Of a DNA stretch of 64,000 bases, positions 1 through 64,000 are shown in pieces. The notes beneath the pieces were generated by a model that was given only the letters and a program-made list of their open reading frames with translations, had not been told where the DNA came from and made no database searches. The stretch covers positions 1 through 64,000 of the forward strand of contig CALXSF010000006.1 of NCBI GenBank assembly GCA_944391055.1, in the 5' to 3' direction. The translations under genes and the position numbers were made by a program. The stretch's first letter is position 1; every line of letters begins with the position of its first letter. The stretch is from an uncultured Kiritimatiellota bacterium (GTDB taxonomy: Bacteria; Verrucomicrobiota; Kiritimatiellia; RFP12; DVOR01).

Positions 1-1038
1 ATCACGATGGCCTTCGACCGCATGGGGCGTCGCGTGGAGTACCACGAGACGCGCGCCGGTCAGGTCGCCACGCACTTCCGCTTTGTCTACGACAACTTCC
101 TCTGCGTCCAACGATTGGACGCTGCCAACGACAACGCCGTCCGCACCGAGTTTGTGTGGGACCCCACCGAGCCCATCGCCACGCGCCCGCTCGTCTTCCA
201 GCCAGCCTCAGGCGAAACGGCCTACTATTTCCATGATGGCAACAAGAACGTCTCCGAGGTCTTCTACCACGCCCTCCAGGACGGCATTGCCGCCCATTAC
301 GACTACGCCCCCTTCGGCGCCGTCATCCGCACCGCCCGCGCCACCCGCGTCACCAACCGCGACCTCCTCTCCGAAAACCCCTTCCGATTCTCCTCCGAAT
401 ACTACGACTCCACGCTTGCCTTAACCTATTACAATTATCGCCATTATGTCTCGTTGACAGGGGCGTTTTTGTCTCGTGATCCTGTTGAAGAGTATGGACA
501 GCTCTATTCTCTCGTAAAAAATATGCCTATTAACCTTTGGGATTTATTGGGTCTTTCTTCATGTCCTTCTGAAACGAGGATTGACATTCGAAATTATTCT
601 TTTTGGATAGAAATGGCTTCTGGCTATCAAGTGGAGGGAAGTCTACGCAAATATCTTCAGGAAACAATAGGAAATGAAATAAAAGAAACAATCAAATCGC
701 AAAATCCAGATGCAAAGACTCTTATAGAAGGCATCGAATCGGTGACACGCAAGATAAAAGATACGGTTAGTTTTGCAGATAGTATCTACTTCTTTTTAAC
801 ATCTACGGGTCCATATATTAGAGCCTGGAATATAATACTTGATGTTAGACTATATTATCAGGAAGATTGCAATCAGATTTATTCGGATAAGTCATTTTCG
901 TATTCTAAGACAGATCAATTTTACAATCTTTATAATAGAGGAAGTATGCAATCGTTCGCGGCAGATTTGGCGACCGTAACTGTAGAGATTATTAAAGACA
1001 TAGAAAAAGCATTAGAAGCGATGAAACAGGACGATTAG
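1..1038 (+). CDS. RHS repeat-associated core protein, C-terminal end with variable tip (5' end outside window)
   Basis: The reading frame is open from base 1, so the gene starts before the window. Residues up to about 180 match an RHS/YD-repeat core end: YYFHDGNKN, YDYAPFGAV, NPFRFSSEYYD, YYNYRHY, then FLSRDPVEEYG and NLWDLLGL, a variant of the usual DPxGL boundary. RHS proteins of this type form a shell that carries a C-terminal toxin released at that boundary. The remaining ~155 residues form an unrecognised tip, Lys/Ile/Tyr-rich and probably alpha-helical. Base composition changes abruptly from GC-rich to AT-rich near base 420, inside the core and ahead of the tip, as expected when tips are swapped by recombination. 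The tip's activity is not identifiable from sequence. Confidence 0.85.
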   Translation: MTMAFDRMGRRVEYHETRAGQVATHFRFVYDNFLCVQRLDAANDNAVRTEFVWDPTEPIATRPLVFQPASGETAYYFHDGNKNVSEVFYHALQDGIAAHYDYAPFGAVIRTARATRVTNRDLLSENPFRFSSEYYDSTLALTYYNYRHYVSLTGAFLSRDPVEEYGQLYSLVKNMPINLWDLLGLSSCPSETRIDIRNYSFWIEMASGYQVEGSLRKYLQETIGNEIKETIKSQNPDAKTLIEGIESVTRKIKDTVSFADSIYFFLTSTGPYIRAWNIILDVRLYYQEDCNQIYSDKSFSYSKTDQFYNLYNRGSMQSFAADLATVTVEIIKDIEKALEAMKQDD

Positions 1039-1057
1039 CTGAAGACTGGAGTAGTAA

Positions 1058-1594
1058 ATGAATGGAGTGATAATCAAGCGAATTGTCTATAGTTTGCTTT
1101 CTTTGATATTCAGTCTTGCCACGATTTTCGTCTTGTTTCGACTGTTCAACGCGTTGTTTGCAAGCGACTTCTTTTCGCCATATTGTAATTTTACTCTGCG
1201 ATTGCCATTTGAGTGGGTGAGATTTGTCACGGGGAATGATTGTGAACGTTATGTTTATGTATTGACAATTCTTTCCCGTATTTCTTTTTGGTTCGCGATA
1301 GGTACACTCGCTTACTTCTATTTCTTTTGTTTAACGACAAGAAGTTTGCGACGTGATTGGTTGTTTTTGGCGTCTCTTTCTACCCTCTATGCGATTTGGA
1401 GCGGCTTTTGTCTTATGTTTGCTGGGCCGACTTTAATAATTCGCTATTCCTCTTCTACGGATGAACGTTGGGTGTGGCCACGGGACAAGGTGGCGCCGCA
1501 GGAAAAAGTGTCGTGCCCGAGCGAGGTTGAGAGACCGAAGACGGAAGGGGTGAGGCTGTACCCCAGGGAGGCGTCGGCGGCCGCCATACGATAG
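1058..1594 (+). CDS. Hypothetical membrane protein, candidate immunity protein of the RHS tip
   Basis: This ORF begins 19 bases after the RHS stop, with a CTGGAG ribosome-binding site. The first ~135 residues are AT-rich in DNA and contain three to four hydrophobic segments (around residues 8-35, 70-92 and 100-128), so it should be an inner-membrane protein. A small gene directly behind an RHS tip is the usual place for the cognate immunity protein, which is the basis for the suggestion. The last ~40 residues (from about WPRDK) switch to GC-rich, charged, low-complexity sequence. The ORF may therefore have been extended by fusion to unrelated DNA. No family is recognised. Confidence 0.55.
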   Translation: MNGVIIKRIVYSLLSLIFSLATIFVLFRLFNALFASDFFSPYCNFTLRLPFEWVRFVTGNDCERYVYVLTILSRISFWFAIGTLAYFYFFCLTTRSLRRDWLFLASLSTLYAIWSGFCLMFAGPTLIIRYSSSTDERWVWPRDKVAPQEKVSCPSEVERPKTEGVRLYPREASAAAIR

Positions 1595-2367
1595 GAAGGG
1601 CAAAGCCCGCATTGTCGCATTTGGCAAAGGTGGCCATTGGCCGGTGCCCGGTTCCCAGAAACCCTAATTTTGAGTATTCTAAGCGTCCAGAGTGAATGAA
1701 ATGCCTCACATCTATTTGCCTGGAATACTGATTCGGTGTTGTGCCAAGGACATGCTCTCTAAGCAGGTCTCAGAGTTCGCTTATTTCTATGGGGGACGAT
1801 TCCGCGCCGTTTGTGCCTTTTACGCGACTCGAAGTCTGCATTTCAATCAGAAGAGGGACTCTGTCTGGCCAGGTGCGTCATGGCTTATTCTGACGCGCAA
1901 ACGCTGTCGCATTCATTGTACGGCACTCCATCGCGCATGGGATATCGAACGAACGTTCTCCCACGTCGACCCCATTCGTTTTTTCACTGCCAGCGACAAG
2001 GATTGCCCAGTCCAACTGAGATTGGGACTTTTTCCAATTCTGTGTCACAGTGCATTCCCTAATACCTGGCTTGGCATCCTGTGTCTTGGGGGTGTTTCAT
2101 ATTGTTGCATTGAGGCTGGAGGAGAGCTGTTCGTCTATTTTGCTTCGCGATCCTCAATTCGCCTATTGTTCTGTGCGTTACGGGAGTGGATGGTTGAATA
2201 CAGGTAATGTTGCTTATGTGGCCGAGTAAGACATTTCGTTGTCCAATCTGTGACCGGGATAATCCTCGCGACAATAGGTATGTTCACTATCGTAAAATTA
2301 CCGAGGTTTTCCTTCAAATCTAGGGGTAATCCCAACGGCACCAGGGAATCAAGAAACGAGTAGTTCT
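1595..2367. other. Stretch without a convincing gene (degenerate cassette DNA)
   Basis: The first ~50 bases continue the GC-rich patch at 1470-1640. The rest is of intermediate composition. A 171-codon open frame exists at 1692-2207 (plus), but it has no ribosome-binding site, an odd Cys/Arg/Phe-rich composition and no recognisable motif, so I do not call it a gene. The GC-rich patch can be read as open on the minus strand but matches nothing I recognise. The stretch is most simply decayed remains of earlier cassettes between the two AT-rich gene groups. Confidence 0.4.
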
Positions 2368-2379
2368 AGGAGGTAGAAA

Positions 2380-2727
2380 ATGCCAAGGAAAATCATCGTC
2401 TACTTATTTGTGGGAACTTTGATGAAAATGCCTTTCGTTTTCGGTTGCGCATGTATAAACTATCGACATTGTCCAGACGAGATGGCATTGCATACGCAAT
2501 TCAACGTGTTACGCAATGATTTGTTACAGGGGACTTTTTATTGTGGAAGCGATGATGTCTGGCATTACTTTGTCGTTGAAAGACGATTGTGGTTTATTAT
2601 TATCGAAGATGGTCTGAAATCCCCTGCAACAATCCCATTGCCGTTTTCAATCAAGCCTTTAAGTAAAGAGCGAAACACTTGGGTTGTTATAGACGGTTAC
2701 ACAACATGGCTGGATGGATTAAATTGA
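2380..2727 (+). CDS. Hypothetical small secreted or lipoprotein-like protein
   Basis: 115 residues with a perfect AGGAGG six bases before the ATG, which makes this a believable gene despite the lack of any family match. The N-terminus is hydrophobic and ends in FVFGCAC, which could serve as a lipobox or signal-peptide region; the rest is a mixed soluble domain with WHYFVVERRLWFIIIED in the middle. It is AT-rich like the neighbouring RHS tip and unlike the host genes, indicating acquired DNA. Position in a row of small orphan genes behind an RHS locus suggests an orphan immunity or accessory protein, but this is only context. Confidence 0.6.
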   Translation: MPRKIIVYLFVGTLMKMPFVFGCACINYRHCPDEMALHTQFNVLRNDLLQGTFYCGSDDVWHYFVVERRLWFIIIEDGLKSPATIPLPFSIKPLSKERNTWVVIDGYTTWLDGLN

Positions 2728-2728
2728 C

Positions 2729-2870
2729 TTATTCCATGATTTTGCTCTTCAGATAGAGGCTTGCGGTGCCGTGATTGGGGATGGTGAAGACGAAGGTCTT
2801 TGGGTGCTTCCAGGAGCCGAGGCGCTCTTTGGGGATATAGAAATGGCGACCTCCGCATATCCGGCGGGAT
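2729..2870 (-). pseudogene. GC-rich C-terminal gene remnant on the opposite strand
   Basis: On the minus strand a frame ending in a TAA at 2729-2731 reads as a plausible protein C-terminus (GGRHFYIPKERLG, then FVFTIPNHGTASLYLKS). It uses host-like GC-rich codons although it is embedded in AT-rich DNA. No start or upstream body exists, because the GC-rich patch ends near 2870. It is therefore a truncated tail of an unrecognised gene left between two cassettes. The alternative, chance open frame in a GC-rich patch, is less likely given the ordinary amino-acid composition. Confidence 0.4.
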
Positions 2871-3086
2871 TCTTCTCTGAAAATACGTTGGTTTTGTGAT
2901 GGATTTCAGATTAATATCCCAGAAGGCTATGTAAACCTTACCCATACATTAAGCATAGAAATGCCAGAGCAAACAATTAAGGGACATAGTGATTATCGGC
3001 GCGGTTTCCCTGGGTCAGGATTTGGCCTGCCTGATTTCTTGTGGCGATCTCCCGATGTTTCTTATAAAGGAGGTGTGCGGCAATGA
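2841..3086 (+). pseudogene. Truncated C-terminal fragment of an effector-like gene, coupled to the next ORF
   Basis: An open frame with no start codon of its own begins after a stop at 2838-2840 and ends at a TGA whose last bases overlap the next ATG (ATGA). It encodes an ordinary-looking soluble C-terminus (GFQINIPEGYVNLTHTLS ... FPGSGFGLPDFLWRSPDV). The AAAGGAGG of the following gene lies inside its 3' end. The tight stop/start coupling is typical of toxin-immunity pairs, so this is plausibly the tail of a lost effector tip whose partner gene survives downstream. The 5' part has been replaced by GC-rich unrelated sequence. Confidence 0.45.
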
Positions 3087-3361
3087 AATCTCTCTACATA
3101 TTATATGTTATCGTTGCATTACTCCTTTTGACATTGGTTGGAATAATTCATACATATTGTTTCTCATATCTTTTGGCATCTCTGGCTCTTGGATTTTGTT
3201 TGCCGCCAATTTCTAAAATTAACATTGTGATTCTCTTGTTTTTGACGTTTCTGCTTGTATTTTCGGGTCATTCAATTCAAGAGACTCATCATAAGATAGA
3301 GAAGACAAATGCCTGGTTCCAATCAAATAGTCAAAGCCTTGAGACTGCGGAGGGGGAATAA
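3083..3361 (+). CDS. Small three-helix membrane protein, possible orphan immunity protein
   Basis: 92 residues with a strong AAAGGAGG ribosome-binding site and an ATGA overlap with the fragment upstream. Three hydrophobic segments are visible (roughly residues 3-22, 27-45 and 47-65), followed by a polar tail of about 27 residues. The composition is AT-rich and foreign. The coupling to a truncated effector-like fragment suggests an immunity protein that outlived its toxin, but no family is recognised and another role in the membrane is equally possible. Confidence 0.55.
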   Translation: MKSLYILYVIVALLLLTLVGIIHTYCFSYLLASLALGFCLPPISKINIVILLFLTFLLVFSGHSIQETHHKIEKTNAWFQSNSQSLETAEGE

Positions 3362-3508
3362 GTGCTTCTGCGATGGAATCTTCTACTACTAGGGTTTCTG
3401 CTGTCAGCGTCTTTATGCGTCGTAGAAAGTTGTGAAGGTGGTTTTTTCTATGAACCACTGTTTATCTTTCCGCTTTTTATTTTGGGGAACATTTTGAGAA
3501 ACAAATGA
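3362..3508 (+). CDS. Very small hydrophobic ORF (48 aa, GTG start)
   Basis: A GTG immediately follows the TAA of the preceding gene, with GGAGGGGG just upstream, so translational coupling is likely. The product is an N-terminal hydrophobic stretch (LLLLGFLLSASLCVVESC, which could be a lipoprotein signal) and a second hydrophobic stretch (LFIFPLFILGNIL) near the C-terminus. Nothing is known about it. Its position and ribosome-binding site are the only support. Confidence 0.4.
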   Translation: MLLRWNLLLLGFLLSASLCVVESCEGGFFYEPLFIFPLFILGNILRNK

Positions 3509-3570
3509 ATGCCTTTGGCGCCTCGACGTCATCTTCCGCTGAATCACTTTTAGAGGAGATGACTGATTGC

Positions 3571-3626
3571 AAGCAAAACCGTGAAGCGTTTTCAGCCACT
3601 ACCTAAAAAACTTCACGGTTTTGCTT
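3571..3626. repeat. 16-bp perfect inverted repeat with 24-nt loop
   Basis: AAGCAAAACCGTGAAG at 3571-3586 is exactly complementary to CTTCACGGTTTTGCTT at 3611-3626. No T-tract follows on either strand, so it is not a canonical intrinsic terminator, although it sits at the junction between the AT-rich cassette array and GC-rich host DNA. Confidence 0.75.
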
Positions 3627-3662
3627 ACAACGTGTCCATATCACGGGGCGCGCGGCGGGCGG

Positions 3663-3691
3663 TTGAGGAATTCGGCCGATGGGTGTATACT
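3663..3691 (+). promoter_or_regulatory. Predicted promoter TTGAGG-N17-TATACT
   Basis: TTGAGG (3663-3668) and TATACT (3686-3691) are separated by exactly 17 bp. A transcript from about 3698 would run into the ORF starting at 3836 with a leader of roughly 140 nt. Confidence 0.6.
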
Positions 3692-3835
3692 GGGGCGAAA
3701 TGTGCAGGAGGCCGGCTGGTAGTTTGTCTTGAAGGCGTGGGCGCACGCGTCGGCGATGACGGCCGAGGCCGACCGCTTCGGCCCAGGGGCGTTTGGGACG
3801 CGTTCAGGGAAAATAAGGCACACAGGAGGAACGAA

Positions 3836-4294
3836 GTGGCGCATCTTTATTGCAAGGACGGGTTCGGCGTTTTCCCCAAAAAGAAATTGACGACTATGTC
3901 GTGCGAGGGGGTTCTTTGCTGCATCGGCTGCATACTTGGTCGCTTTGGCGTTAGGCGTCGAGGATGGTCTTGGATCGTCTTTTCCCGAGAACGTGTGCGA
4001 TTCCATGGCATAACCTTGTTCAATGTCTCGAGTCGGGATTGGGTGTTCGCGAAACGCGAGATCCTTTCCGTTCACACAAACGCTGACAAAGACATCCCCT
4101 TCCTGCGCAAAGGAAGGGCGTTCCCGTTTTCGACCCCCTACTACTTTTTCGAGCGACAATCCGCGCTTTGCTTCAGATGGCCGGCGCATTCGCCCTTTTT
4201 GGTCGTGGAGACGAGGGATTGTTTCTTCCTTTTTAGGTCCGGCGCCTCGGCCATCGGGGCGCTTCATGCCGTCTTTCGTGCCGAACTGGCCTAG
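3836..4294 (+). CDS. Unassigned ORF upstream of rpoB (GTG start, ~152 aa)
   Basis: I chose the GTG at 3836 because AGGAGG lies exactly six bases upstream and a good promoter lies at 3663-3691. The frame is open further upstream but has no translation signals there. The product is rich in Phe, Arg and Cys (VLCCIGCILGRFG near the N-terminus, then alternating hydrophobic/charged segments) and matches no family I know. A long open frame also exists on the opposite strand (3641-4267), so coding could be accidental in GC-rich DNA. The signals favour the plus strand. It ends about 40 bases before the rpoB promoter. Confidence 0.35.
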   Translation: MAHLYCKDGFGVFPKKKLTTMSCEGVLCCIGCILGRFGVRRRGWSWIVFSRERVRFHGITLFNVSSRDWVFAKREILSVHTNADKDIPFLRKGRAFPFSTPYYFFERQSALCFRWPAHSPFLVVETRDCFFLFRSGASAIGALHAVFRAELA

Positions 4295-4332
4295 CGTAGG
4301 CAGGGGAGGCTTCGCGCGCCGGTGTTTTGGGG

Positions 4333-4361
4333 TTGCGTTTGGGGCGGGGGTTTGTTATCAT
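4333..4361 (+). promoter_or_regulatory. rpoBC promoter TTGCGT-N17-TATCAT with ~185-nt leader
   Basis: TTGCGT (4333-4338) and TATCAT (4356-4361) are 17 bp apart. The predicted start near 4368 leaves an untranslated leader of about 185 nt before the rpoB ATG, long enough to hold a regulatory structure, though I recognise no known leader motif in it. Confidence 0.6.
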
Positions 4362-4552
4362 TGACGGGTTTTCGTCTAGGGAGGAGTGTCCCTTGGCGTT
4401 TTTGGCGTCCGCAGGCGATCCAGCAGTCTACTGTCGCGCGGGGGCTCGGCGCAGGCCGGGGCGTGGGAGGTTGGAATCCTCCGTGCCTAAATCTTCGGCG
4501 TCCGCGGGTGGCCGCGGGCGGAGTTCGTGAAACCCTTCTGAGAGGTGTTGGC

Positions 4553-8494
<3,942 letters not shown>

Positions 8495-8515
8495 CATCAG
8501 CTTTGGAGGTTTACC

Positions 8516-12871
<4,356 letters not shown>

Positions 12872-12880
12872 GCCCTCCCA

Positions 12881-12920
12881 AAAGAAAGCCCCCGACCGCC
12901 CGGTCGGGGGCTTTCTTTTT
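12881..12920 (+). terminator. Intrinsic terminator of rpoBC
   Basis: An 18-bp stem (AAAGAAAGCCCCCGACCG with its complement) with a tiny loop is followed by a T-run. It ends the rpoBC transcript nine bases after the rpoC stop. Confidence 0.95.
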
Positions 12921-12970
12921 CCCGGAGACGCCCCGCCCCGCCGGGAGGCCTCCGGAGCTGCAAATAAGTC

Positions 12971-12999
12971 TTGCCTCTCCCATTAACTTATGTTATAAT
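12971..12999 (+). promoter_or_regulatory. Promoter TTGCCT-N17-TATAAT
   Basis: TTGCCT (12971-12976) and a consensus TATAAT (12994-12999) with 17-bp spacing. This fixes the following gene's start at 13052, because the open frame begins upstream inside the promoter. Confidence 0.8.
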
Positions 13000-13051
13000 T
13001 GAATCCATTCCGCCGCAAACCGTGGCGGCGACTTGCGAAAGGAACGAAACG

Positions 13052-13696
13052 ATGCGAAAGACAATGCTGTTGTGCCTGGCGCTTGGCCTCGCCGGCCTGG
13101 CCGGGGCGGTGACCATCGATTGGACGACGCAGACCAACGTCCCTGCGAACACCACTATCACCCATGACTTCGTCGGGGGGCAGGATTTCTCCGTGGCGTT
13201 TGTCTTCTCTGAGAGCGCCTTTGACGCGGCGGTCGAAAGAGCCGGGGGAAGCCTCGGCTCCTACAACATCCTCTATCTTGCCTATAATTCCAATAACACG
13301 CAAAATGGCCCCAACCTGCGTGTGGCGCTTTCGGGCAAAGTCAATGGGAATGGCAATATTGGCGCCAATGTTTCGCTGGCTGGCATTGACGGCGACGCAA
13401 ACGTCCTCGGCGTCACCGTCGACTTCGCGGACGGCTGGGGTGATGGCACCGCTCGTGCCATCACCTACACGCTCTACCTGAACGGCGAGACCCTTGGGAG
13501 CTGGACGCACTCCAACGTCGGCACGGGTTACGACGGCTTCCATCACATCCGCACCTATTTGGAGGGCACGACGCTTCATTATGGGGACGGCTTGGCCTCC
13601 GGCTCGGACTTCACGGCCCTGCTCCCCGAGCCGACGGCGCTGGCGCTGCTGGCCCTCGGCGTCGCGGGCCTCGCCCTCCGCCGCCGCGCGGCGTGA
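13052..13696 (+). CDS. PEP-CTERM sorting domain protein
   Basis: 214 residues. The N-terminal signal peptide MRKTMLLCLALGLAGLAGA is followed by a mostly beta, Gly/Asn-rich domain (SYNILYLAYNSNN, LYLNGETLGSWTHS) reminiscent of concanavalin-like jelly-roll folds. The C-terminus is PEPTALALLALGVAGLALRRRAA: Pro-Glu-Pro, a hydrophobic helix, then Arg residues, the PEP-CTERM tripartite signal recognised by exosortases. It is therefore exported and probably anchored or processed at the surface. The start at 13052 has AAAGGA upstream and follows the promoter. No exosortase gene lies in this window. The ligand or substrate is unknown. Confidence 0.85.
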   Translation: MRKTMLLCLALGLAGLAGAVTIDWTTQTNVPANTTITHDFVGGQDFSVAFVFSESAFDAAVERAGGSLGSYNILYLAYNSNNTQNGPNLRVALSGKVNGNGNIGANVSLAGIDGDANVLGVTVDFADGWGDGTARAITYTLYLNGETLGSWTHSNVGTGYDGFHHIRTYLEGTTLHYGDGLASGSDFTALLPEPTALALLALGVAGLALRRRAA

Positions 13697-13713
13697 GCGC
13701 GCCGCCCCTTGCG

Positions 13714-13745
13714 CGAAGGCCCCCGGTCTCCCGGGGGCCTTTCGT
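13714..13745 (+). terminator. Intrinsic terminator after the PEP-CTERM gene
   Basis: AGGCCCCCGG paired with CCGGGGGCCT around a short loop, followed by TTCGTTTT. Confidence 0.85.
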
Positions 13746-13873
13746 TTTGCGCGCGCCGGCCATCCGCGGGCGGACGCCCCGGCCCTTGCGCGTGCCGGGG
13801 GCGGGGCCAGACAGTCAAACGAGAAGCCCGCACGGAGCGTGCCTCCCCGCATTCCCGACCCGGCGTTTTCCGG

Positions 13874-13903
13874 TTGCGAAGGGGGGCGGGAATGTGCGAT
13901 ACT
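13874..13903 (+). promoter_or_regulatory. Promoter TTGCGA-N18-GATACT
   Basis: TTGCGA (13874-13879) and GATACT (13898-13903), 18 bp apart, 22 bases before the ATG at 13925 with GGAGGAA between. Confidence 0.65.
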
Positions 13904-13924
13904 GTGGCAGTTTGGAGGAACGCC

Positions 13925-16900
13925 ATGCGAGACAGCACCCGTTTGCTTTTGCCCTTCTGCCTCGGTCTGGCCATGACGGCTCGGGCCGAGCTGAACTACT
14001 TTCTTTATGACCTCTCGGCGGGGACGGCCGAGCGCCTCGACGCCCCGCCCGAGAACGTGTTGGACGAGACGTACCACACCGGCAACCTCATGCTCTTTGT
14101 CCAGGACACCACGGTCTCCGAGGCCTACGCCGTCGGCGTCTTCGAGGTGACGATGGGCCAAGCGCAAACGATGGGGTGGAAGCCTTCTTTTAATCCCTCC
14201 GACGCACCCTGCGCCTATGCGACAAGCTCCACAGGGAATGACTTCACAAACAACAAACCCTTGCTTGCCAATCTTGCATGGCCCACCCCTGAGCAATGGG
14301 CCGCTTACGCGGGCGAGAAGCGGAAGCCGTGTAACGTCAGGGGGGGGAGAGGGACGTCCTCTTCTTTGAACCCGGTCTCGCGGTATACGTGGTGGAATAC
14401 TTATCGGAAGCAGTGGACGGCCAACGCCCATGGCGTCTACAACATCTATGGCAACGTGGCCGAGTATGCCACGGACACTCTTTTCTATGGTGGTTACGCG
14501 CTTCGTGAGTGCGAATATGAAGATGACCTGTCGCTTGGAGTCTCTGCCAGTGCGATTGGCATGCCGGACGACAAAGTTGGTCTGCTTGGGGCGCGGCTGG
14601 TCTACAACCTGCCCGAGGAGCAGCGCCACGCCGTCACCGTGACGCTCGACGGCGAGGCCGTCGGCGAGGCGGCGGCCTACAAACCCGGCGAGGCCGTCAC
14701 CGTCGAGCCGCCCACGCCCGGGGCGTGGCGCGCCCTCACCGGGCGCGTCGTCACCCCGGAGAGCCTCGCCGTCTCGGGCGGGGTGGGGGAGCCCATCGCC
14801 TTCACGATGCCCGGCGAGGCCGTCACCGTCGCCTACACCTCCACGGAATACGCCGAGATCACCGTCGTGAACGGCACCCTCACGTTCGCGGAGGGGAAGG
14901 ATCGCGCCTATGTGGGCGACTGGGTCACCGTCACCGCCGACGCGCCCAAGGCGTGGCAGACCTTCAAGGGCTGGGAGGCCACCGGGATGGAGCCGCCGCC
15001 CAACGAGACCTTCACCTTCCGAGTGCCCGAGGACGCGCAGGACGCCATCACCCTCACCGCCACCTATCAGGATCTCCCGCGCGTCCTCATCCACGGCGGC
15101 ACCGCCGCCGTCTCCGACGGCGAGGCCCGCGGCAACGGCTTCTACACCGCCGGCGCCACGCTCACCCTCACGCCCAACACGCCCGAGGGCTGGCGCTTCC
15201 AGGGCTGGGAGCAGGAGGGCGAGGGCACCTTGGAGGGCAATGTCTTCACGGTGCCCGAGAGCGGCGTGACGACCCTCACCGCCCGCTTCGCCGAGCCGCC
15301 GCGCGTCTTCGTCTCCGGCGGCGCCGCCACCGTCTCCGAGGGCGAGGGCTACGGCAACAACGCCTACGCCCCCGGCACCGTCCTTCGCCTGACCCACGCC
15401 GACCGCGTCGGCTACACCTTCGCCGGCTGGAAGGGCGGCACGGTCTCCTCCGAAAACACCTTCACTGTTCCCGAGAGCGGCGTGACGACCCTCACCGCCA
15501 CGTACACGGCCCGCACGCGCGTCCTCGTCGCCGGCGGCACCGCCGAGCCCGCCTCGACCGACGGCTATTACGACGCCGGCACCAAGCTCGCCCTCACCGC
15601 CGACAAGCCCGTCGGGTACGTCTTCGACCATTGGGAGGGCGGCACGGTCTCCGGCAGCACCTTCACGGTGCCCGCGAGCGGCACCGTCATCCTCACCGCC
15701 GTCTTCAAGGTCGACGAGGACGCCGATGGTAGCGGCGCCACCCTCCACCTCGGCTCCAAGACCGATTCCGAGCCCTACGACACGCTCTTCGGCTCCACCC
15801 CCGCCAAGAGCGCTACCTCCGTCACCGACCCCTACGGCAACAAGTACCTCTCTTATGCCTATACGGACGCCGCCGCCGTCGCCGTCTTCAACCTTGAGGC
15901 GGGCGAGGTGTCGTTCACCGAAAACGTTTCCACCTCCACCGAGGGGAAGACCAAGCGCCTCCAGCTCCGCCGCGTGAACGCCTCCGACGGCAACGACTTC
16001 TACATGGGCGTCTTCGAGACCACCCGTGGCAACGTCCACTACCTCGAGACGCTCACCAAGGCCGACCCCGTCCGTATCTCCGACACCACAGCCGCCGTCT
16101 ATTACAGCGGCAGCCTTTACGAGAACGACCCCGACTTCGAGGATTGTCTTGAGATGCTCAACAACGCTTTCGACGTCCCGGAGGCCCGCTTCCCGACCCC
16201 TGCCGAGGTCATCAAGGTCGGCGACGCCAGCCGCGCCAAGAATGCGAATGCCGGTTACGGCGCGGGGCCTGACAAAACGATCACGGAGGCGATGGTCCAT
16301 TACAAAGCCGGTTACCCCAACTTCAACGATGCCGGCGAAACGACGGTCGACCCTTACGGCTTCTATGACCTTTGGGGCAACGGCTGGGAGATGGCGGGGG
16401 ATGGCGGGGCGCCCTTCGGCGGCGCCTGCACCGAGCAGCAGTTCGGGGCCTGCCAAACCAAAAACCGCTTCAACAATCTCTCCGCCGTTGCCTTCCGTCC
16501 GGTGATCGATGTCGAGACGCCCGTGGCGCTCAAGGTGGAGGGGGCGACGGGAACCATTTGGGCCGTGGAGGGGGAGAAGCTCTTCCCGAGCCCGGACGAG
16601 ACGCCCGTGCGCCCCGGTTATGAGTTTGTGGGGTGGACGCTCGGCGGCGCAAAGATCGACCCGGGAACGTATGTCGTGAAGCGCGCCGACGCGGGCAAGA
16701 CCCTCGCGCCCCAGTGGGAGGCGATCTCGCTCACGGCCAAGTTCGTGGACTGCGAGGGGCCCGCCAAGGTCGTCCCCGGCCTGGAGACCCGCGTCCTCAC
16801 CGACCCCAACCGCACGCTCTCGACCCCGGGCTTCAAGATCGAGCCGTCGGACGCGGCGGCGTATTCGCAGGGCACCGGCTTCGCCATCATCACCTTCGCC

Positions 16901-17407
16901 GACGACGCCAAGGGGGAGGTGACCGTCACCGCCCTTTACAATGCGGTCTCGCTCACGGCCACGTTCGTGGACTGCGAGGGGCCCGCCGCGGTTGCCCCCG
17001 GCGAGACCGTCGCCGTCTCGCCGACGGCGGGCGGCACGCTCGTCGGCCTCAACGTCGAGCCCGGCGAGTTCGCCGACTGGGCGATTGACGGGGACGGGGC
17101 CAGCCTCACCTTCGCCGGGAACGCCAAGGGGAAGGTGACCGTCACCGGCCTTTACGCGGGCAAGACCCTCGACGTCGCGTACGAGGGGTGCTCCGGCCCC
17201 ACGCTCGCCTGCCCGGGGCTGACGGCCACGCTCTATCTGGAGCCCGGGCGGGAGTTGGAGCGCGTGGAGGTCGTGCCCGCCGGGGCGGCGACCTATTCGC
17301 GGGAGGCGGGCACGCTCACCTTCGCGCAGGGGGCCTCCGGGGCCGTCACCGTCACCGCCGTCTACGCCCAGCCGGCCAAGCCGGGGTTCCGGCTCCTGCT
17401 CCGTTGA
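13925..17407 (+). CDS. Large secreted protein with two formylglycine-enzyme-like modules and InlB-type repeats
   Basis: 1160 residues with a signal peptide ending LGLAMTARA. Residues ~65-225 look like a C-type lectin/formylglycine-generating-enzyme fold (FEVTMGQ, WPTPEQWAAYAG, GVYNIYGNVAEY). Residues ~240-598 hold at least four ~70-residue divergent InlB B-type repeats (GYTFAGWKGG, FTVPESGVTTLTA). A second FGE-like module spans ~690-865 (GVFETTRGN, FPTPAEVIK, YGFYDLWGNGWEMAGD), and further repeats (WTLGG; two SLTA(K/T)FVDCEGPA copies) run to the end. No PEP-CTERM or other anchor is visible. I see no convincing catalytic Cys pair of true FGE enzymes, so a binding or adhesive surface role is more likely than sulfatase maturation. 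Confidence 0.75.
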   Translation: MRDSTRLLLPFCLGLAMTARAELNYFLYDLSAGTAERLDAPPENVLDETYHTGNLMLFVQDTTVSEAYAVGVFEVTMGQAQTMGWKPSFNPSDAPCAYATSSTGNDFTNNKPLLANLAWPTPEQWAAYAGEKRKPCNVRGGRGTSSSLNPVSRYTWWNTYRKQWTANAHGVYNIYGNVAEYATDTLFYGGYALRECEYEDDLSLGVSASAIGMPDDKVGLLGARLVYNLPEEQRHAVTVTLDGEAVGEAAAYKPGEAVTVEPPTPGAWRALTGRVVTPESLAVSGGVGEPIAFTMPGEAVTVAYTSTEYAEITVVNGTLTFAEGKDRAYVGDWVTVTADAPKAWQTFKGWEATGMEPPPNETFTFRVPEDAQDAITLTATYQDLPRVLIHGGTAAVSDGEARGNGFYTAGATLTLTPNTPEGWRFQGWEQEGEGTLEGNVFTVPESGVTTLTARFAEPPRVFVSGGAATVSEGEGYGNNAYAPGTVLRLTHADRVGYTFAGWKGGTVSSENTFTVPESGVTTLTATYTARTRVLVAGGTAEPASTDGYYDAGTKLALTADKPVGYVFDHWEGGTVSGSTFTVPASGTVILTAVFKVDEDADGSGATLHLGSKTDSEPYDTLFGSTPAKSATSVTDPYGNKYLSYAYTDAAAVAVFNLEAGEVSFTENVSTSTEGKTKRLQLRRVNASDGNDFYMGVFETTRGNVHYLETLTKADPVRISDTTAAVYYSGSLYENDPDFEDCLEMLNNAFDVPEARFPTPAEVIKVGDASRAKNANAGYGAGPDKTITEAMVHYKAGYPNFNDAGETTVDPYGFYDLWGNGWEMAGDGGAPFGGACTEQQFGACQTKNRFNNLSAVAFRPVIDVETPVALKVEGATGTIWAVEGEKLFPSPDETPVRPGYEFVGWTLGGAKIDPGTYVVKRADAGKTLAPQWEAISLTAKFVDCEGPAKVVPGLETRVLTDPNRTLSTPGFKIEPSDAAAYSQGTGFAIITFADDAKGEVTVTALYNAVSLTATFVDCEGPAAVAPGETVAVSPTAGGTLVGLNVEPGEFADWAIDGDGASLTFAGNAKGKVTVTGLYAGKTLDVAYEGCSGPTLACPGLTATLYLEPGRELERVEVVPAGAATYSREAGTLTFAQGASGAVTVTAVYAQPAKPGFRLLLR

Positions 17408-17413
17408 TTTCCG

Positions 17414-17443
17414 TTGCGCCCGGGGCGGCGGATTTGCTATCCT
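17414..17443 (+). promoter_or_regulatory. Promoter TTGCGC-N18-TATCCT
   Basis: TTGCGC (17414-17419) and TATCCT (17438-17443). Transcription from about 17450 would begin exactly at the riboswitch P1 stem. Confidence 0.65.
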
Positions 17444-17448
17444 GTGGG

Positions 17449-17538
17449 GCATTGAGGGAGTAGCCGGCGCGTCGGACGCGCGGTAGGCCAACAGTCTCGG
17501 CGGCAACGCCTGGTCTATCTTCATTGGCGAGACTCATG
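17449..17538 (+). ncRNA. yybP-ykoY manganese riboswitch
   Basis: The family hallmarks are visible: GGGAGTAGC at the 5' junction, the 3' GAGACT, a P1 helix pairing CATTGAG with CTCATG, a CGCGTC/GACGCG hairpin and a GCCAA/TTGGC helix closing the second arm. Family members bind Mn2+ and usually switch on Mn/Ca-type exporters. Here a terminator follows at 17585-17617 and then a P-type cation ATPase, so control by transcription attenuation, relieved by Mn2+, is the natural reading. Confidence 0.85.
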
Positions 17539-17584
17539 TGCGGCGGGTCGCGGCCGCGCAGGGTCCTCCCCGCCCCAGGCAGGC

Positions 17585-17617
17585 AAGGCCCGCGCGGATG
17601 GCTCCGCCGGGCCTTTT
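17585..17617 (+). terminator. Expression-platform terminator of the riboswitch
   Basis: AAGGCCC and GGGCCTTTT flank a GC-rich imperfect stem. It lies between the riboswitch and the ATPase start at 17643, so it would attenuate ATPase expression. Confidence 0.75.
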
Positions 17618-17642
17618 GCGTTGAACGAGACGGAGCGACTAG

Positions 17643-20237
17643 ATGGACAACAGGGCATTCTGCACGCCGGCCGAGGAGGTCTTGCGCGCGCTCGGCGGCG
17701 ACCGCCACCGTGGTTTGGACGATGAGGCCGTGCGGGCGAGCCGCGAACGGCACGGGGCCAACGAATTGGCCAGGCCGGAGCCGATCGGCTGGCTTCGGCG
17801 CCTCGTGGAGGCGTTCCGGGAGCCGATGATCCTGCTGCTGGTGCTGGCGCTGCTGATCATGGTGGGCGTGAACGTGGCGCACCTGCTCACCGACGGCGAG
17901 ACGGAGTTCGCCGAGTGCGTGGGCGTGGCGCTGGCCATCCTGCTCTCGGTGGGCATCTCGGTGGGGATGGAGGGGCGCAGCGCCAAGGCCTTCGAGGCGC
18001 TGCGCGGCATGGGGGCGGATGTGCGCCCGCGCGTGCTGCGCGGCGGCAGGAGCTTCCGCATCCCGCAGTCCGAGCTGGTGGTGGGCGACGTGATGTTCGT
18101 GGGCACGGGCGACAAGCTGACGGCCGACGGGCGGCTCATCGAATCCAACGGGTTGGTGGCGGACGAGAGCGCGCTGACGGGCGAATCCGCGCCCGTCGAG
18201 AAGGAGGCCGACGCCCAGGTGGCCGAGGGCGCGCCCGTGGCCGAGCGCCCCACGATGCTCTACGCCGGCAGCTACGTGACCGCCGGCACGGGCCTGATGG
18301 TGGTGACGGCGGTGGGGATGCACACCGAGTTCGGGCGCATCGCCGCCGCGCTGGCCAACCAGAACACGGGCAAGACCCCGCTGCAGGAGCGCCTGGCCAG
18401 GCTGGGCAAGTGGGTGACGCTGGCGGGCATCGCCGCCGCGACGCTCGTCTTCGCGGTGCAGTTGGCGCAGGACGCCTTCCACCCCGGCGGGCTGACGTGG
18501 GGGGCGGTGGGCGAGGCCTTCATCTCGGCCATCGTGCTGATCGTGGCGTGCGTGCCCGAGGGGCTGCCCACCATCGTGGCGATGAGCCTGGCCATCAACG
18601 TGCTGAAGATGGCCAAGCAGAACGCGCTCGTCAAGAAACTCATCGCCTGCGAGACCATCGGCTGCGTCACCTTCATCTGCTCGGACAAGACGGGCACGCT
18701 GACGGAGAACCGGATGACCCTCATCGCCCTCGTCGGTCCCGACGGCCGACGGTGCGAGCCGGAGGGCGAATTGCTGGAGAACATGTGCGTGAACGCCACC
18801 GCCGACCTCGCGGCCGACGGCAAAGGGTTCGTGGGCAACCCCACCGAGGGCGCGCTCGTCGTGGCCGCCGCCAAGGCGGGGCATGACCCGGCGGCCCTGC
18901 GCGAGGCCGCGGAGATCGTCGCGGTCGAGCCCTTCTCGTCCGACACCAAGCGCATGGTCACCCGCCTGGGCGGCAAGCGCCCGCTGACGCTCATGAAAGG
19001 CAGCCCCGAGGCCGTCCTCGCGGCCTGCGCCCTTTCCCCGGAGGCCCGCGCCGCCGCCGAGGCCGCGATGGCGGGCTGGCAGGATCAGGCCTGCCGCGTC
19101 CTGGCCTTCGCCCATGCCGAGGGCGGTGGGCCGCTGGTCTACGACGGCTTCGCGGCCATCGCCGACCCCGTGCGCGAGGACGTGCCGCCGGCCATCGACG
19201 CCTGCCGCACCGCCGGCATCAACGTGATGATGCTCACGGGCGACAACCTCATCACCGCCACCGCCATCGCCCGCTCCCTGGGGATGCTCGAGGGTGGCCA
19301 CCGCGCCGTCACCGCCGCCGAGCTGGAGAGGCTCGACGACGCGGCCTTCGCCGAGGCGCTCAGGAGCGTGCGCGTCATCGCGCGCTCCACCCCCTCCGTC
19401 AAGCTCCGCGTGGTGCGCACCCTCAAGGCCCAGGGCGAATCCGTGGCCGTGACGGGCGACGGCATCAACGACGCGCCGGCCATCAAGGAGGCCGACGTGG
19501 GCGTGGCGATGGGCATCACCGGCACCGAGGTCACCAAGGAGGCCTGCGACATCCTGCTGCTCGACGACGCCTTCGCCACCATCGTCCGCGCCATCCGCTG
19601 GGGCCGCGGCATCACCGACAACTTCAAGCGCTTCATCCTCTTCCAGCTCACCGTCAACGTCTCGGCCGTGCTGGTGGTGCTCGTGGCCGTGATCCTCGAC
19701 GAGCCCCCGCCCTTCTCCGCGCTGGAGCTGCTCTGGATCAACATCATCATGGACGGCCCGCCCGCCCTCTGCCTGGGCCTTGAGCGGATGAGCGACGACC
19801 TGCTGCGCCGCAAGCCCCTCCGCCGTGACGCCCCGCTCGTCAGCCGCGGCATGGTGATGCGCATGGCCGTCGTCGGCGTCTTCATCGCGGCCCTCTGCCT
19901 GGCCCAGCTCAAGGGCCTCAACCTCCTGGGGCTGGACATGGGGGACAAGCCCCTCGTCGCCACCGCCGTCTTCACCCTCTTCGTCTTCTGCCAGCTGGCC
20001 AACGCCCTGGCCGCGCGCCGGCCCGAGGGCGGCAACCCCCTCGGCGGGCTCCTGGGCAACCCGGCGCTCCTCTGCGCCATCGGCCTGGCCGCCGCCCTCC
20101 AGTGGGTGATCGTCACCTACGGCGGCGCCGCCTTCCACACCGTCGCGCTGCCGGCGGCCCTTTGGGGCAAGATCCTGCTGGCGGCCGCCTGCGTGCCGCT
20201 CCTCGCCGCCCTGCTGCCGCGCGCGCGGCGGCGGTGA
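17643..20237 (+). CDS. P2-type cation-transporting ATPase, probably Mn2+/Ca2+ exporter
   Basis: 864 residues. A cation-ATPase N-terminal domain (residues ~8-60) is followed by two membrane helices, the actuator loop with LTGES (~residues 179-183), the M4 motif VPEGLP (~304-309) typical of Ca2+/Mn2+ pumps, the phosphorylation motif CSDKTGTLT (Asp348), TGDN (~533) and GDGINDAP (~605-612), then a C-terminal bundle of about six helices. It pumps divalent cations across the cytoplasmic membrane at the cost of ATP. The Mn2+ riboswitch in its leader points to manganese efflux as the physiological job. It is monocistronic and ends before a shared terminator. Confidence 0.92.
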   Translation: MDNRAFCTPAEEVLRALGGDRHRGLDDEAVRASRERHGANELARPEPIGWLRRLVEAFREPMILLLVLALLIMVGVNVAHLLTDGETEFAECVGVALAILLSVGISVGMEGRSAKAFEALRGMGADVRPRVLRGGRSFRIPQSELVVGDVMFVGTGDKLTADGRLIESNGLVADESALTGESAPVEKEADAQVAEGAPVAERPTMLYAGSYVTAGTGLMVVTAVGMHTEFGRIAAALANQNTGKTPLQERLARLGKWVTLAGIAAATLVFAVQLAQDAFHPGGLTWGAVGEAFISAIVLIVACVPEGLPTIVAMSLAINVLKMAKQNALVKKLIACETIGCVTFICSDKTGTLTENRMTLIALVGPDGRRCEPEGELLENMCVNATADLAADGKGFVGNPTEGALVVAAAKAGHDPAALREAAEIVAVEPFSSDTKRMVTRLGGKRPLTLMKGSPEAVLAACALSPEARAAAEAAMAGWQDQACRVLAFAHAEGGGPLVYDGFAAIADPVREDVPPAIDACRTAGINVMMLTGDNLITATAIARSLGMLEGGHRAVTAAELERLDDAAFAEALRSVRVIARSTPSVKLRVVRTLKAQGESVAVTGDGINDAPAIKEADVGVAMGITGTEVTKEACDILLLDDAFATIVRAIRWGRGITDNFKRFILFQLTVNVSAVLVVLVAVILDEPPPFSALELLWINIIMDGPPALCLGLERMSDDLLRRKPLRRDAPLVSRGMVMRMAVVGVFIAALCLAQLKGLNLLGLDMGDKPLVATAVFTLFVFCQLANALAARRPEGGNPLGGLLGNPALLCAIGLAAALQWVIVTYGGAAFHTVALPAALWGKILLAAACVPLLAALLPRARRR

Positions 20238-20248
20238 GGCCCGCCCGC

Positions 20249-20293
20249 GAAAAAGCCGCCCCGCGCCCATTTGGGCGCGGGGCGGCTTTTTTC
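20249..20293. terminator. Bidirectional terminator between ATPase and nifS
   Basis: A ~19-bp GC-rich stem (AAAAGCCGCCCCGCGCCC with complement) flanked by A and T runs serves both convergent transcripts. Confidence 0.9.
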
Positions 20294-20309
20294 GTGCCTT
20301 CGCGCGGCG

Positions 20310-21488
20310 TCAGTGTTTCACGAAAGGCGAGATGGCGCGCATCTCGGCGACGACCTCGGGGCAGTGCCGGAGGACGTGGTCGATCTCCTCCTCCGTGGTG
20401 TAGCGGCTGAGGGAGAAGCGGATGGAGCCGTGCACGGCGGTGAAGGGCACGCCCATCGCGCGGATGACGTGGCTGGGCTCCAAACTGCCGGCGGCGCAGG
20501 CGGAGCCGCTGCTGGCGCAGATGCCCCGGTCGCTGAGGTGGTAGAGGACGCTCTCGCCCTCGATGTACTCGAAGGAGATGTTGAGGGTGTTGGCGACGCG
20601 CTCGGCGCCGCCGCCGTTGACGCGGGCGTCGGGGCAGGAGGCGAGGAGCCCGGCCTGGAGTTTGTCGCGCAGGCGGCGGATGCGGGCCTCGGTGCCGTCG
20701 GCGAGGGCGGCCTGGGCGAGGTCGCAGGCCTTGGCCAGGGCGATGATGTAGGGGACGTTCTCGGTGCCGCCGCGGCGGCCGCGCTCTTGGTGCCCGCCGA
20801 TGACGAAGGGCTTGAGGCGGGTGCCGCGGCGGACGTAGAGGGCGCCGATGCCCTTGGGCGCGTGCATCTTGTGGCCGGCGATGGTGAGGAGGTCGACGGG
20901 TACGTCGCGGACGTCGAGCGGCACCTTGCCGGCGGCCTGCACGGCGTCGGTGTGCATGGTGGCGCCGGCGGCCTTGGCCATCTCGGCGATGCGCTTGATG
21001 GGGAAGAGGACGCCGGTCTCGTTGTTGGCCCACATCACGGAGACCAGCTTCGGCCCCGGGTGGGCGGCGAGGGCGGCCTCGTAGGCCGGCAGGTCGAAGC
21101 GCCCCTCGCCGTCCACGCCGATCTCGACGACGGTGTGCCCCAGCTCGCGCAGGCGCAGGCAGGGCCCGAGCACGGCGGGGTGCTCCACGCGGCTGGTGAT
21201 GACGGTGCCGGGGCGGCCCCAGGCGGCGGTCACGCCGAAGAGCGCGTGGTTGTCGCCCTCGGTGGCGCAGCCCTCGAAGACGATCTCCTCGGGGCGCTCG
21301 GCGTTGAGGAAGGCGGCGACGCGCGCGCGCGCCTCGGCCAGCGGCTTGGCCACGCCCCCGCCGAAGGCGTGCATGCTGCTGGGGTTGCCCCAGCGCTCGG
21401 TGAGGTAGGGCAGCATGGCCTCCACCGCCTCGGGCGCGGGGCGGGTGGTGGCGTTGTTGTCGAGGTAGACCAAAGGCGCGGCGCTCAT
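20310..21488 (-). CDS. nifS: Cysteine desulfurase
   Basis: 392 residues. The class-V aminotransferase fold is clear: VYLDNNATTR at the N-terminus, NNETG, the PLP lysine in GHKMHAPKG (Lys207) and the catalytic cysteine in SSGSAC (Cys331), with SLEPSHVIRAMG following. It takes sulfur from L-cysteine and hands it to the scaffold protein NifU. Its ATG overlaps the stop of nifU (ATGA), so the pair is translationally coupled. The short active-site loop and NifU partner make it NifS/IscS-like rather than SufS. No nitrogenase genes are near, so general Fe-S assembly is its likely role. Confidence 0.93.
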   Translation of the reverse strand: MSAAPLVYLDNNATTRPAPEAVEAMLPYLTERWGNPSSMHAFGGGVAKPLAEARARVAAFLNAERPEEIVFEGCATEGDNHALFGVTAAWGRPGTVITSRVEHPAVLGPCLRLRELGHTVVEIGVDGEGRFDLPAYEAALAAHPGPKLVSVMWANNETGVLFPIKRIAEMAKAAGATMHTDAVQAAGKVPLDVRDVPVDLLTIAGHKMHAPKGIGALYVRRGTRLKPFVIGGHQERGRRGGTENVPYIIALAKACDLAQAALADGTEARIRRLRDKLQAGLLASCPDARVNGGGAERVANTLNISFEYIEGESVLYHLSDRGICASSGSACAAGSLEPSHVIRAMGVPFTAVHGSIRFSLSRYTTEEEIDHVLRHCPEVVAEMRAISPFVKH

Positions 21489-22324
21489 TCCATCACCACC
21501 TGGATCGCGGGGTCGACGAATTCGTGGAGGGCGTTGGCGATCAGGTTGTCGCGCGTGATGGCGGCGCTGCGGCAGCCGGCGCACATCCCGCGGAAGGCGA
21601 TGCGCACCGTCTCCCCGTCCACGTCCACCAGCTCGACGTCGCCGCCGTCCTTGCGGAGCACGGGGCGGACCTGCTCCTCGAGGGTCTGCTCGATGAGCTT
21701 GATCCGCTGGAGGGTGGTCAGCCGCTTGGTCGGCTTGGCGGGGGCGGGGGCGGCGGCCTGCGCGTGGTTCACCTCGTCGACGATCTCCTGGATGCGCTCG
21801 CGGCACATGCCGCAGCCGCCGCCGGCCTTGCAGTAGTTCGTCACCTCCTCGACGGTGTGGAGGCGGTTCTCGCGCGTGACGCGCTCGATCTCGGCGCGCG
21901 AGACGCCGAAGCAGGTGCAGACGATCTCGTCGTTGACCTGCACCACGTTCTCCTCGCCGGTGCGGTAGTTGCGGATGGCGGCCTCGAGCGCCTCGCGGCC
22001 CATGACGGAGCAGTGCATCTTCTGGTCGGGCAGGCCGCCCAGGTAGTCGGCGATGTCCTTGTTGGTGATTTTCTCGGCCTCCTCGAGGGTCTTGCCGATG
22101 ACCATCTCGGTGAGCGCGGAGCTGGAGGCCACCGCGCTGGCGCAACCGAAGGTCTGGAACTTGGCCTCGGCGATGCGCCCGTCCGGCCCCAACCTGAACA
22201 TGAAGGTGAGCGCGTCGCCGCACGCCAGCGAGCCGACCGTCGCCTTGCCGTCGGGCCGCTCGATCGCCCCCACGTTCCGCGGGTGGCGGAAATGATCCAT
22301 GACCTTGTCCGTGTAATCCCACAT
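21485..22324 (-). CDS. nifU: Fe-S cluster assembly scaffold protein NifU, three-domain
   Basis: 279 residues with all three NifU domains: an IscU-like scaffold (HFRHPRNVG, cysteines in GSLACGD, FGCASAVASSSALTE and MHCSVMG), a central Bfd-like [2Fe-2S] domain (CTCFGVS ... CKAGGGCGMC) and the C-terminal Nfu-type domain with CAGC. I chose the ATG of MWDYTDKVMDHF at 22324 because AAAGGA lies upstream; a TTG further out is unlikely. It assembles and transfers Fe-S clusters with NifS. The promoter is a TATAAT box about 30 bases upstream inside a 20-bp element shared with ilvD. Confidence 0.93.
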   Translation of the reverse strand: MWDYTDKVMDHFRHPRNVGAIERPDGKATVGSLACGDALTFMFRLGPDGRIAEAKFQTFGCASAVASSSALTEMVIGKTLEEAEKITNKDIADYLGGLPDQKMHCSVMGREALEAAIRNYRTGEENVVQVNDEIVCTCFGVSRAEIERVTRENRLHTVEEVTNYCKAGGGCGMCRERIQEIVDEVNHAQAAAPAPAKPTKRLTTLQRIKLIEQTLEEQVRPVLRKDGGDVELVDVDGETVRIAFRGMCAGCRSAAITRDNLIANALHEFVDPAIQVVME

Positions 22325-22349
22325 GACCGGATTCCTTTCGTTCAACGGG

Positions 22350-22369
22350 GCGGATTATAGCACGTTTGC
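22350..22369 (-). promoter_or_regulatory. nifU promoter box identical to that of ilvD
   Basis: On the minus strand this reads GCAAACGTGCTATAATCCGC, with TATAAT at 22359-22354. No TTG-type -35 stands at the right distance. The same 20 bases lie before ilvD at 27749-27768. Confidence 0.75.
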
Positions 22370-22409
22370 CGCCCTCCACGCTTCCCGCCGCGCGGCTTGG
22401 GTGCGCCAC

Positions 22410-22457
22410 GCAAAAAGGACGCGCCCGACCTTTGGGGTCGGGCGCGTCCTTTTTGCG
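22410..22457. terminator. Intrinsic terminator of the GH2 operon
   Basis: A long stem (AAAAAGGACGCGCCCGACC paired across a TTTG loop) with A/T tails on both sides, six bases after the GH2 stop on the minus strand. Confidence 0.9.
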
Positions 22458-22462
22458 CCGGG

Positions 22463-24901
22463 TCATTCGCCGAAGGCGGATTGCTGGGCCTCGACCTGGG
22501 AGAGGTCAAGGGGCTTGGGCTGGGGGCGGCCGGAGAGTTTGGGGCTGGGGGCGAGGGGGGCTGGGGCGTCGAAGAGGAGGGGGATGGGGGAGGGTTTGGT
22601 CTCGAAGGTGAGGGCGGCGGCGCCGGAGACGTTGCGGCCGGGGCGGTCGATCTCGGCGCGGAGGGTGACCTTGCCGGGGGTGGTGCCGAGGCGGAGGAGG
22701 ACGACGGCCTCGCCGTAGCGGGTCTGCTGGGGGTTGAGGGCGCGGTCCTCGGTGTCGACGATCTCGGCGGGGCCTTCGACAGCGAAGCGGATGCGCTCGG
22801 TGGCGAGGTGCTTGGGGGTGCCGTCCGGGTCGGTGAGGGCGGCGACGGCGACGACGAGCTCGGAGCCGTCGGCGACGAGGTCGGTGCGCAGGGTGTCGAG
22901 GCGGAGGGAGAGGCCGGTGCGGCGGTAGGCGGCGGGCTTGCGGAAGGGTTTGCCGCCGTATTCGCCGGTGACGGCGATCTGCTTTTTCTTGCCGGAGCGG
23001 TCAAGGTCTTTGAGGCGGTAGAAGGAGAAGCCTTTACCGTCCTGCGTGGTGTAGCGGCAGGGGGCGGTTCCCTTGAGGGGCTGGCCGAGGAGGGCGAGGT
23101 CGGAGAGGGGGACGTTGGAGAAGATCGCGACCTCGCGGGGGGAGAAGGGGGTGAGGTCGTGGGCGACGTGGACGAAGGGGGAGAGGTCGACGTTGGGGAT
23201 TTTGGGGCCGGGCTTGGCGAGGGCGGCCTTGAACATCCAGTAGGCGGTCTTGGGGATGCGGGCGGAGGTCATGATGCCGCCGTAGAAGGTGTCGGGGTGG
23301 TAGCCGCGGGCGTGGTCGAAGCTGTGCCAGAGGGCGCCGCCGAAGTGCTTGGGGGGCTGGGCGAGGAGCATGGCCAGGGAGGTGACGGGGTAGGCGGGGT
23401 CGGTGGTGTCGAGGTAGTGGAAGGCCTGGGTGAGCTGGGGGATCTCGCCCCAGGCGCGGTCGGCGCGGGAGGGGGAGTTGTGGCTGGCCCAGTCGTCGAC
23501 GCAGTCGCCCCATTCGCGGGTGAAGGTGGGGCGGTCGCCCTCGGGGTCGCTGGAGTGGGAGTCGCCGGAGCCGGCGGGGTGGCGGAAGATGACGTCGTAG
23601 AACTGCTGGCCCTTGGCGCCGCTGTCGCAGGCGCAGAGGTCGGGGCCGAGGTCGGCGGTCTGCTTGACGGCCTCGACCCATTGCTTGGCGGCCTGCTCGG
23701 GGTACCAGGTCTCGTTGAGGATGGGCTCCCAGAGGAGGAGGCAGGGGCGGGAGCGGTCGCGGCGGACGAGGGCACGGATGTCGTCGAGGACGCGCTGGCC
23801 GAAGATGGGCTTGCCGTTCCAGAACTGCCAGCCGGGGGTGTTGGCGATGACGAAGAGCCCCACCTCGTCGCAGGCGTCCATGAAGGCGGGGTCCTGCAGG
23901 TAGTGGGCGTTGCGCACGAGGGTGAGGCCGGCCTCGCGGAGCTTCACCGCGTCGCGGTAGTGCAGCAGGTTGCTCATGGCGTTGCCGACGAAGGCGAAGT
24001 CTTGGTGGCGGTTGGCGCCGATGACCTTGCGCCAGGGCTTGCCGTTGAGGACGAGGCCCTCCTTGGCGGTGATGCGGGCGTCGCGGAAGCCGAAGCGGAC
24101 GTTGACGGCGTCGGAGACGGAGCCGTCGGGGGCGAGGGCCTCGACGCGCAGGAAGTGGAGGGCGGGCGTGTCGGGCGTCCACTCGGCGGGCTTCTCCACC
24201 TCGAAGGTCTCGGGCACCTCGCGCCCCTCGTAGACGCGGCGGACGGCGCCCTGGCCGTCGAGGACGACGCGGGCGGTCACCTGCCATTTGCCCTCGGCCA
24301 GGCGCTTGGTGGCGAGGTAGACGCCCTCCTGCGGGCCGGGGGCGGAGACGGCGACGGGGCCGGTCTCGATGAGCCAGACGTCGCGGTAGATGCCGCCGAA
24401 GTAGGCGAAGTCGAGCTGCGCCTGCGGTTTGCCGGGCGGGTAATCGGGGTCGTCGGCGTTGTCGCACTCCACGCGCAGGACGTTGCCCGCCGCCTTGAGC
24501 CTCCCCGTCACCTCGATGTGGATGGGGTGGTAGCCGCCGAAGCGCTCGCCGACCTTCTCACCGTTGAGGAAGATTGCGCTCTTGCCCATGATGGCCTCGA
24601 AGTGAAGGAACTGGCGTTTGCCCTTGGGCGCGAAGTCGAAGCGCTTCTCATAGACGGCGGGCCCCTGGTAATTGGTGCCGCCGCTGGCCTCGAAGCCGAC
24701 GACGTTGAGGGTGTGCGGGAGGTTCACGCGCGCCTTGAAGCCGTCGCCGCGCGCGAAGTCCCAGCCCACGTTGAGGCTGCTGACGGCGCGGGGCGAGCCC
24801 TCGGCGGGGAAATAGCCGCCCCGCGAGAAGGCGGGCATGTAGCCCTGGAGCGTCCAGGGAAGGGCGGCGGCAAAGGCCAGCACGGCAAGCGTTCGGCGCA
24901 T
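22463..24901 (-). CDS. Secreted glycoside hydrolase family 2 protein
   Basis: 812 residues with a signal peptide (MRRTLAVLAFAAALPWTLQG). The order is a GH2 sugar-binding jelly roll (~35-200), an Ig-like domain (~200-290) and a TIM barrel. The candidate acid/base is Glu397 in LLLWEPILNET, and the candidate nucleophile is Glu463 in FTREWGD. NRHQDFAFVG and NLLHYRDAVKLREAGLTLVR are typical of the family. A C-terminal beta domain follows (~620-800). GH2 enzymes include beta-galactosidases, beta-mannosidases and beta-glucuronidases; I cannot decide which. It is the last gene of a minus-strand operon and starts two bases after a sulfatase-fold gene, suggesting degradation of a host or algal glycan. 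Confidence 0.85.
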   Translation of the reverse strand: MRRTLAVLAFAAALPWTLQGYMPAFSRGGYFPAEGSPRAVSSLNVGWDFARGDGFKARVNLPHTLNVVGFEASGGTNYQGPAVYEKRFDFAPKGKRQFLHFEAIMGKSAIFLNGEKVGERFGGYHPIHIEVTGRLKAAGNVLRVECDNADDPDYPPGKPQAQLDFAYFGGIYRDVWLIETGPVAVSAPGPQEGVYLATKRLAEGKWQVTARVVLDGQGAVRRVYEGREVPETFEVEKPAEWTPDTPALHFLRVEALAPDGSVSDAVNVRFGFRDARITAKEGLVLNGKPWRKVIGANRHQDFAFVGNAMSNLLHYRDAVKLREAGLTLVRNAHYLQDPAFMDACDEVGLFVIANTPGWQFWNGKPIFGQRVLDDIRALVRRDRSRPCLLLWEPILNETWYPEQAAKQWVEAVKQTADLGPDLCACDSGAKGQQFYDVIFRHPAGSGDSHSSDPEGDRPTFTREWGDCVDDWASHNSPSRADRAWGEIPQLTQAFHYLDTTDPAYPVTSLAMLLAQPPKHFGGALWHSFDHARGYHPDTFYGGIMTSARIPKTAYWMFKAALAKPGPKIPNVDLSPFVHVAHDLTPFSPREVAIFSNVPLSDLALLGQPLKGTAPCRYTTQDGKGFSFYRLKDLDRSGKKKQIAVTGEYGGKPFRKPAAYRRTGLSLRLDTLRTDLVADGSELVVAVAALTDPDGTPKHLATERIRFAVEGPAEIVDTEDRALNPQQTRYGEAVVLLRLGTTPGKVTLRAEIDRPGRNVSGAAALTFETKPSPIPLLFDAPAPLAPSPKLSGRPQPKPLDLSQVEAQQSAFGE

Positions 24902-24903
24902 GG

Positions 24904-26064
24904 TCAGTCCTCGTTTTGTTGGGTGGTCGGCGGTTCGGGTGGCAGGAAGATGGGCAGCGCGGCGGGGTCAAGGCGCGGCGGCACCACCAGGAAGAGCTCG
25001 ACGGGCACGGCCTCCGGGCCGTCGAGTTGCCACGCGGTCGCCGTCTTGGGCTGCCAGACGGAGAAGACGGGGCGGCCTTTGACGCGGATGACACAGGAGA
25101 CGCCCTTGGGGAAGGTCAGATCCAAGCGGCGCTGGGTGGTGCGCACGTAGAAGCCCTGCGCCCGCCGCGAGGGGCCGAAGCGTTCCGCCGTCCGCGCGGG
25201 GAGCGGCACGCCATGGGGCAGGAAAAGGCGTTCGGCGGGCTTGATGGCGGCCACGTCCGTGTAGTCCGGCACCCATGGGCAATCCTCGGGCAGCGTGTCG
25301 AAGTGGCTGAGCATGGCGTAGGGGCGGCCGGAGGCCACGGAGGTCGGCGCGCGCGCCGAGGAGGGCGGCTCCAGGGGGCGCTGGTAGCCCACGCCGGTCA
25401 GGAGCGGCAGCACGGAGACGGCGTCGAGCTCCGCCGGCGGGGGCAACCCCACAATCTCCGCCAAGGTTGGGGTCCAGTGGTCGGGGCGGATGGTCTGCGG
25501 GGCCACGTGGGCGGGCCAGACGACATTCCGCCAGCAGACGAAGACGGGCGCCTTGTCGCGCTGCGGCGCGAGGATGACGAGCGCGTCGGCGCGCAGGAGC
25601 GCCGGGAGGGTGGCGGCCAGCTCCTCCGCCGAGGCCTCCGCGGCGAGGAGGACGCAGGTGGGCGGGAAGTCGATGCGATCCTTGTCGCGCGAGGCCGCGC
25701 GCCACTTTTGCATTTCCTCGAGCTTGGCGCAGGCCTCGGCCCAGCCGAGCCCTTGGACGGGGATCAGCCTGTAGCCCGCCGCCCGCAGCACCGGCAGGGG
25801 GCCGCCGGAGGCGAAGTCGCGCTCCGAGAGCGTGGCGTTGGGGAGGGTGGTGCCGAGGGTCTCGGCGGGGCGCAGGGCCTTGCGGCAGGCCTCGTCCGTG
25901 CCGGTCAGGCGCGGCGCGAGGAAGAGGATGTCGGGCTTGGAGCCGTCGGCCCGGCCCGTGAGCTCCAGGACTGAGGGCGCCTGCGCGCCCGCGGCCCCGG
26001 CGGCGAGCAGGGCGAGGGCGAGGAACGCCGCGGCCCGGAGGCGGCCGGGCGTGCGGGGACTCAT
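24904..26064 (-). CDS. Secreted sulfatase-fold (alkaline phosphatase superfamily) protein, apparently degenerate
   Basis: 386 residues with a signal peptide (LRAAAFLALALLAAGAAGAQA). The middle reads as the central part of a sulfatase: LVILAPQRDKAPVFVCWRNVVWPAHVAPQT, then TPTLAEIVGLPPPAELDAVSVLPLLTG, and a sulfatase-like C-terminal region. The N-terminus keeps PDILFLAPRL, but the active-site CxPSR/SxPSR signature that becomes formylglycine is absent, and the metal ligands are not recognisable. So the fold is clear while catalysis is doubtful; it may bind glycans or be a decaying enzyme. Its ATG overlaps the pgpA stop (ATGA). Confidence 0.65.
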   Translation of the reverse strand: MSPRTPGRLRAAAFLALALLAAGAAGAQAPSVLELTGRADGSKPDILFLAPRLTGTDEACRKALRPAETLGTTLPNATLSERDFASGGPLPVLRAAGYRLIPVQGLGWAEACAKLEEMQKWRAASRDKDRIDFPPTCVLLAAEASAEELAATLPALLRADALVILAPQRDKAPVFVCWRNVVWPAHVAPQTIRPDHWTPTLAEIVGLPPPAELDAVSVLPLLTGVGYQRPLEPPSSARAPTSVASGRPYAMLSHFDTLPEDCPWVPDYTDVAAIKPAERLFLPHGVPLPARTAERFGPSRRAQGFYVRTTQRRLDLTFPKGVSCVIRVKGRPVFSVWQPKTATAWQLDGPEAVPVELFLVVPPRLDPAALPIFLPPEPPTTQQNED

Positions 26065-26594
26065 CGGAAGAGCCATGCGAAGAGCGCCCAATTGGCCGCG
26101 AGGGCGTAGAGCTGAGAGGCGAAGTCGTCCGCCACGATGCCCCAGCCGCCCGGCAGATACTGGATTTGGCGCGCCGGCGGCGGCTTCAGCACGTCGAAGG
26201 CGCGGATGACCAGGAAGGAGAGGGCGAGGAGCCACGGCTCCTCCGTCAGGGGCAGGCCGATGGTGGCGATGGGGTAGAGCATCCATTCGTCCGCGGCGAT
26301 GCGCCCGTCGTCCTTCTTCTTCAGGCAATCCTCCGCCACGGCGCAGACCGGCACGGCGAGGAGGGCCAGCGCCAGGCAGAGCGCGGCCTGCGCCCACCAG
26401 CACGGCACCCAGGCCGCCAGCGCCGCGGCCAGCGCCACGCCCGGCAGGGAGCCGAAGGTGCCCGGCGCGCAGGGCGCGACCAGCCCGAGGCCGAAGCCGG
26501 TGCCGACCCAAACGCAGAAACGGCGCCAGGGGGTCGTCCCCAGCGTCGCCTCGGGTGTCTGCCCCGCGTAGGGGTCCGGGCCTTTCCAACCCAT
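26061..26594 (-). CDS. pgpA: Phosphatidylglycerophosphatase A
   Basis: 177 residues, the usual size. Diagnostic motifs are GTFGSLPG near residue 45, KKKDDGRIAADEW in the middle and FDVLKPPPARQIQ followed by LPGGWGIVADD. Four membrane segments are visible. It dephosphorylates phosphatidylglycerophosphate to phosphatidylglycerol in the inner membrane. It lies in an operon with four genes of unrelated-looking function; its stop overlaps the next start. Confidence in the family is high. Confidence 0.9.
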   Translation of the reverse strand: MGWKGPDPYAGQTPEATLGTTPWRRFCVWVGTGFGLGLVAPCAPGTFGSLPGVALAAALAAWVPCWWAQAALCLALALLAVPVCAVAEDCLKKKDDGRIAADEWMLYPIATIGLPLTEEPWLLALSFLVIRAFDVLKPPPARQIQYLPGGWGIVADDFASQLYALAANWALFAWLFR

Positions 26595-27023
26595 TCACTG
26601 CCCTTTCGTCATGCGGTAGAAGGTGAGGAAGGAGCGGATGACGTCCTCTTTCGTCACGTCGTCGATGGTGTGGCGGACGTTTTCGGGGCGGAAGGGTTCG
26701 TCGTGGGTGGTGGTGCGGGCGTTCATGCGCACGACGCGGGCGTTGGCGCGGGGGAGGATGCCGTCGTTGACGTATTGGCGCGTCACCGAGTAGCAGAGCT
26801 CCTCGACGTTGCCCTCGCGGTAGATGGTGAGGATGGTGGAGGCCGGCGCCTCGCGCACCGAGGCCACGCGCCCCAGGCGGCGCATCTCCTCGGCGATCTC
26901 GTTGAGCGCCGGCGTGGCGACCTCGCGCAGGAAGCGGACGAAGCGGGCGTTCTCGCGCTCGGCGCGCGAGGCCTGCGAATCGCTCAGGAAGATGTTCTCC
27001 AGCTCCTGCTTCCAGTCCGCCAT
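26595..27023 (-). CDS. Conserved-looking hypothetical protein (142 aa)
   Basis: A soluble, charged protein without signal peptide, starting MADWKQELENIFL. The first half is helical with many Arg/Glu; the second half holds REGNVEELCYSVTRQYVND and a C-terminal helix (DVIRSFLTFYRM). I recognise no family. It is packed between a secreted repeat protein (one base upstream of its start) and pgpA (stop directly before the next ATG), so it is translated from the same mRNA. Confidence 0.65.
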   Translation of the reverse strand: MADWKQELENIFLSDSQASRAERENARFVRFLREVATPALNEIAEEMRRLGRVASVREAPASTILTIYREGNVEELCYSVTRQYVNDGILPRANARVVRMNARTTTHDEPFRPENVRHTIDDVTKEDVIRSFLTFYRMTKGQ

Positions 27024-27024
27024 G

Positions 27025-27603
27025 TCAGTCCTCGAGGGTGAAGTTGAGGATGGGGAAGAAGCTCACCGCCGAGGAGCGGATGATGTTGATGAGGCCGATC
27101 TGGTAGCCATAGATGGCGTCGGTGTTGTTGATGAGGCCGATCTGGACGCCGCGCATGTCGTTGGTGCTGTTGACGAGGCCGACCTGGAGGCCCTTGCCGA
27201 CGATGGCCTCGTTGATCAGGCCCACCTGCATGCCGGTGAGCTCGCCGGCGCTGTTCGCGCCGATGGCGATCTGGAGGGCGCCGGCGCGGTCGATGACCTT
27301 GTTGCGGACGAGGGCGATCTGGAGGCCGTAGGCGTTGACCGCCTCGCCGCCGATCGAGAGATCCAGGCCCGTGAGGTTCTGGCACTTGCCCCAGGCGCTC
27401 AGGCGCAGGCCCACGATGTCGATGGTCTCGTCGCCCTGCAGGGCGAACCACACCGGCTCGATGGTGCGCGTCTCCACGCGCTCGGGCTGCGCGGGTGCCG
27501 CGTCGGCCGCCTGCTGCTCGGCGGGCGCGCCCTCCTGCTGCTGGGCAAACGCCCCGGCGGCCAGGGTGAGACAGGCGAAAAGGGCCACAATCGGTTTCTT
27601 CAT
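27025..27603 (-). CDS. Secreted protein with GLIN-type short repeats
   Basis: 192 residues. I start at MKKPIVALFACLTLAAGAFA (signal peptide) because GAGGACG precedes it; an ATG-like start eight codons earlier is less likely. After a Gln/Ala-rich linker, residues ~70-180 are a series of ~16-18-residue repeats with the pattern G-(L/V/M)-Q-(I/V)-(G/A)-L-(I/V)-N (for example GMQVGLINEAIVG, GLQVGLVNSTNDM, GVQIGLINNTDAI, GYQIGLINIIRSS). Such regular spacing suggests a beta-helix-like stack. Function unknown; it heads the operon that includes pgpA and GH2. Confidence 0.7.
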   Translation of the reverse strand: MKKPIVALFACLTLAAGAFAQQQEGAPAEQQAADAAPAQPERVETRTIEPVWFALQGDETIDIVGLRLSAWGKCQNLTGLDLSIGGEAVNAYGLQIALVRNKVIDRAGALQIAIGANSAGELTGMQVGLINEAIVGKGLQVGLVNSTNDMRGVQIGLINNTDAIYGYQIGLINIIRSSAVSFFPILNFTLED

Positions 27604-27657
27604 ATCGACGTCCTCGCTGTGTTGCACGGAGAAAGCGAACTCTCACGTTTGGCTAAG

Positions 27658-27686
27658 AGAATACCCCATTTCGGCCCAAAGCGCAA
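27658..27686 (-). promoter_or_regulatory. Promoter TTGCGC-N17-TATTCT (minus strand)
   Basis: Read on the minus strand, TTGCGC (27686-27681) and TATTCT (27663-27658) are 17 bp apart. It drives the five-gene operon from 27603 down to 22463. Confidence 0.75.
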
Positions 27687-27748
27687 GCACTATTCCGGCG
27701 CGGCGCGCCAAAATCTGCGCGGGGGCGGCCCCGGCCCGCGCCGCGCGC

Positions 27749-27768
27749 GCAAACGTGCTATAATCCGC
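27749..27768 (+). promoter_or_regulatory. ilvD promoter box identical to that of nifU
   Basis: GCAAACGTGCTATAATCCGC with TATAAT at 27759-27764. No TTG-type -35 is present. The predicted transcript starts about 23 bases before the ATG. Confidence 0.75.
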
Positions 27769-27794
27769 GCCGCACCCTTCAACGGAGAGAACCC

Positions 27795-29465
27795 ATGCGC
27801 AGCGACACCATCAAGTCCGGCTACCAACGCGCCCCCCACCGCTCCCTGCTCCACGCCGCCGGCGTGCGCCGGGAGGACTTCGGCAAACCCTTCATCGCCG
27901 TCTGCTCCTCGTACACCGACATCGTCCCCGGCCACTGCCACCTGCGCGCGGTGGCCGACCTGGTCAAGGAGGAGATCCGCGCGGCGGGCGGCGTGCCCTT
28001 CGAGTTCGACACCATCGCGGTGTGCGACGGCATTGCCATGGGCCACGCCGGCATGAAGATGAGCCTGCCCAGCCGCGAGCTCATCGCCGACAGCGTCGAG
28101 ACCATGCTCCGCGCCCACTGCTTCGACGGCGTGATCTGCATCCCCAACTGCGACAAGATCGTCCCCGGCATGATCCTGGCCGCCCTGCGCGTGAACATCC
28201 CCGCCGTCTTCGCCTCCGGCGGCCCCATGCTCCCCGGCGTCAACCCCGTCACCGGCGGGGCCTCCGACCTCAACACCGTCTTCGAGGCCGTCGCCCAATA
28301 CAAGAACGGCAAGATCGACGCGGCGCAGCTCGAGGCCATCGAGGGCACCTCCTGCCCCGGCTGCGGCTCCTGCTCGGGCATGTTCACCGCCAACTCCATG
28401 AACTGCCTCTGCGAGGCCCTCGGCCTCGCGCTCCCCGGCAACGGCACCATCCCCGCCGTCGACCCCCGCCGCAAAGACCTCTGGCGCGCCGCCGCCCGCC
28501 GCGTCGTCGCGATGGCCCAGGCCGGCGGCCCCCTGCCGCGCGACCTGGTGGACGAGGCGGCCATCGACAACGCCTTCGCGCTCGACATGGCCATGGGCGG
28601 CAGCTCCAACACCGTGCTGCACACCCTCGCCTTCGCGCACGAGGCCGGCGTGGCCTACGACCTGCGCCGCATCGACGCCATCTCCAAGCGCACCCCGCAC
28701 GTCTGCAAGGTCGCCCCCAGCTGCGCCTACCACGTGGTCGACGTCGACCGCGCCGGCGGCATCCCCGCCATCCTCAAGCGCCTCTCCGAGCGCCCCGGGC
28801 TCCTCCACCTCGACAAGCAGACCGTCTCCGGCAAGACCCTCGGCGAGATCGCCGCCGGGGCCGCCATTGCCGACGAGCGGGTCATCCGCACCTTCGCCGA
28901 CGCCTACTCGCAGGACGGCGGGCTCTCCGTCCTCCACGGCAACCTCGCCGAGCAGGGCGCCATCGTCAAGCGCGCCGGCGTCTACCCCTCGATGCTCGTC
29001 TTCGACGGCCAGGCCATCTGCTTCGACTCCCAGGAGGAGGCCTGCGAGGGCATCCTCGCCGGCAAGGTCAAGCCCGGCCACGTCGTCGTCATCCGCGGCG
29101 AGGGCCCCAAGGGCGGCCCCGGCATGCAGGAGATGCTCGCCCCCACCGCCTACATCATCGGCGCGGGGCTCGGCGAGCAGGTCGCCCTCATCACCGACGG
29201 CCGCTTCTCCGGCGCCACCCACGGCGCCTGCATCGGCCACGTCTCCCCCGAGGCCGCCGAGGGCGGGCTCATCGGCCTTCTGCGCGACGGCGACCCCATC
29301 CACATCGACATCCCCAACAACCTGCTCGAGGCCCGCCTCCCCGAGGCCGAGATCGCCGCGCGCCGCGCCGCCGCCAAGCCTTGGCCCCCGCGCCCGGTCA
29401 CCGGCTGGCTCGCCCGCTACGCCAAGCTCGTCGGCAACGCCTCCACCGGCGCCACGCTGCAGTGA
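27795..29465 (+). CDS. ilvD: Dihydroxy-acid dehydratase
   Basis: 556 residues, full length. The Fe-S cluster cysteines sit in [17 protein letters not shown] and in [13 protein letters not shown], followed by [18 protein letters not shown], and the C-terminus carries [14 protein letters not shown] and GHVSPEA. The enzyme converts 2,3-dihydroxy-isovalerate and -methylvalerate to the keto acids of valine and isoleucine synthesis. GGAGAG precedes the ATG. It stands alone between a promoter and a terminator, with no other ilv genes nearby. The shared promoter box with nifU suggests co-control with Fe-S supply. Confidence 0.96.
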
Positions 29466-29482
29466 GGCGCGCCGCGCCGCCG

Positions 29483-29526
29483 AGAAAACGAAGCCCCCGG
29501 CCGGACGGCCGGGGGCTTTCCGTTTC
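29483..29526. terminator. Bidirectional terminator between ilvD and the Nudix gene
   Basis: AAGCCCCCGGCC paired with GGCCGGGGGCTT around a short loop, with A- and T-rich flanks. Confidence 0.9.
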
Positions 29527-29537
29527 TTGGGCCCAGA

Positions 29538-29993
29538 TTAGCGCCCGTCCTCCACGTGCTGCCCCGGCTGGGCGAGGAAGCGGGGGAGGTCGGCGACGAG
29601 GTGGGCGGGGAGGAGGTTGGCCGCGGCCAAGGAGGGCGCGTCGAAGGGCACCCAGCGGAAGGCGATCCACGGCTCGGCGGCCTGGGGCCGCGCGGGGGGC
29701 GGGGGGAGGCCGGGCACGTCGAGGCGGAAGAGGAGGTTCACCTCGCAATGGCGCTCGCCCCCTTGGTCGAAGGCGTTCTCGGCGACGGCCAGGAAGGCGC
29801 CGGCCTCGGCGGCGAGCCCCAGCTCCTCGCGCATCTCGCGCACGAGGGCCTGCCGGGCGGTCTCGCCGAACTCCACGTGCCCGCCGGGCAGGTAGCAGCG
29901 GCCGCCCTTGGCCGGCTGGCAGACGAGGAGATGGCCCTCGCGCAGGCAGACGCCGCGGGCGATGGTCTCAATGTTGGCGTTCTCGTAGCCCAT
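29538..29993 (-). CDS. Nudix hydrolase
   Basis: 151 residues. The Nudix box is complete: GGHVEFGETARQALVREM then REELGL, giving the REUXEEXGU metal-binding helix. The N-terminus ARGVCLREGHLLVCQPA fits the first strands of the fold. Members hydrolyse nucleoside diphosphates linked to another group, often for housecleaning; substrate is not predictable. It is the last gene of the asd operon, three bases downstream of the SEC-C gene. Confidence 0.85.
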   Translation of the reverse strand: MGYENANIETIARGVCLREGHLLVCQPAKGGRCYLPGGHVEFGETARQALVREMREELGLAAEAGAFLAVAENAFDQGGERHCEVNLLFRLDVPGLPPPPARPQAAEPWIAFRWVPFDAPSLAAANLLPAHLVADLPRFLAQPGQHVEDGR

Positions 29994-29996
29994 GGG

Positions 29997-30500
<504 letters not shown>

Positions 30501-30514
30501 GGTGGCTCCTTTCG

Positions 30515-31543
30515 TCAGATGAGGCCGCGCCGGATGAGCGTCTCGGCGATCTGGACGGCGTTGAGTGCGGCGCCTTTGCGGATGTTGTCGCCGCAGCACC
30601 AGAGGGCGAGGCCGTTCTCGACGGAGGGGTCGACGCGGATGCGCCCGACGCCCACGTTGTCCTGCCCGCCGAAGTCGATGGGCATGGGGTAGCGCGCCTC
30701 GGCCAGGTCGTCCACCAGCGTCACGCCGGGGGCCTGCGCGAGGATGGCGCGGGCCTCCTCGGCCGTGAAGGGGCGCTCGAACTGGGCGTGGACGGCGATC
30801 GAGTGGGCGTAGAAGACCGGGACGCGGACGCAGGTGCAGGCGATGCGCAGGTCGGGCGCGCCCAGGATCTTGCGGCTCTCGAAGGTGAGCTTCGCCTCCT
30901 CGGTGGTGAAGCCGGGCATCTCGGGCTTGGCCCCCCCGATCTGGGGGATGACGTTGGCGGCGATGCGGTGGGCGAAGGCCTTGGGGGCCGTGGGCTCGCC
31001 GGCGGCCAGCTGGCGCGTCTGGAGCTCCAGCTCCTCGATGGCCGCGCGCCCGGCGCCGCTGACGCTCTGGAAGGTGACGGCGGTCATGTGGCGCAGGGGG
31101 TTGGCGCGGTGGAGGGCGGCCACGCCCATGAGCGTGATGATGGTGGAGCAGTTGGGGTTGGCGATGAAGCGCGCGCCGCCGCGCACCATGCGCTCCAGGT
31201 CGTCGGCGTTGATCTCGGGCACCACCAGCGGCACGGCGGGGTCCATGCGGAAGTCGTCGCCGTTGTCGATGACGATGGCGCCCTTCTCGGTGGCCACCTT
31301 GCCCCACATCTTGCTGGCGCCCTTGGCGCCCTCGGTGCCCGCGAAGAGGACGACGTCGAGCCCCTCGAAGGCCTCGGGCGCCGTCTCGCGCACATGGAAG
31401 GTCTCGCCCGCGATGGCCTCGTCGCGCTCGCGCGTGGCCAGCACGCGGATCTCGCTGGCGGGGAAGCGGCGCTGGCGCAGCACCTTGACCATCTCGGTGC
31501 CCACGGCGCCGATGCCGACCAAACCGACTTTGTATTGCTTCAT
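30515..31543 (-). CDS. asd: Aspartate-semialdehyde dehydrogenase
   Basis: 342 residues. The N-terminal Rossmann motif [17 protein letters not shown] binds NADP, and the catalytic cysteine is Cys132 in [26 protein letters not shown] and [10 protein letters not shown] are family landmarks. It reduces aspartyl phosphate to the semialdehyde, the branch point toward lysine/diaminopimelate, threonine and methionine. The start at 31543 follows AAAGAAGAC. The frame is open upstream into the promoter, which excludes longer forms. First gene of the asd-SEC-C-Nudix unit. Confidence 0.95.
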
Positions 31544-31579
31544 GGTGTCTTCTTTCCAATGCGTTGGCAAACGCCGCCA

Positions 31580-31608
31580 ATGATACCACAAGCGCGGGGA
31601 AGTGAGAA
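31580..31608 (-). promoter_or_regulatory. Promoter TTCTCA-N17-TATCAT for asd
   Basis: Read on the minus strand; the -10 lies at 31585-31580 and the -35 at 31608-31603, about 37 bases before the asd ATG. Confidence 0.55.
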
Positions 31609-31623
31609 GCGCCGCCCTTGCGC

Positions 31624-31650
31624 GAACGAGGCCCCCGGGCGGGGGCCTCG
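31624..31650 (-). terminator. GC-rich hairpin after the porin gene (weak terminator candidate)
   Basis: GAGGCCCC pairs with GGGGCCTC (31628-31649). It lies about 25 bases past the porin stop on the minus strand, but has no clean T-tract, so termination is uncertain. A near-repeat of GGGGGCCTCGGCGGG follows. Confidence 0.4.
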
Positions 31651-31673
31651 GCGGGTGGGGGCCTCGGCGGGGC

Positions 31674-33044
31674 TCAGAACTTGTAGGTGAGCTCCATCCG
31701 GGCGAAGAGGGCGTCGCCGTCCTCGTCGTCGGCGAAATAGTCGCCTTTGCCGAGGTATTCGAGCTGGACGGCGCAGGCGAGGCCCTTGAGCCAGGCTTGG
31801 TCGAAGGCCTTGCCGAAGGCCCAGGCATACTTGGCCTGCGCGTAGAAGCCGCGGAAGTTGCCGTAGCTGCCGCCCATGCCGTCATCCTCGCTGACGGGCG
31901 CGAACATGGGGCCGGCCTGGAGGGTGAGGGAGTGGTTCTCGGCGGGGGTCAGGCCCACCTTGAGGTGCGGGTAGAGGAAGTTGTTGTAGGCGTACTTGGG
32001 GAACATCGGGGCCACGGCCTCGCCGACGCCGGTCTCGCGGTTGAAGACGGGGTGCCAGGCGTTGTCGCCGGTCCAGCCTTCCTCGTCGCCGGTCATGTAT
32101 TGGACGGCGGCGGTGAACTTGGGCTTGAGGGCCCAGCCCTTGGGGGCGTAGGTCAGGCCGCCGTAGGCCATGGCCGCGGAGTGCCCGTCGTCGCCGAACT
32201 GGGCGGCGAGCTCGGCCTCGCCGGAGAGCTCCTCGGAGAAGCGCGGCAGGATGCGCACGCCGAAGGTGTGGGTGTTGAAGGTGTCGTCGCCGATGGCGCC
32301 GAGGAAGTCGCCGTAATCATAGCCGTGGTTGGCGTCCTCCACCTTGAAGACGTAGTAGAGGTCCCAGCCGAAGGCCTTGTTGGAGCGATCCTGGTAGTAG
32401 AGGCCCAGGCCGTACTCGTTCTGGTCGTAGCCGGAGGTCTCGTAGTCATAGCCCTTGCCGTGCTTGCTTTTGGCGTCGTGCGTGTGGCCGAGGGTCGGCA
32501 GCCAGTCGTCGGCGGCCTGATAGATGGCGAAGGCGTCGAGCGTGCGCGCGTTGTCGAACTTGAAGGTGAGGCGCAGGGCGTCGAAGTAGTTCGAGCGCGA
32601 GCCGTCCCCGCCGGTGCCGTCGCTGATGATGCGCTTGGCGCCGAAGGCCATCTCCTGGCGGCCCAGCTTCACGTCCATCATCCCGAAGAGGTCGGAATAC
32701 TTCAGGTAGAGGTTGTCGATGAAGGTGACGTCGGGGAAGCGCTGCTTGCCCTTGTCGCTCTCGCGCGAGTTGTAGTAGCGGAACTCGTTGGCCACGCGGA
32801 CGAAGAACTCCAGCTGCCGGACCGTCGCCTTGCCCCAGAGCCGCGTGCGGACGCGGGCGTAGTCGGTGTGCCCCTTCTCGCCGTGGTCGTCGTCGGGCAG
32901 GTTGTTCGTGAAGTCATAGCGCAGGCGCAGGTCTCCGCCGAAATCGACGTCAAAGGCCTTCTTCTGCTCCAGCCCGGCCTCCGAGGCCGCCAGCGCGGGC
33001 AGCCCCATCAGCAGGGCCATCGCCAAAGTGGTGCAACGTTTCAT
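31674..33044 (-). CDS. Outer-membrane porin, alginate-export-like beta-barrel
   Basis: 456 residues with a signal peptide (MKRCTTLAMALLMGLPALA). The mature part alternates short amphipathic strands with aromatic girdles (DFGGDLRLRYDF, ARVRTRLWGKA, LEFFVRVANEFRYY, LGRQEMAFGAKRIISD) and ends FARMELTYKF, with Phe at the C-terminus as required for barrel insertion. The pattern of VKLGRQE followed by ISDG matches the alginate-export (AlgE-type) porin domain. The cargo could be any anionic oligosaccharide. It is divergently transcribed from the GH89 gene, so it may take up or release products of that enzyme; this link is only positional. Confidence 0.8.
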   Translation of the reverse strand: MKRCTTLAMALLMGLPALAASEAGLEQKKAFDVDFGGDLRLRYDFTNNLPDDDHGEKGHTDYARVRTRLWGKATVRQLEFFVRVANEFRYYNSRESDKGKQRFPDVTFIDNLYLKYSDLFGMMDVKLGRQEMAFGAKRIISDGTGGDGSRSNYFDALRLTFKFDNARTLDAFAIYQAADDWLPTLGHTHDAKSKHGKGYDYETSGYDQNEYGLGLYYQDRSNKAFGWDLYYVFKVEDANHGYDYGDFLGAIGDDTFNTHTFGVRILPRFSEELSGEAELAAQFGDDGHSAAMAYGGLTYAPKGWALKPKFTAAVQYMTGDEEGWTGDNAWHPVFNRETGVGEAVAPMFPKYAYNNFLYPHLKVGLTPAENHSLTLQAGPMFAPVSEDDGMGGSYGNFRGFYAQAKYAWAFGKAFDQAWLKGLACAVQLEYLGKGDYFADDEDGDALFARMELTYKF

Positions 33045-33198
33045 CGTTCTCGATCTCCTGGTTGGGTGGTTGAAACGCCGCGTATTGTCCCATCCCCACG
33101 TTAGCCGAACGTTCGGCGCCCTGTTAGCATTCCGTTAAATCGCCCGCCCCGGGCGTGCGCACGGGCGTAGGCAGGGGAGCGCGCGCCGCGCCGCGGGG

Positions 33199-33227
33199 TT
33201 GCGCGCGGGGCGCGGCTTTGCGAGACT
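33199..33227 (+). promoter_or_regulatory. Promoter TTGCGC-N17-GAGACT
   Basis: TTGCGC (33199-33204) and GAGACT (33222-33227), 17 bp apart, 38 bases before the GH89 ATG. Confidence 0.5.
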
Positions 33228-33265
33228 GAGGGGGGAAGTCGCAACCCAAAACGGAAAGGACACGC

Positions 33266-35683
33266 ATGAGACGGTTGATGGTGTTGGCCGCCGCGACGCT
33301 GGCGGCCGCAGCGGCGGGGGCCTTCCCCGCGGTGGAAGGCCTGATCGGGCGCCTGCTGCCGGCGCACGGGGGGCAGATCGCGCTCGAGGATTGGCCCGCG
33401 CCGAAGCCGGGCGAGCCGGAGCGCTGGGCGTATTGGACGGAGGGCGGCAAGCTGCGCGTGGCCGGCAACACGCCGGTGGCGCAGGCCTCCGCGCTCGGCT
33501 GGTACCTCCGCCACGAGGCCAAGGCCGCGCCCTTCTGGGAGGGCTTCGACGCGGCAGCCCTGCCCGCCGCCCTGCCCGCCGCGCCCGGGCGCGTGGAGCG
33601 GACGGCCCCGCACCGGTGGCGCGTCTACTTCAACTATTGCACGCTCTCCTACACCGCGGCCTTCTGGGACTGGGCGCGCTGGGAGCGGGAGATCGACCTG
33701 ATGGCGCTCCAGGGCGTGAACATGCCGCTCCAGCCGATCGGCCTGGAGGGGGTGTGGTACCGGCTGCTCCAGCGGCCGGAGGTGGGCTTCTCCGAGGCCG
33801 AGGCGCGGGAGTTCCTCGTCGGGCCCGCCTATTTCGCCTGGCAGTGGATGACCAACATCGAGCGCTTCGGCGGGCCGCTGCCCAAGGCCTTCATCGAAGA
33901 CCGCGTCGCCCTGGGCAAGAAGATCGTGGAGCGCGAGCGCGCCTTCGGGATGACGCCGATCCAGCAGGGCTTCACCGGCTTCGTCCCCCTGCGTCTGCGC
34001 GAGAAGTTCCCGCAGGCGGCCATCAAGCAGCAGCCGCCGTGGTGCGGCAGCTTCGCGGGCAGCGCCCAGCTGGACCCGCTGGACCCGCTCTTCAAGACGT
34101 TGGCCAAGGGCTTCTACGAGGAGCAGAAGGCGCTCTTCGGGGCCTATGGCTACTACGGCACCGACCCCTTCCACGAATCCGCGCCGCCGCGCCCCGGCGA
34201 GCAGTACCTCGCCGACGTGGGCCGCGCCATCTACGAGGCCGCCGTGGCCGCCGACCCCAAGGCCACGCTCTGCATGCAGTCGTGGTCCATCCGCAAGCCC
34301 ATCCTGCACGCCATCCCCAAGGAGCACTGCCTGGTCTTGGACATCGGCGGGCGGTGGCGCGGGCAGAAGGCCTTCGACGGCTACCCCTTCGTCATCGGCA
34401 CCATCCACAACTTCGGCGGGCGCACGCGGCTCTTCGGCGACCTGGCCGCCCTGGCGCGCAACCCCTTCGCCGCCACCAAGAAGGCCGCGCCCAACTGCGT
34501 GGGCATGGGGCTCTTCCCCGAGGCCATCCACAACAACCCCGCCTACTTCGCGCTGGTCTTCGACCTGATGTGGCGCGACGGGCCCGTCGACGTCGAGGCG
34601 TGGCTGGATGACTACGTCCGCGCCCGCTACGGCGCCGCCTCCCCCAAGGCCCGCGAGGCCTGGGGGCTGCTGCTGGGGACCGTCTACCGCCCCGGCACCC
34701 ACGCCCTCCACGCGAACGTCGCCGACGCCTACCTCGACCGCGACCCCGCCCGCCTCAAGGCCGCCTGCGACACCTTCGTGGCCTTTGGGCTGGACATGGA
34801 CGCGCTCTGCGCCGCCGAGCCGCTCCTCTCCTTCGAGCAATGGGTCTCCGACGCCCGCGCGCTCCCCGGCACGCCCGCCGACAAGGCGCTCTACGCCACC
34901 AACGCCGCCTGCCAGGTGACGCAGTGGGGCCACAACCACAACCGCCCCCGCATCTACGACTACGCCTGGAAGGAGTGGGGCGGGCTCATCCGCGACTACT
35001 ACATCCCCCGCTGGCAGCGCCTCCACGCCGCGCTCCAGAAATCCCTCGCCGACGGCACGCAGTGGGGCGACGAGGACAAGATCGCGGCCAAGGACTACGG
35101 CCGCCCCGCCCTCCGCGCCACGCCCTTCCTCGACGCCCTGGCCGATTGGGAGGACGCCTTCATCGCCAATCCGCCGGCCTACGCGCCCAAACCCGGCGAC
35201 CCGCGCGCCCAGGCGCTCCGCATCCTGGGGAAGTGGGGGGCGACGCTCGACGCGCTCCTGGCCGTCAACCCGATGGAGCGCCTCGGCGCCGTCCGCGCCC
35301 GCCTCGCGGAGCGGGACGTGGACAAATCCCTCGGCGCCGTCGTCAAACGCTGGGCGCCGAAGGATTGCTCCAACAAGGAATGGCGCGTCTGGGAGGTCGA
35401 CGTCACCAAGCAGTTCGACGCCAACGGCGCCTACGCCGTCACCTTCACCTACCTCTCCGGCGGCTCCCGCCTCGACATCGCCGAGGTCGCCCTGCTCCAG
35501 AACGGCGCGGAGGTCTCCAAGGACGCCCACCCCGGTACCACCGGCGACCGCAACCAGGCGAACGTCTACACGCTCCGCTTCGACGACCCCATCCTCGGCG
35601 CCAAGCTCACGCTCCGCGCCAAGGTGCGCACGCACGGGGCCTCGAACTCCAACGGCCTCGTCCAGGTCCGCCGCGCGGAGTGA
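33266..35683 (+). CDS. Alpha-N-acetylglucosaminidase, GH89 (NAGLU-like)
   Basis: 805 residues with a signal peptide (LAAATLAAAAAGAFP). The three NAGLU parts follow: a small N-terminal alpha/beta domain (~20-110), the catalytic barrel (~110-440) with NYCTLSYTAAFWDWARWEREIDLMALQGVN-type sequence, and a helical C-terminal domain. Glu304 (TDPFHES) and Glu419 (FPEAIHNNP) fit the two family catalytic glutamates. A jelly-roll-like tail (~690-800) is extra. The enzyme removes terminal alpha-GlcNAc from heparan sulfate or mucin glycans. It is monocistronic, and its secretion suggests feeding on host or animal glycans. Confidence 0.9.
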   Translation: MRRLMVLAAATLAAAAAGAFPAVEGLIGRLLPAHGGQIALEDWPAPKPGEPERWAYWTEGGKLRVAGNTPVAQASALGWYLRHEAKAAPFWEGFDAAALPAALPAAPGRVERTAPHRWRVYFNYCTLSYTAAFWDWARWEREIDLMALQGVNMPLQPIGLEGVWYRLLQRPEVGFSEAEAREFLVGPAYFAWQWMTNIERFGGPLPKAFIEDRVALGKKIVERERAFGMTPIQQGFTGFVPLRLREKFPQAAIKQQPPWCGSFAGSAQLDPLDPLFKTLAKGFYEEQKALFGAYGYYGTDPFHESAPPRPGEQYLADVGRAIYEAAVAADPKATLCMQSWSIRKPILHAIPKEHCLVLDIGGRWRGQKAFDGYPFVIGTIHNFGGRTRLFGDLAALARNPFAATKKAAPNCVGMGLFPEAIHNNPAYFALVFDLMWRDGPVDVEAWLDDYVRARYGAASPKAREAWGLLLGTVYRPGTHALHANVADAYLDRDPARLKAACDTFVAFGLDMDALCAAEPLLSFEQWVSDARALPGTPADKALYATNAACQVTQWGHNHNRPRIYDYAWKEWGGLIRDYYIPRWQRLHAALQKSLADGTQWGDEDKIAAKDYGRPALRATPFLDALADWEDAFIANPPAYAPKPGDPRAQALRILGKWGATLDALLAVNPMERLGAVRARLAERDVDKSLGAVVKRWAPKDCSNKEWRVWEVDVTKQFDANGAYAVTFTYLSGGSRLDIAEVALLQNGAEVSKDAHPGTTGDRNQANVYTLRFDDPILGAKLTLRAKVRTHGASNSNGLVQVRRAE

Positions 35684-35695
35684 GCGCCGCGCGAA

Positions 35696-35738
35696 CGAAA
35701 AAGCCCCCGGCCTCGCAAGAGGCCGGGGGCTTTTCGTC
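35696..35738. terminator. Bidirectional terminator between GH89 and the PP-loop gene
   Basis: AAAAAGCCCCCGGCCTC pairs with GAGGCCGGGGGCTTTT around GCAA. Confidence 0.92.
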
Positions 35739-35748
35739 GTCGCCGGGG

Positions 35749-36729
35749 TCAGAGCATCCAAGGGGCGAAGGCCTCGCGGGGGAGCGGGTCGACGGCGAAC
35801 TCGCGCGCGCCCCCCGGCGTGACGTGCCGGACGACCACCTGGGCGAGCGCGCCGCGGTCGCCGTAGGCGGCGACGATTTGCGCGGCGCGCAGGAGATCCT
35901 CCTCCCCGATGGGGCCGAGGATGGCCGCGGTGGGGCCGGGGACGTTGACGGTGTGCAGGAGGGCGCGGCCTTGGCGGGCCAGGGCCTTGAGGGCCTGGTT
36001 GTCGGCGCGGTTGCGCCCCACGATGATGCGGCCGCCCCCGGGCAGGCGGAAGTGGCGGGAGAAGCGCAGGAGCGCCACGTCCTCGGCGGGGGGGATGCCC
36101 TCGGTGTGGTCGAGGAGGTCGCGGAGCTTGCGGCAGTAGCCCTTCTCGGTGAGCAGGCAGCCGCCGGCGGGGGAGGGGAACTCGGTGAGGCCGAAGCGCT
36201 TGGCGAGGGCGAGCTGCTCGGTGCGTTGGCGGCCCTGGATGGCGCCCAGGCGGGCGCGGTCCACGCGGCCGTCGAGCTCGGGCTCGGTGGGCTCGAGCAG
36301 CTGGGCGGAGAGGGGGCGCAGGAGCCGCCCGGGCAGGCCGGAGGTCTGGGCGACGGTCTCGAGGCTCCTGCGGTTCTGCGACATGGGGCGCTGGTTGAGC
36401 ACCTCGCCGGTGGAGACGAAGTCGTAGCCGCCGGCGCGCATGAGCTCGCCCGCGCGGCGGATCATCGCGGCGTGGCAGTCGATGCAGGGGTTCAGCGCGC
36501 CGCCGAAGCCGTGGGGCGGGTGGCGCACCAAGGCCAGGATGTCGTCGGTGAAGTCCACCTCGCGGAGGGGCACGCCGAGCTGCGCGGCGGCCTTGCGGGC
36601 GCCCTGGGCGCCGAAGAAGGGGCTGACGAAGACGACGCCCTCCATGGCGACGCCCTGGTCGCGCAGGAGGCAGATGGCAAGCATGGAATCCAGCCCGCCG
36701 GAGAGGAGTGAGAGGCCGCGTGTGCTCAT
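35749..36729 (-). CDS. PP-loop ATPase (ThiI/MnmA-like) with C-terminal NFACT-R-type domain
   Basis: 326 residues. The PP-loop SGGLDSMLAICLL near the N-terminus binds ATP, and NPCIDCHAAM carries a cysteine pair as in tRNA thiolation enzymes. TGEVLNQRPMSQ and PAGGCLLTEKGY continue the adenylation domain. The last ~110 residues (RFSRHFRLPGGGRIIVGRNRADN ...) match the short NFACT-R type of RNA-binding domain reported in fusion with ThiI-like enzymes. A tRNA thiolation role is plausible. It directly follows tgt (9 bases), another tRNA modifier. The precise modified base is unknown. Confidence 0.75.
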   Translation of the reverse strand: MSTRGLSLLSGGLDSMLAICLLRDQGVAMEGVVFVSPFFGAQGARKAAAQLGVPLREVDFTDDILALVRHPPHGFGGALNPCIDCHAAMIRRAGELMRAGGYDFVSTGEVLNQRPMSQNRRSLETVAQTSGLPGRLLRPLSAQLLEPTEPELDGRVDRARLGAIQGRQRTEQLALAKRFGLTEFPSPAGGCLLTEKGYCRKLRDLLDHTEGIPPAEDVALLRFSRHFRLPGGGRIIVGRNRADNQALKALARQGRALLHTVNVPGPTAAILGPIGEEDLLRAAQIVAAYGDRGALAQVVVRHVTPGGAREFAVDPLPREAFAPWML

Positions 36730-36738
36730 GGTGGTGGG

Positions 36739-37887
36739 TCAGTAGGCGCCGCGCTTGGGGCGTTCGCGGAGGCGGGCGCGGGCCTCGGCGCGGAAGTCGA
36801 GGAAGCAGTCGTTGGCGATGGCCTGGCGCATGAGGCGCATGAAGCGGAGGTAGCAGTGGATGTTGTGGAGCGTGAGGAGGCGGTAGCCGAGCATCTCCGA
36901 GGCGTTGAGGAGGTGGCGGACGTAGCCGCGGGTGTGGCGCACGCAGCAGGGGCAGTCGCAGCCGGGCTCGACGGGGAGCGCGCTGGCCTTCCAGGCGCCG
37001 GCCTTGACGGGGTAGGGGCCGTCGAGGGTGAAGGCCGAGCCGTTGCGGGCGTTGCGGGTGGGGATGACGCAGTCGAACATGTCGCAGCCCATGCCGACGG
37101 CCTCGGTCATCTGCCAAAGGTCGCCCAGGCCCATGACGTAGCGGGGGCGGTGGCGGGGCATGAAGGGGACGGAGTCGGCGATGCCCTTGAGGATGAAGGG
37201 TTCGGGCTCGCCGACGCTGACGCCGCCGACGGCGAAGCCCTCCAGCCCGTCGGGCTCCATCGCCGCGAGCTCGCGGGCGCAGCGCTCGCGCAGCTCCGGG
37301 TATTCGGAGCCTTGGACGATGCCGAAGCGCAGCTGCCCCTCGGCGCGGGGCTCCCCGAGGCAGACGCGGGCCCAGCGGAGGGTCTGCCCGACGCTGCGCG
37401 CGGCGTAGTCGGGCGTCGCGGGGTAGGGGATGCACTCGTCGAAGAGCATCGCGATGTCGCTGCCCAGCACGCGCTGGATGGCCATGCTCTCCTTGGGCCC
37501 CATGAAGAGGCGGCGGCCGTCGATGTGCGATTGGAAGGAGACGCCCTCCTCCGTGATCTTGCGCAGGGAGGAGAGGGAGAAGACCTGGAAGCCGCCGCTG
37601 TCGGTGAGGATGGGCCCGCGCCACCCCTGGAAGGCGTGGAGGCCGCCGAGCGCCTCCATCACCTCCATCCCCGGGCGGAGCATGAGGTGGTAGGTGTTGC
37701 CGAGGATGATGGGGGCGCCGAGGCGCTCGAGGTCTTCCGCGCCGAGGGTCTTGACGGTGGCCTGGGTGCCGACGGGCATGAAGACGGGGGTCTCCACGGG
37801 GCCATGGCGCGTCCAGAGCCGGCCGAGCCGGGCGCCGCTCTTGGCGTCTTCGTGGAGGATTTCGTAGGTGCCGATCTTCGGGGGCAT
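36739..37887 (-). CDS. tgt: Queuine tRNA-ribosyltransferase
   Basis: 382 residues, full length. LTDSGGFQVFSLSSLRKI carries the substrate aspartate, GGVSVGEP the phosphate region, and Asp272 in MFDCVIPTRNARNG is the nucleophile position. The zinc site is CDCPCC ... H near residues 305-335. It exchanges guanine 34 for preQ1/queuine in tRNAs with GUN anticodons. It lies 15 bases downstream of pdxJ in the rsmI operon. Confidence 0.96.
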   Translation of the reverse strand: MPPKIGTYEILHEDAKSGARLGRLWTRHGPVETPVFMPVGTQATVKTLGAEDLERLGAPIILGNTYHLMLRPGMEVMEALGGLHAFQGWRGPILTDSGGFQVFSLSSLRKITEEGVSFQSHIDGRRLFMGPKESMAIQRVLGSDIAMLFDECIPYPATPDYAARSVGQTLRWARVCLGEPRAEGQLRFGIVQGSEYPELRERCARELAAMEPDGLEGFAVGGVSVGEPEPFILKGIADSVPFMPRHRPRYVMGLGDLWQMTEAVGMGCDMFDCVIPTRNARNGSAFTLDGPYPVKAGAWKASALPVEPGCDCPCCVRHTRGYVRHLLNASEMLGYRLLTLHNIHCYLRFMRLMRQAIANDCFLDFRAEARARLRERPKRGAY

Positions 37888-37902
37888 GGCGGGGCGGTGG
37901 GG

Positions 37903-38622
37903 TCAGCGGCGGATGGCCGCGAGCATGGCGCGGACGGCCTGCTCCATGCCGACGGTGAGGGCGTGGGCGATGATGGAGTGGCCGATGTTGAGGGTGTCGA
38001 GGTTGGGGATGTCGAGGAGGGGCCCGACGTTGGCGAGGGTGAGGCCGTGGCCGGCGTTGACCTTGAGGCCGAGGGCGGCGCCGTAGGCGGCGGCCTCGTG
38101 GAGGGCGTCGAGCTCGCGCTTGAGGGCGTCGCCGGAGGCGTTGGCGTAGGCGCCGGTGTGGAGCTCCACGTAGGGGGCGCCGAGGGCGGCGGCGGCGTCG
38201 AGCTGGCGGCGGTCGGGGGCGACGAAGAGGGAGACCTGGGTGCCTTGGGCGGCGAGGGCGGCGACGGTGGGGCGGAGGGCCTCGAGCTGGCCGGCGGCGT
38301 CGAGCCCGCCTTCGGTGGTGAGCTCCTGGCGGCGCTCGGGGACGAGGCAGACCTCGTCGGGCACGACGTCGAGGGCGACGCGGACGACGTCGGGGTTGTT
38401 GGCCATCTCGAGGTTCATGCGGGTGGTGAGGGTCTTGCGGAGGCGGTAGACGTCGGCGTCCTGGATGTGGCGGCGGTCTTCGCGCAGGTGGAGGGTGATG
38501 CCGTGGGCGCCGGCCTTCTCGGCGATCGCGGCGATCTCGGCGAGGTCGGGGTAGTCGACGCCGCGGGCTTGGCGGAGGGTGGCGGCGTGGTCGATGTTCA
38601 CGCCCAGTTTGATCGGTTGCAT
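37903..38622 (-). CDS. pdxJ: Pyridoxine 5'-phosphate synthase
   Basis: 239 residues. LGVNIDHAATLRQARG at the N-terminus, ITLHLREDRRHIQDADV, the active-site glutamate region NLEMANN and VNAGHGLTLANV are all diagnostic. It closes the pyridoxine ring from 1-deoxyxylulose 5-phosphate and 3-amino-2-oxopropyl phosphate, so this organism uses the DXP-dependent vitamin B6 route. It supplies PLP used for instance by NifS. Part of a five-gene minus-strand operon. Confidence 0.96.
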   Translation of the reverse strand: MQPIKLGVNIDHAATLRQARGVDYPDLAEIAAIAEKAGAHGITLHLREDRRHIQDADVYRLRKTLTTRMNLEMANNPDVVRVALDVVPDEVCLVPERRQELTTEGGLDAAGQLEALRPTVAALAAQGTQVSLFVAPDRRQLDAAAALGAPYVELHTGAYANASGDALKRELDALHEAAAYGAALGLKVNAGHGLTLANVGPLLDIPNLDTLNIGHSIIAHALTVGMEQAVRAMLAAIRR

Positions 38623-38637
38623 GGCGGTGGCTCCTTG

Positions 38638-39729
38638 TTACCAGGTTTTGCTCAGGCGCACGTACCAGGAGGTGTCGGTGTTGTAGTAGCCGGGGTCCGG
38701 GTCGGTCTTGAATTCGTTGCGCATGCCCATCTCAAGGGCGATGTCCGAGAGGCGGCGCGAGAAGCGCCGCAGCTCGTGGAGGGTGTAGGTGAGGCGTGTC
38801 TCGTGGACGAGGGTGCCCTCGCTGAGGTCGTCGATGAGCGGGTTGAAGGTGATCTCGGTGTTCCAGCCCAGGCCGCCCTCGAAGTCGTGGTGGAAGAGCA
38901 GCCCCAGATCCACGGCCAGGTCGCTCTCGCGCCAGCGGTTCTGCGAGCCGGGGTGGGACTTGGTGTAGTGGACGGTGAGGGCGTGGGAGAGGCCTAGGCG
39001 CAGGCGCAGCTTGGTCGCGCGGCCGCGGGTCGAGGCATTGATGAGGTAGTGGCCGTAGCCGGCGGCGGCGACGTTGCGCAGGAAGTAGTCGCTGAAGCGG
39101 TTGTGCTGGGCCTCGTCGCGCAGGTACCACGAGACGACGTCGGTGGGGCGGTGCTCGAAGTCGAGCCCGCCGATGTATTGCTCGGCGGTGAGGGTGTGGT
39201 CGCTGCGGGTCTTGTTCAGCGAGCCGTAGAGCTTGAGGGTGGTGGATTCGGTGGAGCGGACGGCGTCGGCGTAGAGGGAGATGGAGAAGTCCTTGGTGTT
39301 GCCGGCGTTGCCCGTGATGCCCGTGCTCAGGCTGAAGGCCCAGCGCTTGATGGGCGGGAAGTCGGGGTCCGTGCCGTCCGTCGGCCACAGCGTCGCCACC
39401 TCGCCCAACGCCAACGCCTTCGCCTTGTCCGCCACGGGGATGAGCACGGGGTTGCCCTCGGCGTCCGCGGAGAGGCGCACCTCCTCCTTCGCCTTGTTCT
39501 CGGGGTCCAGGCGCGCGTAGAGCGGCTTGTCGGTGGCGTACTCCAGCTTCTTGATCTGGTCGCGCGGGATGCGGAGCGTGCCGGCGAAGGCGGTGTCGAT
39601 CACCACCTTGCCGCCCCGGATGCGCTGGATGGTGCCGTGGATCACGTCGTCGGTCACGGTGTGGATGGTGTCCCCCCGCGCCAGGCCCAAGGCCAGGCAC
39701 GCCAACGCCGCCGTCAGCCGCCTACGCAT
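38638..39729 (-). CDS. DUF481 family outer-membrane protein
   Basis: 363 residues with a short signal peptide (LTAALACLALGLARG). Residues ~20-60 form a small beta domain (DDVIHGTIQRIRGGKVVIDTAFAG, the LSm-like stretch often found in front of DUF481). From about 125 the protein is a run of amphipathic strands (FSLSTGITGNAGNTKDFSISLYADA, GGLDFEHRPTDVVSWYLR) ending WYVRLSKTW. DUF481 proteins are salt-stress-associated outer-membrane barrels of unknown function. Its ATG overlaps the rsmI stop by eight bases. Confidence 0.85.
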   Translation of the reverse strand: MRRRLTAALACLALGLARGDTIHTVTDDVIHGTIQRIRGGKVVIDTAFAGTLRIPRDQIKKLEYATDKPLYARLDPENKAKEEVRLSADAEGNPVLIPVADKAKALALGEVATLWPTDGTDPDFPPIKRWAFSLSTGITGNAGNTKDFSISLYADAVRSTESTTLKLYGSLNKTRSDHTLTAEQYIGGLDFEHRPTDVVSWYLRDEAQHNRFSDYFLRNVAAAGYGHYLINASTRGRATKLRLRLGLSHALTVHYTKSHPGSQNRWRESDLAVDLGLLFHHDFEGGLGWNTEITFNPLIDDLSEGTLVHETRLTYTLHELRRFSRRLSDIALEMGMRNEFKTDPDPGYYNTDTSWYVRLSKTW

Positions 39730-40441
39730 CCGCGCCCTCCCCCGAATGGTCGAACTTCGGGTTCGCCCCCGCGATCACGAACGTCAGCTCCCCCTTCGGC
39801 GGCGGCCCCGCGAACCGCGCCGCCAGCTCCGAGAGCCGCCCCCGCGCCACGCGCTCATGCGCCTTGGTCATCTCCAGGCACACCGCCGCCTCCCGGTCCC
39901 CCAGCGCCTCCGCCGCCGCGCGCAGCGTCGCGCCAATCCGGAAGGGCGATTCCAGCCCCACCAGCGTGTGGCGCGCGGCCGCCTCCTCCTCGAACCACCG
40001 CCGCAACGCCCCCGCCTTACGCGGCGGGAAGCCCTTGAAGGTGTAGCTCGACGTCGGCAGCCCCGAGAGCAGCAGCGCCAACTCCACGCTGCACGGCCCC
40101 GGCAGCACCGTCCACGGCAGCCCCTCCTCTGCGAAGACCCGCAGCACGCGGTAGCCCGGGTCGCTGATGCCCGGGTAGCCGCCGTCGGAGCAAAGCGCCA
40201 CCGGCGTCCCCGCCCGCACCAACCCCGCGATCCGGCGCGACACGCCCTCCTCGTTCCCCTGGCGGTACGAGAAGAGCTCCGGCCTCGGGATGCCCAGCGC
40301 CGAAAGCAGCTGCCACGTCCGCCGCGTGTCCTCGCACGCGATGACCGGCGCGGCGGCGAGCGCCTCCCGCACCCGCGGGGAGGCGTCCCCCAGGTTGCCG
40401 AGCGGCGTGGCCACCACGTAGAGCTGCGCATCCAAATCCAT
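39722..40441 (-). CDS. rsmI: 16S rRNA 2'-O-methyltransferase (RsmI)
   Basis: 239 residues. The tetrapyrrole-methylase fold is shown by LYVVATPLGNLGDASPRV, IACEDTRRTWQLL, ALCSDGGYPGISDPGY and GPCSVELALLLSGLP; the region FKGFPPRKAG is specific for RsmI. It methylates C1402 of 16S rRNA. It is shorter than the E. coli protein (286 aa), lacking the C-terminal extension. I chose the start at 40441 (MDLDAQLYVV) because the promoter -10 lies just upstream. Head gene of the operon reaching to 35749. Confidence 0.92.
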   Translation of the reverse strand: MDLDAQLYVVATPLGNLGDASPRVREALAAAPVIACEDTRRTWQLLSALGIPRPELFSYRQGNEEGVSRRIAGLVRAGTPVALCSDGGYPGISDPGYRVLRVFAEEGLPWTVLPGPCSVELALLLSGLPTSSYTFKGFPPRKAGALRRWFEEEAAARHTLVGLESPFRIGATLRAAAEALGDREAAVCLEMTKAHERVARGRLSELAARFAGPPPKGELTFVIAGANPKFDHSGEGADA

Positions 40442-40449
40442 GGCAAGGT

Positions 40450-40455
40450 AGTATA
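40450..40455 (-). promoter_or_regulatory. -10 element TATACT for the rsmI operon
   Basis: On the minus strand GCGCTTGTGGTATACT precedes rsmI by nine bases, so transcripts would be almost leaderless. The same GCGCTTGTGGTAT context precedes asd. Confidence 0.5.
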
Positions 40456-40552
40456 CCACAAGCGCGCCGCCCCTGCCGCCCACGCAGGCAAACGCGGGGG
40501 CCACGCAAAGGGGCGGGGGATGGAAGGCCGCGGGAAGGTCCGCCCGGGGCGT

Positions 40553-40582
40553 TTGACAAACGGGTCGGGAATGGGGTATCTT
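40553..40582 (+). promoter_or_regulatory. Strong promoter TTGACA-N18-TATCTT
   Basis: A consensus TTGACA (40553-40558), unique in this window, and TATCTT (40577-40582). It opens a 270-nt unit ending in a terminator with no credible ORF. Confidence 0.75.
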
Positions 40583-40589
40583 GTCGTCG

Positions 40590-40857
40590 TGTTTGAGCTG
40601 CGGTGACGACCCTCGCGGGCCCTCTCCCACGCCTCAGGCGCACAGAAAGAATGCGTCACGCATACTTTCGTCCAACGGAAACTAGCACCTTCCAAGGCAA
40701 GGACGAACGTATCGCGGAGGCGCGTCTGGGCTATCCCCAGGCGTGTTTCCCCGTACTTTGTTTTCTTGCAAGGCAGTGCTAGGCCCCCGTTGGAAACAGG
40801 TCGGTCGGAGCACGCCCTTCTTTGTGCCCCCGCCGACCTCCCGGCGGGGGCTTTTTC
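40590..40857 (+). ncRNA. Candidate structured non-coding RNA (~270 nt)
   Basis: The unit runs from a consensus promoter to an intrinsic terminator and has no ORF with a ribosome-binding site. Several helices are visible: AATGCG-TCA-CGCAT (near 40650-40665), CGTCC (near 40669) with GGACG (near 40701), and CTGGG-CTAT-CCCAG with flanking pairs (near 40726-40740). A segment near 40640 (GCGCACAGAAAG) can also pair with one near 40820 (CTTCTTTGTGC). It is not a tmRNA, RNase P or SRP RNA by their conserved cores; a divergent 6S RNA is possible. Otherwise it is new. Confidence 0.55.
40826..40857 (+). terminator. Intrinsic terminator of the ncRNA unit
   Basis: GCCCCCGCCG paired with CGGCGGGGGC, followed by TTTTTCG. 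Confidence 0.9.
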
Positions 40858-41197
40858 GTCCCTGCGGGGAGGTGTCATGCGATTGTTCGTCCGTCGGAAA
40901 CGACAAAACCCAACCTGCCGGGGCGAACACCTTGCGGCGCGCGATGCGCGCACTGCGTGGCCCGGCGTTTCGTTTTGCCCGTCCCGACGGAAAACCCGGG
41001 CGGAGGCTTCAGGCCTCCCCCACAAACCGAGGAGCGCGCTCCATGAAACATCCCACGCCGCTTGCCGACGGCATACTCAGGCGCCCCGCCGCACGCGTGG
41101 GGACCTTCGGGAGGATCCCTGCCCTCTCGGTAGCCGATTTCCGGATTGCACGGTTATCCGCCTCCATCCGTCACCACACACGCAAAGGAAGCCTGCC
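40858..41197 (+). other. 340-bp stretch before the next gene, no clear gene
   Basis: The frame of the next gene stays open through this stretch, and an ATG at 40877 has GGGAGG upstream, but the translated sequence is an Arg/Pro/His-rich string without a fold, so I treat it as non-coding leader. No clear promoter is seen. Confidence 0.4.
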
Positions 41198-42040
41198 ATG
41201 ACCACCGCATTGCCCCAATCCCTTCTGGACGCCAACCCTTGGCTGCCCCTTGCCAATCGTTTGGAGGGGTGCCCGCCCTTCACACCAATGACACTTGCCG
41301 ACGATGCGGCCACCGTGGCCGCCGAGGCCGCAAAGAACTTCGCGTTCCAGTTGTATCCGCAGCCCTTCATCGGCGACCCTGCGGCAAAACATTGGGTGGT
41401 CGGCATCAATCCCGGCTATGTGGATGAGGACGCGCACGACCACTTGGGTGCCCCCTGCGACACGGCCTTCCCGGACACGCCGGAGCGTCTGGCCCGTCGT
41501 CAAGACTTGCTGACCCGGGCGCTTCGCCTTGACCCCGTCATCGGCTTCTATCCTTTTGACGCGGCCTTCCGCACCATCCCGCGCCGGACGTTCGGGATTG
41601 TCGGTACCCAAAATTGGTGGCTCCACGCGGCGGTTGGCGCGCCCGGTTCCGAAAAGTTCATCCAAATCCCCGGACGAGACGGTGTGGACTTCCTGGCGCA
41701 GGCACACGAGGTCACCACCCGCGAACTCTTCGCCTTGGAACTCTTTCCCTACCACTCCGCAACATTCGGGTTGAAGCCCGCCGATTACGCGGCCTCGGCC
41801 CATGTGCGTTTTGTCCTTGAACTGTTGGCGTGGGGCGCGGCGAACGGACGACGCATCTTGGTGCGAAGCGCAAAGACCCTTCGGCAACTCGCCGACGAAG
41901 CCGACGTGCGGCTGCCCTTCGCGGCCTTCTTCGTCACGCGCAACCCCCGGCGCTTTTCCCTTTCGCGCGGTAACGTCGCCTTCTTTGAGGATCCCGACTG
42001 CGATCTCGCCGAGGCCGCCGCCGCATTCTGGGATGAATGA
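41198..42040 (+). CDS. Hypothetical protein, possibly uracil-DNA-glycosylase-like fold
   Basis: 280 residues starting MTTALPQSLLDANPWLPLANR with AAAGGAAG upstream. The segment KHWVVGINPGYVDEDAHDH resembles the NPG motif at the catalytic edge of uracil-DNA-glycosylase-like proteins, and FFVTRNPRRFSLSRGNV near the C-terminus could be the second edge. The other residues of that family are not obvious, so this is only a suggestion. The protein is soluble, has no signal peptide and normal host codon use. It stands alone between the ncRNA unit and an acquired LRR gene. Confidence 0.6.
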   Translation: MTTALPQSLLDANPWLPLANRLEGCPPFTPMTLADDAATVAAEAAKNFAFQLYPQPFIGDPAAKHWVVGINPGYVDEDAHDHLGAPCDTAFPDTPERLARRQDLLTRALRLDPVIGFYPFDAAFRTIPRRTFGIVGTQNWWLHAAVGAPGSEKFIQIPGRDGVDFLAQAHEVTTRELFALELFPYHSATFGLKPADYAASAHVRFVLELLAWGAANGRRILVRSAKTLRQLADEADVRLPFAAFFVTRNPRRFSLSRGNVAFFEDPDCDLAEAAAAFWDE

Positions 42041-42085
42041 GCAAGGTTAAACATTTTGTTTTAAGCAAGAAAAGATGAGGTTATT

Positions 42086-44275
42086 ATGAAACGGATATTT
42101 TCTTTGTTTCTTCTTGTGGTATCGGTGCCACTTTCTGCAAGTATTCCTTTAACAACAGTTGTTGATGGCATTGAGTGGCAATATACGGTCGATAATGATC
42201 AAGCAATCATTGAAAATATGTATACTGATTTTCCTGCCATTCCATCGGACACCACGGGGGATATAATCGTTCCATCATCTTTTGGTTGTTATCCTGTGAT
42301 TGCGATTGGGGATGGTGCGTTTTCTGGTTGCAGTTCATTGACATCAGTGACCATTCCCGAAAGCGTAACGTCGATTGGTGACCGTGCGTTTATTGGATGT
42401 AGTTCATTGACATCAGTGACCATTCCCAAGAGTGTGACCTCAATCGGGACATTGGCGTTTAACGACTGTAGTTCTTTAACCTCGGTGGTCATACCGGGAA
42501 ACGTGACTTCGTGGGGATTCTCTGTATTTGCGAGGTGCAGTTCATTGACATCGGTGGTCATTTCCGAGGGTGTGACCTCAATCGGGGAAGCTGCGTTCCA
42601 GTATTGTAGTTCACTGACGTCAGTGGCCATTCCCGCGAGTGTAACATTGATAGGGAAAAGTGCGTTCCAGTATTGTAGTTCATTGACGTCAGTGCACATT
42701 CCCGAGGGGGTGACCACAATTGGGGACGCAGCATTCGGTAATTGCGCTCTGAGGTCTGTGTGGATCCCCGCGAGTGTGACTTCGATTGAAAATTATGCGT
42801 TTGAAGGGTGTTCTTCGTTGACGTCAGTGCTCATTCCCGGGAGTGTAACATTGATAAGGAAAGGTGCGTTTCAGGGATGCAGTTCGTTGACGTCAGTGGC
42901 TATTTCCGAGGGTGTGACCTCAATCGGGGAAGGTGCGTTCCAGTATTGTAGTTCACTGACGTCAGTGGCCCTTCCCGAGAGTGTGACCTCAATTGGGGCA
43001 TTGGCGTTTAACTTGTGTAGTTCGTTGAAGTCAGTGGTCATCCCTAAAAGTGTGACATCAATCGGGGATCTTGCGTTTAACGGTTGTAGTTCTTTAACCT
43101 CGGTGGTCATACCGGGAAACGTGACTTCGTGGGGATTCTCTGTATTTGAGAGGTGCAGTTCGTTGACATCGGTGGTTATTTCCGAGGGAGTGACCTCAAT
43201 CGGGGGATCGGCGTTCCAGTATTGCAGTTCACTGACGTCAGTACTCATCCCCAAGAGTGTGACCTCGATTGGATTTCATGCGTTTGAAGATTGTACTTCG
43301 TTGACCTCAGTGGTTATCTCCGAGGGCGTGACCACGATTGGGAGTGGTGCGTTTGATGGATGTAGTTCGTTGACGTCGGTGGAGTTCCCGGAGAGCGTAA
43401 CGTCGATTGGGCAAGATTGCTTTTCCGGGGCGCCACTTCAATCAATCCAATTTCAAGGACCACCCCCCGAAGGTGTTTTGCAATTCTCTAGAACCCTACT
43501 TTCAAATTGTCCCTTCCCACAAAAATATGGAGCCGCATGGGAAAAGGTACTAGAAAAGGCAAAGATAAAAAGATTCACGGTTGCGGACGTTTTAGTTGTC
43601 AATCAGGCTGAAGTAGAAGTTCACGCGGAAATGACGACACCAAAGACGATGAAAGTGTCATACACGGTCACGAGCGATTTGTCGAACGTGAAAGTACGGG
43701 CGGTGGCGTTCAAGGATGGTGTGCGGAGCTTCGCTAACATTGTCCCGGTTCGGACGGGCAAGGGGGTACCGCAGGGTGAGAGTGTGGAGACGAATGTAGA
43801 GCACACGTTCGTGTGGGAGTTGGCAAGTGATTGGTCCACAGACCTAGATAAGGTCGCGGTGGAAATCCTCGTACAAGGAGAAACTCTATTACCACAGGAA
43901 TTAATCATAATCCCTGCGATATCAACGCACAAGGAAATGACCATCACACGAAATGAATTGAAATGGGAGTGGCTTTTTGACGCACTGATATGGTGTTATG
44001 CAGAAGGGGATGAACGACTTCAAAACAATCGCGGGCTTGTCTCCGTGGATGGTATGACTGTCGTTGAAGGGGATACACTTGCTGCAGGATGGGTCTTTGA
44101 CTCCGGTACAGAGTTACTTTACAGTGAAACCGTACTGATGAACTATCTCTACGGAAAGACAGGGTACAAGGTTCTCGCGGGAGAAGACTTAGAATACGCA
44201 GAAAGCGCAACGCGTTTGGACTTTGCGTCAGATGGCATTGGTCAGGTGTCGGTGAAGATCGACGAGGGGGAGTGA
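42086..44275 (+). CDS. BspA-type leucine-rich repeat (LRR_5) surface protein
   Basis: 729 residues with a signal peptide (MKRIFSLFLLVVSVPLSAS). From ~65 to ~450 there are about sixteen 23-residue LRR_5 units of the form GAFxGCSSLTSVxIPESVTSI. Residues ~500-620 form a beta domain (MKVSYTVTSDLSNVKVRAVAFKDG) that recurs in surface proteins of this kind. BspA-type proteins are adhesins or host-protein binders. The DNA is much AT-richer than neighbouring housekeeping genes, and two 158-bp segments inside it are near duplicates. The stop lies three bases before the next gene, implying co-expression. Confidence 0.88.
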   Translation: MKRIFSLFLLVVSVPLSASIPLTTVVDGIEWQYTVDNDQAIIENMYTDFPAIPSDTTGDIIVPSSFGCYPVIAIGDGAFSGCSSLTSVTIPESVTSIGDRAFIGCSSLTSVTIPKSVTSIGTLAFNDCSSLTSVVIPGNVTSWGFSVFARCSSLTSVVISEGVTSIGEAAFQYCSSLTSVAIPASVTLIGKSAFQYCSSLTSVHIPEGVTTIGDAAFGNCALRSVWIPASVTSIENYAFEGCSSLTSVLIPGSVTLIRKGAFQGCSSLTSVAISEGVTSIGEGAFQYCSSLTSVALPESVTSIGALAFNLCSSLKSVVIPKSVTSIGDLAFNGCSSLTSVVIPGNVTSWGFSVFERCSSLTSVVISEGVTSIGGSAFQYCSSLTSVLIPKSVTSIGFHAFEDCTSLTSVVISEGVTTIGSGAFDGCSSLTSVEFPESVTSIGQDCFSGAPLQSIQFQGPPPEGVLQFSRTLLSNCPFPQKYGAAWEKVLEKAKIKRFTVADVLVVNQAEVEVHAEMTTPKTMKVSYTVTSDLSNVKVRAVAFKDGVRSFANIVPVRTGKGVPQGESVETNVEHTFVWELASDWSTDLDKVAVEILVQGETLLPQELIIIPAISTHKEMTITRNELKWEWLFDALIWCYAEGDERLQNNRGLVSVDGMTVVEGDTLAAGWVFDSGTELLYSETVLMNYLYGKTGYKVLAGEDLEYAESATRLDFASDGIGQVSVKIDEGE
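42467..42624 (+). repeat. 158-bp intragenic direct repeat, copy A
   Basis: Nearly identical to 43085-43242 (offset 618 bp, in frame), including synonymous sites, for example TGGTCATACCGGGAAACGTG in both. Confidence 0.85.
43085..43242 (+). repeat. 158-bp intragenic direct repeat, copy B
   Basis: Second copy of the segment at 42467-42624. The few differences are scattered single bases. Confidence 0.85.
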
Positions 44276-44278
44276 GCC

Positions 44279-46216
44279 ATGGGATGGGTGCGCAGGTTTG
44301 CGCCGACCATGGCGTTGGCCTTGGGCGGGGCGTTGGCCGCCCAAGGCTGGGGACAGTCGTCCGCAGTGCGGGTGAAGGTGCGGCAGGTGGACAGCCTAGG
44401 CAACACGTTGGCGGAGGAGGCGTCTGTCCATACGGACGAGGCCTTCACGTCGGTCGAGGCGCCGGAACGGGCGGGGTGGCGCTTCACACATTGGGCGGTG
44501 AGCCCGGCGCAACCGGGCTTCGCGAACCGCGACGCGTGGGGACGGGCGCTCGACGCGGTGACGGTGACGCCGAAGGACGCGGAGGTGACGCTCACGGCGG
44601 TCTACGCGGACGCCGCGGTGGACTCGGACGGCGACGGCGTGGCGGACGCGGAGGAGCGCTATTGGTATGGCGCGCCGGGCGGTTACGACACGGCGGGTTT
44701 GTTGGCGTGGGACGGCGCGAGCGACACGGATGGCGATGGCTACACCTTTGCCGAGGAGCTACAGGCTGACATGAATCCGCTCTTCCCGAACAGATTCGTC
44801 CGCGACATTATGATTACGAGTGACAGTGACATTCTGCTCTACAACCCGAATAGTTACCAAGACAACATTTATATTGTCTGTTCGGAACCAGAGGGGGTGC
44901 TTTTCACTACTTATTCGGGATCCGCACAGTCTGGGACAACAATCACGACGGAGGCCTTCTCGCCCGACACCTCCGCTTTCGCCTATTGGACGGTGAACGG
45001 CGTGCGCCAAACGGATGCTTGGGGTGTGACGGTGAACACGGCGACCTTCATGGTGGGCAATGAACCCATTAAGGCTGTGGCGCATTGTGTGGATGACGCG
45101 CAGGAACGCCAGGCTTACTATTGGTACGGGAAGGCGGTCGACCCAGAGAGCGACCTGGACGGCGACGGTTACACCTTCACCGAAGAGTTGCAGGCCGGCA
45201 TGAACCCCGTCTTCCCGAACCGGCTCGTCCTTGGCGGCGTGGCCACGGGCGACAGCGCCATCCTGCTCTACAACCCGAACGAATACCCCGAGGTCATCAT
45301 CCGCTCGGAACCTGAGGGGGTCTTCGCCACGGAGCAGGTGGTGTTGCGCCCTGGCCAAAGCCACACCACGGACACCTTCTCGCCGGACGACCGTTTCGCC
45401 CAGTGGACGCGCAACGGCGTGCGTCAGGCGGATACTTGGGGGCGCGCCCTTGACGCGATTACGTTCGTCGGCGACCCCAGCGCGGGTAAGGTGGAGCTGA
45501 CGGCGCACTTCGTGGATGACGCGCACACGCGCCTCTCACGCTATTGGTACGGCGTGGACGACCAAGACGGGGCCTCCGACACGGACGGCGACGGCTACAC
45601 CTTCGCCGAGGAGCTGCAGGCCGGCATGAACCCGCTCTTCCCGAACAAGCTCGTCCTCGGCGGCGTGGCCACCGGCGACGGCCCGACGCTGGAGGCCAAC
45701 CTGCAGTGGTCGATCCCCGTCTCCGCCGAGACGCCGCTCTCGTCGGAGGACGCGGACCTCCTGCGCGACCTGCTCGCCGACCGTCTGGGCGGCGTGCGCG
45801 CGATCCGCGCCGAGGGCACGGACGCGGCCATCCTGGCGGGGTTGGATCTGGGCATCGTGCCGGCGACGACGTCGGAGGATGGCACGCTGACGGCGCGTTT
45901 CGAGACGCCGACGCTCCGGATCGTGGCCTTTGACCCGCAGGCCGGGACGGCGCGGGTGCGCGTGATCCCCGCCGACGGCGCGACCCTTGCGCGGCCCTTG
46001 GACACGGGCGTGCTGCAGGTGCGCGCGGCGGAGCGCCTGGGCGCGGCGATGGCGCCGCTGGAGGCGGAGGTGGACGACATCGGCTACCTGGAGGCCGCCA
46101 CGTTGGGCGAGGCCGAACTGACCTTTAGCCTGGGGCGCAACCGCTTCATCAAGGTGGTCGCCGAACGCCCGGCGGCCCAAACAGCCGCCAGCCCCACCCA
46201 AGATCGGCAGCCGTGA
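44279..46216 (+). CDS. Secreted protein with TSP3-like calcium repeats
   Basis: 645 residues with a signal peptide ending LAAQGWGQS. An InlB-like start (RVKVRQVDSLGN, WRFTHWAVS) is followed by three ~140-residue units, each with a YWYG motif, a DTDGDGYTFAEELQAGMNP calcium-loop segment (at about residues 149, 293 and 432) and PLFPN(R/K)(L/F)V. Residues ~455-645 are a separate C-terminal domain (SIPVSAETPLSSEDADLLRDLL). The aspartate-rich loops resemble thrombospondin type 3 repeats, which bind Ca2+. No membrane anchor is seen. It begins three bases after the LRR gene, so both are probably surface partners. The third unit is GC-richer than the first two. Confidence 0.75.
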   Translation: MGWVRRFAPTMALALGGALAAQGWGQSSAVRVKVRQVDSLGNTLAEEASVHTDEAFTSVEAPERAGWRFTHWAVSPAQPGFANRDAWGRALDAVTVTPKDAEVTLTAVYADAAVDSDGDGVADAEERYWYGAPGGYDTAGLLAWDGASDTDGDGYTFAEELQADMNPLFPNRFVRDIMITSDSDILLYNPNSYQDNIYIVCSEPEGVLFTTYSGSAQSGTTITTEAFSPDTSAFAYWTVNGVRQTDAWGVTVNTATFMVGNEPIKAVAHCVDDAQERQAYYWYGKAVDPESDLDGDGYTFTEELQAGMNPVFPNRLVLGGVATGDSAILLYNPNEYPEVIIRSEPEGVFATEQVVLRPGQSHTTDTFSPDDRFAQWTRNGVRQADTWGRALDAITFVGDPSAGKVELTAHFVDDAHTRLSRYWYGVDDQDGASDTDGDGYTFAEELQAGMNPLFPNKLVLGGVATGDGPTLEANLQWSIPVSAETPLSSEDADLLRDLLADRLGGVRAIRAEGTDAAILAGLDLGIVPATTSEDGTLTARFETPTLRIVAFDPQAGTARVRVIPADGATLARPLDTGVLQVRAAERLGAAMAPLEAEVDDIGYLEAATLGEAELTFSLGRNRFIKVVAERPAAQTAASPTQDRQP

Positions 46217-46238
46217 ACAACCGCACGCGAGCCCTCTG

Positions 46239-46265
46239 GGCCGCCCTTCCCGGGCGGCCTTTTTG
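46239..46265 (+). terminator. Intrinsic terminator after the TSP3-like gene
   Basis: GGGCCGCCC paired with GGGCGGCCT around TTCC, followed by TTTTT. Confidence 0.88.
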
Positions 46266-46332
46266 CCGTCGGGGCCCACGCCGCCCTCGGCCGCCGTGGG
46301 CGGCACGGACTGCCGCCGCGGCGGGGATGTGG

Positions 46333-46338
46333 TATACT
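46333..46338 (+). promoter_or_regulatory. -10 element TATACT for tRNA-Leu/grpE
   Basis: TATACT stands 13 bases before the tRNA. A poor -35 (CTGCCG) lies 17 bp upstream. Since no terminator follows the tRNA, it may also serve grpE. Confidence 0.55.
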
Positions 46339-46351
46339 AGGCCCCTAAAAA

Positions 46352-46435
46352 GCCGGAATGGTGGAATGGCAGACACAGCGGACTTAAAATCCGCAGCCGC
46401 GAGGCGTAGGGGTTCGACTCCCCTTTCCGGCACCA
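46352..46435 (+). tRNA. tRNA-Leu (anticodon TAA)
   Basis: 84 nt including an encoded CCA. The acceptor stem is GCCGGAA/TTCCGGC, the anticodon arm is CGGACTTAAAATCCG with TAA in the loop, a long class-II variable arm follows, and the T-arm contains GGGGTTCGACTCCCC. It reads UUA codons, which are rare in this GC-rich genome but common in the AT-rich acquired genes. Confidence 0.96.
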
Positions 46436-46454
46436 GAAAGGAATCCGAGGCAAC

Positions 46455-47063
46455 ATGGACGATTTGGAAGCAAAGGAACCCGAGACTCAGCCCGCCCAGG
46501 AGGCGCCCCAGGCGCCCGCCCCGGCCCCCGAGGCCGAGCCCGGCGCGGAGGGGCCCAAGCCCGAGCCGGCGGAGGATCCCCGCGTGGCCGCGCTGGAGGC
46601 CGAGCTGGCGGCGGCGCGGGACCGCCACCTCCGCCTCTTGGCCGACTTCGACAATCTGCGCAAGCGCACCGCCCGCGAGCTGGAGGAGCGCACCGCCCGC
46701 GCCAACGAGCGGCTCCTCGGCGCGCTCATCCCCGTCTTCGACCACTTCGAGATGGCCCTCCAGGCCGCGCCCGAGGGGTCCCCTTTCAGCGACGGCGTGC
46801 GGATGATCGCCGAGGAGTTCCGCAAGGTGCTCGAGCAGTCCGGCGCGGAGGTCATCGACGCCTCCGCCGAGGGCACCGCCTTCGACCCGATGGCCCACGA
46901 GGCCCTGCAGGCCGTCCCCCACGCCACGGTGCCGAAGGATTGCGTGGTCAGCCAGTTCCGCAAAGGGTGGCGGCTCGGCGGCAAGGTGCTCCGCCCCGCG
47001 CAGGTGATCGTCTCGGCCGGCGCCCCGCAGGCGCCCGAGGCCGAAAGCGCCGGGGAGGCGTGA
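46455..47063 (+). CDS. grpE: Nucleotide exchange factor GrpE
   Basis: 202 residues. A disordered acidic N-terminus (Pro/Glu/Ala-rich, ~1-45) is followed by the long coiled coil ([26 protein letters not shown]) and the C-terminal beta wing ([37 protein letters not shown]). It releases ADP from DnaK. It begins 19 bases after tRNA-Leu and one base before dnaJ. dnaK itself is not in the window. Confidence 0.95.
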
Positions 47064-49598
<2,535 letters not shown>

Positions 49599-49623
49599 GC
49601 GTCCGCCGAAAGGAGCGTCCCTC

Positions 49624-50643
49624 ATGCGTCTTCTTCGCTGCCGGTTGGTTTGGGTCGCCGCGCTCGCGCTGGCCGTCGCGGGGTGTCTGGGCGTCCGTTC
49701 GGAGCCCTTCTCCAAGGAGGCCGCGGCGCTGGTGGCCTACTACGAGCCGCGGCGCGACGCCGACGCCGCGCACGTGGAGGCGTTGGCCGCGGCGCGCCGG
49801 GGCGACCTTTCGGCGCTGAAGGCTTGGCGCGAGGGATTGGAGCGTTCGCTGCCCGCCGTCGAGGTCTTCAACCAAACCCACGCGGGCCGGGTGACGCTTT
49901 CGCTCCGTGGCCCGTGGGCGGTCTATGAGCCGGCGCAGGAGGCGCGCGCCACCTTCCTTTACCTGCACGGCGGCGGTTGGTGCGTGGGCCCCGCCCGCAT
50001 GAACGAGGCCTTCTGCGCGGACTTGGCGGAGAAGGCCCGCGTGGCCGTCTGGTCGCTGGATTATCCCTTGGCGCCCGAGCATCCCTTCCCCGCCGCCCCG
50101 CGCGCGGTGGCCCAGGCCCTGCGCGAACTCCGTGCGAAGTTCCCCGGCCGTCCGCTTTTCGTGGGCGGCGATTCGGCAGGCGGCGGGCTCGCCGTCGCCG
50201 CCGCGCTCGCCGCGCCGGGCGTGGCCGATGGGTTGGTGCTCTATTACCCCGCGCTCACGGCCTTCACGGAAACCACCCCGGAATGGCGGGCCTACAAGGA
50301 CGTCATCCTCCTGACGGACGCGCTGACCGAGGCCTTTTCCCGCACCTATGTCGACGAGGCGACCGCCCGGGCCGACCCCTTGGCCTCGCCCCTTTTGGCC
50401 GACGACGCCGCGCTCCGCGCCCTCCCGCCCGTCCTGACCGTCGCCGCCGAATGCGATCTGCTCGCCGGTCTTTCCCGCCGTTTCCACGAACGTCTCGCCG
50501 CGCTTGGCCGCCAGGACGCCAAACGCCTTGTCATCCCGGGCGTCCTCCACGGCTTCCTTTCCTTCCCCCAACTCCCCGATTCCCAAGCCCAGGCGCTCCA
50601 GGCGACCTGCGAGTGGCTGTCCTTCCGCCTGAATTATCGCTGA
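49624..50643 (+). CDS. Alpha/beta-hydrolase esterase lipoprotein (HSL family)
   Basis: 339 residues. The N-terminus LVWVAALALAVAGCLG is a lipoprotein signal with Cys at the lipobox. After a ~70-residue helical part comes the hydrolase: oxyanion motif HGGGW, nucleophile Ser184 in GDSAGGG, and catalytic His309 in GVLHGF. LDYPLAPEHPFPAA is typical of the hormone-sensitive-lipase family of carboxylesterases. AAAGGAGCG precedes the ATG. It follows purB without a terminator and may share its transcript. Substrate unknown, perhaps acetyl groups on glycans. Confidence 0.85.
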   Translation: MRLLRCRLVWVAALALAVAGCLGVRSEPFSKEAAALVAYYEPRRDADAAHVEALAAARRGDLSALKAWREGLERSLPAVEVFNQTHAGRVTLSLRGPWAVYEPAQEARATFLYLHGGGWCVGPARMNEAFCADLAEKARVAVWSLDYPLAPEHPFPAAPRAVAQALRELRAKFPGRPLFVGGDSAGGGLAVAAALAAPGVADGLVLYYPALTAFTETTPEWRAYKDVILLTDALTEAFSRTYVDEATARADPLASPLLADDAALRALPPVLTVAAECDLLAGLSRRFHERLAALGRQDAKRLVIPGVLHGFLSFPQLPDSQAQALQATCEWLSFRLNYR

Positions 50644-50659
50644 CCGCCCCGCCGCGGCC

Positions 50660-52756
50660 TCACCCCTCCGCGAGCGCGAGCGCGAGGTTGGGCCAGGCGA
50701 AACGTTTGCGGGCGGCGGCGAAGAGCGGGGCGAAACGCGCCTCGCGCGCCTCGGGCGACAGCGCGGCGAACCGGCGCATCGCCGCGGCGATCGCCTCCGC
50801 GGAGACCGCCACCCAAAACTCCCCCAGCTCCTGCCACGGCGCCCCCTGCGTGCAGATCACCGGCGTGTGGCACCACAACGCCTCCGCCACCACGATGCCG
50901 AAGTTCTCTGAGCGCGTCGGCAGCACCAGGCAGGCGGCGGCCTTCAGCGCGCGCGCCTTGTCCGCGCCGAGGAGCGGGCCGGGCGTCTCGACGCCGGGCC
51001 CGCGCGGCGCCTCCGCGCCGTCCGCCGGCCCGGCCACGACAAGCCGCCAGCCCTCCCGCGCCAACCCGCTCCGCGCCCACGCCTCGGTCAGCAGATCAAG
51101 CCCCTTGAGCGGGTGGAGCCGACCCAAATAAAGGAAGGTCTTTTCGCGCGGGACTTCCGGGACCGAATCAAGCAGGGCGCCGTCCACGCCGTTGGGGATG
51201 ACGCGGATGGGCGGGCACCGCCGCCCCAGCGCGTCGCGCAGCCACTTTGCCTCAGTCTCTGCCGTCGCGTGAAGCCATGCGGCGTTTCGCAGGACATGAC
51301 GGTCGAAGAGCGCCCAGGCCAAACCCTTGCGAAGCCGCCCATAGGCCCGGCGGACGGGGTCGAGGCACCCTTGTGGCGCCAGCGCGTACGGCACGCCATG
51401 GAAGCGGGCAAGCGCCGCCGCCCACCAAACCGGGAAGGTCCAGCACGAATAAATGCGCACCGCGCTGGCCCGCCGCACCAGCCGCGGCAACGTTTTCAGC
51501 AGCGCCCACGAGAAATAGAGCGCATGGGGGCGCGAGCGCGGGAAGACCCACACCGTCGCCCCCGCGCGTCGGCAGGCGCGCACGATCGGGTGCTCGGCCT
51601 GGCCCCCCAGGAACGCGAGCGTCACGCGGAGCCCCGCTCGGGCTTGTTCCAGGACGGTCGCGGCGATAAGCTCCGAGAGCCCGCCGCCGTCGGCCCAACA
51701 CCCCGCCACGACGTGCAGCAGGTGGCGCGGGGGCGTCCACACCTCCCCGAACCCCTCCAGCCGGCGGATAAGCGCCGCCGCGAGGCGGGCCGGCGCGGTG
51801 GCCGCGAGTGGCGCGGGGTCGGGCCGCAGCGCGGGCGCGTCCTCCATCGCCTGGGTCAGCGCCTTGACGTCCCCGGGCGGCACGATGAAGCCGTTGCGGC
51901 CGGGGCGGATCAGCGGCTCGGCGGCGCCGCAGGTCTGCGTGGCGATGAGCGTCAGCCTCGCGCGGGCGTATTCGGCGAGGGCCATGCCCCAGCCGTCGAA
52001 ACGGCTTGGCAGGATGCCGCAATCGCAGTCGGCGAGCGCCTCGGCGATGCGTTCGGGCGGGCAGACGCCCCACCGCTCCACGCGCGGCAACCCCTCCAAG
52101 CACTCCGCGAGCGGGCCGTCGCCGACGATACGCAGGGTCGCCTCGGGGTGGGCGGGCGCGTAACCCGCCCAAGCCCGCGCCAACACGTCCGTCGCCTTGC
52201 GATGCGTCAGCGCCCCCGCGAAGACGAAACGGAAGCCCGCGTGCGGACGCGGCGCGGCGGGGGCCTCCGCCCCCGGCGTGGCATACGCCAGCTCGGCCAG
52301 TTTGCTGCGGCGCACGCCCCATCCCCGCGCCAGGTCGTCCACCGCCTCGGGGCCCAGGCCGAAGGCCGCGGCCGCCGTCCGGTTCACGAGCGCGCCGAAC
52401 AAACGGCGCAGGGGCCACGAGCGGGCGCGCCCTTGGCTCTTCTCGGCGATGAGCGCCCATGGCCGGCGGCGGAGGGCGCAGCGGAGGGCGTTGGCCCAGA
52501 AGACGGGGTGGGAATAGCCGCCCACCAGCACGGTGCGCGCGTCGTAGTCCGGGATGGCGCGGCGCGCGGCGCGCAGCGTCCGCACGCGGCGCTCCTGCGG
52601 CGGCAGCTCGGCGGGCTCCACCCAGCCGAGGCGCGCGCGGTAGGCGTCGTAATGGCCGAAGTAGCAGACCTCGACGTCGTGCCCCGCCGCACGGAGCGCG
52701 TCGATCAGCGCCCGCTGGTGCGTGTTGGGGAAGATCGTCCAATAAACCAGCCTCAT
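50660..52756 (-). CDS. Fused double glycosyltransferase (two GT4 domains)
   Basis: 698 residues, about twice the usual size of a GT4 enzyme. Residues 1-~335 form one GT-B pair (VYWTIFPNTHQRALIDALRAAGH, FVFAGALTHRKATDVL, FDGWGMALAEYARA). Residues ~345-698 form a second with its own N-lobe (LLHVVAGCWADGGGLSELIAATV), sugar-nucleotide motif (FLYLGRLHPLKGLDLL) and SENFGIVVAEAL glutamate box. No stop or frameshift interrupts the joint, so it is a genuine fusion. Both halves keep family residues, so two successive sugar transfers are possible. Coupled to a VanZ-like gene by ATGA overlap. Confidence 0.85.
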   Translation of the reverse strand: MRLVYWTIFPNTHQRALIDALRAAGHDVEVCYFGHYDAYRARLGWVEPAELPPQERRVRTLRAARRAIPDYDARTVLVGGYSHPVFWANALRCALRRRPWALIAEKSQGRARSWPLRRLFGALVNRTAAAAFGLGPEAVDDLARGWGVRRSKLAELAYATPGAEAPAAPRPHAGFRFVFAGALTHRKATDVLARAWAGYAPAHPEATLRIVGDGPLAECLEGLPRVERWGVCPPERIAEALADCDCGILPSRFDGWGMALAEYARARLTLIATQTCGAAEPLIRPGRNGFIVPPGDVKALTQAMEDAPALRPDPAPLAATAPARLAAALIRRLEGFGEVWTPPRHLLHVVAGCWADGGGLSELIAATVLEQARAGLRVTLAFLGGQAEHPIVRACRRAGATVWVFPRSRPHALYFSWALLKTLPRLVRRASAVRIYSCWTFPVWWAAALARFHGVPYALAPQGCLDPVRRAYGRLRKGLAWALFDRHVLRNAAWLHATAETEAKWLRDALGRRCPPIRVIPNGVDGALLDSVPEVPREKTFLYLGRLHPLKGLDLLTEAWARSGLAREGWRLVVAGPADGAEAPRGPGVETPGPLLGADKARALKAAACLVLPTRSENFGIVVAEALWCHTPVICTQGAPWQELGEFWVAVSAEAIAAAMRRFAALSPEAREARFAPLFAAARKRFAWPNLALALAEG

Positions 52757-53214
52757 GGCCGCCCCCGGCGCCGCGCCACGACGGCCCAGGCGGCCATCAG
52801 CGCCGCGCAGACCAAGGCCGCGGCCAGCGCGCCGCAGGCGTTGGCCGCCATGTCATTGAAGTCAAAGCTACGGTTGGCCCATCCCAGCGCCGTGACGGCG
52901 GATTGGCCGCACTCCATGAGCGCGCCCCAGGCCACGGCCGCGGCGAAGGCCCACCACGGCGAGGAAAGGCCTCCCACGCGGCCGGGCAGCGCCATCCAAA
53001 GCGTCCCGCAGAGGCCAAAGTACATGACGCCGTGCGCCGCCTTGTCCGCCGACACGCCCAGCGCCCGCACAATCTCCCAGAGCCACGGGCTCCCCATCTC
53101 CGCGCGCAGGCCGCCGCCATCCGCCAACGAAAGCCACGTGACGGCCGCCAGCACGGCAAAGGCCAAGCCCCGTCGCGCCAAAAGGAAAAACCGCCCCAAA
53201 CGTTCCCTGTCCAT
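52753..53214 (-). CDS. VanZ-like membrane protein
   Basis: 153 residues. Start at 53214 (MDRERLGRFFLLARRG) with AGGGGAG upstream. Four hydrophobic segments and the family pattern DKAAHGVMYFGLCGTLW and NRSFDFNDMAANACGA identify the VanZ-like domain. The biochemical role of this family is not settled. Its stop overlaps the start of the double glycosyltransferase. It lies just past the tRNA-Cys terminator, so read-through may contribute to expression. Confidence 0.8.
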   Translation of the reverse strand: MDRERLGRFFLLARRGLAFAVLAAVTWLSLADGGGLRAEMGSPWLWEIVRALGVSADKAAHGVMYFGLCGTLWMALPGRVGGLSSPWWAFAAAVAWGALMECGQSAVTALGWANRSFDFNDMAANACGALAAALVCAALMAAWAVVARRRGRP

Positions 53215-53230
53215 AACTCCCCTACGATAA

Positions 53231-53261
53231 CAAAAAACGGGTCTTGGCTGCCCAAGACCCG
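53231..53261 (-). terminator. Intrinsic terminator of tRNA-Cys
   Basis: On the minus strand CGGGTCTTGG-GCAG-CCAAGACCCG is followed by TTTTTTG. Confidence 0.95.
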
Positions 53262-53266
53262 CAAAC

Positions 53267-53340
53267 TGGAGGCGCGAATCGGAGTCGAACCGATCTATAA
53301 GGATTTGCAGTCCTCTGCCTAGCCGATTGGCTATCGCGCC
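53267..53340 (-). tRNA. tRNA-Cys (anticodon GCA)
   Basis: 74 nt with encoded CCA. Minus strand: acceptor GGCGCGA/TCGCGCC, D-arm AGCCAATCGGCT, anticodon arm AGGACTGCAAATCCT with GCA, T-arm ATCGGTTCGACTCCGAT, discriminator U as required for tRNA-Cys. Confidence 0.97.
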
Positions 53341-53451
53341 TTGAAAAGTGCCCATAGAATAACATATCCCCCCACGCCGCCGCAAACACTTTTTTCACGC
53401 GGCCGATTGCGCCCGGCCGACCCGTCGGTCGGGGCGGCGGGGCGGGTGTGC

Positions 53452-53457
53452 TATAAT
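53452..53457 (+). promoter_or_regulatory. -10 element TATAAT, nearly leaderless transcript
   Basis: GTGCTATAATCGGC precedes the ATG at 53466 by only eight bases, so transcription should start at or beside the start codon. Confidence 0.65.
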
Positions 53458-53465
53458 CGGCGGCC

Positions 53466-54344
53466 ATGAGTGCCGAGGGATCCGCGCGTTCGGGTTGGGC
53501 GGCGTGCCTCTTCGCCGTGACGGTGTGGGGGATGACGTTCGCGACGACCAAGCAGCTGTTGGCGGCGTTGCCGCCGACGGAGATCCTGTTCGTGCGCTTC
53601 GCGCTGGGCTACGCGGCGCTGTGGGCGCTGGCGCCGCGGCGGCTGGGGTGGCTGGGGTGGCGCGCGGAGGCGCGCCTGGCGGCGGCGGGGGCGCTGGGGA
53701 TCGCGCTTTACTTCCATTTCGAGAACCTGGCGCTGACGCACGCGCGGGCGGGGCTGGTGGCGGTGGTGGTCTGCACGTCGCCGCTGCTGACGGCGCTGGG
53801 GGCGCGGGCGTTGGGGCGGACGCGGCGCCTGGGGTGGGGCTATTGGGCGGGGCTGGCGCTGGCGTTGGGCGGGGTGGCGCTGATGGCGGCGGGGGGCGGA
53901 CGCGGCGCGCTGGCCGGGTCGTGGCGGGGGGTGGCGCTGGGCTTGGCGGGCGCGGCGGCGTGGGCGGCTTACACGCTGTTGCCGCTGCCGGGGGCGGGGC
54001 TGGCGGTGACGCGGCGGACGTTCCTGTGGGGGCTCGTGGCGATGGCGCCGCTGTGCCTGGGGGAGGCGGGGGCGTGGCGCCTGGGGCCGCTCTTGGGGTG
54101 GGGCCCGGCGTGGCGGCTGCTGTTCCTGGGGCTGGCGGCGTCGGCGGCGTGCTACGCGGCGTGGAACTTGGCGGTGGCGCGGCTGGGCGGGGTGCGGGCG
54201 GCGGTGGGGCTTTATCTGAACCCGGTGGTGGGGGTGGCCTCGGCGGCGCTGCTGCTGGGCGAGCCGCTGGGGGCGGCGGCGGTGGCGGGGGTGGGGCTGA
54301 CGTTGGGCGGGGTGGCGCTTTCGGCGCGGTCGCGCGGGGCGTGA
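53466..54344 (+). CDS. EamA/DMT-family permease
   Basis: 292 residues, ten membrane helices in two EamA halves (residues ~10-140 and ~150-285). FAVTVWGMTFATTKQLL at the start and FVRFALGYAALWAL are typical, and the second half has YAAWNLAVARLGGVRAAVGLYLNPVVGV. Drug/metabolite transporters of this kind export amino acids or other metabolites; the substrate is unknown. No ribosome-binding site is visible, in line with a leaderless mRNA. It ends before a short perfect palindrome. Confidence 0.88.
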   Translation: MSAEGSARSGWAACLFAVTVWGMTFATTKQLLAALPPTEILFVRFALGYAALWALAPRRLGWLGWRAEARLAAAGALGIALYFHFENLALTHARAGLVAVVVCTSPLLTALGARALGRTRRLGWGYWAGLALALGGVALMAAGGGRGALAGSWRGVALGLAGAAAWAAYTLLPLPGAGLAVTRRTFLWGLVAMAPLCLGEAGAWRLGPLLGWGPAWRLLFLGLAASAACYAAWNLAVARLGGVRAAVGLYLNPVVGVASAALLLGEPLGAAAVAGVGLTLGGVALSARSRGA

Positions 54345-54350
54345 GGCAAG

Positions 54351-54366
54351 ATTGCCGAATGGCAAT
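54351..54366. repeat. 16-bp inverted repeat ATTGCC-GAAT-GGCAAT
   Basis: A perfect six-base stem with a four-base loop, seven bases after the transporter stop. Too weak and without a T-tract to be a good terminator; it could be an operator for the next gene. Confidence 0.5.
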
Positions 54367-54437
54367 GTCGGGGAAAGGGTGGCGCAAGGACGGCGGGTTA
54401 TCATGGCGGCGTTTTTTCTGATTGAGGAGGAAGCGCC

Positions 54438-55061
54438 ATGCCTTGCCGAACCGTCTTGGTCATCCCGTGCTACAACGAGGCCGCCCGCCTGTGTCCGGAG
54501 CGGTTCCGCGCGTTCCTGTCCGCCCATCCGGAGGTGTCGCTGCTGTTCGTGGACGATGGGAGCACGGATGGGACGGCGGAGGCGCTGGGGGGCTTCGAGG
54601 TGCTGCGCCTGGCGCGCAACCGGGGTAAGGGCGAGGCGGTCCGCCAGGGGGTGCTCCATTGTCTCGCCTCGGGGCGCGCGCCGGATTACATCGGCTTCCT
54701 CGACGCGGACTTGGCCGTGGACCCGTGCGAGGCGACGCGGCTGACGGAGGCGTTGGAGGAGGAGCCGGCGGCGTGGATGGCGTGCGCCTCGCGTTGGCGG
54801 CGGCTGGGGGCGGAGCTGGCCGTGATCGCGGCCGTGGCGGTGCTGGTGCCGCTGATCCGCCCGGACAAGCTGCCGGGCCGCTTCTTCCGTTCATTGCCGC
54901 CGTCGGCCACCGTCTCCTTCGCCGGGGAGGCGCCGTATTCGGCCGAGTTCGTCTTGGGCGACCGCGTCCGCCGCGACGGCTCCGGCGACGTCCTCCTCCT
55001 GCGCGACCGCGAGCGCCGCCGCTGGGCCGTCCTCCGAGCCCCCGGCGAGGCGGGCGAGTGA
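54438..55061 (+). CDS. Chimeric protein: GT2 glycosyltransferase N-terminus joined to a membrane segment
   Basis: 207 residues with AGGAGGAA before the ATG. Residues 1-~115 are a clear GT2 N-half (VIPCYNEAARLC, LLFVDDGSTDGT, NRGKGEAVRQGVL, IGFLDADLAVDP). Where the acceptor half should follow, there is a membrane helix (LAVIAAVAVLVPLI) and a soluble domain of unrelated look (SATVSFAGEAPYSAEFVLGDRV). The GT2 lacks its catalytic base region, so transferase activity is doubtful. An internal deletion that fused two adjacent genes would explain it; an assembly error is an alternative. Confidence 0.65.
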   Translation: MPCRTVLVIPCYNEAARLCPERFRAFLSAHPEVSLLFVDDGSTDGTAEALGGFEVLRLARNRGKGEAVRQGVLHCLASGRAPDYIGFLDADLAVDPCEATRLTEALEEEPAAWMACASRWRRLGAELAVIAAVAVLVPLIRPDKLPGRFFRSLPPSATVSFAGEAPYSAEFVLGDRVRRDGSGDVLLLRDRERRRWAVLRAPGEAGE

Positions 55062-55092
55062 CGCGCGCCCGGGTGGACGTTCTCATGTCCGC

Positions 55093-55122
55093 TTGAATGT
55101 CTTGGCCGCGGTGTGCTACACT
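55093..55122 (+). promoter_or_regulatory. Promoter TTGAAT-N18-TACACT
   Basis: TTGAAT (55093-55098) and TACACT (55117-55122), 28 bases before the ATG at 55151. Confidence 0.6.
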
Positions 55123-55150
55123 GTGGGCGTTTTCGGAAAGGATGCCCACG

Positions 55151-56404
55151 ATGACGGATTTGCTGCGGATGGTGCCCCAGGCCTTTTGGGAGACGGCGTC
55201 GAAGATGGCGCCGTGGCTGCTCTTCGGCTTCTTGGCGGCGGGGCTGCTGAGCCTCTTCTTCACGCCCGAGACGGTGAGCCGCCATCTGGGGCGGCGCGCG
55301 GGGTGGCGGGCCATCGCGCTGGCGGTGCTGCTGGGGGTGCCGCTGCCGCTGTGCTCGTGCGGGGTGCTGCCGGTGGCGGTGGGGCTGCGCAAGGGCGGGG
55401 CGGGGAAGGGGGCGACGGCGGCGTTCCTGATCTCGACGCCGCAGACGGGGGTCGATTCCTTTTTCGCCACCTACGCGCTGCTGGGGTGGGCCTTCGCGCT
55501 GATCCGGCCGTTGGTGGCGCTGGTGACGGGGGTCGTGGGGGGATTGCTGGTGGATCGGCTGGATCGGGAGGCCCCGCCCCCGGCGGTCACGGCGCGTTCG
55601 GCGGCGCTCGGCGCGGCCTCGTTCGCGGGTCGGGCGGCGGCGGCGCTGCGCTATGGGTTCGGGACGCTCTTCGGGAACGTGGCGTGGGCGCTGCTGGCGG
55701 GGTTGGCGATCTCGGCGCTGATCCTGGCCTTCGTGCCGCCGAGCTTCTTCGGCGAGGGGGCCTTGGGGAGCGATTGGGTGGCCTTCCCGGTGATGTTGCT
55801 GGTGGGGATGCCGATGTACGTGTGCAGCACGGGGTCGATCCCGGTGGCGTTGGCGCTGATGGCGAAGGGGGTCTCGCCGGGGGCGGCGCTGGTCTTCCTG
55901 ATCGTGGGGCCGGCGCTGAACGGCGCGAGCCTGACGACGCTGCTGCGGCTGTTGGGCCGGGGGTGCGCGGCCATCCATCTGGCGGTGGTCGCGGCGGGGG
56001 CGGTGGCGGCGGGGCTGGCGCTGAACGCGCTGGACGCCGCGTGGGGGGTGGTGCCGGATTTCGCGGCGCCCGGCCCGGCGGCGGCGCACGGCTTCGCGCC
56101 CGCCATCCAGACGGCGGCGGCGGTCGCGCTCTTCGCGCTGCTGGCCTGGCACCTGGCCGTCAGGCCCCTCTGGGGAAAGTTCGCGGCGGCCAAGGCGTCG
56201 CCGCCCGCCGCCGCCCGCCGCGTGGTGGTCAGGGGGATGCGGTGCGACCACTGCCGCGGGGCCGTCCGCGACCTGTTGGCCGCCTATCCCGGCGTGACGG
56301 CGGTGCGGCAGGCGGGGCCGGACGCCTTCGACGTGGAGGGCGGGCCGCTGCCTGGGACGTTGGCGCGGGACATCGCCGCGCTCGGCTACACCCTCGCCCC
56401 GTGA
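55151..56404 (+). CDS. SO_0444-type Cu/Zn efflux permease with C-terminal heavy-metal-associated domain
   Basis: 417 residues. I use the ATG at 55151 (MTDLLRMVPQAFW) with GAAAGG upstream, downstream of the promoter. The permease has about eight helices; the signature LPLCSCGVLPVAVGL, KGGAGKGATAAFLISTPQTG and the repeat motif MPMYVCSTGSIPVAL identify the DUF318/SO_0444 group. Residues ~357-417 form an HMA domain with MRCDHC metal ligands. It is expected to expel Cu, Zn or a related metal. It is transcribed alone. Confidence 0.87.
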   Translation: MTDLLRMVPQAFWETASKMAPWLLFGFLAAGLLSLFFTPETVSRHLGRRAGWRAIALAVLLGVPLPLCSCGVLPVAVGLRKGGAGKGATAAFLISTPQTGVDSFFATYALLGWAFALIRPLVALVTGVVGGLLVDRLDREAPPPAVTARSAALGAASFAGRAAAALRYGFGTLFGNVAWALLAGLAISALILAFVPPSFFGEGALGSDWVAFPVMLLVGMPMYVCSTGSIPVALALMAKGVSPGAALVFLIVGPALNGASLTTLLRLLGRGCAAIHLAVVAAGAVAAGLALNALDAAWGVVPDFAAPGPAAAHGFAPAIQTAAAVALFALLAWHLAVRPLWGKFAAAKASPPAAARRVVVRGMRCDHCRGAVRDLLAAYPGVTAVRQAGPDAFDVEGGPLPGTLARDIAALGYTLAP

Positions 56405-56718
56405 GGCGCGCCCTTCGCCCCCGCCATCCCCGCGCCCACGGCGGAGGCCCGCCTCCGCGCCGCGGACAAAGTCCCCGCGGCAAGGCCGTCAACCGTTTCA
56501 TGCACGCTTTCGCAAAGGCTTGCGCCGGGGCGAGCAGTGCGGCGCCCACTTCCGGATGGGGCCGTCCATGCCCCCGACGGCCTGCTCACGCGCGGCGACC
56601 TCTGGCACGACACCCGACAGCGCCCCGCCGTTTCCCCTCCCAACGATCACCCAAGCCGCTGTGACCGACGCCCTCCGGCACGCCTCATCCACGCCTGCCT
56701 ATAAGACGTTCCCGCGCC
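56405..56718. other. Stretch without recognisable gene before cassette 1
   Basis: GC-rich, with short open frames on both strands but no ribosome-binding site or motif. It marks the boundary to the AT-richer cassette region. A weak -10 (TATAAG at about 56700) could feed cassette 1, but no -35 is visible. Confidence 0.4.
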
Positions 56719-57399
56719 GTGCCCCAGAGCGTATGCCCCCCAAAGTGGCACAGAAAAAACGCCCCTTTATCCGCCGCCGTCGAAAGCGACATCGTCGGCT
56801 ACACGACGATTACCACAACGCCCGGATTCAATATGCAAGGGGTGGTCTTCCAAGGGTTGCAGGAAGAAACCATCGTGTTGGATGAATTGCTTTCCGGTGA
56901 CTTCAAAACCGGTGATGAGGTTCAGCGTTACACGTCTGATGGTGGTTATGTCATTTATCAGTTTCGTGATGGCGAGGGTTGGTTTTGCGGCAGGGCACCT
57001 GCTTCAACAGCGCCTTTGTCTGCGGGAGACAGTTTTTGGCTTAAGACCCCAGACCGGGCTGTCTCCGTGACTTTTAAGGGAGCCGTAAAAGCGGGGGATT
57101 TCCGTTACGAGTCCACGGCGGGGATGCAGATGGTTTCAGTGGATTTCCCGTTTGAATTCGCCTTGAACGATGACACCGGACGGGTTAGTTGGACGAATTT
57201 GCGTTCCGGCGACCAAATCCAAGTCCTCACCCAAGATGGTGGTTACATGGTTTATACCTACTCGCAGGAAGGCGGAGAGAAATGGTTGGAGGGGCGTATC
57301 CCTACGGAAAAACGTATCCCTGTCGGTGCCGCATTGTGGTTGAAGACCGCCACTGCCGGTGCGGTGTTGCAAGTCAAAAATCCTATTCAAGCACAATAA
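56719..57399 (+). CDS. Cassette 1: AVESD-type secreted-protein homologue lacking a signal peptide
   Basis: The body from NAPLSAAVESDIVGYTTITT onward (about 215 residues) is homologous to the protein at 59934-60614. It has the same duplicated architecture: two ~90-residue halves, each with GD(E/Q)(V/I)Q ... YxVYxY and SFWLKTP or ALWLKTA. In front of it, where the intact copy has a signal peptide, there is only an out-of-place GTG-started stretch (MPQSVCPPKWHRK) with no promoter or ribosome-binding site of quality. The frame shows no stops, so the body is preserved. It is a 5'-truncated gene, perhaps a silent donor. A PEP-CTERM gene follows after 19 bases. Confidence 0.65.
   Translation: MPQSVCPPKWHRKNAPLSAAVESDIVGYTTITTTPGFNMQGVVFQGLQEETIVLDELLSGDFKTGDEVQRYTSDGGYVIYQFRDGEGWFCGRAPASTAPLSAGDSFWLKTPDRAVSVTFKGAVKAGDFRYESTAGMQMVSVDFPFEFALNDDTGRVSWTNLRSGDQIQVLTQDGGYMVYTYSQEGGEKWLEGRIPTEKRIPVGAALWLKTATAGAVLQVKNPIQAQ
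56745..56798 (+). repeat. Cassette 5' block, copy 1
   Basis: 54 bases shared with copy 2 (59383-59436, minus) with one difference, starting GTGGCACAG. From 56758 to 56835 the 78 bases also match copy 3 (59991-60068) with two differences. Confidence 0.9.
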
Positions 57400-57418
57400 A
57401 CAATTGGAGTACATCACG

Positions 57419-57982
57419 ATGAAATTCGCGTTTTTGCTTGGTTCCATCTTTGGATTGATTACGTTTGCGCATGCAGCCGCAATCAATTGGGGGAGTTCGT
57501 TGACGGGAGAAGTCTCCGTATCTCCCGGAGGTGGTACGATGACCAACTATGTCGCGTATCTCTGCATAGGGAATGAATCGGCGGCACAGGCCACCATTAC
57601 GGCAATCAAGAACGGGACTTGGAGCGCTCCAACCATTGGGCAAGATGGGAACGTCATTTCCAAAAACATCTCCGAATATGGAGGAGCGTATTACATTGAT
57701 GGTTCCGCCCCGTCTTATCTTGACTCATCCTATCTCGGGGATCAAAGTTTTTATGTCGTTGTCTTTGATGAAACGAGAGGTTACTTTACTGTAAGCAGTG
57801 TTTTGGAAGGCACTGTGTATGAACCGCCAAGCCCCGCAACAAATAATCCGGAATGGGGGACGGACGACTTGGTCGCTATTTCTGGTGGGTGGCAATCTGT
57901 CACCACCATCCCCGAGCCGACGGCATTGGCACTTTTGGCCCTTGGCGTGGCCGGGGTGGCGTTGCGCAGACGGCTTCGTTGA
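57419..57982 (+). CDS. Cassette 1: small PEP-CTERM protein
   Basis: 187 residues. Signal peptide MKFAFLLGSIFGLITFAHA, then INWGSS and a beta-rich domain with SPGGGTMTNYVAYLC and SFYVVVFDETRGYF, ending IPEPTALALLALGVAGVALRRRLR, a complete PEP-CTERM signal. TTGGAG precedes the ATG. It is a paralogue of 60639-61199 and, more distantly, of 58238-58774. It always stands behind an AVESD-type gene, suggesting that the two products act together at the cell surface. Confidence 0.85.
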   Translation: MKFAFLLGSIFGLITFAHAAAINWGSSLTGEVSVSPGGGTMTNYVAYLCIGNESAAQATITAIKNGTWSAPTIGQDGNVISKNISEYGGAYYIDGSAPSYLDSSYLGDQSFYVVVFDETRGYFTVSSVLEGTVYEPPSPATNNPEWGTDDLVAISGGWQSVTTIPEPTALALLALGVAGVALRRRLR

Positions 57983-57996
57983 CGGATCAAAGCGAA

Positions 57997-58037
57997 ACAA
58001 GAGGCGCGGATGGCTTTGCCATCCGCGCTTGTTTTTA
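57997..58037 (+). terminator. Intrinsic terminator of cassette 1
   Basis: AACAAGAGGCGCGGATGG pairs (one bulge) with CCATCCGCGCTTGTT, followed by a T-run. Confidence 0.88.
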
Positions 58038-58072
58038 TCACACCCCCACATCATCCATCCCACCACGGTTAT

Positions 58073-58116
58073 GTTTGCGTAGGATCGCCTCCTGCGATAG
58101 GCTACGCCGAACAAAC
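58073..58116. repeat. Imperfect 44-bp inverted repeat between cassettes 1 and 2
   Basis: GTTTGCGTAGGATCGC folds on GCGATAGGCTACGCCGAACAAAC around CTCCT with two small bulges. No T-tract. It lies between two convergent terminators, so a termination role is unnecessary. Confidence 0.6.
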
Positions 58117-58182
58117 GTAAATATTCGAACGACAAGTCCATAAAATATCGGCAAGCAAATAGGCAGAGTGTGATTTCGAGAA

Positions 58183-58216
58183 ACAAAAACACCCCGGCCA
58201 ACAAACGGGCCGAGGC
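58183..58216 (-). terminator. Intrinsic terminator of cassette 2 (minus)
   Basis: On the minus strand GCCTCGGCC pairs with GGCCGGGGT, followed by GTTTTTG. Confidence 0.85.
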
Positions 58217-58237
58217 GTCTTGTGCAAACCGTATCAA

Positions 58238-58774
58238 TCAATTCCGACGGCGTAACACCGCCCCAGCTACGCCAAGGGCCAACAACGCCAGCGCCGTCGG
58301 CTCGGGGATTTGAGCAATGAGATGCCAGTCGTCATCAGTCAGATTGACTACTCCAAATTGCGCATTAACATCTTGCTCATTCGTTTCAATCCAAGCAGGT
58401 GTCGTAATAGTTCGTGGATCAGTGTAAGCAAAACGATTCTCGTCAATTACAACCAAATAAACATCATAGGAAGTATTTGGGGTATAACGGCCTTGACTGC
58501 CGATGTCTGCTAACGTTTGAAGTGGGACATTCCCGTTCTTAACAATTTCATATGCAGAGCCAAACCCATCAATGGAAGATGGTGTTTGTCCAGATGCAAG
58601 AGCTTGCCATGTGGCTGTCATATCAGTTCCCGCAGCAACCACATATGAGAGTGCAGTCACACCCGTCATAGCGGAACCGTTGTCGGTGATTCGCATGGCG
58701 CCCCATTTAAAGGCTCCGGCGTACACGGCCGAATAAGACAGGGCGGCAACAATCAATAATACGAACTTTTTCAT
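58238..58774 (-). CDS. Cassette 2: small PEP-CTERM protein
   Basis: 178 residues. Signal peptide MKKFVLLIVAALSYSAVYA, then FKWGAMR, a domain with SYDVYLVVIDENRFAY in the position of the FYLVILDE motif of the other two copies, and IPEPTALALLALGVAGAVLRRRN at the end. The middle is strongly diverged from copies 1 and 3, whereas the tail is nearly invariant in both protein and DNA. AAGGAAAC precedes the ATG. It is the second gene of an inverted cassette. Confidence 0.85.
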   Translation of the reverse strand: MKKFVLLIVAALSYSAVYAGAFKWGAMRITDNGSAMTGVTALSYVVAAGTDMTATWQALASGQTPSSIDGFGSAYEIVKNGNVPLQTLADIGSQGRYTPNTSYDVYLVVIDENRFAYTDPRTITTPAWIETNEQDVNAQFGVVNLTDDDWHLIAQIPEPTALALLALGVAGAVLRRRN

Positions 58775-58790
58775 GTGTTTCCTTATGTTG

Positions 58791-59441
58791 TCAATTCAAA
58801 GTTACTGCGGCTTTGGATTTAATCCAAAAACCACTCCCGACAGGTACTTTACGTTCTGACAGGACACCTGAATCCTCATAGAACCCTGAGACACCTAATG
58901 TCTCCGCTGGGAAATAGAACAATGTCACATATTGTTTCCCATCCCAAATTTGCATTTCATCCCCCTCGGTCAAACCCGAGAAACGAAACTCATTGACTGC
59001 GGTTGCCTGTGGAGTTTTGGCTGCAAATAGTGACCACCCACTTGTTCCTTTGACAGGATTTCCCTCATCCAATACTACTTCCCCCGCAAGGATTGCGTGA
59101 GTCAAGGACGATGATTTCACCCAAACGGCTGTCCCCCGTGTCAGGCGCAACGTGCTTAGGCTTCCGTCATCTCCATAAAATCCCGCAGTTCCCATTGATT
59201 CTGAGGAGAAATAGAATAAGGTTGTGTATCGTGTTCCATCCCACACTTGAATTTCATCCCCATCCTGAAAATTACCACTAATTTCTTGGACTGAATAATC
59301 CCCCTGCCCTCCTTCATCGTCAAGCGAGGCAAAATTAATTCCGAGCAACGTCCAAGAACTTCCAGCCTCCACCGTTGAATATCCGACGATGTCGCTTTCG
59401 ACGGCGGCGGATAAAGGGGCGTTTTTTCTGTACCACCCCAA
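58791..59441 (-). CDS. Cassette 2: AVESD-type secreted-protein homologue lacking a signal peptide
   Basis: The body NAPLSAAVESDIVGYSTVEAGSS... (about 210 residues) has two halves with GDEIQVWDGTRYTTLFYF and GDEMQIWDGKQYVTLFYF, each closed by AVWVKSS or GFWIKSK. As in cassette 1 the signal peptide is missing: the frame is preceded by KNAPL with only a TTG-type start (MGWYRKN). The DNA joint GTGGTACAGAAAAAACGCC is the same as in cassette 1. After the first ten codons the sequence diverges from both other copies. Probably not exported in this form unless joined to another 5' end. Confidence 0.62.
   Translation of the reverse strand: MGWYRKNAPLSAAVESDIVGYSTVEAGSSWTLLGINFASLDDEGGQGDYSVQEISGNFQDGDEIQVWDGTRYTTLFYFSSESMGTAGFYGDDGSLSTLRLTRGTAVWVKSSSLTHAILAGEVVLDEGNPVKGTSGWSLFAAKTPQATAVNEFRFSGLTEGDEMQIWDGKQYVTLFYFPAETLGVSGFYEDSGVLSERKVPVGSGFWIKSKAAVTLN
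59383..59436 (-). repeat. Cassette 5' block, copy 2
   Basis: Reads on the minus strand as copy 1 with one difference in 54 bases. The right part (59383-59423) is also shared with copy 3. Confidence 0.9.
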
Positions 59442-59800
59442 AACCGCAGGGAAGTCGCTCTACGACTGGGGTTTCGAGGGATTCGCGAAAACGGCTTTTC
59501 GGGGGTTGTCTTTGTCGATAACCAAAGAGAGGGGAAACGGCTAATATGCTATCAATCAACAGATTGAAAAGAAACACCCTGTTTCTTCAAAAGAGCGGCA
59601 AACACGGATTTTTGAGTTGTCCAACGTTCGTCGCGACTTTTTCTAGGCCACAAAAAGCCCCTTGTTTCACCAATAAAGAGTTGGTTTACAATCGATTAAA
59701 CAAAGTAGATGCGGGTTTTCATGAATTGGTGGTACATATTCCGTTTGGATGAGCCATTTGGCCCCGACACCAAGAAAATACGACCATTGTTATTTTTCGC
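59442..59800. other. AT-rich intergenic stretch between divergent cassettes 2 and 3
   Basis: About 360 bases, clearly AT-richer than the rest. Short open frames exist on both strands without ribosome-binding sites. Contains no recognisable gene; upstream of cassette 2 I find no convincing promoter, while cassette 3 has one at its right edge. Confidence 0.45.
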
Positions 59801-59829
59801 TTGCAACACATTGGATAGCATGCTACTAT
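59801..59829 (+). promoter_or_regulatory. Cassette 3 promoter TTGCAA-N17-TACTAT
   Basis: TTGCAA (59801-59806) and TACTAT (59824-59829) with 17-bp spacing. It is the only convincing promoter of the three cassettes. Confidence 0.7.
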
Positions 59830-59835
59830 GATGGT

Positions 59836-59933
59836 GTCGTTCGGATGTCAGCGAGCGGCGACGGGTTGTCCTGCAATCCGAACGAAAGGCTGGCAGAATC
59901 AGGTTTTAGCCCTTAGCAAAGGACTTGACGAGA
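59836..59933 (+). promoter_or_regulatory. Structured ~100-nt leader of cassette 3
   Basis: CGTTCGGAT (near 59839) pairs perfectly with ATCCGAACG (near 59876), enclosing a GC-rich arm, and GGCT ... AGCC can form a second stem further on. AAAGGA and the ATG follow. It matches no riboswitch I can name. Confidence 0.5.
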
Positions 59934-60614
59934 ATGAACGCAAAACGGATCTTAGCCTGCGCGGCTCTACTCTTAGGGTTGCTGAGCTTTAACGCCCCTT
60001 TATCCGCCGCCGTCGAAAGCGACGTCGTCGGGTACACGACGATTACCACAACGCCCGGATTCAATATGGTTGGCGTGATCTTCAATGGCTTGGATGGGAA
60101 GGAAATGCCGTTGGGCGAAATCGTCAGTGGGGACTTCCAAGATGGCGATGAAATCCAAGTTTACGCGAAAAACGGGAATTATCAGGTTTATACGTATTGG
60201 AAGGATTCCGGCTGGCTGAATAGCGCGTTCGAGGAGGCCAAGGCCCCGCTCGCTTTAGGGACTGCGTTTTGGCTTAAAACCCCCAACCGCTCGGTTGAGG
60301 TCACCTTGAAGGGCGCGGTCTTGACGGGTGAGTACAAGTACGAAAGCGTCGAAGGGTTACAGATGGTGGCCTTGGGCGTTCCAAAGGCGTTTGACCTGAA
60401 CAAGGATTTGACGTGGGAGGGGTTGGCGGATGGCGATGAGATTCAGATTCGCGAAGGAGAGTCTTACATCCCCTATACTTATTGGAAGGATTCCGGCGGC
60501 TGGTTGGATGCGGGGTTCAATCCCGCCGACAAAGAGGTTCCAATCGGTGCCAGCGTCTGGTTACGAACCGCGAAGGCTGGGGTGACCGTCATTGCCCGTG
60601 GTTTGAACAACTGA
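59934..60614 (+). CDS. Cassette 3: intact AVESD-type secreted protein
   Basis: 226 residues with a complete signal peptide (MNAKRILACAALLLGLLSF then NAPLSA, cleavage before AVESD). The mature protein starts AVESDVVGYTTITTTPGFNM and consists of two homologous halves: GDEIQVYAKNGNYQVYTYWKDSGW with AFWLKTP, and GDEIQIREGESYIPYTYWKDSGGW with SVWLRTA. No membrane anchor is present, so it is free or bound to a partner. AAAGGA stands before the ATG. The family is unnamed as far as I can tell. A PEP-CTERM partner follows after 24 bases. Confidence 0.85.
   Translation: MNAKRILACAALLLGLLSFNAPLSAAVESDVVGYTTITTTPGFNMVGVIFNGLDGKEMPLGEIVSGDFQDGDEIQVYAKNGNYQVYTYWKDSGWLNSAFEEAKAPLALGTAFWLKTPNRSVEVTLKGAVLTGEYKYESVEGLQMVALGVPKAFDLNKDLTWEGLADGDEIQIREGESYIPYTYWKDSGGWLDAGFNPADKEVPIGASVWLRTAKAGVTVIARGLNN
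59991..60068 (+). repeat. Cassette 5' block, copy 3 (expressed copy)
   Basis: 78 bases starting AACGCCCCTTTATCCGCC, matching copy 1 with two differences. Unlike copies 1 and 2 it is preceded by signal-peptide coding DNA (GAGCTTT) instead of CAGAAAA. Confidence 0.92.
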
Positions 60615-60638
60615 CCATTCATATCGGAGGAAAGATTC

Positions 60639-61199
60639 ATGCGTACCTTATTGTTGGCGTTGTTTACGGCTGTCATCGCCGCTGCTTCCCAAGCGGCTTC
60701 GATTATGTGGGGGTCGGGTTCTCCAACCGCAAAAATCGAATTGTCGCCCGGGGGTGGGACTCTTACTAATTACGTCGCGTATCTTTGCGTGGGAGATGCG
60801 ACGGCAGCCAATGATGCGTTGAACGCTTTCAAGAGTGGGACTTGGACACCTCCGTCAATTGGCGAGAGCGGAATGTCGCAAAGCCCGCTAGAGAGCGGCA
60901 TTCTCTTGAACAGCACTACTGCAGACCTCGGCGATGGGTTTACAGCGGGCGAAACCTATTCCTTCTATCTTGTGATTCTTGATGAAAGCGGCGATTATGC
61001 GATGGTCAGCTCTGCTTTGGAGGGCACTCCCTATACTCCTGGCTCGACAGACCCTGCGTCGCATGTTTGGTGGACGAAAGATCAGTTGTCCGGAACCTCT
61101 GGTGGATGGGTGACTGCCACCACGATTCCCGAGCCGACGGCGCTGGCGTTGTTGGCGTTGGGCGTGGCCGGGGTGGCGTTGCGGCGACGTGTGGCGTGA
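60639..61199 (+). CDS. Cassette 3: small PEP-CTERM protein
   Basis: 186 residues with GGAGGA before the ATG. Signal peptide MRTLLLALFTAVIAAASQA, then IMWGSGS, SPGGGTLTNYVAYLC, YSFYLVILDESGDYAM and the tail IPEPTALALLALGVAGVALRRRVA. It is the closest paralogue of the cassette 1 protein. Co-transcribed with the intact AVESD protein, so these two form the presumably active pair. Ends before a strong terminator. Confidence 0.88.
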   Translation: MRTLLLALFTAVIAAASQAASIMWGSGSPTAKIELSPGGGTLTNYVAYLCVGDATAANDALNAFKSGTWTPPSIGESGMSQSPLESGILLNSTTADLGDGFTAGETYSFYLVILDESGDYAMVSSALEGTPYTPGSTDPASHVWWTKDQLSGTSGGWVTATTIPEPTALALLALGVAGVALRRRVA

Positions 61200-61221
61200 G
61201 AACGTTACCCAACCGCAAAGT

Positions 61222-61253
61222 AAGAGCCCTCGGCCACGGCCGAGGGCTCTTTG
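61222..61253 (+). terminator. Intrinsic terminator of cassette 3
   Basis: AGAGCCCTCGGCC pairs with GGCCGAGGGCTCT around AC, followed by TT. Confidence 0.85.
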
Positions 61254-61353
61254 CCGAACGAGAGGGCAAAGGGCGAGAGGCATGAGGTGTCCAATGGACA
61301 GGGGTTATGGTCACATTGCGACACCGCGGCGCGTGGATGGGGTAATGAAGACG

Positions 61354-61381
61354 TGGGCGCCGGACAAAGGTCGGGCGCCCA
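61354..61381. terminator. Hairpin downstream of the DUF262 gene
   Basis: TGGGCGCC pairs with GGCGCCCA around a 12-base loop. A short T-run follows only on the plus strand, so it is a weak terminator candidate. Confidence 0.4.
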
Positions 61382-61409
61382 TACCTTTTATTGTGGACAA
61401 TCGGAGGGG

Positions 61410-63065
61410 TCATGGATTGGAGGTTTTGTTTCCCTCGCCGATGAAGGCCATGAGTTTTTGTTCGCATTCATCGTGATGGGCTTTGCACTTATCCCAAGTC
61501 CATTCGGGCGTTTCATACATTTTACGCTGTTTGGGGGCCTTCTCTTTCTGTCCCCATGCGCTGACTTTTTCCTGTGGGGAGTGATTGCTCAGAGAGGAGT
61601 TGTCGGAGTTATTCAGCAAACAGAGATTCCCGATGTAATCAACGGCGTTAACGGGAGCGCCCACCCAAGATTTGGAATAGGTCGGGTTACGTGGCATAAA
61701 GTGTTCGACAGAGGAGCGATGCTTGAAGACATAGGCATCCTTGCCCTTTGACATGAAGAGGTAATCCAGCAGGTTAAGCAGGAGGTGCGGCGTGTCGGTG
61801 CCCCGGCACAGCCACTTGCCTTCCGCTTGGTCTTTGTCTTTCGTCACGCGTTCTCTGACACTCTGTTCCAGGTGTTCTATCAAGTCCCTGTCGGTCGCTT
61901 TCTCACTGCTAAGCAGAAACCTTAATGCGTCCTTCACCCAAGTTCGATTGCGCCGCGAAGTATAGGTGACCTCCAGCATCGCCTCCAGCGCAATAAGCTG
62001 TTTGCGCGTGTCGGAGTCTGGTTCCGGATTCGTTTCCCCTTCCTCCCGCCAAGGGGCGATCACCCAACGCTGAATGTTCCCCTGACCGTCCAAATCCGAG
62101 CGGACAAACCACGTGTCGAACAGGTCGCGCACCTTTTCCAGATGGGCTAGGAAGCCTTTGGCGAAGCCCTCATGTCCACAGAGCTTGGGGGTGAAGGTCT
62201 TGAGCAGTTGCCGCTCGTCCAGCGAGATGTTGTTTTCTCCAGGATAGAGGCTCAAGGCGATGAGCAGGAAATTGGGGAAGTCCATGCGGGCCACGGCGCG
62301 CGCCTGTTGGGTTTCGCTCTGAGCCGCCTCCTTCTTGAGGCGGGTGAAATCCGCGCACAAATCCCAACGGCTCCGGAAATTCTCTTGCGATTCCTTGTCC
62401 TTATACTGCTGCATCAGTCGGCTTTTGACCACATCGACATCCGCCAACTGCACGCCGCGGTTGTTCATCACCTCGAAATACTTGGCGATATCCGTTCGTT
62501 CCGGCAAGGTGATTTGGTAGAGCAGAACCTGTTCTTTCAGAAACGTGCAAAAGGCGCCTTCCGGTTTCGCATAAGGGCGCTCGGCGTCAATCGCCTCCTC
62601 CTCCTTATAGAAGGTATAGGTCGTGAAACGGAGACAAGCCGCGGCCATCGCCCTGACGGCGGGCTTTTCCAAGAAACTCTGTTCGCCTTCCTCAATCGCG
62701 GTGTTGCCGACACAAAAGAAGGCGTCCAGAAAGCGCGATGCATCCGGGCGGTTCTCGAAGCACAACGGGCACGTCTTGATCAATCCCAAATGAACGGAGT
62801 GAAAGAGATGACGGAAAAGCAACGTTAGGGTCGTCAGGCGCTGCTGGCCGTCCACCACCTCCAAGACATTCCCCTCCCGCTGCATCACCACCAGCGTGCC
62901 CAGATAATAGTTCTTCCTTTTGGATGTAAAAGCCAGCCACAGGTCTTCCAGCAGCTGGTCAATCTCGCGCTCGCCCCACGCATACGACCGTTGATAGAGC
63001 GGAATCCGAAAACGCGCACTCCCATTCAGCAATTCGCCCAAGTTATAACGTTTTATGTTTCCCAT
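61410..63065 (-). CDS. DUF262/DUF1524 protein, GmrSD-like
   Basis: 551 residues. The N-terminal DUF262 domain shows FRIPLYQRSYAWGEREIDQLLEDL and the conserved VVDGQQRLTTLTLL, a ParB-like nucleotide-binding/hydrolysis motif. The C-terminal DUF1524 part has SSVEHFMPRN and VDYIGNLCLLNNSDNSSLSN, the HNH-like nuclease core. This architecture is that of GmrSD-type (type IV) restriction enzymes that attack modified phage DNA. GC content is lower than in core genes. It starts three bases after the stop of another gene of the same type. Confidence 0.85.
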   Translation of the reverse strand: MGNIKRYNLGELLNGSARFRIPLYQRSYAWGEREIDQLLEDLWLAFTSKRKNYYLGTLVVMQREGNVLEVVDGQQRLTTLTLLFRHLFHSVHLGLIKTCPLCFENRPDASRFLDAFFCVGNTAIEEGEQSFLEKPAVRAMAAACLRFTTYTFYKEEEAIDAERPYAKPEGAFCTFLKEQVLLYQITLPERTDIAKYFEVMNNRGVQLADVDVVKSRLMQQYKDKESQENFRSRWDLCADFTRLKKEAAQSETQQARAVARMDFPNFLLIALSLYPGENNISLDERQLLKTFTPKLCGHEGFAKGFLAHLEKVRDLFDTWFVRSDLDGQGNIQRWVIAPWREEGETNPEPDSDTRKQLIALEAMLEVTYTSRRNRTWVKDALRFLLSSEKATDRDLIEHLEQSVRERVTKDKDQAEGKWLCRGTDTPHLLLNLLDYLFMSKGKDAYVFKHRSSVEHFMPRNPTYSKSWVGAPVNAVDYIGNLCLLNNSDNSSLSNHSPQEKVSAWGQKEKAPKQRKMYETPEWTWDKCKAHHDECEQKLMAFIGEGNKTSNP

Positions 63066-63068
63066 GAA

Positions 63069-64000
63069 TTAAACCTTCTTCTCGGTCATCGTCTTGCAGA
63101 CAACCGAGTTCTCGTCGTTAAACGGACTCAAAGTAAACGGACTCAAAGTCCCCCTCCTGTCCCTTTCGAGCTCGGCATCCAACCGCGACAACGCCCTGCC
63201 AAGCACCGGCAAGGTCGCCGCCGACGCAATCGCCTGGCACGCTTGCCTGAAATAGGTTTTGCCGGCGACGGAGAACATCAGGCGCCCGCTCGCGAAACGC
63301 TCATAGTAAGCCAGACGCCACAGCTGCTTATGGTGCGCCCCCAGCCCCGCCTCCCCGAATCGATCCACCAAAAGCAGGATCAGCGCCTCATAGACCGTCC
63401 GCGCATAACCATCGCCCACGCGCCACCACCCTTTATAGAAGCAATTTTCCCGATAAAACGCATGGAACACCTTCAACGTCTCGCTCCGGCAATCCTGCGT
63501 CGAATCGAACTTGCCCTCCTTAGGGAAAAGCCACAGCGCAAGCCGCGCATACGTCGCGGCATAGGCAAAGAACGACTCGCCATTGACGATCAGTCCATTC
63601 ACCTGCGCGGTCGGGTCGCAATCCGACGAAAGCCCATTCGCCAAGCGTTCACAGCCCCACCTCAGCCGCAACAAATCCGCCATCTCCGACGATTTGCCGC
63701 GCAGCAGAACCTCACACAGCCGGCTCACATTGTGCGCCGGGAGCACCTCGTCCACCCCTAGCGTGATCCCTTGGAACTCCCCCAAATCCTCTTGTCTGGA
63801 AAACGCCTTCTTCTCCTCGCCGCGGCACCCCCGTCGCGCCCAAAAAAGCAATGCCGTTAGCAACCCCTCCACGCGCTTCTCCGATTGCTCATCCGCGATT
63901 TCCTCCTCCCAGCGCCGCTCCAACTCCGTCATCCGCTCCGGCGAAGGCAACCGACCGCGTGCCATCGCGCCATAGTGATACGCCTTCAGCAGATTCTCCA
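63069..64000 (-). CDS. Second DUF262-associated protein, C-terminal part (5' end outside window)
   Basis: The frame runs through the window end (ENLLKAYHYG upstream of the first ATG at 63965), so only the C-terminal ~310 residues are seen. They are helical, with VEGLLTALLFWARRG, EVLPAHNVSRL, GYARTVYEALILLLVDRFGEAGLGAHHKQLWRLAYYERF. No DGQQR motif lies in the visible part; the assignment rests on the tight three-base spacing with a DUF262/DUF1524 gene, because such genes often occur in pairs. The last residues contain a small tandem repeat (TLSPFTLSPF). Confidence 0.6.
   Translation of the reverse strand, partial: ENLLKAYHYGAMARGRLPSPERMTELERRWEEEIADEQSEKRVEGLLTALLFWARRGCRGEEKKAFSRQEDLGEFQGITLGVDEVLPAHNVSRLCEVLLRGKSSEMADLLRLRWGCERLANGLSSDCDPTAQVNGLIVNGESFFAYAATYARLALWLFPKEGKFDSTQDCRSETLKVFHAFYRENCFYKGWWRVGDGYARTVYEALILLLVDRFGEAGLGAHHKQLWRLAYYERFASGRLMFSVAGKTYFRQACQAIASAATLPVLGRALSRLDAELERDRRGTLSPFTLSPFNDENSVVCKTMTEKKV

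Follow-up and report, generated by a model that had tools for sequence, protein, structure and literature searches.

The DNA examined, here called the window, is a stretch of 64,000 nucleotides from the draft assembly (2.15 Mb, 93.4% complete) of an uncultured gut Kiritimatiellota bacterium. It contains three two-gene units, each encoding an AVESD-type protein and a PEP-CTERM partner, at the positions and in the orientations that a first-pass annotation had reported, and the array turned out to be larger than described there, with a fourth unit just beyond the window end (C6:66036-67264). Units 1, 2 and 4 begin at the identical point and lack a signal peptide, so that the truncated start previously noticed for units 1 and 2 is shared by silent unit 4. 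Silent unit 2 and unit 3 form a divergent pair, with the proposed expression segment between their inverted boxes. The features of the region are:

56758 to 56790, plus strand: putative recombination box 1, central dinucleotide CC at 56762-56763, identical to boxes 2, 3 and 4
56758 to 57399, plus strand: body of the unit 1 AVESD protein, silent, without signal peptide and without promoter element
57419 to 57982, plus strand: PEP-CTERM partner of unit 1, with its own signal peptide (PF07589, 1.8e-06)
57996 to 58036, plus strand: terminator-like hairpin 3' of unit 1, terminator matches in the region not exceeding those in shuffles
58186 to 58221, minus strand: terminator-like hairpin 3' of unit 2, to be read with the same limit on regional matches
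58238 to 58774, minus strand: PEP-CTERM partner of unit 2 (PF07589, 1.1e-06)
58791 to 59423, minus strand: body of the unit 2 AVESD protein, silent, without signal peptide
59391 to 59423, minus strand: putative recombination box 2, in the opposite orientation to boxes 1 and 3, central dinucleotide at 59418-59419
59424 to 59990, plus strand: expression segment flanked by boxes 2 and 3 and proposed to be invertible, holding the promoter, the leader and the larger part of the signal peptide
59801 to 59829, plus strand: promoter element TTGCAA-17 bp-TACTAT, conserved in relatives amid an otherwise diverged segment
59934 to 60008, plus strand: signal peptide of unit 3, its last six codons inside the box
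59934 to 60614, plus strand: unit 3 AVESD protein, the predicted expressed unit in this assembly
59991 to 60023, plus strand: putative recombination box 3, central dinucleotide at 59995-59996
60639 to 61199, plus strand: PEP-CTERM partner of unit 3 (PF07589, 1.8e-06)
61222 to 61251, plus strand: perfect 14-bp inverted repeat 3' of unit 3, a possible terminator
61410 to 63065, minus strand: GmrSD-type gene between units 3 and 4, a bystander (PF03235 and PF07510)
63069 to 63998, minus strand: second GmrSD_N gene, extending beyond the window end, a bystander (PF03235)

The box is a block of 33 bases, AACGCCCCTTTATCCGCCGCCGTCGAAAGCGAC, which is identical in all four units; across the 2.15 Mb assembly, a similarity search found a single copy besides the three in the window, at C6:67264 (minus strand), 3.3 kb past the window end, where it opens silent unit 4. 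The run of 33 consecutive identical bases noticed at first pass thus holds for all three window units. Translated, the box gives the last residues of the signal peptide (NAPLSA) followed by the first ones of the mature protein (AVESD). Across six genomes with arrays, the present one among them, box codons 1-8 are identical in every within-genome comparison with a matching residue, as against 39% of the codons at such residues elsewhere in the proteins, which indicates that the constraint on the box acts on DNA and bears out the earlier remark that the identity covers synonymous sites. Boxes of one genome agree at 97-100% over positions 0-30, identity being about 30% on the upstream side and 40-55% past +50, and box sequences vary from species to species. 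Symmetry of the arms around the central dinucleotide extends to 12 of 12 pairs in the silent copies of G015 and to 11 of 12 in those of G004; the arms in this genome are weakly symmetric (5-6 of 12), and another dyad inside the coding sequence has a slightly higher mean score than the dyad at the box centre.

Unit 3 is indeed the only one of the four units with promoter, leader and signal peptide (MNAKRILACAALLLGLLSFNAPLSA), as had been proposed, but its promoter, initially rated as good, was not picked up by a scan for the sigma-70 consensus, and it is assigned here because the element is conserved in relatives. The layout of the expression segment recurs in G001, G005, G007, G010, G011 and G015, and the distance from the promoter element to the ATG is 100-102 nt in all seven loci. 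A search for a conserved RNA structure in the leader returned energies that were not unusual, with the possible exception of G010.

The array, its identical boxes and the single expression site per assembled locus are conserved across the genus. The comparison set comprised 16 other genus members (one genome per species) and 42 relatives from the order outside the genus. A search for further AVESD/PEP-CTERM units without signal peptide, which the first-pass annotation had suggested, found such silent units in 9 of the 16, and five of these genomes carry arrays of 3-5 units. Where the expression site was assembled, in seven loci (G000, G001, G005, G007, G010, G011 and G015), each locus has exactly one unit with a signal peptide, and in every case a silent unit lies 550-710 bp from it in divergent orientation. 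The full-length silent units (20 of 20, from nine genomes) have open reading frames and all break at the same base, and several species share the layout. In G016, a genome without Mpi, there is one unit, which carries a signal peptide of its own and lacks a matching box. Contig ends fall inside boxes in G006 (C26, C30) and G010 (C1), a point in favour of inversion that could equally stem from the repeats themselves.

An inverted order with the left breakpoint at the box was observed between two relatives, G001 and G005, so that comparing the locus for inversions, another early suggestion, proved informative when it was carried out between relatives. Between the outermost boxes, about 10 kb run in the opposite direction, expression segment and bystander genes included (91% identity), while the flanks are colinear (94% and 90% DNA identity). 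At the left breakpoint, homology passes through the box and ends just past it; the right breakpoint is less sharp, with homology resuming about 150 bp outside the box. It should be noted that the two genomes represent different species and that the unit bodies are too diverged for cassette-by-cassette tracing.

We interpret the locus as a phase-variable surface-protein array in which site-specific inversion selects the two-gene cassette that stands behind the single promoter, and we assign this reading a probability of roughly 0.85. A Mpi-family serine recombinase, encoded elsewhere, would act at the box that opens every unit and invert the DNA between two oppositely oriented boxes, and a crossover at the central dinucleotide would fuse a different unit in frame to the promoter, the leader and the signal peptide, because the box straddles the junction between signal peptide and mature protein. 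Recombination between boxes 2 and 3 would flip the promoter segment onto unit 2, recombination between boxes 3 and 4 would bring unit 4 behind the promoter, and unit 1 would be reached via a second inversion; the AVESD and PEP-CTERM proteins of the chosen cassette would then be expressed and exported together. Inversions performed in silico fuse the signal peptide in frame to units 1, 2 and 4. Switching is probably ongoing in cells. The array also contains direct box pairs (1 and 3; 2 and 4), between which deletion would be possible and must somehow be avoided.

The candidate enzyme is a Mpi-family serine invertase at C14:11027-11704 (NF009949, 312.5 bits against a cut-off of 272). Such an invertase occurs in all 10 genomes with silent units, in three of the seven other genus members and, beyond the genus, in two of the 42 relatives from the order (Fisher p = 0.015, not corrected for phylogeny); since three genomes carry Mpi although no array was found in them, the enzyme may have other tasks as well. 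No recombinase resembling the XerC/D-like, integrase-like or Mpi proteins of the genome was found within the array loci, so that a trans-acting enzyme would be needed. Published Mpi sites are ARACGTTCGTN in Bacteroides fragilis and GTTCGTTTAA in B. intestinalis (PMC8375218). Half-sites like these are AAACG-GG-CGT in G011 and AACG-GT-CGTTTAAA in G010, and the likeness is close in those two genomes and partial in this one. A search near mpi for inverted repeats as further targets revealed nothing recurrent. Mpi is probably the enzyme that acts on the boxes.

The same inversion switch might nevertheless be operated by another recombinase, either an XerC/D-like tyrosine recombinase, the integrase-like protein on C8 or an enzyme absent from the draft. 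The genome encodes two XerC/D-like proteins and yields one weak integrase match, and in G015 the symmetry covers 34 bp around a 10-bp middle, which could suit a tyrosine recombinase; however, both Xer-like proteins look like an ordinary pair, the occurrence of Mpi tracks that of the arrays, and the box resembles published Mpi half-sites, which together make a different enzyme unlikely. More improbable still is a RecA-dependent exchange between the short boxes, by homologous recombination or by gene conversion as in the pilin or msp2 systems. It would fit boxes that are homogenised within genomes and different between genomes, and similarity does pass the box in some pairs (for example, 102 nt at 90% in units 1 and 3), but the common core is just 26-33 bp in several genomes, the change between G001 and G005 is a clean inversion, and conversion tracts would lack a second anchor, as there is no unit-specific 3' homology.

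The 3' ends had figured prominently in the first-pass annotation. The PEP-CTERM coding DNA is conserved there, but with 29 similar stretches genome-wide this conservation is not specific to the units, and the 3' end therefore has no visible part in the exchange. Thus, gene conversion of the pilE/pilS type with two conserved ends was rejected, and the picture of a variable middle between conserved ends was abandoned, as the exchange would take in the complete unit that follows the box. Comparison with relatives supports the proposal of one expressed copy and several silent copies that are shuffled for surface variation, apart from its gene-conversion variant. A static cluster of duplicates, in which the surplus copies are 5'-truncated and have fallen silent, would explain silent copies without promoter element and signal peptide, but hardly that 20 of 20 full-length silent units keep open frames and all break at the same base, that several species keep the layout and that two relatives differ by an inversion at boxes; we give this explanation very little credence.

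Under the site-specific inversion reading, the units are probably displayed at the cell surface. All three PEP-CTERM partners in the window match PF07589, and an exosortase is encoded at C6:112647. No Pfam family was found for the AVESD protein; two members show a weak resemblance to fucose lectins (best 2.3e-06, far below the family cut-off). The mature part of the unit 3 AVESD protein was modelled with AlphaFold at a mean pLDDT of 91, and comparison with the PDB gave no relative by profile and none by fold at E <= 0.001, with low TM-scores. The PEP-CTERM partner had no fold match, and a search of viral contigs gave no relatives. The unit cassettes show 30-54% identity, as opposed to 96-97% for their surroundings, and this very fast divergence suggests strong pressure on these surface proteins, for which phages or the host may be responsible; the purpose of switching might be escape from either or altered attachment. 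We consider it probable, with less confidence than the inversion itself, that the arrays constitute genus-wide antigenic variation with a distant Mpi-type invertase, a site within signal-peptide codons, traceless swaps of whole cassettes and fast-diverging cassettes.

If this is true, an expression-site cassette switch would be added to a gut lineage for which none is reported in the literature searched, and Mpi-type invertases, known for simple on/off promoters, would be tied to a choice among silent genes. The earlier statement that no such system had been described in the phylum stands to the extent of that literature, but the logic is known from mycoplasmas and Bacteroides. S-layer switching at sapA of Campylobacter fetus also employs one promoter, silent homologs with conserved 5' ends and inversion; unlike the switch proposed here, it is RecA-dependent, uses long 5' homology and concerns an S-layer protein.

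Akkermansia, likewise of the Verrucomicrobiota, has invertible elements by surface genes including PEP-CTERM genes, which the available parts of the reports describe as simple elements, with no single-expression-site cassette array in those parts (PMC11892184, PMC13343947). In gut bacteria, the SusC/SusD (Tsr0667; PMC4747536) and CC/EE (PMC3090145) shufflons of B. fragilis similarly swap paired outer-surface genes by multiple inversions, but with a tyrosine recombinase, other protein families and other sites. The Mpi-controlled capsule promoters of B. fragilis share a Mpi-family serine invertase acting at a distance and a similar half-site, but are single promoters switched on and off, with neither silent cassettes nor a site within coding sequence (PMC4747536, PMC8375218). 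In the vpma genes of Mycoplasma agalactiae and the vsp genes of M. bovis (Xer1), a unique promoter is likewise moved among silent genes by inversions at repeated sites, but these sites lie 5' of the start codon, so that whole genes including signal sequences are switched, and the tyrosine recombinase is encoded inside the locus (PMC2268961).

In the vsa system of M. pulmonis, the expression site contains promoter, ribosome site and coding start, and HvsR-mediated inversion joins a silent gene to it (PMC2268961). It belongs to another phylum, with unrelated proteins and single-gene units, and shares the first 714 nt instead of a signal peptide (PMC2268961); its tyrosine recombinase is encoded near the locus, whereas a distant serine invertase probably acts here. 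Comparison with the genome's own recombinases gave no HvsR/Xer1-type enzyme in the array loci. In both systems, nevertheless, each locus (seven sites here) has one expression site, which supplies the promoter, the leader and the 5' part of the coding sequence, the silent genes without this part start at the same short site in both orientations, and inversion yields an in-frame fusion, seen here in silico and accompanied by a natural inversion between species.

The three pairs of an AVESD-type gene and a small PEP-CTERM partner gene (units 1 to 3) are present at the positions proposed in the first-pass annotation, and the 33-base block that it had described as identical between copies, termed the box, is the same in all three, at 56758-56790 (plus), 59391-59423 (minus) and 59991-60023 (plus). 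A similarity search across the 27 contigs of the genome (2.15 Mb) revealed a sole further copy, on the same contig (C6:67264, minus), which forms the start of a fourth unit. A signal peptide is indeed encoded in unit 3 and in neither unit 1 nor unit 2, and unit 4 lacks it as well. The proposal that the conserved 3' end of the PEP-CTERM gene is also part of the unit system was not borne out, because similar coding ends occur at 29 places in the genome. The features between units 3 and 4 and around unit 4 (L005, an extracted locus) are:

61410-64000, on to L005:4503: two adjacent GmrSD-type genes, between units 3 and 4
L005:4591-5904: insertion-element-like stretch, a 199 aa ORF between imperfect inverted repeats (58 nt, 71%)
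L005:6036-8880 (C6:66035-68879): PEP-CTERM gene of unit 4 and its altered second copy
L005:7385-8017: zeta-toxin-like gene (PF06414), between both PEP-CTERM copies

The second PEP-CTERM copy, near C6:68250-68880 and 2.3 kb from the first, is partial and altered at its 5' end (95% over 300 nt), and a small gene upstream of the zeta-toxin-like gene also lies between the copies. The 199 aa ORF has no Pfam match; together with its repeats it has the appearance of an insertion element whose reading frame is interrupted.

When 95 genomes were searched at the DNA level, similar boxes were detected in 8 of the 16 other members of the genus; a single match outside it was short, weak and different. A profile search extended the set to G004, with a silent unit, i.e. 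one without signal peptide or promoter, and to G016, with a single unit (C14, L105:10007). G016 encodes no Mpi-like invertase, and its one AVESD/PEP-CTERM pair has a signal peptide of its own but lacks a matching box. Three to five units in alternating orientations are present at the locus in the genome under study (G000) and in G001, G005, G007, G011 and G015. In G004, G006, G008 and G010 at least one unit is visible, on truncated contigs. Named records that fall in the same group belong to uncultured Kiritimatiellae, and the source of some is the gut of sheep, roe deer and water buffalo. The box is genome-specific (e.g. AACGGGCGTCTATCCGCCGCCGTTGAAAG in G011, AACGCCCCTTTGTTTGCCGCCGTCGA in G001 and G005) and near-identical, to a base or so, across the units of one genome. 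Mean within-genome identity, for those genomes that have at least three units, is 97-100% across box bases 1-30; it is about 30% on the upstream side, before -10, and about 40-55% past +50. At matching residues, codons 1-8 of the box are identical in every within-genome comparison, versus 39% elsewhere in the protein.

Exactly one signal-peptide copy exists in all seven loci in which that copy is assembled, always divergent from a silent unit at a distance of 550 to 710 bp. The segment between the divergent pair is mostly diverged, and a promoter element within it is kept (CTTGC, about 17 bp, TACTATGATGG in four genomes, variants in others) at a nearly constant distance from the ATG, giving a UTR of 100-102 nt. 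In unit 3 this promoter-like element, kept in relatives, lies at 59801-59829. A consensus promoter scan did not report it, so its designation as the predicted promoter of unit 3 is owed to conservation only.

Evidence for inversion comes from G001 and G005, which have colinear flanks (94% and 90% DNA identity) and about 10 kb between the outermost boxes in inverted orientation. The interval takes in the expression segment (80%) and, at 91%, a stretch carrying YafQ-type and 8xMP genes, which lies within the arrays and was inverted along with them:

L045:6394-7793 and L046:11799-13263 (extracted loci): YafQ-like toxin gene and 8xMP membrane-protein gene

At the left breakpoint homology passes through the box and stops just beyond it, and at the right one it restarts about 150 bp outside the box. 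Protein identity is 96-97% in the flanks and 92-93% for the bystander genes, but only 30-54% for the unit proteins. In silico inversion at boxes 2/3, 3/4 and then 1/2 joined MNAKRILACAALLLGLLSFNAPLSA in frame to units 2, 4 and 1, and the open reading frame is intact in 20 of 20 full-length silent units, as expected if units are expressed from time to time. Contigs end within boxes in G006 (C26 and C30) and G010 (C1). Assemblers using long words are often not halted by a repeat of box length, and thus mixed arrangements would be a natural reason for these ends.

The recombinases encoded in the genome are two XerC/D-like proteins, a weak integrase-like protein and one serine recombinase:

C14:11027-11704: serine recombinase of the Mpi family (master DNA invertases), above the NCBIfam cut-off

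An Mpi-like protein is encoded in 10 of 10 genomes with silent units, 3 of 7 other genus members and 2 of 42 relatives from elsewhere in the order; within the genus, Fisher's test gives p = 0.015, descent ignored. G002, G003 and G014 encode an Mpi-like invertase (L066, L060 and L061, respectively) and no array was found in them, G002 having a weak, interrupted match; Mpi may thus have other targets. The symmetry centre of the box is a non-palindromic dinucleotide (CC, GG, CT or GT, by species). The outer arms pair at 12/12 positions in silent copies of G015 and at 11/12 in those of G004; in G000 they pair at 5-6/12, and on average a second dyad, lying deeper in the coding region, has a slightly higher score. 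The boxes of G011 and G010 resemble, in register, the published Mpi sites, ARACGTTCGTN in Bacteroides fragilis and GTTCGTTTAA in B. intestinalis (PMC8375218). B. fragilis Mpi inverts 13 regions (PMC4747536), a precedent for action at a distance. We infer that Mpi acts on the unit box.

Directly repeated boxes could lead to unit deletion. Toxin genes are located inside the arrays of G001, G005, G007 and G011; that they select against unit loss is offered only as a thought, because the zeta-toxin-like gene of G000 lies outside the outermost box.

The AVESD protein (family members at 56758-60614) is confidently predicted to be all-beta and built of two halves that resemble each other (mean pLDDT 91); neither profile nor fold searches retrieved a PDB match, and two family members bear a weak resemblance to a fucose-binding lectin. 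The partner protein is plausibly displayed on the surface, since the partners carry PEP-CTERM signals and the genome contains an exosortase gene.

No such system in Kiritimatiellae was found in the literature searched, which took in a minority of subscription papers. In Akkermansia, of the same phylum, many invertons are described, some near PEP-CTERM genes (PMC11892184, PMC13343947). The logic of the array is that of Mycoplasma pulmonis vsa, in which inversion sets promoter, ribosome site and gene start ahead of a silent gene, and also of vpma and vsp (PMC2268961) and of the Bacteroides shufflons (PMC4747536, PMC3090145). The array differs from these, and from the Akkermansia invertons, probably in the type of enzyme, and in having its site inside signal-peptide codons and cassettes of two genes.
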